Shown here piece after piece: positions 1 to 33,950 of a stretch of DNA of 33,950 nt. The translations under genes were made by a program, and so were the position numbers. The stretch comes from Alphaproteobacteria bacterium (lineage in GTDB: Bacteria; Pseudomonadota; Alphaproteobacteria; Sphingomonadales; Emcibacteraceae). The notes beneath the pieces were generated by a model. That model did not search any database, had not been told where the DNA came from, and was given only the letters and a program-made list of their open reading frames with translations. The stretch is taken from assembly GCA_013152755.1 (NCBI GenBank), contig JAADFR010000057.1:1-33950 (forward strand). Reading direction: 5' to 3'. Each line of letters opens with the position of its first letter. Position 1 is the first letter of the stretch.

Positions 1-251
1 AGATCATCCATGATCTGTGACGCGTCAATCAACAGGCTGATCATCTTGCGCTGATTATCGCTGAGGTGGCTCAGGTCACCGGTCAGGGTGTAATCCGTAT
101 AAATATCGGCCCGTGCGCGGGCGGCGTCCGAGACCCAGACATTTTCGGCGGGCTTTGCGGTACTTTCCCCGGCGGGTTTGTCACAGCCAGACAGGGCCAT
201 GAGGGCGGTTGCAGAGGCGGCGGTTAAGAGTAGTTTCAGTGTTTTGTTCAT
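1..251 (-). CDS. Partial lipoprotein, N-terminal part; possibly dipeptidyl-peptidase III (M49)-like / Zn-dependent hydrolase
   Basis: Reverse-complement translation MNKTLKLLLTAASATALMALSGCDKPAGESTAKPAENVWVSDAARARADIYTDYTLTGDLSHLSDNQRKMISLLIDASQIMDDL; clear lipobox LSGC; the 'DLSHLSDNQRKMISLLIDASQIMDDL' stretch resembles M49-like proteins from memory. Runs off the left edge. Confidence 0.6.
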   Translation of the reverse strand, partial: MNKTLKLLLTAASATALMALSGCDKPAGESTAKPAENVWVSDAARARADIYTDYTLTGDLSHLSDNQRKMISLLIDASQIMDD

Positions 252-329
252 CCTGTATCCCCGGATCATGTTTTGTTGATTTTGAAACAGTGAGTGTTGC
301 AGAAAACCAGCCGGAGATCAAAGAGATAT

Positions 330-1145
330 TTATGTCTGTTCTTTTTTTTCCGGAATGAAGGGCAGGGCCAGAAGCCAGAAGATATTACGGTGCTTTTCAC
401 CCTGACAATCAAGAAGGCCAATGGGCATATTTTCCTGATCCACGGCGTCCACGGGCGTATAGCTGCGGCCCAGATAATCCCAATAGGGAAAGACGATGCT
501 GTAATTGCTGTTGGTATGTGGCTCATAAGCGGAATGATGTATCCGGTGCATATCCGGGGTGACGAAAAATAGCCGCAGGAATTTTTCCAGACTTTTAGGC
601 AGTTTGACATTGGTATGGACAAAGAAATTTACGCAAATCAGGAGAAACTGATAAATAATAATCGCGATAACCGGCACCCCCAGCAAGAAAATTAAGGCAA
701 AAGCGGCCAGAGCGCCGATAAATGGCTCCAACGGGTGAAATCTGAAACTGGTGGTGAAATCATAATCCGGATCGGAATGATGTATTTTATGAAAGGCCCA
801 GAACAAAGGCACATGATGATACAGCAGATGCAGGGCATATTTGCTGAAATCATAAATCAGGATGGACAGAACCACGGCGATACTGCCTGGCACCGCCACA
901 ATATTGAACAGCCCCCAACCTTGGTTATGCACATAAATGGCAAGGGCAATTCCGGTGATTGGCAGGATAAATCTTTCGATGATGCTATAGCTTATGCCAA
1001 GCAGGAAGTTGCTTAGCCAACGCATCCCGATTGGGTATTTGTTGGTGCGCAGCGGCAGGAGTATTTCCAGTAAAGGCATAATGGCGAGCATGGAAAAATA
1101 TAGGCCATTATATATATAAGGCTCATAAGATTCCAGAAAACTCAT
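330..1145 (-). CDS. Sterol desaturase / fatty acid hydroxylase family integral membrane protein
   Basis: Several TM segments and the histidine-box pattern HxxHH: HLLYHH, HKIHHSD, HRIHHS. Confidence 0.9.
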   Translation of the reverse strand: MSFLESYEPYIYNGLYFSMLAIMPLLEILLPLRTNKYPIGMRWLSNFLLGISYSIIERFILPITGIALAIYVHNQGWGLFNIVAVPGSIAVVLSILIYDFSKYALHLLYHHVPLFWAFHKIHHSDPDYDFTTSFRFHPLEPFIGALAAFALIFLLGVPVIAIIIYQFLLICVNFFVHTNVKLPKSLEKFLRLFFVTPDMHRIHHSAYEPHTNSNYSIVFPYWDYLGRSYTPVDAVDQENMPIGLLDCQGEKHRNIFWLLALPFIPEKKEQT

Positions 1146-1175
1146 CCATTATGCCTTTTGAAAGCACTAAAAATA

Positions 1176-1352
1176 TTATTTCTTTTTAATAATTCTGGCC
1201 AGAATGATAGCTACGGCGGCGCCGGCAGCAAACATGCCGAATGTGCCGGGTTCTGGAACAGCGGTTGAATTCGGAGAGCCAGCAGCGGCCAATGAGACAA
1301 AACCCAATAGTGAAATGGTTGCTAAACCAGCTTTAATACCTATATTTTTCAT
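1176..1352 (-). CDS. 58-aa PEP-CTERM sorting-domain microprotein (absent from the ORF track)
   Basis: Reverse-complement translation MKNIGIKAGLATISLLGFVSLAAAGSPNSTAVPEPGTFGMFAAGAAVAIILARIIKKK*; N-terminal signal peptide (..LAAA/GS), VPEP motif, hydrophobic TM stretch, basic C-terminus; RBS aaagga about 8 nt upstream of ATG. Confidence 0.88.
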   Translation of the reverse strand: MKNIGIKAGLATISLLGFVSLAAAGSPNSTAVPEPGTFGMFAAGAAVAIILARIIKKK

Positions 1353-1388
1353 TTTTACATCCTTTTTTTAAATTTAGTGATGTTTAAT

Positions 1389-1405
1389 ATGCAATATGCA
1401 TACCA
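1389..1405 (-). promoter_or_regulatory. Candidate sigma-54 (-24/-12) promoter of the PEP-CTERM microprotein gene
   Basis: Minus-strand TGGTATGCATATTGCAT: GG-N10-GC spacing, TTGCAT -12 element, about 36 nt upstream of the start codon. Confidence 0.65.
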
Positions 1406-1496
1406 AAGTTAGATGTACCTAATGTAACATAGGGTTAGGGGAAGGCGGCAACATTTACATGCTAAATACTGTAAAGAATCCTGACAGTTTAGGGCT

Positions 1497-1949
1497 TTAT
1501 TCTTGCCATTTTTTACACTTTTGGCTGTCGGATTCTTTGGCGGCAACCCACTCGGCACCCTGTTCCGTTTCTTCTTTTTTCCAGAAGGGCGCGTCCGTTT
1601 TCAGCCAGTCCATGATAAATTCGGCGGCCTCAAAGGCGGCTTCGCGGTGGGCGGACAGGGCGATGACCAGAACGATCTGATCACCGGGTTTCAGGGGGCC
1701 ATGGCGATGGATGACGGTGATCCCCTGAAGGGGCCAGCGGCCCTCGGCGGTCTGGCATATCTCACGCAGTTGTTTTTCAGCCATGCCGGGGAAATGCTCA
1801 AGGGTCATCTTGCGGACAATATGATCCCCGTGAAAATCCCGCACCAGCCCGGTAAAGGTGACAATAGCCCCAATGTCTGTACGGCCACTGCGGAGGTCGT
1901 TGATCTCGGCGGTAATATCAAAATCCTGTGACTGAACCCGGACTTTCAT
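1497..1949 (-). CDS. moaE: Molybdopterin synthase catalytic subunit MoaE
   Basis: MoaE-type sequence: GAIVTFTGLVRD, LEHFPGMAEKQL, IHRHGPLKPGDQIVLVIALSAHREAAFEAAEFIMDWLKTDAPFWKKE. Confidence 0.95.
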   Translation of the reverse strand: MKVRVQSQDFDITAEINDLRSGRTDIGAIVTFTGLVRDFHGDHIVRKMTLEHFPGMAEKQLREICQTAEGRWPLQGITVIHRHGPLKPGDQIVLVIALSAHREAAFEAAEFIMDWLKTDAPFWKKEETEQGAEWVAAKESDSQKCKKWQE

Positions 1950-1952
1950 GGC

Positions 1953-2213
1953 TCACCCGCCTGTCATGGGAGGAAAGAAAGCAACCTCGTCACGGTCCGT
2001 CAGGGGATGGTCAAAACTCACATGGGTTTGATTGACCGCCACCCGGATCAGGGCCTTGTCGTCAAATGCCGCCCGGTAAGCATCGCCTTTTTCCCGCAAG
2101 TGGGCGATCAAACCGGCCACGTCAGCAATATTTTCCGGCAGGGACAGAGTCTCTGCCCCATGGCCAATTGTCTCGCGAAGCTGGGCGAAGTAAAGCAGTT
2201 CCATAATCGTCAC
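1953..2213 (-). CDS. moaD: Molybdopterin synthase sulfur carrier subunit MoaD
   Basis: Ubiquitin-like small protein ending in VAFFPPMTGG; adjacent to moaE; start overlaps the pgsA stop. Confidence 0.93.
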   Translation of the reverse strand: MTIMELLYFAQLRETIGHGAETLSLPENIADVAGLIAHLREKGDAYRAAFDDKALIRVAVNQTHVSFDHPLTDRDEVAFFPPMTGG

Positions 2214-2761
2214 TCCATCATATGGCGCAGGCCGGATTTCAGGTAATCATAGCCGGTATAAAGGGTGAGTATGGCCGCAACCCAGAGACATATATTGCCA
2301 ATCAGGACGGCATCTATCGCATCCGGCGCGGCATCGCCCACCAGCAAAAAACCCAGGGCAAAAATTTGCAATGTGGTTTTCCATTTGGCAAGGTAAGACA
2401 CCGGGACGCTGACCTTTAAGTCCGCCAGAAATTCCCGCAGTCCCGATACCACAAATTCCCGGCACAGGATGACCACCGCCGCGATGACGGCCAGCCCCTC
2501 AATCCTTTGAAAAGCCACCATCATCAGCAGGGCGGCAGCGATGAGCAGCTTGTCGGCGATGGGGTCCATGAATTTGCCCAGCGCAGAGGTCATGTTGTAT
2601 CTGCGGGCGACATAACCATCAAGAAAATCGGTAATCCCGGCGAGGGAAAAGATGGTAAAACCAATCCAGTTCGCCTTGTCCCCATCCAGATAGAAGGAGC
2701 CGACGATCAGGGGGATCATCAGGATACGTGAAAAGGTTAATAGATTGGCAAGGTTATACAT
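2210..2761 (-). CDS. pgsA: CDP-diacylglycerol--glycerol-3-phosphate 3-phosphatidyltransferase
   Basis: CDP-alcohol phosphatidyltransferase motif: DFLDGYVARRYNMTSALGKFMDPIADKLL. Confidence 0.95.
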   Translation of the reverse strand: MYNLANLLTFSRILMIPLIVGSFYLDGDKANWIGFTIFSLAGITDFLDGYVARRYNMTSALGKFMDPIADKLLIAAALLMMVAFQRIEGLAVIAAVVILCREFVVSGLREFLADLKVSVPVSYLAKWKTTLQIFALGFLLVGDAAPDAIDAVLIGNICLWVAAILTLYTGYDYLKSGLRHMME

Positions 2762-2829
2762 TACATCTGGCCCGTTGGCATGTTTCCGCGATAGTTATAG
2801 GCCAAACTGACTGCCCTGCCAATAGTCAA

Positions 2830-4677
2830 TTAGGCAGTGTTCTCATGAAAATAATCATAGATGTTTTTGGCCAGCACGCGGCTGATACCATTGACGGCTT
2901 CCAAGTCCTGCAATCCGGCGGCTTCCACGGCTTTGGCCGAGCCGAAATGATGGAGCAGGGCTTTTTTGCGGGAGGGGCCAATGCCGGGCAGACCGTCCAG
3001 AATGGATTTATGCATCTTTTTGGCCCGCTGTTGCCGATGGCTGCTGATAGCAAAGCGATGGGCCTCATCGCGTAGCCTTTGCAGGAAATAAAGCGCCGGA
3101 TCATTGGGCGGCAGTTTGAAAGGTTTTTGTCCCGGCAGATAGAAATCCTCTCGACCCGCATTGCGGTCCGGCCCCTTGGCGATGGAAACCACCGCAATAT
3201 CCGAAAGCCCCAGATCCTCCAGAATTTTCATCACGGCGGAGAGTTGCCCCTTGCCGCCATCGATGATGAGCAAGTCCGGCCAGGTGGCACTTGTGCGGTC
3301 CGGGTCTTCCTTTATCTGACGGGTAAAGCGGCGGGTCATCACTTCGCGCATCATACCGAAATCATCGCCGGGGGTGATATCGGGTGATTTGATGTTGAAC
3401 TTGCGGTAGCTGCCCTTGTCAAAGCCGTCCGGCCCCGATACCACCATGGCCCCGATGGCGTTTGTGCCGGAAATATGACTGTTGTCATAGATTTCAATCC
3501 GTTCCGGCGGCCCGTCCAGCTTGAATTGCTCGGCAATACTGTTCAGAAGTTTCTTTTGGGATGATTTTTCCGCGAGGCGCCGTTCCAATGCCTCGCGGGC
3601 ATTTTTCTCGGCCATGAGGACAAGATTACGTTTATCACCGCGCACGGGGCAGGTGATGGTGACCTTATGGCCGGCCTTGATTGTCAGGGCCTCTTCCAGC
3701 AGGGCGGACTGGGTGATTTTATGGCTGACCAATAATGCCCGGGGCGGGGGTTTGTTGTCATAAAACTGGGACAGGAAAGCGGGCAGAATATCATCCAGAT
3801 TCTGATCCTTGTGATGGCGCGGGAAATAGGCCTTATTGCCCCAATTTTGTCCGGCGCGAAAGAAAAATACCTGTATGCAGCTTTGGCCGCCTTGCTGGAA
3901 CCCGGCAATTATATCCGCTTCTTCCACATGGCCTTGCGCTGTATCCTGCCTAGATTGTACGGCGGCTAGAGCTTTCAGGCGATCCCGGTAAATGGCGGCC
4001 ATTTCATATTCAGTATCGGTGCTGGCCTGTTCCATCCTTTCGGTTAAGTCATCCTTTATGGCCTGACTTTTTCCGGTCAGGAAATCATGGGCGGACTGAA
4101 CCAGTTTTTTGTAATCTCTTAGTGAAACCTTCTCAACACATGGCCCGGCACAGCGTTTGATTTGATACAACAGGCAGGGGCGGGTGCGGGCATTATAGAC
4201 GCTGTCGGTGCAGGTACGCAGCAAAAAGGCCTTTTGTAGAATATGGAGGCTGTGGTTGACCGCCCGGACTGAGGCAAATGGGCCAAAATAATAGCCGTCC
4301 CGGTTTTTGGCACCCCTATGCTTTTTAACTTGCGGCGCCGGATGGGTGGTATCAATCAGGATATAGGGAAAAGATTTGTCATCCCTGAGCAGGATATTAT
4401 AGCGTGGTTTCAGCCGCTTTATCATATTGGCTTCAAGGAGCAGGGCTTCGACTTCCGTGTGGGTGGTGACAAACTCCATGGTGCGTGTTTCGCTGACCAT
4501 ACGGGCGATGCGATAGGGCTGGTTCGTAATATTGGTATAGTTTGTGACCCGGTTTTTCAGGCTCTTAGCCTTACCCACATAGAGGACATTTTCTTGCGCA
4601 TCCATCATACGATAAACCCCCGGTTTCCCCGGTAGGTTTTTGACGTATTTTTTGATGATGTTGACGCCTTCAGTCAT
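2830..4677 (-). CDS. uvrC: Excinuclease ABC subunit C
   Basis: GIY-YIG start region (LPGKPGVYRMMDAQENVLYVGKAKSLKNRV), UvrC homology DGGKGQLSA, C-terminal HhH LDGLPGIGPSRKKALLHHFGS. Start set at MTEGVNIIKKY (4677); the ORF extends to 4731. Confidence 0.96.
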   Translation of the reverse strand: MTEGVNIIKKYVKNLPGKPGVYRMMDAQENVLYVGKAKSLKNRVTNYTNITNQPYRIARMVSETRTMEFVTTHTEVEALLLEANMIKRLKPRYNILLRDDKSFPYILIDTTHPAPQVKKHRGAKNRDGYYFGPFASVRAVNHSLHILQKAFLLRTCTDSVYNARTRPCLLYQIKRCAGPCVEKVSLRDYKKLVQSAHDFLTGKSQAIKDDLTERMEQASTDTEYEMAAIYRDRLKALAAVQSRQDTAQGHVEEADIIAGFQQGGQSCIQVFFFRAGQNWGNKAYFPRHHKDQNLDDILPAFLSQFYDNKPPPRALLVSHKITQSALLEEALTIKAGHKVTITCPVRGDKRNLVLMAEKNAREALERRLAEKSSQKKLLNSIAEQFKLDGPPERIEIYDNSHISGTNAIGAMVVSGPDGFDKGSYRKFNIKSPDITPGDDFGMMREVMTRRFTRQIKEDPDRTSATWPDLLIIDGGKGQLSAVMKILEDLGLSDIAVVSIAKGPDRNAGREDFYLPGQKPFKLPPNDPALYFLQRLRDEAHRFAISSHRQQRAKKMHKSILDGLPGIGPSRKKALLHHFGSAKAVEAAGLQDLEAVNGISRVLAKNIYDYFHENTA

Positions 4678-4794
4678 GTTTTTCCCGGCGGTTAAAATGA
4701 TTAGGCGCATCATGCTTAAAAATAGTATCATTCACAATGATAAATTTTGCTAAATTTTCAATTTAGAGAACCCTAATGTAAAGATGAAATATGG

Positions 4795-4809
4795 TTAACA
4801 AATTCTTAA
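4795..4809. promoter_or_regulatory. CtrA-like binding motif TTAA-N7-TTAA
   Basis: Exact TTAACAAATTCTTAA in the intergenic region upstream of uvrC. Confidence 0.45.
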
Positions 4810-4859
4810 AGCCTTGGAAACCAAGGGCTAAAGAAGATGTAGGGGGTTAGAAAAAAAAC

Positions 4860-4881
4860 TATCCACGAATCCTGTGGATAA
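4860..4881. promoter_or_regulatory. DnaA-box inverted repeat
   Basis: TATCCAC-GAATCCT-GTGGATA (7-bp perfect arms); TGTGGATAA at 4873-4881 is an exact consensus DnaA box; GAATC (GANTC) lies in the spacer. Confidence 0.5.
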
Positions 4882-5161
4882 GTCGGTGAAGAACTTTTGT
4901 GACAGTAATGTTAAAGGGCAGGAACATTGGGGTTTCAGCCTTTTGCCTAAAAAATAGGCATATTATATAACTAATTGATTTATATAGTAAAAAATAAAGT
5001 CAACAAGCTTTCAAAAAGAATTCAATGTTGCAGTGCAATGGTCGGGAAAACCCTAAAAATCAGATAAAAACTTATGTGTACAAGTGATGGGTTATGAAAG
5101 GCTAAATACTGATGATTCAAGGTTTATTTTTGATATTGGTCACGAAGGCCTCTGGAATGCA

Positions 5162-5566
5162 TTATTTGCGATACCGTTCTATTTCAATACCAACACTGGT
5201 TGTATTCTCGATGGCTTCGAGCTTTTCTACTCTAACTCTGACACAGGAAACCCTTGGGTCTTGAAGGTTCATTTCAGCGATATTTTCAGCTAGTGTTTCC
5301 ACCAGATGGACATGGCCGGAATTGACGATGGTTTTAATGGCATTGGCTATTTTTTCGTAGCAGACCACATTATCAATATCATCATTCAGATTCCGGCTGT
5401 CTTCCATAACCGACAGATCCACATTTACCCGAATTTTCTGAGCGGTATTTTTTTCGTGGTTGTAAACCCCGATATAGCTTTCCAGAACAAGATCACGGAT
5501 AAAGACATGCCGTACGGACCGGGCCGCATCGGCAAACTTTATGGGCGACAGGTTACTTGTTTTCAT
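5162..5566 (-). CDS. folB: Dihydroneopterin aldolase family protein
   Basis: HVFIRDLVLESYIGVYNHEKNTAQKIRVNVDL..., VCYEKIANAIKTIV, HVHLVETLAENIAEM, VRVRVEKLEAIENTTSVGIEIER: FolB pattern. Confidence 0.88.
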   Translation of the reverse strand: MKTSNLSPIKFADAARSVRHVFIRDLVLESYIGVYNHEKNTAQKIRVNVDLSVMEDSRNLNDDIDNVVCYEKIANAIKTIVNSGHVHLVETLAENIAEMNLQDPRVSCVRVRVEKLEAIENTTSVGIEIERYRK

Positions 5567-5635
5567 AGGCTTAAATCCGTTCTTTTAAGAGACGATGCCT
5601 CTAATTAGTATGAATGAGCCAACATGGCAATTAAA

Positions 5636-6619
5636 TTAACCGATCAGGTTCGCTTGTTCTGCCAGATACAGAAGGTATAGAATATACATGGTGGAAAAAA
5701 CAAAACCGGTAAACCGGTTGATCTTGATTTTTCCTGTGGCAAGGGGGATGAGCATGAGTGAGGTTACCAGTAAAATGGGAAAATCAACGTGGAAGAACTC
5801 ATCCGGAATGGTAACGGGTGCGATCAGGGACGTCACCCCCATGATGGCTAGAATATTAAACAGGTTGCTGCCGATGATATTACCTATGGCGACATCACCG
5901 TGGTTGTTGCGTGCCGCTATGAGGGAGGTCACCAGTTCCGGTAGGGATGTTCCAATGGCAACAATGGTCAGTCCGATTACGGCCTCAGGTATGCCAAAGG
6001 TGCGGGCAATGATGATTGCGCCGTCCACAAGAAAATGGGCACCTATAACAAGGCCCGCAAGGCCAAGGATAGTTGCTATTACAGCTTTTACAATAGGTGG
6101 TTTCCTGTCCTGTAATGGCCCTGCATCTTCCAGAACCCGCTCGGCAAAGGCAGCTTCATGCTTTCGTATTTTTGCATTATTTCTGGCACGTTTTACGGCA
6201 TAAAATAAAAACAATATTAGCAGTGTGATCAAGAGCAACCCCTGCCATACGTGAAGAGGGCCATAGAAGGCCAGCACGATAAACAGAACGGTGGCCAGCA
6301 TCATATAAAAAAGACTGTGCCTTATTTCCTTATCATTACAAACGAAGGGGTAAATGAGGGCCGGAATGCCCAGAACCAAGAGAATATTGGCAATGTTACT
6401 ACCCACCACATTGCCCAACGCAATTTCCGGGGCGCCGGACAGGGCGGCATCAATACCAACCACCAGTTCCGGCGCAGAGGTCCCGAATGACACAACGGTT
6501 ATACCAATAACCAGCTTGCTGACGTTCAGGCGCTCTGCAATGATTACCGATCCCTCGACTAATTTATCGCCTGCAATGACCAGAAGGATAAGACCGCCAA
6601 TAACTAAAAGATATTCCAC
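5636..6619 (-). CDS. Calcium/sodium antiporter (CaCA family, YrbG-like)
   Basis: Two alpha-repeats: VSFGTSAPELVVGIDAALSGAPEIALGNVVGSNIANILLVLG and VAIGTSLPELVTSLIAARNNHGDVAIGNIIGSNLFNILAIMG. Confidence 0.95.
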   Translation of the reverse strand: MEYLLVIGGLILLVIAGDKLVEGSVIIAERLNVSKLVIGITVVSFGTSAPELVVGIDAALSGAPEIALGNVVGSNIANILLVLGIPALIYPFVCNDKEIRHSLFYMMLATVLFIVLAFYGPLHVWQGLLLITLLILFLFYAVKRARNNAKIRKHEAAFAERVLEDAGPLQDRKPPIVKAVIATILGLAGLVIGAHFLVDGAIIIARTFGIPEAVIGLTIVAIGTSLPELVTSLIAARNNHGDVAIGNIIGSNLFNILAIMGVTSLIAPVTIPDEFFHVDFPILLVTSLMLIPLATGKIKINRFTGFVFSTMYILYLLYLAEQANLIG

Positions 6620-6749
6620 TATGGTTTCCGCTTTTCGGATATTGTTATTTCATTGGGTAATGTAGAAGCTTATAAGGCTTTTACAAGTGTCTTGTTTTGA
6701 ACTGTTGATAGATTTCAGGGCAATTCTGTTAAAACGGCTTGTCCCAGAA

Positions 6750-6766
6750 TGGGATTTTTCTTGCTT
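6750..6766 (+). promoter_or_regulatory. Candidate sigma-54 (-24/-12) promoter upstream of the epsB-prsK-prsR-prsT cluster
   Basis: TGGGATTTTTCTTGCTT: GG-N10-GC with TTGCTT; about 130 nt upstream of the 6896 start codon. Confidence 0.5.
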
Positions 6767-6895
6767 GTTAAGGACTTACTAAGGTTTTAGAAATGCTTTA
6801 TTCATAACTTTCTACTATTGTATGTCTGCAAGAGGTTATCTTTCATTAGCCCACGGTTAAGGCATGTCGGGAATATATTTAGGCGCATATAAGAA

Positions 6896-8284
6896 ATGAT
6901 AAGAATATTTAAACATTACGTTCCAAGGTCCCTGTTTATATTGGGGGTGCTGGAAAGCCTTATTCTTATGGCCGCTATATGGGCAGCCCTGAATTTGCGT
7001 AATTATCAGGTTGGTTTTGAAAGGCCTGTTTTTTCACAGTATGCTGTTGAAATTTTTTCTTTTGCCTTCGTGGTTTATGTGGTCCTGCTGGCAACGGGAT
7101 TATATCAGCTTGAGGCCGGAAGGGATATGCGTGTTACGGTTATCCGTCTGGTTACAAGTCTCGGATTGTCGTTCATTTTTCTTTCCGTTGTACTTTATAT
7201 GTTACCAGACATTGAGTTATGGCGTAGTGTGATTATTATTGGTTTGTTATTCTCTTTTGTTGGTATATTGCTCAGCCGTTATATCTATATGCATGTTGTC
7301 GATTTAAAGGGGTTGAAAAGAAGGGTTCTGGTGTTGGGGGCGGGTGAAAGAGCCAAAATGGTGTATAATTGTGGCGCCATCGCATCCAACGAAGTGGAGT
7401 TCGTGGATTTTTTGCGGGTAAATGCTGCTGAAAATGTCATTGAAGATGCAAAGGACTATCAGGCAGGGCATTCCTTAAGAGAATATGTGGATCAGCAAGC
7501 GGTGCAGGAAATAGTGGTCGCCATTGAAGAAAGGCGCGGTGCGTTGCCCATTGATGAACTCCTGGATTGTAAAATGAAAGGGTGCCACATCATTGAGGCG
7601 ACGACATTTATCGAGCGGCAGTCCGGCACGGTCAGCTTGAAAAATGTAAACCCAAGCTGGATTGTATTTTCGGATGGCTTTGGCGGCGGTGGTAATCTTG
7701 ATCTTGTTCTGAAGCGTATCTTTGATGTGACGGCAAGTCTTTTGCTGTTAATTCTGAGTATGCCAATTTTAATTATTACCGCTATTCTGGTGAAAATAAC
7801 CAGCCAGGGTCCTGTTTTTTACCGACAGGAAAGGGTTGGGTTGAATGGAAAATGCTTTTATGTATTAAAATTCCGCAGCATGACTGTCGACGCGGAGGCG
7901 GACGGCGTACCCAAATGGGCGGCTAAAAATGATGTCCGGGTAACTGGGGTCGGGCGGATAATCCGGGCCTCCAGAGTTGATGAAATACCGCAGATTTTCA
8001 ATGTGTTAATTGGCAGCATGAGTTTTGTCGGGCCCAGGCCGGAACGCCCGTTTTTTGTTGGACAGCTGGAAGAAAAAATCCACCTATATAGCGAACGACA
8101 TCGGGTAAAGCCGGGCATTACAGGCTGGGCTCAGTTGAACTATCCCTACGGTGCATCAGAGGAGGATACTAAACGCAAACTGGAATATGACCTTTATTAC
8201 ATAAAAAATTACTCTTTATTTCTGGATTTCCTTATACTGATACAAACAGTTCGTGTTGTGTTGTGGCCGGATGGCGTGAGGTAA
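6896..8284 (+). CDS. PEP-CTERM system-associated sugar transferase (EpsB family; polyprenyl-phosphate hexose-1-P transferase)
   Basis: N-terminal MIRIFKHYVPRSLFILGVLE typical of the TIGR03013-type family; C-terminal bacterial sugar transferase domain KRIFDVTASLLLLILSMPILIITAILVKITSQGPVFYRQERVGLNGKCFYVLKFRSM...RPERPFFV...KPGITGWAQLNYPYG. Confidence 0.93.
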   Translation: MIRIFKHYVPRSLFILGVLESLILMAAIWAALNLRNYQVGFERPVFSQYAVEIFSFAFVVYVVLLATGLYQLEAGRDMRVTVIRLVTSLGLSFIFLSVVLYMLPDIELWRSVIIIGLLFSFVGILLSRYIYMHVVDLKGLKRRVLVLGAGERAKMVYNCGAIASNEVEFVDFLRVNAAENVIEDAKDYQAGHSLREYVDQQAVQEIVVAIEERRGALPIDELLDCKMKGCHIIEATTFIERQSGTVSLKNVNPSWIVFSDGFGGGGNLDLVLKRIFDVTASLLLLILSMPILIITAILVKITSQGPVFYRQERVGLNGKCFYVLKFRSMTVDAEADGVPKWAAKNDVRVTGVGRIIRASRVDEIPQIFNVLIGSMSFVGPRPERPFFVGQLEEKIHLYSERHRVKPGITGWAQLNYPYGASEEDTKRKLEYDLYYIKNYSLFLDFLILIQTVRVVLWPDGVR

Positions 8285-8294
8285 GGCGGATTTA

Positions 8295-10412
8295 ATGGAA
8301 ATTGGATTAGGTAATATAGGTTTTTTAACCTTTGGGCTGGCTGGGTTATCCTATGCGGTATTGGCGATTTTCCTTGTTTTCAAGGGACAGAACCGTCACG
8401 AGAACCTGTGGCTGACCGGGGCCGTTATAATCAGTGCTATTTGGCTGGTTGCTACGGCGGCGGCTTTTTCCGGCTTTCGCCCAATAATATATTTTTTGCC
8501 TTTTCTGGAAGTCCTGCGCGGGGCAACATGGATTGCCTTCTTTACGGTTTTGCTGTCCCGGATATGGACAATGCAGGGAAATGAGAAACATGCCTATAAT
8601 CTGAAATTAGCCCTTTTTGTTTTCCTGGGGGCAATTTTACTTATCAGTCTGATGCAAACCAGCTATCTTCTTGGATATACAAGCCTTCAGATTACTGGCG
8701 GCTTTAACGTATATCGCAACCTTATCATCTGTATCATCATCTTTTTGCTGGTTGAGAATCTCTATCGCAATTCCGCAGAGGAGGGGCGATGGGGGATTAA
8801 GCTTTTATTGCTCGCGGTAGCTGGCCTGTATATATATGATTTTCTTTTGTATGCGGATAGAATTTTATTCACCGCGATCGGGCAGAAACTGTTTGAAGCA
8901 CGCGGTATGGTGAATTTCCTTATTGTGCCTATTCTGGCCATTGCGGTTGCCAGAAACCCCACATGGAAGTTAAACATTAAAGTATCCCGGAAGATGGCTT
9001 TTCATACCATCACTCTGATTGGTACAGGTGCTTATTTAATTGGTATGTCGGCGGCGGGATATTTCTTGCAGAATTACGGCGGAAAATGGGGAAATATACT
9101 ACAGATTACCTTCATTCTTGCGGCTTTGCTGGGGTTGGTGATTCTCATATCCTCCGGAAAGTTCAGAGCCCTCACCCAAGTGCTTTTGACAAAACATTTT
9201 TTTCAGTATCGTTATGATTATCGTGAAGAATGGCTTAAATTTATCAGCACCATATCCGCAACGGGGGAGCATTATGACCTCAGGGAACGTGTTATCAAGG
9301 CGCTTGCGGATGTGATGGACAGTTCCGGGGGGGCTTTGTGGTTGTGTGAGCAACCAGATATTTACCAGTTGGCGGCCAAATGGAACTTTCAGTTTGATGC
9401 GGAAAATGAGCTCTTGTCCGAGGATCAATTCATCAGCTTTCTTGAGCGGGAAGAATGGATTGTTGATCTGAACAAGGAAAGAGATGGGGGTAGATCAAAG
9501 CATAAGGATTTGCTGACACCGGAATGGTTGCTGGGCAATGCCAAATTCTGGCTTGTTCTACCATTAATTCATTTGGGAAAGCTTGTGGGTTTTGTCGTTT
9601 TGCTTCAACCGCGTGTGAAGAGTAGCCTGAATTGGGAAAGCCGGGACTTGTTGAAAACCATAGGGCGGCAAACGGCCAGCTATCTGGCGGAGCAAATTGC
9701 AGAAATGGCTCTTGCAGAATCCCGTGAATTTGATTCTTTTAATCGAAAATTTGCTTTTGTCGTTCATGATATTAAAAATTTAACCAGCCAGTTGTCACTC
9801 ATTGTGAAGAATGCGGAGAAATATGCCGATAATCCGGAATTTCAAAAGGACATGATATTAACGATTCAGGATTCTGTGGCTAAAATGAATAACCTGCTTT
9901 CCCGAATTACGGTTGTGCAGGAACCCTCTCTGGAGAAGGTGGATGACAGCCTCAATATCGGCAAGATGATGAAGGAAATAGTACGGGATTACCATCATGG
10001 CGGTTTGAATATTACGTATGAGGGCAAGGGGGATGGTATTGATGTTTATGCGGATGCGGAAAGCCTTAAGACAATTTTTATGCATCTTATCGAGAATGCC
10101 CGTGAGGCTTGTGTCGAGGATGATATTGATATTAAACTTGACCTGTCTCGTAAAGGGGCGTTTGCTCTTATTAAAGTGAGCGACAATGGTCATGGGATGG
10201 AACAGGATTTCATTCATAATGAGCTGTTCAGGCCCTTTAGATCTACCAAAGAGAACGGATATGGCATTGGGGCCTATGAAAGCCGGGAAATGATAAAACG
10301 TCTGGGGGGCCGATTGGTGGTAAAGAGTGAAAAAAATGTTGGAACGGTTATGAAAGTGTACTTGCGTTTGGTGAGTGACGATAATGAGAGCTTAGGCGCA
10401 GGGGAAAAATAA
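8295..10412 (+). CDS. prsK: PEP-CTERM system histidine kinase PrsK
   Basis: Multi-TM N-terminus, GAF-like middle, H-box FAFVVHDIKNLTSQLSLIVKNAEKYADNPEF, HATPase DNGHGM and FRSTKENGYGIGAYESREMIKRLGG; immediately upstream of prsR. Confidence 0.93.
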   Translation: MEIGLGNIGFLTFGLAGLSYAVLAIFLVFKGQNRHENLWLTGAVIISAIWLVATAAAFSGFRPIIYFLPFLEVLRGATWIAFFTVLLSRIWTMQGNEKHAYNLKLALFVFLGAILLISLMQTSYLLGYTSLQITGGFNVYRNLIICIIIFLLVENLYRNSAEEGRWGIKLLLLAVAGLYIYDFLLYADRILFTAIGQKLFEARGMVNFLIVPILAIAVARNPTWKLNIKVSRKMAFHTITLIGTGAYLIGMSAAGYFLQNYGGKWGNILQITFILAALLGLVILISSGKFRALTQVLLTKHFFQYRYDYREEWLKFISTISATGEHYDLRERVIKALADVMDSSGGALWLCEQPDIYQLAAKWNFQFDAENELLSEDQFISFLEREEWIVDLNKERDGGRSKHKDLLTPEWLLGNAKFWLVLPLIHLGKLVGFVVLLQPRVKSSLNWESRDLLKTIGRQTASYLAEQIAEMALAESREFDSFNRKFAFVVHDIKNLTSQLSLIVKNAEKYADNPEFQKDMILTIQDSVAKMNNLLSRITVVQEPSLEKVDDSLNIGKMMKEIVRDYHHGGLNITYEGKGDGIDVYADAESLKTIFMHLIENAREACVEDDIDIKLDLSRKGAFALIKVSDNGHGMEQDFIHNELFRPFRSTKENGYGIGAYESREMIKRLGGRLVVKSEKNVGTVMKVYLRLVSDDNESLGAGEK

Positions 10413-10413
10413 T

Positions 10414-11769
10414 ATGACAAAAAAAATAAGAAGCTTGCTCGTGGTTGAGGATGACCCGGGCCTTCAGCGGCAATATAAATGGAATTTCGAAAATTATAAT
10501 ACCACCATTGCCGGGACGCGGGAAGAAGCCATTGCGTTTTTTAAAAAAGAAAAGCCGGCGGTTGTGACCCTTGACCTTGGGTTGCCGCCTGACCCTGATG
10601 GCACTTCGGAAGGTTTCGCCACATTGGAAGAAATTCTTAAAATCGCCCCCAATACAAAAATCATTGTGGCCAGTGGTCATGGCACACATGAAAGTGCTTT
10701 GAAAGCCATTGCCATGGGGGCCTATGATTTTTATCAGAAACCGGTTGATCCGGATCAGCTTGGACTGATTGTAGAGCGGGCATTCAGGCTATATGATCTG
10801 GAAGAAGAAAACCTGCGTCTGTCCCAAAATAACAAGGCTTCTGGCTTTCAGGGACTGATTACCGGCAGCCAGGATATGTATAAGGTTTGCGACATGGTAG
10901 AGCGTGTCGCCCCGGCGAATGTGACGGTTTTGTTGCTGGGGGCTAGCGGCACCGGTAAAGAACTTTTGGCCCGGGCCGTCCATAACCTCAGTGACAGAAG
11001 CCACGGTAAATTCGTTGCCATAAATTGTGCGGCCATTCCGGAAAACCTTCTTGAAAGCGAGTTATTCGGCTATGAAAAGGGGGCGTTTACCGGCGCGGTA
11101 AAACAAACCAAAGGTAAGATTGAACTGGCTGAGGGGGGAACATTGTTCCTTGATGAAATTGGCGACCTTCAATTTTCGTTGCAGGTAAAACTTCTTAGAT
11201 TTCTACAGGAGCGTGTGGTTGAACGCATCGGTGGGCGTCAGGAAATTGCCGTGGATGTTCGCGTGGTTTGTGCAACCCATCAGGATATTGAAAAAGATAT
11301 TACGGAGGGGAGATTCCGCGAAGACCTTTATTACAGGTTAAGTGAAATTGTCATCAATATTCCTTCATTGGCAGAGCGTGAAGGCGATTCTATACTTCTG
11401 GCTAAAACCTTCCTGACCAAGTTTAATGATGAACTGAAAAAACAGATTAAAGGCTTTACGCAGGATGCGCTCAGTGCCATTGCGTCCTATAACTGGCCCG
11501 GAAATGTCCGTGAACTTGAAAATCGGATTAAAAGATCTGTTATCATGTGCAACGGAAAAAAGATAACTGCAGATGATCTGGAACTAAGTCAAGGCGAGGG
11601 CGAAGCCGCTGTTTTGAACCTAAAAGCCGTGCGGGAAAATGCAGACATAAAAGCCATAAATATGGCAATGGCACAGGCCAGCGGCAATGTAAGTCAGGCT
11701 GCTAAAATATTGGGTATTAGCCGCCCGACATTTTATGGCCTGATTAAACAATATAATATAAACATATGA
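10414..11769 (+). CDS. prsR: PEP-CTERM system sigma-54-dependent response regulator PrsR
   Basis: Receiver domain (VVEDDPGLQRQYKW), AAA+ Walker A GASGTGKELLARAVH, sigma-54 contact loop GAFTGA (YEKGAFTGAVKQ), GNVRELEN, C-terminal Fis-type HTH. Confidence 0.96.
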   Translation: MTKKIRSLLVVEDDPGLQRQYKWNFENYNTTIAGTREEAIAFFKKEKPAVVTLDLGLPPDPDGTSEGFATLEEILKIAPNTKIIVASGHGTHESALKAIAMGAYDFYQKPVDPDQLGLIVERAFRLYDLEEENLRLSQNNKASGFQGLITGSQDMYKVCDMVERVAPANVTVLLLGASGTGKELLARAVHNLSDRSHGKFVAINCAAIPENLLESELFGYEKGAFTGAVKQTKGKIELAEGGTLFLDEIGDLQFSLQVKLLRFLQERVVERIGGRQEIAVDVRVVCATHQDIEKDITEGRFREDLYYRLSEIVINIPSLAEREGDSILLAKTFLTKFNDELKKQIKGFTQDALSAIASYNWPGNVRELENRIKRSVIMCNGKKITADDLELSQGEGEAAVLNLKAVRENADIKAINMAMAQASGNVSQAAKILGISRPTFYGLIKQYNINI

Positions 11770-11800
11770 CCTATATCGTTATTACCATGAAGGAAGAAAA

Positions 11801-14581
11801 ATGAACAATCTGGCAATAATATCAATCGCATTGATTTTGGGAACATCATTTCCTGCATATGCGGCAGTCGGTAGTGACAAGAGTAGTGCCTATAAGAGGG
11901 ATGCGGATAGCTATCTTAAAAAAGGCGATGTGAAAGCAGCTATTATTCAGTTGAAAAACGCGGTTGTTGCCGACCCTAAAAATCCTGAAAACAGGATTGC
12001 ACTGGCGGACTTATACCTTCAGGTCAACAATGCCCTTTCAGCCGAAAAAGAATATTTACGCGCGATTGACCTTGGCATGGAACCATCAAAGGTCATTGTC
12101 AACCTCAGCAAGGCCCGCCTGCTTCAACGTCAGTTTCAAAAGGTATTGGATACATTGCATGAAGAGGATGTCAGTGATGATGTGAAGGGGGAAGTATATC
12201 TAATTATCGGGAATGCTTATCAGGGATTGGGTGATCTGAACAAGGCCCTTGAATATTTTGAAAAGGGTGAAGGTGTTAAAGGCAAGAATGATAAAATTTC
12301 CATTGCCATTGCACAGATATATTATTTCCAGAAAAATATAGAAAAAGCAGAACAGAAGGTCGATGAAGTTCTTTCCCTCAACCCAAAAAATGTCAAAGGC
12401 CTTATCCTAAAGGGTGAGTTGGTCAATGCGGCTTCCGGTCCGGAAAAATCCTTGCCATATTTTCAGCAGGCATTGGAATATAGTCCCCGGAATATTCCGG
12501 CATTGTTTAAAGTCGCCGCCGTATTATTTGATTTGAAACGCTCAGATGAGGCTTTGGAAAAACTTGAGGCAATATTTACAATAGTGCCCAATCATCCCTT
12601 GGCCAATTATTTGTCAGCGGTTATTTACGCCCAAAAGAATGAAATGGTAAAAGCAGAAGAGTATCTTGATGCTTCTGGTTCGGCACTGGATGATTTTCCC
12701 GGCGCATTGATATTAAGAGGGGTGATGAATTACTCTAAACAGAGCTATGCACAGGCTATTTATTTTCTGGATAAACTGATCAAGATTACGCCGGATAATA
12801 TCGTAGCCCGGCGGTTGTTGGGCGCCTCTCTTTTGCGTCAGAATGAAGCGGAACAGGCCATTAATATTTTGATGCCTATTGTACAAAAGGGACAGGCAGG
12901 CTCCGTTGTTTATGCCTTGTTGGGCAGTGCCAACATGAAGATTGGTGATTTCGAAAAAGGGACTGATTTTTTTCAGAAAGCCGTGGATATTAAACCCGGA
13001 GAAAGTAAGCTGAAGACCCAATTGGCCCTAAGCAAGCTGGCCGGTGGGGATGCGGAAGCAGCTCAGGCAAATCTGCAGGAGGTTCTGGAAAAAGACCCAA
13101 ACTCAAAACAGGCTGCGGTATTTATGACCCTGATTTCTTTACGGGAAAAGAAGTATGATGAGGCTATTGTCAATGCGGACAGGCTGCTTAAACAATCTGC
13201 GGTAAATCCTATCGGCTATAACCTGAAGGGTGTTGCCTATAAGGAAATGGGGAAAATGCAGGAAGCCAGGGCACAATTTGAAAAGGCCTTGAAAGTTTCT
13301 CCTAATTATCATTCCGCCTCAATGAATCTGGCTAAGCTTGAAGCACAGGTCGGTAATGTTGAGCAGGCAGTTAAAATCTATCAGGATATTCTTAAAGCGG
13401 ATGAAAATCATGAAGGTGCGCTTATGGCATTGGCTGGCTATTACAGAAGTAAGAAAGATTTTGCCAAGACTGAGGAATATTATCAGCGGGCTATCACAGC
13501 TGCGCCGAATAATATACGAAGCCGGATAAAATTTTCTGAGTTCTTCCTGAGCCAAAAGAAACTTGACCGGGCTAAATCTGTTGTACAGCAGTTGGTTTCT
13601 GACTTTCCCGATCTAGCGGCGGGTTATGAGGCGAACGGGAATATTGATCTAATGCGCAAGGATGTGGCCTCTGCCGTGGTAAATTTTGAACGGATGGCGG
13701 CGCTGCTTGGTGATAATGCCGGGGCATTTCAAATATTGGGCCGGGCGCAATTGAGAGCAGGCGATCCGATGGCGGCTAAAAAAAGCTTTACCAAAGCCCT
13801 GTCAATGACTGACAAGAAAGCACCAATATTGATGGACCTTGCAGGATTGGAATCAAGTCAGAAAAATTATACCGAGGCTCAGGCTTATCTTGATCAATTA
13901 AAGAAAATAGATGAAAAAAGCCCCGCTCCATATGTATTGGAGGGACGCTTGCTCGGTCTGCAAAAGAAATATGCCAAGTCACTGGAAAGTTTCTTGCGGG
14001 CATCTGATCTGGGTGCGGAAGGTAGTCCGTTTACGGTTGATCTGACTCGAGCCTATATTAATATGGAACAAGCTGATAAGGCGGTAGCTATAATGCAGTC
14101 GTGGCTGTTGAAGAAAAAAGATGACCTTGCGGTACGTCATATATTGGCTGGTCATTATCTTCAGGAAAAAGTCTATGATAAATCTATAAATCAGTATGAA
14201 ATTATTTTGAGCATGAGTGCCAAAAATCCGATTGCCCTGAATAATATCGCCTGGCTCTATAGTCAGACCGGGCAGGATAAGAAAGCTCTGCTGACTGCGG
14301 AAAAGTCCTATAACTTATTCCCGGATGCGGCGCCGTTCATTGATACATATGCCTGGATACTGGTGGAGCAGGGGCAGAATGAAAAGGGATTGGCGTTGTT
14401 ACAAAAAGCCGTGGCGAAAGCACCAAAAATGGTGGAAATTCGTTACCATCTGGCGGTGGCTCTCAATAATGCGGGCAAAAAGACGACAGCGCGTAAGGAG
14501 CTTGAAACCGTCATTTCAAGCGGTGAAGTATTCTCTGAGATAGACAAAGCGCGCAAGCTGATGAGAGAATTATCAAAATAA
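11801..14581 (+). CDS. prsT: PEP-CTERM system TPR-repeat protein PrsT
   Basis: 926 aa, signal peptide MNNLAIISIALILGTSFPAYAA, tandem TPR motifs throughout; position directly after prsK-prsR. Confidence 0.92.
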   Translation: MNNLAIISIALILGTSFPAYAAVGSDKSSAYKRDADSYLKKGDVKAAIIQLKNAVVADPKNPENRIALADLYLQVNNALSAEKEYLRAIDLGMEPSKVIVNLSKARLLQRQFQKVLDTLHEEDVSDDVKGEVYLIIGNAYQGLGDLNKALEYFEKGEGVKGKNDKISIAIAQIYYFQKNIEKAEQKVDEVLSLNPKNVKGLILKGELVNAASGPEKSLPYFQQALEYSPRNIPALFKVAAVLFDLKRSDEALEKLEAIFTIVPNHPLANYLSAVIYAQKNEMVKAEEYLDASGSALDDFPGALILRGVMNYSKQSYAQAIYFLDKLIKITPDNIVARRLLGASLLRQNEAEQAINILMPIVQKGQAGSVVYALLGSANMKIGDFEKGTDFFQKAVDIKPGESKLKTQLALSKLAGGDAEAAQANLQEVLEKDPNSKQAAVFMTLISLREKKYDEAIVNADRLLKQSAVNPIGYNLKGVAYKEMGKMQEARAQFEKALKVSPNYHSASMNLAKLEAQVGNVEQAVKIYQDILKADENHEGALMALAGYYRSKKDFAKTEEYYQRAITAAPNNIRSRIKFSEFFLSQKKLDRAKSVVQQLVSDFPDLAAGYEANGNIDLMRKDVASAVVNFERMAALLGDNAGAFQILGRAQLRAGDPMAAKKSFTKALSMTDKKAPILMDLAGLESSQKNYTEAQAYLDQLKKIDEKSPAPYVLEGRLLGLQKKYAKSLESFLRASDLGAEGSPFTVDLTRAYINMEQADKAVAIMQSWLLKKKDDLAVRHILAGHYLQEKVYDKSINQYEIILSMSAKNPIALNNIAWLYSQTGQDKKALLTAEKSYNLFPDAAPFIDTYAWILVEQGQNEKGLALLQKAVAKAPKMVEIRYHLAVALNNAGKKTTARKELETVISSGEVFSEIDKARKLMRELSK

Positions 14582-14602
14582 ATTGTTATGTGAGTAAGTT
14601 TT

Positions 14603-15799
14603 TTGGAAATTCTTTTTCTGAGCCATCGTTTTCCTTATCCACCCACACGCGGGGACAAGATCAGATCATTTAATATGGTCAAGCATCTTCATGAGGCGGG
14701 GCATAAAGTAACCGTTGCCTCACTTGCCCGTACGGCAGAGGAGGCGGCGGATTGTCAGGGTATTCGGGACTATTGTGATGATTACGTCATTTGCGAGGTC
14801 AGGAACCCGGTTCAGGCGGTGCGCATGGGGCTTCGCCTGCTCACATCTGAACCATCGTCCATGGGATTCTTCTATTCGTCAAAATTACAAAAAGAGGTTA
14901 ACCGCCTACTGTCGGAAAAGAATTTTGATCTGATTGTGGTTTTCAGTTCCACGGCGGCGCAATATGTGTCCCATGTGACGGATATTCCAAAATTTCTGGA
15001 TTTTTGTGATATGGATAGCCAGAAATGGCTGGCCTATTCCGCCTTCAAAAAATGGCCTATCAGCATGGGCTATCGTTTGGAGGGCGGCAAGCTGGAACGG
15101 GAAGAAAAGAAGATCTGTCATCAATTTGACCTGTGTAGCTGTGCCACTGATTTTGAGGTTGATACCTTGGACGGTTATGGCACCGGTGTGGCCAGCGCCT
15201 TTTTTCCCAACGGGGTTGATTTTGATTTTTTCACGCCGGGAGAGGGCGATTATCCACGTCACAGCATCAGCTTTGTCGGGCGAATGGATTATTTCCCCAA
15301 TGAAGAATGTGTCCTGTCCTTCTGTGAGCAGATTTTTCCTCAATTACAGGCGAAATACCCCGATGTTACCTTCACGGTTATCGGAGCCTGTCCCCCGTCC
15401 AATATCATGGCTCTAAATGACATGCCGGGGGTGACGGTTACGGGCACAGTGGATGATATTCGTACTTACGTGCGCAATTCTGCGGTAATGGTAACGCCCC
15501 TTGAGATTGCCCGGGGAACCCAGAATAAGATTCTGGAGGGCATGGCCATGGGCGTGCCGGTCATCAGCAGCCGCACGGCGGCGCGGGGGGTTGATGCGGT
15601 GGTGGGGGAACATATCCTTGCGGCCACAACGCCCGATGAATATGTGGCCCATATATCAAGATTATTCGATGATGAGGGGGAACGTGACCGATTGGCAAAG
15701 GCCGGACGTGAGCGGGTAACAACTCATCATAACTGGCCCCGGGCCATGTCTTTGTTTAATGAGGCCATCGAAAGATGCCTCACTATTGCTAAAGGGTAG
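14603..15799 (+). CDS. Glycosyltransferase, PEP-CTERM/exosortase-A associated (stp1-type, TIGR03087-like)
   Basis: MEILFLSHRFPYPPTRGDKIRSFNMVKHL N-terminus; GT4-type C-terminus IARGTQNKILEGMAMGVPVISS; TTG start. Confidence 0.9.
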   Translation: MEILFLSHRFPYPPTRGDKIRSFNMVKHLHEAGHKVTVASLARTAEEAADCQGIRDYCDDYVICEVRNPVQAVRMGLRLLTSEPSSMGFFYSSKLQKEVNRLLSEKNFDLIVVFSSTAAQYVSHVTDIPKFLDFCDMDSQKWLAYSAFKKWPISMGYRLEGGKLEREEKKICHQFDLCSCATDFEVDTLDGYGTGVASAFFPNGVDFDFFTPGEGDYPRHSISFVGRMDYFPNEECVLSFCEQIFPQLQAKYPDVTFTVIGACPPSNIMALNDMPGVTVTGTVDDIRTYVRNSAVMVTPLEIARGTQNKILEGMAMGVPVISSRTAARGVDAVVGEHILAATTPDEYVAHISRLFDDEGERDRLAKAGRERVTTHHNWPRAMSLFNEAIERCLTIAKG

Positions 15800-15807
15800 T
15801 AGATTTA

Positions 15808-17016
15808 ATGCGCATATTGCATGTATTTGACCATTCGATCCCGCTCCATAGCGGCTATACCTTTCGCAGTTATCAGATTTTGCGGGAGCAAAGGGCGTTG
15901 GGCATCGAAACTCTGCATGTGACTGGTATCAAGCATCTGAATCCTGAGGGGCCAGAGGATGTGGTGGAGGGCTTGAAATTTTACCGGACAACGAATTATA
16001 ACAGGCTGCTGGCCAAGCTCCCGGTGATTGGTCAGTATGAGGTGGTCAGAAGCCTGAAAAAGCGGCTTCGGCAAATTTTAAAGACTGAGAAAGTGGATGT
16101 TATTCAGGCCCATTCGCCCATGCTGAACGGTATGGCGGCTGTGGCCGTGGGCAAAGAATTTAATATCCCGGTTCTCTATGAAATTCGCGCTTTCTGGGAA
16201 GATGCGGCTGTTAGCCTTGGTACCAGCAAGGAAGGTGATTTACGTTACCGCCTGTCCAAGGCCATGGAGACCAAAGTGGCGCGTGCGGCAGATGCGGTAA
16301 CGGTAATTTGTGACGGCCTGAAACAGGATTTGATTTCACGGGGTATTTCGGCGGAAAAAATAACTCTGATCCCCAATGCGGTGGATATATCAAAATTTTC
16401 CGGCCCGGAAAAGCCCGATCCGAAACTCAGAACAAAATTGGGTCTGGACGGCAAGACAACGCTTGGCTTTATCGGGTCATTCTATGATTATGAGGGGCTG
16501 GAAATTCTGCTGGAAAGTCTGCCGGTCATTATCAGGCAGGTGCCGGATGTAAAGCTCCTGCTGGTGGGCGGCGGCCCGGTGGACGAGGAGTTGAAAGAAC
16601 AGGCCAAATTATTCGGTATAGAGGACCATGTCATGTTTACCGGACGGGTGCCCCATGACAAGGTACAGGATTATTACAATCAGGTGGATATTTTTGTCTA
16701 CCCACGCAAGAAAATGCGCCTGACGGATCTGGTGACACCGCTTAAACCGCTTGAGGCCATGGCCCAGCATAAGCTAGTGGCGGCATCAGATATTGGCGGA
16801 CATAATGAGCTGATTGAAGATGGTAAAACCGGGGTGTTGTTCAAGCCGGATAATTCTCTTGCGCTGGCCCGGACTATCATTGAGCTGCTCAACAAGCGCG
16901 AAAGCTGGCCTGAAATGATCGCAGGCGGGCGCAAATATGTTGAGGATGTTCGGAACTGGAAAAATTCCATTGCCAATTATCCGGCTGTTTTTGACAGAAT
17001 AGTTAAGAAGCCATAA
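15808..17016 (+). CDS. Glycosyltransferase, PEP-CTERM/exosortase-A associated (Daro_2409-like, TIGR04063-like)
   Basis: MRILHVFDHSIPLHSGYTFRSYQILREQRALGIETLHVTGIKH; GT4 signature region PLKPLEAMAQHKLVAASDIGGHNELIEDGKTG. Confidence 0.9.
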   Translation: MRILHVFDHSIPLHSGYTFRSYQILREQRALGIETLHVTGIKHLNPEGPEDVVEGLKFYRTTNYNRLLAKLPVIGQYEVVRSLKKRLRQILKTEKVDVIQAHSPMLNGMAAVAVGKEFNIPVLYEIRAFWEDAAVSLGTSKEGDLRYRLSKAMETKVARAADAVTVICDGLKQDLISRGISAEKITLIPNAVDISKFSGPEKPDPKLRTKLGLDGKTTLGFIGSFYDYEGLEILLESLPVIIRQVPDVKLLLVGGGPVDEELKEQAKLFGIEDHVMFTGRVPHDKVQDYYNQVDIFVYPRKKMRLTDLVTPLKPLEAMAQHKLVAASDIGGHNELIEDGKTGVLFKPDNSLALARTIIELLNKRESWPEMIAGGRKYVEDVRNWKNSIANYPAVFDRIVKKP

Positions 17017-18157
17017 CGCCCCAGATTTTGGCATAGGCCGCAAACATGCGGCTCTGATCATAAGTCTTCCTGACATGTCGTTTATTGTTACCACCGATTT
17101 CCTGCCTGAGCGGTTCATTTGCGGTCAATTCTGTGAGCGCTGCGGCAAAGGCCTGATCATCTCCGGCTGCTGTGATGAAAGGTTTGTTTGCGGTGGAGAC
17201 AATGAATTTCACATCGCCCACGTCCAGCCCGACAACGGGCAAGCCTGCGGCCATGGCCTGATTGACGGAATTGGGCATCTGTTCCGTGTCAGACGACAGC
17301 GCATAAATATCCAGATGACCCAGAGCCATGGCCGGATTATCAATATGGCCGGCAAGATATATCCTGTCCTGCAAGCCATAACCTGTGATCATCTGTTCCA
17401 GTTTTGACCGTTCATTGCCTTCGCCCATAATGATCAGGCTGGTCTTTTGGTCAGGGTGTGCCTGAACAAGATGATTAAAGGCGGTAATCAGGCGCGGCAG
17501 ATTCTTTTCCGGACGTAACGGCGTCATGGTGCCAATGGTAATTTCGCCTGCTTGTTTGGTAAAATGGGGAATGATGCCTTCCTGCGGGGGGGAGGCATAA
17601 AGGTCACAATCCACACCGTTCGGGGTATAGAGGATCTTGTGATCTGGAATTTTCCAGTCCGAAGCACATATTCTGACCAAAGTGTTGGAGGGCACTACAA
17701 TGCCCTCAATATTACGCAGGGCAAGGCGGCGGAACCAGTTTCGGCGACCGATAGTCCCATTGGCCTCTTCCGGCCCAAAACCGCTTTCCAGATGGAAATG
17801 GCGACAGATGGGGTTGACGCTGTTGGCCATGGCCCATTCCGTTGACCCCCAGTTATAGGTCAGCAGTAAATCCGGCTGCATTTCGCGGAGAATTTTACGG
17901 TAATGCCATAGACGTTTGAGCATATTGCCCTCAGCGGCCCCTCCAATATCCGGGATCTCATAGATGACATTCTTCTTCAAACGCGATTCGCAGGTGTAAA
18001 TACCGTCCGTTGACAATAGGGAATGACGCGCCAAAGGCCCGAAATGATTCATCAGGTAAGAAATGCGAATGGGGACGCCACCATGGGCAAAAGACGGAAT
18101 AACATGAAAAATATGTGGTACATCAGCCGTTTTTTTGTCTATTACTGACTTTGTCAT
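17003..18157 (-). CDS. Glycosyltransferase family 4
   Basis: HVIPSFAHGGVPIRISYLMNHFG..., GTMTPLRPEKNLPRLITAF, ALSSDTEQMPNSVNQAMAAGLPVVGLDVGDV. Start set at MTKSVIDKK (18157); the longer ORF to 18352 would overlap the divergent gene's promoter and start. Confidence 0.88.
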   Translation of the reverse strand: MTKSVIDKKTADVPHIFHVIPSFAHGGVPIRISYLMNHFGPLARHSLLSTDGIYTCESRLKKNVIYEIPDIGGAAEGNMLKRLWHYRKILREMQPDLLLTYNWGSTEWAMANSVNPICRHFHLESGFGPEEANGTIGRRNWFRRLALRNIEGIVVPSNTLVRICASDWKIPDHKILYTPNGVDCDLYASPPQEGIIPHFTKQAGEITIGTMTPLRPEKNLPRLITAFNHLVQAHPDQKTSLIIMGEGNERSKLEQMITGYGLQDRIYLAGHIDNPAMALGHLDIYALSSDTEQMPNSVNQAMAAGLPVVGLDVGDVKFIVSTANKPFITAAGDDQAFAAALTELTANEPLRQEIGGNNKRHVRKTYDQSRMFAAYAKIWGVMAS

Positions 18158-18296
18158 TTTTTTCTTTTGTTTTTGTGCGACCATAAAGTGGCATATTAAC
18201 TTTATTTTGTTAAAATAGTAGAAATTTACATATTTTTCAAAGAAATATGGCAATAAGCTGTTTTCCCGGGAACAGGGAAAATAAAACAGGAGGGTA

Positions 18297-19880
18297 TTGC
18301 TTGTGTCGAGAAATTTAACATTCTTTATTTTAGGACTGACGGCCGCCGTCATAGCCTATATTTTTGCACCGTCATTGATCGGGGTGCTGGAATTTCTGCT
18401 TTCGGAAAGACTGCCCCGCGAATTTACGCGCCTGATGCAGAATAACGACCTTGTGGTATTAGCCGGATATGTCAGCCTGTTTGGCCTGTCATTCTTCCTG
18501 TTGTATCTTATCTTTCCGGTTGCCTATGTCTGGTATCATATCAATTCCGCAAAGGGGATCGTTGGTGAATTGCCTTTGATCAGTAATGGAATCAAGCGAA
18601 CAGACAAAAAAACTTTTCTGGGAAAATTAAAGGGTCTGGGCTTTATTGAAAGACTCGCTGAGGCCTATGGGCCTTATCTCATTCAGGGACCGGAAGAAGA
18701 AGTAAAACCGGAGAACCTGAAAAAACTGCGTTTGACAGGCCCCCGCGCCAAGATTGAAAAAATTGTCATTGCCCCTGTAAGTGCCGCTGTTCCGGCAGAG
18801 TCCATATTTAATGTGGAGAGTATGGTGAGTGATAACCTGCGGCTAGGCTTTTTCACTATTTTTGCCCGCCTGATGGTTGGGGCAGGGGTGGTCTGTCTGG
18901 CAATTTCGTTAATTTCATTTTCTATTGTAAAAGGAGAGGACGGTCAGACCTTGCTTGCTGCCCTGCAACCGGGGCTGGTGTCTTTGCTCTATTTATTAAT
19001 AGCCGCCGTGATTTTGTCAGGGGGGAGCCATTTGGTTAGCCTGGGACTATCTCATAAGGCCGGGGAATTTGCCCGAATGATTAATGGCCTGTTTTACCAA
19101 AATAACTGGCAGCAGGATTTGGCCCGTATTACGACCCACCTTGAAGGGAGCACGGATAAATTTGAAACTATTCTGAAAGACAGCCTTCATAAACCGCTGA
19201 AAGAAATTTCTACGGCGGTTAAATCTCTGTCGGTGGAACAGGAAAAGAAACTGGATAATATCCTGTCAAAGACGCTGGAGAATTTTGCCGTAAATATGGT
19301 GAAGAAAACAGGTGCCGATACTGTGGCCCTGAACAAAGCGCTGAAAGAGGCGAACCTGTCAGCGGAACAGATGAAGAAGCAATTTACCGGCGCCAATGCG
19401 GACTTTGCCAAACAGATGGATAAACAGTCGGCCGCCATAGCGAAACATTTGTCTGACATGCAGAAGGTTTTGGCTAACAGTGAAAAGGCAACGCAGGCCG
19501 GGGCAGAAAAAATAATATCCAAGCTGGCAACACAGGTTGAAAATACCCACAAGAAATTCGGGGATTACATTGAGAGCAACCTGAAAAGGCTGGATGAAAA
19601 ACAAAAGAAAATAGAAAATACGACCAGCGACAAGGACGGTATTCTGAAAGACCTGCATGATACCGCAAAGGATCTTGCGACCATTTCAAATGCCTCCGGG
19701 ATTTTGCTGGAACGGTTTATTTCCCTGTCCGTTGAACTGGATGTAGTGCTCAAGAATATTCAGGAAAATAATATTGGCCAAGATAAGGGGGATGCGCAGA
19801 AGCGCGACAAACTTAAATCGGCCATGATGAAGCTGAAGAAAATCAACAAGGATAAAATTGGCGAATTGCCGGATATGTAA
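18297..19880 (+). CDS. Uncharacterised membrane protein with MotA/TolQ-like TM region and long C-terminal coiled coil
   Basis: N-terminal hydrophobic segments, second TM pair (LMVGAGVVCLAISLISFSIV; PGLVSLLYLLIAAVILSGGSHLVSLGL), then about 270 aa of K/E/A-rich heptad-like helix. Start TTG 18297 or GTG 18303. Confidence 0.75.
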   Translation: MLVSRNLTFFILGLTAAVIAYIFAPSLIGVLEFLLSERLPREFTRLMQNNDLVVLAGYVSLFGLSFFLLYLIFPVAYVWYHINSAKGIVGELPLISNGIKRTDKKTFLGKLKGLGFIERLAEAYGPYLIQGPEEEVKPENLKKLRLTGPRAKIEKIVIAPVSAAVPAESIFNVESMVSDNLRLGFFTIFARLMVGAGVVCLAISLISFSIVKGEDGQTLLAALQPGLVSLLYLLIAAVILSGGSHLVSLGLSHKAGEFARMINGLFYQNNWQQDLARITTHLEGSTDKFETILKDSLHKPLKEISTAVKSLSVEQEKKLDNILSKTLENFAVNMVKKTGADTVALNKALKEANLSAEQMKKQFTGANADFAKQMDKQSAAIAKHLSDMQKVLANSEKATQAGAEKIISKLATQVENTHKKFGDYIESNLKRLDEKQKKIENTTSDKDGILKDLHDTAKDLATISNASGILLERFISLSVELDVVLKNIQENNIGQDKGDAQKRDKLKSAMMKLKKINKDKIGELPDM

Positions 19881-19891
19881 AGGCGTAGAAT

Positions 19892-20707
19892 TTACAGAAA
19901 TCTGGCCAGCACTTTGCGGTAATTCCGGCTGACCTGTAATTCCGCACCGCTTTCCAGCGTGATCTGGTATTTACCACCGCTGGTCGGTTGTAGCTCGGCG
20001 ACCTTGGACATATTGATGATAGTTGAGCGGTGCACCCGTTGAAATAATTCCGGGTTCAGCCTTTTTTCCATATTTTTCATGGTTTCGCGCAGGATATGGG
20101 TCTTGTCGCCCACATGAAGGCACATATAATCTCCGGCGGCATCAATCCATTCAATAGTTGATACATCCACCCGGGTAATTTGGCCCCTGTCTTTGATATT
20201 CAGGTGGGTTTCAAAATTATTTTCCAGCGGCAATTCCTGCGCACTTATGATTTCTGAAAGCTCAAATGTGGGGGGATTATCCAGTGAGCGGATCAGATTT
20301 ATCAACCGGGCATTCTGTTCAATGGTAATGCGTTCCTGAATACTTTCCCTGACCTTTGCAATTGCCTCTAACAGGCGGTCTTCCTCAATCGGTTTTAACA
20401 GATAATCCAGCGCGTGGGTTTCAAAAGCTTTGATGGCATATTGGTCAAAGGCAGTGGCGAAAATAATTAGCGGCATTTCTTCTCTGGCCAGTGCCTTGAC
20501 CACGGCAAAGCCGTCAAAGCCCGGCATTTGAATATCCAGAAAAACGAGGGCCGGGCGTTCTGCACGGATTTTTTTAATGGCTTCCCGGCCATTGGCACAG
20601 GTGCCAATAATCTCTATATCATCAAATTCCTTTAAGCGTAACTCAAGCCCGCGCAAGGCAAGCGGTTCATCATCGACCAGTAATGTTTTTATTTTCTTGT
20701 CTGTCAT
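19892..20707 (-). CDS. LytTR-family response regulator
   Basis: Receiver domain LLVDDEPLALRGLELRL...VFLDIQMPGFDGF...ATAFDQYAIKAFETHALDYLLKP; C-terminal LytTR VHRSTIINMSKVAELQP..GGKYQITLESGAELQVSRNYRKVL. Confidence 0.95.
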   Translation of the reverse strand: MTDKKIKTLLVDDEPLALRGLELRLKEFDDIEIIGTCANGREAIKKIRAERPALVFLDIQMPGFDGFAVVKALAREEMPLIIFATAFDQYAIKAFETHALDYLLKPIEEDRLLEAIAKVRESIQERITIEQNARLINLIRSLDNPPTFELSEIISAQELPLENNFETHLNIKDRGQITRVDVSTIEWIDAAGDYMCLHVGDKTHILRETMKNMEKRLNPELFQRVHRSTIINMSKVAELQPTSGGKYQITLESGAELQVSRNYRKVLARFL

Positions 20708-20742
20708 TTTGCTGCCTCCACATTTGGCATTTTTTTTATTTT

Positions 20743-21831
20743 TTACGTATCGGACGTATATTCACAGGGCAGGGTAATCCTGATGGTGACCCCTTTGTTT
20801 TTCTTGCTTGTGATGTCGAAGCTACTTTCCTTGGGATAAAGCTTTGCCAATCGTTCTCGCGTATTTGCGATTCCAACGCCGCTTGATTTCTGATCAGTTT
20901 CTCCGGGATTATCTTCGCTAAAACCCGGCCCGTCATCGGACAGGGTAATGACCAGTTTCTTATTTTTGATTTCAGCTTTGAGGGTAATCGTCCCGCCCTC
21001 TATCTGTGGGTTAATGGCATATTTTATGGAATTTTCCACAAGGGGCTGCAACAGCAGATTCGGAATTTGGGCCGACCCGGCCTCTTCTGAAATATCAAAG
21101 ACAATTTTCAGCCGTTCCTGAAAACGGACCCGTTCAATATCCAGATACAGGGACAGGGCATATACTTCTTCCTCAAGCGTTGTTTTCTGCATAGGCTGGC
21201 TGACCAGGCTAAACCTCAGGAAGGCACTCAGTTTGGTGAGCATGCTGTTGGCTTCCTTGGCCTGCTTGTCCAAAACCAACGTGGAGATGGCATTGAGGGT
21301 ATTAAACAGGAAATGAGGGTTCAATTGATAGCGCAGCATCTTGAGCTGTGCCTGATGAGCCTGGGCGGCGGCAGCAAGATACATCTCTTTTTGCTGTTGG
21401 AGCTGAAAATGATTGTTGATGATAAAATACAGACCGGACCAGGCCATAAGAACAAAGGTGTCATACAGGGTCCGGTACAGAAAACCAAGGCCCTGCATAT
21501 TCCAGTCAGGATCATACAGCTGATTCATGGACCATACCTCCACAAAGGAAAATAGCATGGAGCTTATCAGGATGCAGATCGTAACCGAGAGCAACAGCAT
21601 GAGCGGTGACATATCAGAGCGGCGCAGGAACTGATATATATGGCGCAAACCAATGGTAATCCAGAAACCGCCGATAACCCCCATCATAACGGCATATATA
21701 AATTCCGGTTTTTCACCTAGGGCATAGGCATTGAGCGTTCGGGCCGTGCAATAGGCTATCCAGCCCAGAATCTGAAGGCTCCAGAATAATTTTTCCTTAT
21801 GTTCGATAAGGTTTTTGAGTTTTCTATCCAA
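20743..21831 (-). CDS. LytS/YehU-type membrane sensor histidine kinase
   Basis: Four predicted TM segments; LKMLRYQLNPHFLFNTLNAISTLV (His_kinase family) and LLQPLVENSIKYAINPQ; HATPase DDGPGF. Confidence 0.94.
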   Translation of the reverse strand: MDRKLKNLIEHKEKLFWSLQILGWIAYCTARTLNAYALGEKPEFIYAVMMGVIGGFWITIGLRHIYQFLRRSDMSPLMLLLSVTICILISSMLFSFVEVWSMNQLYDPDWNMQGLGFLYRTLYDTFVLMAWSGLYFIINNHFQLQQQKEMYLAAAAQAHQAQLKMLRYQLNPHFLFNTLNAISTLVLDKQAKEANSMLTKLSAFLRFSLVSQPMQKTTLEEEVYALSLYLDIERVRFQERLKIVFDISEEAGSAQIPNLLLQPLVENSIKYAINPQIEGGTITLKAEIKNKKLVITLSDDGPGFSEDNPGETDQKSSGVGIANTRERLAKLYPKESSFDITSKKNKGVTIRITLPCEYTSDT

Positions 21832-21953
21832 TTGTTACCCTGCGTAAATATCTGTTAATATTGAGAATATAGCTTTGTCCTATGTGGATAATCAAGTTAT
21901 CTCTTGAGTAACCACGGTTGTCTCGTCATATCTTTACGATGATATGGACAGCA

Positions 21954-22002
21954 GGCAGGGCATCTATAATCAAGCTGTGTGGTCTTGATAGATGCCCGTG
22001 CC
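21954..22002. repeat. Strong imperfect inverted repeat (hairpin), possible ncRNA/attenuator or relic repeat
   Basis: GGCA-GGGCATCT-ATA-ATCAAG-CTGTGTGGT-CTTGAT-AGATGCCC-G-TGCC: 18 paired positions with one 3-nt and one 1-nt bulge. Confidence 0.6.
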
Positions 22003-22286
22003 TTTGCCGTCCCTACGGAGGATTGGAGATATAAGGCGGTATTCATTTTACTTACACAGCAGTTTTTAACGGTTTTTTCAGGGGATAGAACATAGTATTC
22101 CCTGCTTGTTGATTTCTTGCCCTCAAGGTAACAGCAAGGGTCTGGTAAAATAAAATCATTTGCGGCGAACAGGTGTTTGAATAGGATGAAATGCTGTTTG
22201 TCGCCCTTAAAATGCATTAATTATGTTAATTCTTGTTTTTTTATGTAAAATATCCTGTCGGAAAATATTAATATCAGGGGATAGAA

Positions 22287-22964
22287 ATGATGTTTAAAAC
22301 CAATAACCCAACAAAAATATTTCTTATATTTCTTGTGATGTCTTTTTTTGGGCGTGACGCTTATTCACAATCTTTGGAGGCCCAGTTCATTGGGAATGAA
22401 GCCTTTCGTATTACCGATGGCAAGACTTTTCTGATGACGGATTTTCCCTATAAATCCGGGGCCTATAATTATATGAAGTATGAATTTGATTTTTCCAGCA
22501 CCACGGGAACGGTATTGTCACTGATCACCCATCGGCATGATGACCATTTCGCGCCGGTATTATTTGCCAATCAGGCTTGGTATATTCTGGGCCCTGCCGA
22601 AGTGACGGTGGGCTTGCCACAAAGCAGACTGTTGCCATTTTCAGAGAAGGTCACCTTTGAGCCGCTTACCATATGGCCCAAAAAAAGCACCCATGGGAAT
22701 ACGGAACATTATTCCTATCTGGTGGATTGGAGTGGCCGGAAATTGTTTTTCACTGGTGATACTGAGGATCTGGTGGTTCTGAAAGACCTGCCGGAGCTTG
22801 ACGCCCTGTTCATTACGCCCTGGTTTTACCGAAAGGCAAAGCTGAATGATGCTTTGCCGGAGAGTAAAAAGGTCATTATCTACCACCATATGGAAAAAGA
22901 TATTGTCCCTGAATGCCCGGGCTGTATCATACCGGTGCAAAATGACTATATTGAAATAGACTAG
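22287..22964 (+). CDS. MBL-fold metallo-hydrolase with signal peptide
   Basis: Signal peptide ...FFGRDAYSQ; metal-binding THRHDDHFAP; FFTGDTEDL. ORF start 22287 follows the ggggatag RBS. Confidence 0.85.
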   Translation: MMFKTNNPTKIFLIFLVMSFFGRDAYSQSLEAQFIGNEAFRITDGKTFLMTDFPYKSGAYNYMKYEFDFSSTTGTVLSLITHRHDDHFAPVLFANQAWYILGPAEVTVGLPQSRLLPFSEKVTFEPLTIWPKKSTHGNTEHYSYLVDWSGRKLFFTGDTEDLVVLKDLPELDALFITPWFYRKAKLNDALPESKKVIIYHHMEKDIVPECPGCIIPVQNDYIEID

Positions 22965-22978
22965 ACGGGATCCGGAAT

Positions 22979-23752
22979 ATGAATACAAAAAACGTCATAG
23001 GTCACACCCTTGTCGGGTCAGGACCGCAAAAGGTGATTATTCTTCACGGTTGGTGGGGGGATTATAGTGCTTATTCCGCCATGCTGCCTTATTTGGATGG
23101 GACGCAATTCACCTATGCCTTTATGGATTATCGGGGCTACGGCAAGTCCTCAGACATGGCCGGACCCCATAGCATAGAACAGATAGCACAGGATGCCATC
23201 GGGCTTGCGGATTATCTGAATTGGGATAAATTTCATACCATTGGCCATTCCATGGGCGGTATGGCGGTGCAGAAAATACTGGCCATGGCAGAGGGGCGGG
23301 TTATATCGGCAGTGGCCATTACCCCGGTTCCGGCCTGTGGTTCACCCTTGGATGAAGATGGCAAGGCCCTGTTCCACGGGGCGACGACCAGTGACGAAAA
23401 TCGCGCGGGCATCCTGAATTTCCTGACCAGTGGCCGCCTGTCGGATAGCTGGTATAGATATACGGTACGTCGTTCACGGGAAACCACCGATGAGCAGGCT
23501 TTCCATGATTATATGCTGGCCTGGACCGAAACGGATTTCGCGGATGAGGTTCAGGGAAATGAGACGCCGTTGTTAATTCTGGTTGGTGAATATGATCAGG
23601 CGATTACCGTTGATGCCATGGATCAGACTATTCTTAAATGGTGTCCCAAGGCGACCATTGACATTATTCATAATGCGGGGCATTTCCCCATGGCGGAAAC
23701 GCCGGTGCGGCTGGCTACACTCATGGAAAACTATATGGCGAAGAATAGTTGA
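22979..23752 (+). CDS. Alpha/beta hydrolase
   Basis: LHGWWGDYSAY, nucleophile elbow GHSMGGM, AGHFPMAETP. Confidence 0.93.
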   Translation: MNTKNVIGHTLVGSGPQKVIILHGWWGDYSAYSAMLPYLDGTQFTYAFMDYRGYGKSSDMAGPHSIEQIAQDAIGLADYLNWDKFHTIGHSMGGMAVQKILAMAEGRVISAVAITPVPACGSPLDEDGKALFHGATTSDENRAGILNFLTSGRLSDSWYRYTVRRSRETTDEQAFHDYMLAWTETDFADEVQGNETPLLILVGEYDQAITVDAMDQTILKWCPKATIDIIHNAGHFPMAETPVRLATLMENYMAKNS

Positions 23753-23800
23753 CCTGACAGACAAAAAATCCGATACCTTAAACCAAAGGCGTCAATCAGG

Positions 23801-25207
23801 ATGGGTAGTATGGAAGCGCGTGATCTTACAGACAATGATAGCAGCAGGAATTCGCCCCATCAGGAGGTGTTCGAGGTTACGCCTGAACTGGTTGAGGAAA
23901 TCTCCCATGCACTGGCAGAAAATAATATCGAGCAGCTCGAATTTCTGTTAGGCCCCCTGCATTCTGCGGATGTCGCCAATATCTTTGAACAGTTGCGGGA
24001 AGAAAAACGTACCGCTTTAACGTCTTATTTCGGGGCCGAATTGGACCCGGAAGTCCTGACAGAACTGGAAGATACCGCTCTTGATCAGGTCATCCGTGAA
24101 ATGGATGACAAGGATGTTGTCGAGGCCATCAGCCAGCTGGAAAGTGATGATGCGGTCGATATTCTTGAGGATATTGATGCGGAAGACCGCGTGCGCATCA
24201 TGGCCGCCATGCCCGATGAGGAAAGGCTTGCCGCCGAAGAAGGCCTGTCCTTTCCAGAGGATAGCGCGGGCCGCCTGATTCAGAAAAATGTCATCACGGT
24301 TCCCGGGGCCTGGACAGTGGGGCAGGTGATAGATTTCTTGCGCACGGAACAGGAACTGCCGCCGGAATTTTATGAAATTTTCATTGTTGATCCGCTTCAT
24401 CACCCCATCGGCATGGTTTCACTAAGCCATTTGATCCGCTCACCGGATCAAACTCATGTGGGCGAGATCATGGATACGGACCCGAAAGTGGTGCCCGCCA
24501 GCCTTGATCAGGAAGAAGTTGCCCATATATTCCGCCAATATGACCTGACCTCCATGGGGGTTGTGGATGATAATGGCCGCTTGCTGGGTATGATTACGGT
24601 TGATGACGTGGTGGACGTGATTGACGAGGAAGCCGAGGAAGATATTTTGCGCATGGCTGGGGTCACGGAAACCGATATTACGGAATCTGTTTTTGAGGCC
24701 TCAAAAAACCGGATTATCTGGCTGTTGGTAAATCTGGCCACGGCCATTTTGGCCTCCATGGTTATTGCTATGTTTGATGGTAGCATTGAACAGATGGTGG
24801 CCCTGGCGGTTCTTATGCCCATCGTGGCCAGCATGGGCGGCAATGCGGGGACACAGACCATGACGGTGACGGTGCGTTCTCTGGCCACCAAGGATCTTAC
24901 CTCGTCCAATGTGCGGCGGGTAATCGGCAAGGAATTTGCTATTGCGGTCCTGAATGGGACGGTTATGGCCATCATTATCGGGGTATTATCCTATGCCTAT
25001 TTCGGTAATATGCTTTTGGGTGGTGTGATCGCGACGGCGATGATCATCAATATGATCATGGCAGGTTTGGCAGGTATCCTGATCCCGGTGGGGCTTGAAA
25101 AAATGGATATTGACCCGGCACTGGCCAGCAGCATTTTTGTAACCACCATCACCGACGTGGTCGGCTTTTTCGCTTTCCTCGGTCTGGCGTCACTGGCGTT
25201 TATGTAA
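23801..25207 (+). CDS. mgtE: Magnesium transporter MgtE
   Basis: N-terminal MgtE_N repeats, CBS pair (GMVSLSHLI; GMITVDDVVDVIDEEAEEDILRMAG), TM domain VLMPIVASMGGNAGTQTMTVTVRSLA. Confidence 0.97.
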   Translation: MGSMEARDLTDNDSSRNSPHQEVFEVTPELVEEISHALAENNIEQLEFLLGPLHSADVANIFEQLREEKRTALTSYFGAELDPEVLTELEDTALDQVIREMDDKDVVEAISQLESDDAVDILEDIDAEDRVRIMAAMPDEERLAAEEGLSFPEDSAGRLIQKNVITVPGAWTVGQVIDFLRTEQELPPEFYEIFIVDPLHHPIGMVSLSHLIRSPDQTHVGEIMDTDPKVVPASLDQEEVAHIFRQYDLTSMGVVDDNGRLLGMITVDDVVDVIDEEAEEDILRMAGVTETDITESVFEASKNRIIWLLVNLATAILASMVIAMFDGSIEQMVALAVLMPIVASMGGNAGTQTMTVTVRSLATKDLTSSNVRRVIGKEFAIAVLNGTVMAIIIGVLSYAYFGNMLLGGVIATAMIINMIMAGLAGILIPVGLEKMDIDPALASSIFVTTITDVVGFFAFLGLASLAFM

Positions 25208-25208
25208 A

Positions 25209-25634
25209 ATGACGGTTCATATTCTTAAATTATGTGTTGGCATTGACAGTGTTGATCACTTGATAGAGGTGCGTAAGGGGCGGCAAAATCTGTTGCCGGA
25301 CGGGACGCCCTATAATTATCATATCACTCGTTTTTGCCCTAAACGGGCTGATGACGTTCTGGACGGCGGCTCCATATATTGGGTGATCAAGGGGTTCGTA
25401 CAGGTGCGCCAGTCTATAATTGGGCTGGAAAAGCTGGAAACGGACACCGGGATTAAATGCAAGATCATCATGGATACCACACTAGTCCGCACGGAAAGCC
25501 AGCCCCGCCGGCCTCATCAGGGATGGCGCTATCTTGAGCCAACAGACGCGCCGCGCGATATTCTGGATGGGCAGAGAACAGATAACCTGCCACGCCATAT
25601 GTCGGATAAGCTCCGGGAAATGGGCCTGATTTAG
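25209..25634 (+). CDS. DUF1489 family protein
   Basis: ILKLCVGIDSVDHLIE...YHITRFCPKRADDVLDGGSIYWVIKGFVQVRQSIIGLE...RPHQGWRYLEPTDAPRD pattern. Confidence 0.85.
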   Translation: MTVHILKLCVGIDSVDHLIEVRKGRQNLLPDGTPYNYHITRFCPKRADDVLDGGSIYWVIKGFVQVRQSIIGLEKLETDTGIKCKIIMDTTLVRTESQPRRPHQGWRYLEPTDAPRDILDGQRTDNLPRHMSDKLREMGLI

Positions 25635-25643
25635 AAAAATGTT

Positions 25644-26525
25644 CTAGAAAAATATCTTGATGGGCATATTGTCGATCAGGCGCGTCTTTCCCACAACAGC
25701 CGCTACGAGTATCCGGGCCAATATGGGTGAGGTTTCGGCAATTGTTGTGGTGATGGGGTCCAGATTGTCGGACTGGCGAATTTCAAGATATTGAACTTCT
25801 TTGCATCCACTATCCAGCAAATGCTGGGTGCCCTTGGCGAGGGCTTCTTCCATGGATAATGCGCCGCTTTCAATATCCTCAATAGCCTGTTTCAGTGTTT
25901 TGGGGATTTCCAGTGCGGTTTTGCGTTCTTCCGGACTCAGGTACACATTACGGGACGAGGTGGCCAGCCCGTCATCGTCCCGGATCAATTTACCGCACAT
26001 GACGTCTGTGGGAATATCCAGATCATTTGCGAGCTGTTTCAATACGGTATATTGCTGAAAATCCTTTTCACCAAAAAGCGCCACATCGGGCAGACATTGG
26101 AGCAATAGCTTGGTCACAACGGTGGTCACGCCGTCAAAATGGCCGGGCCGTTTGGCCGCGCACAGGCCTTCGGTAATTTTGGCGACTGATACATTGGTTA
26201 AAAAGCCCTCAGGATATATTTCGCCCACATCCGGCGCATAGAGCAAGTCCGTATCGACCTCATCCAGTTTTTTGATGTCGGCGGTTTCAGAGCGGGGGTA
26301 TTTGTCAAAATCCTCGTTGGGTCCAAATTGTTTCGGATTGACGAAGATGCTGACCACAACCTTGTCCACATGCTTTTGAATTTCCCGGATCAGGGATAAA
26401 TGGCCGTGATGAAGGGCGCCCATAGTCGGGACCATGCCCACTTTCAGGTCCGCCATATGCCATTCCCGTACCTGCGCGCGAAGGTCTTTCTTGTTCCGAA
26501 TAATTTTTACAGATGAAGTGGCCAT
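25644..26525 (-). CDS. panC: Pantoate--beta-alanine ligase
   Basis: VGMVPTMGALHHGHLSLIREIQ, FVNPKQFGPNEDFDKYPR, FGEKDFQQ, RDDDGLATSSRNVYLSPEER. Confidence 0.97.
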   Translation of the reverse strand: MATSSVKIIRNKKDLRAQVREWHMADLKVGMVPTMGALHHGHLSLIREIQKHVDKVVVSIFVNPKQFGPNEDFDKYPRSETADIKKLDEVDTDLLYAPDVGEIYPEGFLTNVSVAKITEGLCAAKRPGHFDGVTTVVTKLLLQCLPDVALFGEKDFQQYTVLKQLANDLDIPTDVMCGKLIRDDDGLATSSRNVYLSPEERKTALEIPKTLKQAIEDIESGALSMEEALAKGTQHLLDSGCKEVQYLEIRQSDNLDPITTTIAETSPILARILVAAVVGKTRLIDNMPIKIFF

Positions 26526-26541
26526 ATAATATCCATTATGA

Positions 26542-27501
26542 TTAGCTTCTCAGGCGCGCCTGACTAAAGTCAGTCAGTCTATTGACCCGAATGATATTTT
26601 TGATTTTTTCCACATAGGCGGGGCCTTCTTCGGAATAGCTGATCAATGTTTCCACCAGCGGGATAACATCCATTACTTGATCATCCCGAAAGGCACGGCG
26701 GGCGGTACGCAGGGCGCGGTAGGCGTTATGGGTATTCAGATTTAACATATAGCTGTTAACGGCTTCTATGATGCTTTTAAAGCATTTCATCCGGTGGGTT
26801 TTGCCTTCGTCACGTTGGGCCGGCACCATGCCGCAGCCGCTACCCCATGTCCATTGACCGTAGAGGGCATTGCCCTGCTGGGCAAAGCGGGAGGTGCCCC
26901 AGCCACTTTCCTGTGCCGCTTGTGCCAGCGCCAGTTCCGGCGGAATGATATTCATTCGGTTCAGCAATTTTTCCAGAATATCGCCGAGCCGATTGGTAAA
27001 ATCCCCCACATCCCGGACCTTGACCTTATATTGCACCAGCTTTTGGGTCAGCCAGTAATATTCCGGCTCTGACACCTTGGAGCCAAGAGTAATTTTCAGG
27101 ATGATTTTTTTGAGTTTGTTCCGCTCCGCCCGAATGATCTCATTCACTTTCAGAACCGGCGGCAGCAGGACAGAAAAGAAGAGCTCCTTCTTTATTTTGC
27201 TGTTTTTTATCCGGGGCAATTCCCGGGGCAGATTGGTAAAGAATACTTCCGGCACGGCGGCTTTATTCCGGCGAATCTGTTTTATATCAAAACCATAGGC
27301 CGCGAGCGTTTTCAGGGCATATTCCCCGTCGCGAAGCTGAATACTCCGGATCATTTCAATGGGGGAATGGGGTTGCAAGCTCTTGTTCACCTGCCAGTTT
27401 GCCAGCAGAACAGGCCCGCCGACAAAAAACAATGTTGCAAAGAAGATCAGAATCGTGTCTTTGATAAAGGTATGATTACGGCGTTTATACATTTCGTCCA
27501 T
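26542..27501 (-). CDS. Bax-type glucosaminidase-domain protein
   Basis: Single N-terminal TM; glucosaminidase core LALAQAAQESGWGTSRFAQQGNALYGQWTW...YMLNLNTHNAYRALR. Confidence 0.9.
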   Translation of the reverse strand: MDEMYKRRNHTFIKDTILIFFATLFFVGGPVLLANWQVNKSLQPHSPIEMIRSIQLRDGEYALKTLAAYGFDIKQIRRNKAAVPEVFFTNLPRELPRIKNSKIKKELFFSVLLPPVLKVNEIIRAERNKLKKIILKITLGSKVSEPEYYWLTQKLVQYKVKVRDVGDFTNRLGDILEKLLNRMNIIPPELALAQAAQESGWGTSRFAQQGNALYGQWTWGSGCGMVPAQRDEGKTHRMKCFKSIIEAVNSYMLNLNTHNAYRALRTARRAFRDDQVMDVIPLVETLISYSEEGPAYVEKIKNIIRVNRLTDFSQARLRS

Positions 27502-27622
27502 TCATAGATTAATCTGGCACAGTATGGTCTTGTCAGGTTATAATGATGTCTGAATGAAAAAACCAGAAATTACTATCATTGAAATACAGGGTAGATGAAA
27601 ATCGTCAAGGGACCAAAGAAAT

Positions 27623-28468
27623 ATGACTGGCAGTAAGAGCGGTAAAACACATATCATCGTGGTTGGCAATGAGAAGGGCGGTTCAGGTAAATCCACCTCG
27701 GCCATGCATATCGTGGTCAGCTTGCTGGAACGGGGCTTTCGGGTGGCGATCATTGACCTTGATGCCCGGCAGAAATCGCTGGCGCGCTATATTGAAAACC
27801 GGGCAGCCTATGCGGAACAGTATAACCTGAAGCTGACCATGCCGGACGTGCATATTCTGGAACGGTCCGAAGGGGGTAGCACAGCAGAAATGGAACAGCA
27901 GGACGAAGAAAATTTCGCCGCCCTGATTGAGGGGCTTTCGGGTAAGCACGATTATATCCTGATTGATTGCCCGGGTAGTGACAGCTATTTATCCCGTCAG
28001 GCCCATATTTCGGCGGATACGCTGATTACGCCCCTTAATGACAGCTTTGTGGATGTGGATTTACTGGCCAAGGTAAATCCCGATACCTATCAGGTGGAAA
28101 AACTCAGCCTGTATAGTGAGATGGTCTGGGAAGCCCGGAAAATGCGGGCCATGAAGGATCGCGGCACCATTGACTGGATAGTTATGCGCAACCGTACATC
28201 CGCGCTGGATGCGAAAAACAAGCGCCGGGTGCATGATGTGTTGACCCAATTGCAAAAAAGGGTGGCCTTTCGCTATGTGCCGGGCTTTGGTGAACGGGTG
28301 ATTTACCGTGAATTATTCCCCAAAGGACTGACCCTTGTTGATTTTAAAAGCGGGGGACGAGAGAAAATGACCATGTCCCATGTGGCCGCCCGGCAGGAAA
28401 TCCGGCGCCTTATGGATGATTTGAAACTTCCCGGTTGGGAAAAAGCGGCTGTGGCGGCGGCGGAATAG
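27623..28468 (+). CDS. mipZ: MipZ-type division-plane positioning ATPase (ParA/MinD family)
   Basis: Deviant Walker A NEKGGSGKSTSAMH; DLDARQKSLARYIENR; IDCPGSD; DVDLLAKV..; matches the Caulobacter MipZ pattern. Confidence 0.9.
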   Translation: MTGSKSGKTHIIVVGNEKGGSGKSTSAMHIVVSLLERGFRVAIIDLDARQKSLARYIENRAAYAEQYNLKLTMPDVHILERSEGGSTAEMEQQDEENFAALIEGLSGKHDYILIDCPGSDSYLSRQAHISADTLITPLNDSFVDVDLLAKVNPDTYQVEKLSLYSEMVWEARKMRAMKDRGTIDWIVMRNRTSALDAKNKRRVHDVLTQLQKRVAFRYVPGFGERVIYRELFPKGLTLVDFKSGGREKMTMSHVAARQEIRRLMDDLKLPGWEKAAVAAAE

Positions 28469-28476
28469 GAATTTAA

Positions 28477-28920
28477 ATGCCCTTCATCCTCACATTGGTT
28501 GGTTTTGTCTTTCTGCTTTACATGATTGCGCGTTTTTTGAAGCAATCCAAATCACAGAAATTAAACCGGCTGTTCCGGATCGGCTTTGCCATCATTCTGG
28601 GCTTGCTGGCCTTTCTGATACTGGTCCGCGGTAATATTGCGGTTGGTGGCATATTAGGGCTGTTGTCCTTTTTGTCGGCGCAGGGTGGTTTGTGGACGTT
28701 TTTCACCAGTGGCCCGGCGCAGTCTTCGGGCAGGCCCAATCTTAGCAACTCACCAATGACACGAACAGAGGCCCTTGATATTCTGGAGCTGTCCGGTCAT
28801 CCGGGGCCGTCTGAAATCAAGGATGCCCACCACCGGATGATGCTCAAATATCACCCGGATCAGGGCGGATCGGACTATTTTGCCTCCAAGCTAAATCAGG
28901 CCCGTGATATTTTGCTGTAA
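28477..28920 (+). CDS. Membrane-anchored J-domain (DnaJ/TIM14-like) protein
   Basis: N-terminal TM segments; C-terminal MTRTEALDILELSGHPGPSEIKDAHHRMMLKYHPDQGGSDYFASKLNQARDILL with HPD. Confidence 0.9.
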   Translation: MPFILTLVGFVFLLYMIARFLKQSKSQKLNRLFRIGFAIILGLLAFLILVRGNIAVGGILGLLSFLSAQGGLWTFFTSGPAQSSGRPNLSNSPMTRTEALDILELSGHPGPSEIKDAHHRMMLKYHPDQGGSDYFASKLNQARDILL

Positions 28921-28950
28921 GGCAGAAATTGCCGTTATGTGAATTATTTG

Positions 28951-29029
28951 TTGCACTGCACAATAATTGTTTGACATTTTAGAAAATCATCCTATATATA
29001 GGGCGTAAGAAGATATTGCGCCGCACAAT
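28951..29029 (+). promoter_or_regulatory. Phasin promoter with two operator-like direct repeats
   Basis: TTGCACTGCACAAT (28951-28964) and TTGCGCCGCACAAT (29016-29029) flank TTGACA (28971-28976)-N16-TATATA (28993-28998). Confidence 0.65.
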
Positions 29030-29065
29030 TTATGGCAAAAAAACATCATATGAAAGGATAATATA

Positions 29066-29554
29066 ATGGCAAATGCAAAGACAACGAATAAAGTAAAAGA
29101 AGATAAGACATTTAAAACTGTTCAGGAAACAGTGGAAAAAACCGTGAAAGCGGCTCAGAAAACTGTTGAAGAAAATGTTCAGAAAGCTGTCAAGGATGCC
29201 ACCAGCAACCTTGATAATGTTACGGAATTCAGCAAGGCAAATTATGAAGCTCTTGTGGCATCCGGCAATGCGGCTGTAAAAGTTGCTCAGAGCGTAAATG
29301 CTGACTTCATGGAAAAATCCAAGAAGGCAGTTGAAAAGAATGTAGCCGATGCGAAGGCCTTGTTTGCGGCCAAAACACCCGCTGAATTCTTTGAACTTCA
29401 GGCAAATATTTTTAAAACCCGCTATGAAGAAATCGTTTCTGAATCAACGCGTGTCAATGAATTTGCGACCACTACTGGTGCAGATGTCGTTGCCCCTTTG
29501 AAAGCCCGTTACGAAGAAGTTGCAACAAAATACAATCTTCCGCTTGTAGGCTAA
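29066..29554 (+). CDS. Phasin family protein
   Basis: Small helical Ala/Lys-rich protein; FSKANYEALVASGNAAVKVAQSVNADFMEKSKKAVEKNVADAKALFAAKTPAEFFELQANIFKTRYEEIVSES is phasin-like. Confidence 0.9.
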   Translation: MANAKTTNKVKEDKTFKTVQETVEKTVKAAQKTVEENVQKAVKDATSNLDNVTEFSKANYEALVASGNAAVKVAQSVNADFMEKSKKAVEKNVADAKALFAAKTPAEFFELQANIFKTRYEEIVSESTRVNEFATTTGADVVAPLKARYEEVATKYNLPLVG

Positions 29555-29578
29555 CAACGTAAATTAAATTTTATAAAG

Positions 29579-29614
29579 ACCGGCGTTACTATATTTAGTG
29601 ACGCCGGTTTTTTT
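29579..29614 (+). terminator. Rho-independent terminator of the phasin gene
   Basis: ACCGGCGTTAC-TATATTTA-GTGACGCCGGT followed by a T7 run. Confidence 0.9.
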
Positions 29615-29689
29615 ATGCTACCTGTCCATTAAAGATAAATATTTCCCCCGGCTTGTCATTAGTGTTATTATATTTGGATAACAGTTGCG

Positions 29690-31297
29690 ATGAGGGCTGT
29701 AATGTTAAATGTTCTGGGTAAAATTGCGTTAGTAATTTTTATTGTCGAGGGGCTTATCATGCTCACTCTGGCGAATTTTGGGGCTTTGATACCTCATGAT
29801 TGGCTCCCTCTTGTTGATGCGGGCTTTTTAAGTCTCTTGTCCTTCTTTCCGATTTTCTTTTGGGTGATCCGGCCTTTTGTGCTGGCGCGTGAAGCCGCGC
29901 ATGTGGCACTGGTCAATGAAAGCGCCGAAAAGGCGGCTATTGTTGATACGGTCATTGAGGGAATTATCTCAATCGATGACAAAGGCATGATTAGAACCTT
30001 TAATTCGGCCGCAGAAAAAATATTCGGTTATGCAAAAGATGACGTCATTGGCCAGAGCGTCAATATGCTCATGATAGAGGACGATAGCCGTCAGCATGAT
30101 GGATATATGTCGAAATATTCAAAAACAGGGGTGACGAATATCATGGGGGTTGGCCGTGATTTATGTGGCAAACGAAAAGACAATACTGAATTTCCCATGC
30201 ATTTGGCGATCAGCAAGATGAAAGTGTCCGGCAAACGGATGTTTGTTGGTGTGATGCGTGACCTGACGGAAGAAAAGCGAACGACCAAACTATTACAGCA
30301 GCAGGTAGAGGAGCTTGAGCAACAGCGTAAAGAGGTCGAAAAGGCCTCAAATGAGCGGGTGAAAGCCATGGGAAAATTGCTGTTGGCAAAACATGAAATT
30401 GAGGAGAAGCAGGCTCTTTTACAAAAGATAATGGATAATACCGGGCATGGGATTGTCGTCTTTAATCGTGATTTGAGGCTCATGGCATGGAACGCGACTT
30501 TTTCGCGCCTAATGGACCTTAGCGATGAGGGCTATTGTGAGGGCATGACTATAAATGATTTCTTTCAACTGAACATGCAAGATGATGACCAATATAATCA
30601 GACCATAGAGGAATATGTTGAGGATTTGCGCCGGAAAATTAAGAACCGGTCCAAGAAAAATGAATTTTCCCATGATCGGGTTCGGCCGGATGGAACGATT
30701 ATAAATGCGGTTCAGATAATCATGCGGGACGGTATTGTTATCAATACTTACCGGGATGTAACGGCGGAAAGGAAAGAAGAAGAACGCATTAAAATCATGG
30801 CGTTGCGGGATGGCTTGACGGGGCTAGCCAACCGCCGCGCGTTTAATGCCCAATTGGATAAAATGATCGATAAATATACCCAGGATGATATGCCCTTCAT
30901 ATTGGCCTATATTGATCTTGATAACTTCAAAGCCGTAAATGATACCCATGGTCATACAGTGGGGGATGATGTTTTGAAGTTTGTCGCAAAAACCATCCGG
31001 AAATATACCAGAAAAACGGATATAGCGATCCGTTTCGGCGGCGATGAATTTGCCATAATATTTACTGAGATAGATACAATTGATCTGGCTGTTGATCGGC
31101 TGACCAAAATTATTTCAGATATAAAAAACAAGAAATCCATAAATGGGACACCGTTGGATATTGGGGCAAGTGCCGGGCTGGCCTGTTGCCCGTCAGATGG
31201 GAAAGATGTGCCAACCCTGATGGAAGTTGCCGATAAGGCGCTGTATGTGGCCAAAGAAAAGGGCAAGGGCCAGGTTTTTTATGATGGTGCAAGTTAA
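29690..31297 (+). CDS. Membrane PAS-PAS-GGDEF diguanylate cyclase
   Basis: Two N-terminal TM segments, PAS (GIISIDDKGMIRTFNSAAEKIFGYAKDDVIGQSVNMLM), second PAS, RFGGDEFAIIF. Alternative start 29702. Confidence 0.94.
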   Translation: MRAVMLNVLGKIALVIFIVEGLIMLTLANFGALIPHDWLPLVDAGFLSLLSFFPIFFWVIRPFVLAREAAHVALVNESAEKAAIVDTVIEGIISIDDKGMIRTFNSAAEKIFGYAKDDVIGQSVNMLMIEDDSRQHDGYMSKYSKTGVTNIMGVGRDLCGKRKDNTEFPMHLAISKMKVSGKRMFVGVMRDLTEEKRTTKLLQQQVEELEQQRKEVEKASNERVKAMGKLLLAKHEIEEKQALLQKIMDNTGHGIVVFNRDLRLMAWNATFSRLMDLSDEGYCEGMTINDFFQLNMQDDDQYNQTIEEYVEDLRRKIKNRSKKNEFSHDRVRPDGTIINAVQIIMRDGIVINTYRDVTAERKEEERIKIMALRDGLTGLANRRAFNAQLDKMIDKYTQDDMPFILAYIDLDNFKAVNDTHGHTVGDDVLKFVAKTIRKYTRKTDIAIRFGGDEFAIIFTEIDTIDLAVDRLTKIISDIKNKKSINGTPLDIGASAGLACCPSDGKDVPTLMEVADKALYVAKEKGKGQVFYDGAS

Positions 31298-31445
31298 GAA
31301 TGGATTAGGGTTCATCCTGTATAATAAAACCGAGAAAAATTGATTATTTATGTTTTTTTGCCAAAGAATACATTTGATGTCTTTAAAAACGGCGTTGGAC
31401 TGTCTATTTAATATAGGTAACTATTTCAATAATGATGACAGGTAG

Positions 31446-31772
31446 ATGAGCGATAATCAAAAGGATGATAAGGGCAAGGGTAAAACCGGCGTTTTAACCA
31501 AAACCCGCCCCAAAACCAAAAAGCCGTCCATGTATAAGGTCTTGATGCTAAACGATGACTATACGCCGATGGATTTTGTGGTTCATGCGCTGTTGACTTT
31601 TTTTCAGAAAACAGAGGATGAGGCGGTACAAATTATGCTGAATGTTCATCAGACAGGTGTCGGCATATGTGGGGTTTACAGTTTTGAAGTTGCAGAAACC
31701 AAAGTCATGCAGGTGATCGACCATGCCCGTCGCAATGACCATCCCCTGCAATGTACTTTGGAAAAGGAGTGA
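31446..31772 (+). CDS. clpS: ATP-dependent Clp protease adaptor ClpS
   Basis: [24 protein letters not shown]...[24 protein letters not shown]. Confidence 0.97.
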
Positions 31773-31778
31773 ATATCC

Positions 31779-33950
31779 ATGCCTACATTTTCCCCCAATC
31801 TTGAACATACATTGCATCGCGCCGTGGGTGAGGCCAACCTGCGCAAACATGAGTTTGCCACGCTGGAACATCTGTTGTTCGGCCTTCTGGACGACAAGGA
31901 TGCGGTGGCGGTCCTGCGCGCTTGCGATGTGAATGTGCGTCAGCTCCGGGCGGAGATAAAGACCTATCTGGATATTGAGCTCGATAATATCAAAACAGAT
32001 CAAAGCGGTGAGGCCACACCTACATCCGGTTTTCAGCGGGTTATACAGCGGTCCATCCTGCATGTGCAAAGCTCCGGGCGTGAGGAAGTTACCGGGGCCA
32101 ACGTCTTGATCGCCCTGTTCTCGGAACGGGAAAGCCATGCGGTTTATTTCCTTCAGCAATATGAGATGACCCGGCTGGACGCGGTCAGCTATGTCTCTCA
32201 TGGCTTGGCCAAATCAGCGGGCAAACATAGTGAAGAAGAAAGCCCCATTGGTGCGGATGAAGACTTTGACGAGGCGGAAAAAGAAGAAACCGCGCTGGAA
32301 AAATACTGTGTTAACCTGAATGAAAAAGCAAAAGCCGGCAAGATTGACCGCCTTATTGGCCGGGAACATGAGGTTGAACGTACAATTCAGATCCTCTGTC
32401 GCAGGTCCAAAAATAACCCGCTTTATGTGGGCGACCCGGGAGTGGGTAAAACCGCCATTGCCGAGGGACTGGCCCGTCATATCGTGGAAAAGAAAGTGCC
32501 GGAGGTATTGCAGAATGCAACCATCTTCTGTCTCGATATGGGAACATTGCTGGCCGGAACTCGTTACCGGGGTGATTTCGAGGAGCGGCTGAAAGCGGTT
32601 ATTTCCGAAGTGGAACAGCATGACGGCGCCATTTTATTCATTGATGAAATTCATACTATTATCGGGGCCGGGGCGACCAGCGGCGGGGCCATGGATGCCT
32701 CAAACATGCTGAAACCTGCCCTGTCATCAGGCGCTATCCGCTGTATCGGCTCAACCACTTACAAGGAATTCCGCTCGCATTTTGAAAAAGACCGGGCCTT
32801 GCTTCGGCGGTTTCAGAAGATTGACATCAAAGAGCCAACTATTCCGGAAACCAAGGAAATTCTGAAAGGCCTGAAGAAATATTTTGAGGAACATCACGGG
32901 GTAAAATACAGCGATGATGTGATTGATGCCGCCGTGGACCTGTCCTCGCGCCATATTAATGACCGTAAGCAGCCCGATAAATCCATTGATGTTATTGACG
33001 AGGTCGGGGCGTCGCAAATGTTACTGCCCCCCGATAAACGCAAGCCTGAAATTTCCGTGGAAGATGTTGAAGTCGTGGTGTCAAAAATTGCCCGTATTCC
33101 GGCCAAATCCGTGTCCAAGGATGATACCGCCGTTCTTGCCAGCATTGATACCGACCTGAAACGGGTCATATATGGTCAGGACAAGGCCATTGAGGTTCTG
33201 ACCGATGCCATACGGCTGTCCAGAGCAGGTCTGCGCCAGGATGACAAACCTATCGGCAGTTATCTGTTCTGTGGCCCCACCGGAGTTGGCAAGACCGAGG
33301 TAACCAAACAAATGGCCAGCCTTCTGGGGCTTGAACTGCACCGTTTTGATATGTCGGAATATTTGGAACGCCATTCTGTGTCACGCCTGATCGGCGCGCC
33401 GCCCGGCTATGTGGGCTATGATCAGGGCGGGTTGCTCACGGATGCCGTGGATCAGTCGCCCCATTGTGTCATTCTGCTGGATGAAATCGAAAAAGCCCAT
33501 CCGGATATATTTAATATTCTGCTACAGGTCATGGACCATGGCAAGCTGACCGACAGCAATGGCAAAAAGATAGATTTCCGCAATGTGATATTGGTCATGA
33601 CCACCAATGCTGGCGCTATGGAGTTGAGCAAGGAGGCCATTGGCTTTGGCTCTGGTGTGCGCGAGGGCGATGATGAGGAAGCCATCAAAAAACTGTTTAC
33701 GCCTGAATTCAGAAATCGGCTGGATGCGACAGTGCCATTTAAAAACCTGTCCATGGAGGTCATGGGACGGGTGGTTGAGAAATTCGTGCTGGAGCTTGAA
33801 ATGCAGCTTGAGGAACGGCAGGTACATATCAATCTGACCCCGGCGGCGAAGACTTGGCTGTCCGAGAAGGGCTATGACCGTCTGTATGGTGCGCGGCCTC
33901 TGGCGCGGACTATTCAGGAATATGTCAAGAAACCGCTGGCCAATGAATTG
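31779..33950 (+). CDS. clpA: ATP-dependent Clp protease ATP-binding subunit ClpA (3'-truncated by window)
   Basis: Own translation from ATG 31779: MPTFSPNLEHTLHRAVGEANLRKHEFATLEHLLFGLLDD...; AAA+ Walker motifs GDPGVGKTAIAEGL and GPTGVGKTEV; open to the right edge; directly after clpS. Confidence 0.96.
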   Translation, partial: MPTFSPNLEHTLHRAVGEANLRKHEFATLEHLLFGLLDDKDAVAVLRACDVNVRQLRAEIKTYLDIELDNIKTDQSGEATPTSGFQRVIQRSILHVQSSGREEVTGANVLIALFSERESHAVYFLQQYEMTRLDAVSYVSHGLAKSAGKHSEEESPIGADEDFDEAEKEETALEKYCVNLNEKAKAGKIDRLIGREHEVERTIQILCRRSKNNPLYVGDPGVGKTAIAEGLARHIVEKKVPEVLQNATIFCLDMGTLLAGTRYRGDFEERLKAVISEVEQHDGAILFIDEIHTIIGAGATSGGAMDASNMLKPALSSGAIRCIGSTTYKEFRSHFEKDRALLRRFQKIDIKEPTIPETKEILKGLKKYFEEHHGVKYSDDVIDAAVDLSSRHINDRKQPDKSIDVIDEVGASQMLLPPDKRKPEISVEDVEVVVSKIARIPAKSVSKDDTAVLASIDTDLKRVIYGQDKAIEVLTDAIRLSRAGLRQDDKPIGSYLFCGPTGVGKTEVTKQMASLLGLELHRFDMSEYLERHSVSRLIGAPPGYVGYDQGGLLTDAVDQSPHCVILLDEIEKAHPDIFNILLQVMDHGKLTDSNGKKIDFRNVILVMTTNAGAMELSKEAIGFGSGVREGDDEEAIKKLFTPEFRNRLDATVPFKNLSMEVMGRVVEKFVLELEMQLEERQVHINLTPAAKTWLSEKGYDRLYGARPLARTIQEYVKKPLANEL

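Follow-up and report, generated by a model that had tools for sequence, protein, structure and literature searches.

A 58-residue PEP-CTERM protein gene and its membrane hydroxylase partner in Alpha- and Gammaproteobacteria

The window analysed here, a 33,950-nucleotide stretch, belongs to a 2.9-Mb draft alphaproteobacterial genome in 191 contigs (G000). A sequence-only reading of this DNA had proposed that it contains a minimal 58-aa PEP-CTERM gene. That reading gave no strand; the minus strand, read from position 1352 to 1176, encodes exactly that sequence, and stops interrupt the plus-strand reading of the same interval. A ribosome-binding site (AAGGA, 1360–1364, minus strand) lies 7 nt 5' of the ATG. 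The N-terminal 24 residues (1281–1352, minus strand) form a predicted Sec signal peptide, recognised by inspection and the -3/-1 rule, with MKNIGIK, a hydrophobic core and AAA before a glycine; by the same by-eye criterion, an AxA cleavage site followed by G, T or S recurs among the homologs. At the C-terminus, residues 33–58 (1179–1256, minus strand) comprise the PEP motif, a hydrophobic helix and a final KKK. This region passes the curated cut-offs of two PEP-CTERM models, with 24.7 bits versus 20.7 for PF07589 (residues 31–53) and 18.6 versus 16 for TIGR02595. Between signal and anchor there is no surface domain, a usual though not obligatory part of such proteins, and the mature segment ahead of PEP consists of the eight residues GSPNSTAV (1257–1280, minus strand), in agreement with the remnant of 8–10 residues predicted earlier. 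Judged from these sequence features, the ORF is a genuine PEP-CTERM protein gene, to which we refer as micro-PEP. The next gene on the same strand, 30 nt downstream (330–1145), encodes a 271-aa integral membrane enzyme of the fatty acid hydroxylase family (PF04116, 96.9 bits versus a cut-off of 31).

Upstream of the micro-PEP ORF, the minus strand carries a PEP-CTERM box and presumed PrsR site, TGTCAGGATTCTTTACA (1470–1486, within ACTGTCAGGATTCTTTACAGT). The pattern TGTCRGNNTTNTTTACA matched only at this position of the 34-kb window (1470–1486, minus strand), with a chance expectation of 0.01. A match to the sigma-54 -24/-12 promoter, TGGTATGCATATTGCA (1390–1405, minus strand), follows 64 nt past the box. 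Of 167 PEP-CTERM genes from proteobacteria, 99 have been described as preceded by a TTTACA-containing motif with a sigma-54 site 32–92 nt later, and PrsR was named the likely activator (Haft 2006, PMC1569441); RpoN dependence was later demonstrated for one gene of this kind (PMC9850573). In the genome studied here, the arrangement of box and sigma-54 site precedes 9 of the 21 other PEP-CTERM genes. The -24/-12 element is also present at micro-PEP homologs; box and sigma-54 site together occur at 16 of 22 micro-PEP loci, with 0 expected from shuffles, and the spacers between them cluster near 41, 51 and 62 nt, a spacing that fits an activator acting from one face of the helix. By these sequence motifs, the micro-PEP gene is part of the PEP-CTERM regulon.

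The genome contains 27 PF07589 matches including micro-PEP, whose open frame of 63 compares with 175–554 aa for the other 26. It also encodes the exosortase that the sequence-only reading presupposed, as its single PF09721 match: XrtA (TIGR03109, 309.1 versus a cut-off of 208), located outside the window on another contig (C102) and adjoined by TIGR03016, TIGR03015, TIGR03006 and TIGR03019. The window itself carries, on the plus strand, an XrtA/PEP-CTERM exopolysaccharide and regulation locus (6896–17016) with TIGR03013, PrsK, PrsR, PrsT, TIGR03087 and TIGR04063, within which lie two XrtA-system glycosyltransferases. PrsK (8295–10412, plus strand; TIGR02916, 654.7 bits) is the histidine kinase and presumed regulator of the system, and PrsR (10414–11769, plus strand; TIGR02915, 700.2 bits) is the sigma-54-dependent PEP-CTERM-box response regulator, presumed to activate the operon. 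At the position where stp2 might be expected there is a glycosyltransferase (17003–18352, minus strand) scoring below the TIGR03088 cut-off (165 versus 409 bits). Also beside this locus is a 527-aa protein with membrane and coiled-coil-like character and no convincing Pfam match (18297–19880, plus strand).

With the 58-aa peptide alone as query, a search of 101 related genomes gave homologs of the same small size: one of 59 aa in G011, a tandem pair of 56 aa each in G012 and one of 50 aa in G017, which belongs to another genus. Orthologs of 50–59 aa thus exist in two genera of the family. All of these copies lie between moaE and the hydroxylase gene; the sequence-only reading had reasoned that a degraded stub should have much longer homologs at the syntenic position, and every one of them is as short. 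A contig scan with micro-PEP had the G011 contig (MAG NORP51) as its sole match. The dN/dS of the whole gene was 0.37 in comparison with G011 and 0.15 with G012, and for the PEP-CTERM part it was 0.17 and 0.03, respectively, indicating purifying selection that is strongest on the anchor. The gene looks expressed, and the earlier view that it is not random decay is supported. In another relative, G013, a deletion of several hundred bases (L244, C11:611000–614500) extends from just past the box into the hydroxylase gene: micro-PEP is lost together with its promoter core and the N-terminus of the hydroxylase, and the box persists along with a hydroxylase remnant that is open over 204 codons. The XrtA exosortase of G013 has been retained despite the loss of the cassette.

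Weaker matches in other families (G041, G047 and G052) came from loci where this gene pair has unrelated neighbours. We then ran a peptide profile on 399 genomes from the phylum, with no regard to neighbouring genes, and its best outside match was a 51-aa gene in a member of another class (G720), with a hydroxylase as the next gene. Altogether, these neighbour-blind searches brought the number of alpha- and gammaproteobacterial genomes with a short signal-plus-anchor gene to 22. In 21 of them the gene that follows directly, with the same orientation, is of the PF04116 type, a count in which related genomes are not independent. The profile used later derives from linked examples and may therefore overlook short PEP-CTERM genes whose anchors are different. 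The gap to the first plausible start of the hydroxylase is usually below 100 nt and at most ~200 nt, and the linked pairs occupy about 16 gene contexts as counted from the neighbours seen. The sequence-only reading had suggested checking whether the short spacer and the position next to the hydroxylase are conserved: both are, the spacer between the signal peptidase site and PEP being 5–9 residues long in all 26 linked genes.

The exception among the 22 genomes is G1008 (L189/L267). Its short PEP-CTERM gene has a full box and sigma-54 promoter, with no hydroxylase seen nearby, and its spacer measures 11 residues with a second PEP inside.

Other candidates were rejected as micro-PEPs. Fragments from G783, G975 and G957 have no signal peptide, and most low-scoring tblastn matches contain stops. 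A signal-plus-helix protein located between hisF and hisE in G049 (L115, 1444–1671) has VPEG instead of PEP, and a signal-plus-anchor protein at a contig end in G1120 (C120, L236), with its neighbour out of view, has PAPG in its place.

As controls, we scanned 38 other hydroxylase loci, consisting of hydroxylases of relatives, the second hydroxylase of the window itself and two plasmid-borne hydroxylases, and a short signal-plus-anchor gene was absent from all 38. A frame flagged at one of them (L266) was dismissed as it lies inside the hydroxylase gene. The plasmid collection that supplied the two plasmid controls contained no micro-PEP. A tree of 52 hydroxylases placed 30 unlinked sequences, those of the same order among them, together in a supported clade that excluded every one of the 21 linked ones; one other unlinked hydroxylase (L213, G1120) groups near the linked ones. 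Some 500–1000 nt from the gene of the latter, an ORF (1357–2355 of L213) has a micro-PEP-like N-terminus running into an unrelated soluble domain and reads like a fusion or an assembly artefact.

The linked peptides share a common anatomy. The mature segment usually begins with G and ends with V or I (for G011, G887 and G1320b, an AxA site before G read by eye replaced the computed cut), and we found no obvious shared modifiable residue among these segments. Three genes have SEP or DEP as their motif and the others PEP, and E-P is kept in 26 of 26. Compared with 66 conventional tails, the micro anchors have fewer GL steps (0.33 versus 1.47), fewer R, more K and more I/V/F/Y/M/W. On these sequence measures they are a distinct subclass of PEP-CTERM tail, and their handling by XrtA could consequently be abnormal. 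Tandem copies occur in three lineages, with two in G012, two in the G041/G047 lineage and three before a single hydroxylase in G1320 (L220). The two copies of G012 have nearly the whole anchor in common and differ in signal and mature segment; those of G1320 have similar anchors and different mature segments.

An exosortase was found in 19 of the 20 hydroxylase-linked genomes tested (20 of the 21 linked genomes, G1195 being left out). It was not detected in the 95% complete assembly of G1396 despite the presence of micro-PEP and hydroxylase (L216/L268), where the box is absent too; this pair is possibly a relic or an exosortase-independent use of the cassette. Co-occurrence is non-discriminating within the gammaproteobacterial family, because 51 of 66 control genomes of that family also carry an exosortase.

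The partner enzyme has ten His-box histidines that are invariant over 20 aligned sequences (H106, H110, H119, H122, H123, H137, H177, H200, H203 and H204). Among curated models, OlsE (NF052566) came closest for each of the linked hydroxylases tested, with 50–90 bits; at 60.5 bits versus a cut-off of 475, the enzyme of the window falls outside OlsE. Its AlphaFold2 model has a mean pLDDT of 92. Neither a search of PDB sequences with the hydroxylase profile nor a fold search with that model found a match to a solved relative. Given its membership in the PF04116 superfamily, its substrate is likely a lipid.

We regard it as almost certain that the two genes form an operon and that micro-PEP and the hydroxylase are functionally linked. 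The way in which they would work together is a separate matter, for which we propose the following mechanism. The operon would belong to the PrsK-PrsR-RpoN regulon, with PrsR bound at 1470–1486 activating the RNA polymerase-sigma54 at 1390–1405, where the motifs for both are present. Sec would export the peptide, and a cut behind AAA would leave GSPNSTAV beyond the inner membrane, still joined to the PEP-CTERM helix. XrtA, as may be expected from its family, would recognise PEP, strip the helix and hand the peptide of ~8 residues to an acceptor. The integral membrane His-box hydroxylase would, as the conserved pairing suggests, hydroxylate a lipid that either serves as the acceptor or forms part of the product. 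What results would be a very short peptide, secreted or on the surface and probably linked to a lipid, made alongside the XrtA exopolysaccharide. Such a cassette would follow the logic of precursor-peptide clusters, where the anchor acts as the conserved tail, the 5–9 residue segment as the product and the hydroxylase as the tailoring enzyme. The tandem copies with divergent mature segments favour a product role of this segment, and the PEP-CTERM model scores, the conservation of E-P and the exosortases in 19 of 20 genomes favour the link with the exosortase; the pair in G1396 and the atypical anchors count against the mechanism. Weighing these points, we consider this particular mechanism, an exosortase-processed micropeptide with a dedicated hydroxylase supplying or tailoring its lipid partner, to be plausible at slightly short of an even chance.

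The main rival explanation assigns the peptide to the enzyme itself, as a small membrane subunit. The 34 residues left after signal peptidase cleavage would form a single helix, N-out and C-in, and would bind the hydroxylase, stabilise it or regulate it; the PEP-CTERM tail would be an inherited anchor and the exosortase unneeded. Small bacterial enzyme subunits are typically of about this size. The strict adjacency to one enzyme gene, the distinct subclass of the anchors and the G1396 pair would all suit such a subunit, and so would the G013 deletion, a single event that took micro-PEP and the hydroxylase N-terminus and spared XrtA. However, E-P has been retained in every hydroxylase-linked copy from both alpha- and gammaproteobacteria, the promoter belongs to the regulon of exosortase substrates, and the 38 related hydroxylase loci do without such a partner. 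In addition, two or three tandem copies per hydroxylase with divergent mature segments would be unusual for a stoichiometric subunit. We therefore view a subunit role as unlikely, though deserving serious consideration.

The micropeptide might instead be the hydroxylase's own substrate or carrier, with the peptide or a lipid tail hydroxylated before release by the exosortase. The one-to-one pairing of the genes, with one to three peptide copies per enzyme, does recall precursor-peptide clusters, but the His-box sites of PF04116 enzymes generally face the cytoplasmic side and the mature segment would be periplasmic, besides offering no obvious common residue to modify. This makes a substrate or carrier role quite improbable. 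Even less can be said for an exosortase occupancy or titration factor, one of the roles suggested in the sequence-only reading: a signal peptide and an anchor with little else would indeed be a minimal exosortase ligand, but the fixed downstream hydroxylase, near-invariant across the genomes, would be left unexplained and many genomes with an exosortase have no micro-PEP gene, so that we consider it very improbable. Finally, although the gene is very short and directly 5' of another, we find it scarcely credible that it is a translated leader of the hydroxylase mRNA or, as also suggested earlier, a stub of a longer PEP-CTERM gene, a reading refuted by the equal-length syntenic orthologs and their dN/dS and disfavoured by the near-invariant hydroxylase pairing: small size and 5–9 residue spacer are kept across 22 genomes, selection constrains the anchor most, the gene has its own promoter and box, and what is conserved is the protein architecture rather than the RNA sequence.

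Among the roles listed in the sequence-only reading, the released or lipid-linked micropeptide accordingly fits best, the chemistry being the part that stays conditional. The exosortase-processed micropeptide with its dedicated hydroxylase might even represent a widespread class of exosortase-made, RiPP-like micro-lipopeptides, each with a signal peptide, a product of 5–9 residues, a removable PEP-CTERM tail and its own lipid hydroxylase, a generalisation that we put forward as possible and somewhat doubtful.

Several known systems can be compared with this cassette. Like XrtA substrates (PF07589/TIGR02595; Haft 2006, PMC1569441), micro-PEP has a signal peptide, PEP with a hydrophobic helix and a basic tail, a PEP-CTERM box and sigma-54 promoter, and XrtA with PrsK/PrsR/PrsT in the genome. 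It differs from them in its mature part of 5–9 residues, in its divergent anchor and in having a hydroxylase gene as operon partner, whereas PEP-CTERM genes mostly form operons of one gene. PepA (NF033554; pepA of Aquincola, PMC9850573) is likewise an RpoN-dependent PEP-CTERM gene beside genes of the system, a dependence that micro-PEP shares by motif; the NF033554 model spans 261 positions, of which micro-PEP matches the tail only (12.8 versus a cut-off of 80 bits). The ornithine-lipid headgroup hydroxylase OlsE belongs, as the partner does, to the PF04116 membrane His-box family, but the partner scores far below the OlsE cut-off and falls in a distinct group of the tree. The closest working analogue of the proposed mechanism, in which a sorting enzyme is combined with dedicated lipid enzymes, comes from the archaeosortase ArtA, whose substrates need the lipid-synthesis enzymes PssA/PssD for lipidation and processing (PMC7157517). 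That system is archaeal and has a large S-layer substrate, and no single micropeptide is coupled to its lipid enzymes. N-acyl amino acid synthases have also been linked to PEP-CTERM/exosortase systems (Craig 2011, as reported in PMC11631085), providing another lipid enzyme genetically tied to an exosortase, in that account an acyltransferase instead of a hydroxylase. In the open literature, subscription journals being outside the search, we found no publication on a pairing of PEP-CTERM with a sterol desaturase or fatty acid hydroxylase, and no description there of a near-absent mature part as a use of the exosortase system. We know of no micropeptide partner of the N-acyl amino acid synthases. 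PEP-CTERM proteins and PF04116 enzymes are both known already; what appears to be new is that they are paired and that the system serves to make a micropeptide.

We take the pairing to suggest that two genes make up a module for producing an unusual, short peptide of the cell surface. The cassette occurs in two proteobacterial classes, and gene callers with a 60-aa floor overlook micro-PEP. To our knowledge, the acceptor of bacterial exosortases is not established. A mature part of 5–9 residues can be read whole by mass spectrometry, which would allow both cut site and acceptor to be determined directly, and the fixed hydroxylase partner points to a lipid. The cassette also ties a class of 'sterol desaturase family' enzymes to the PEP-CTERM/exopolysaccharide system.
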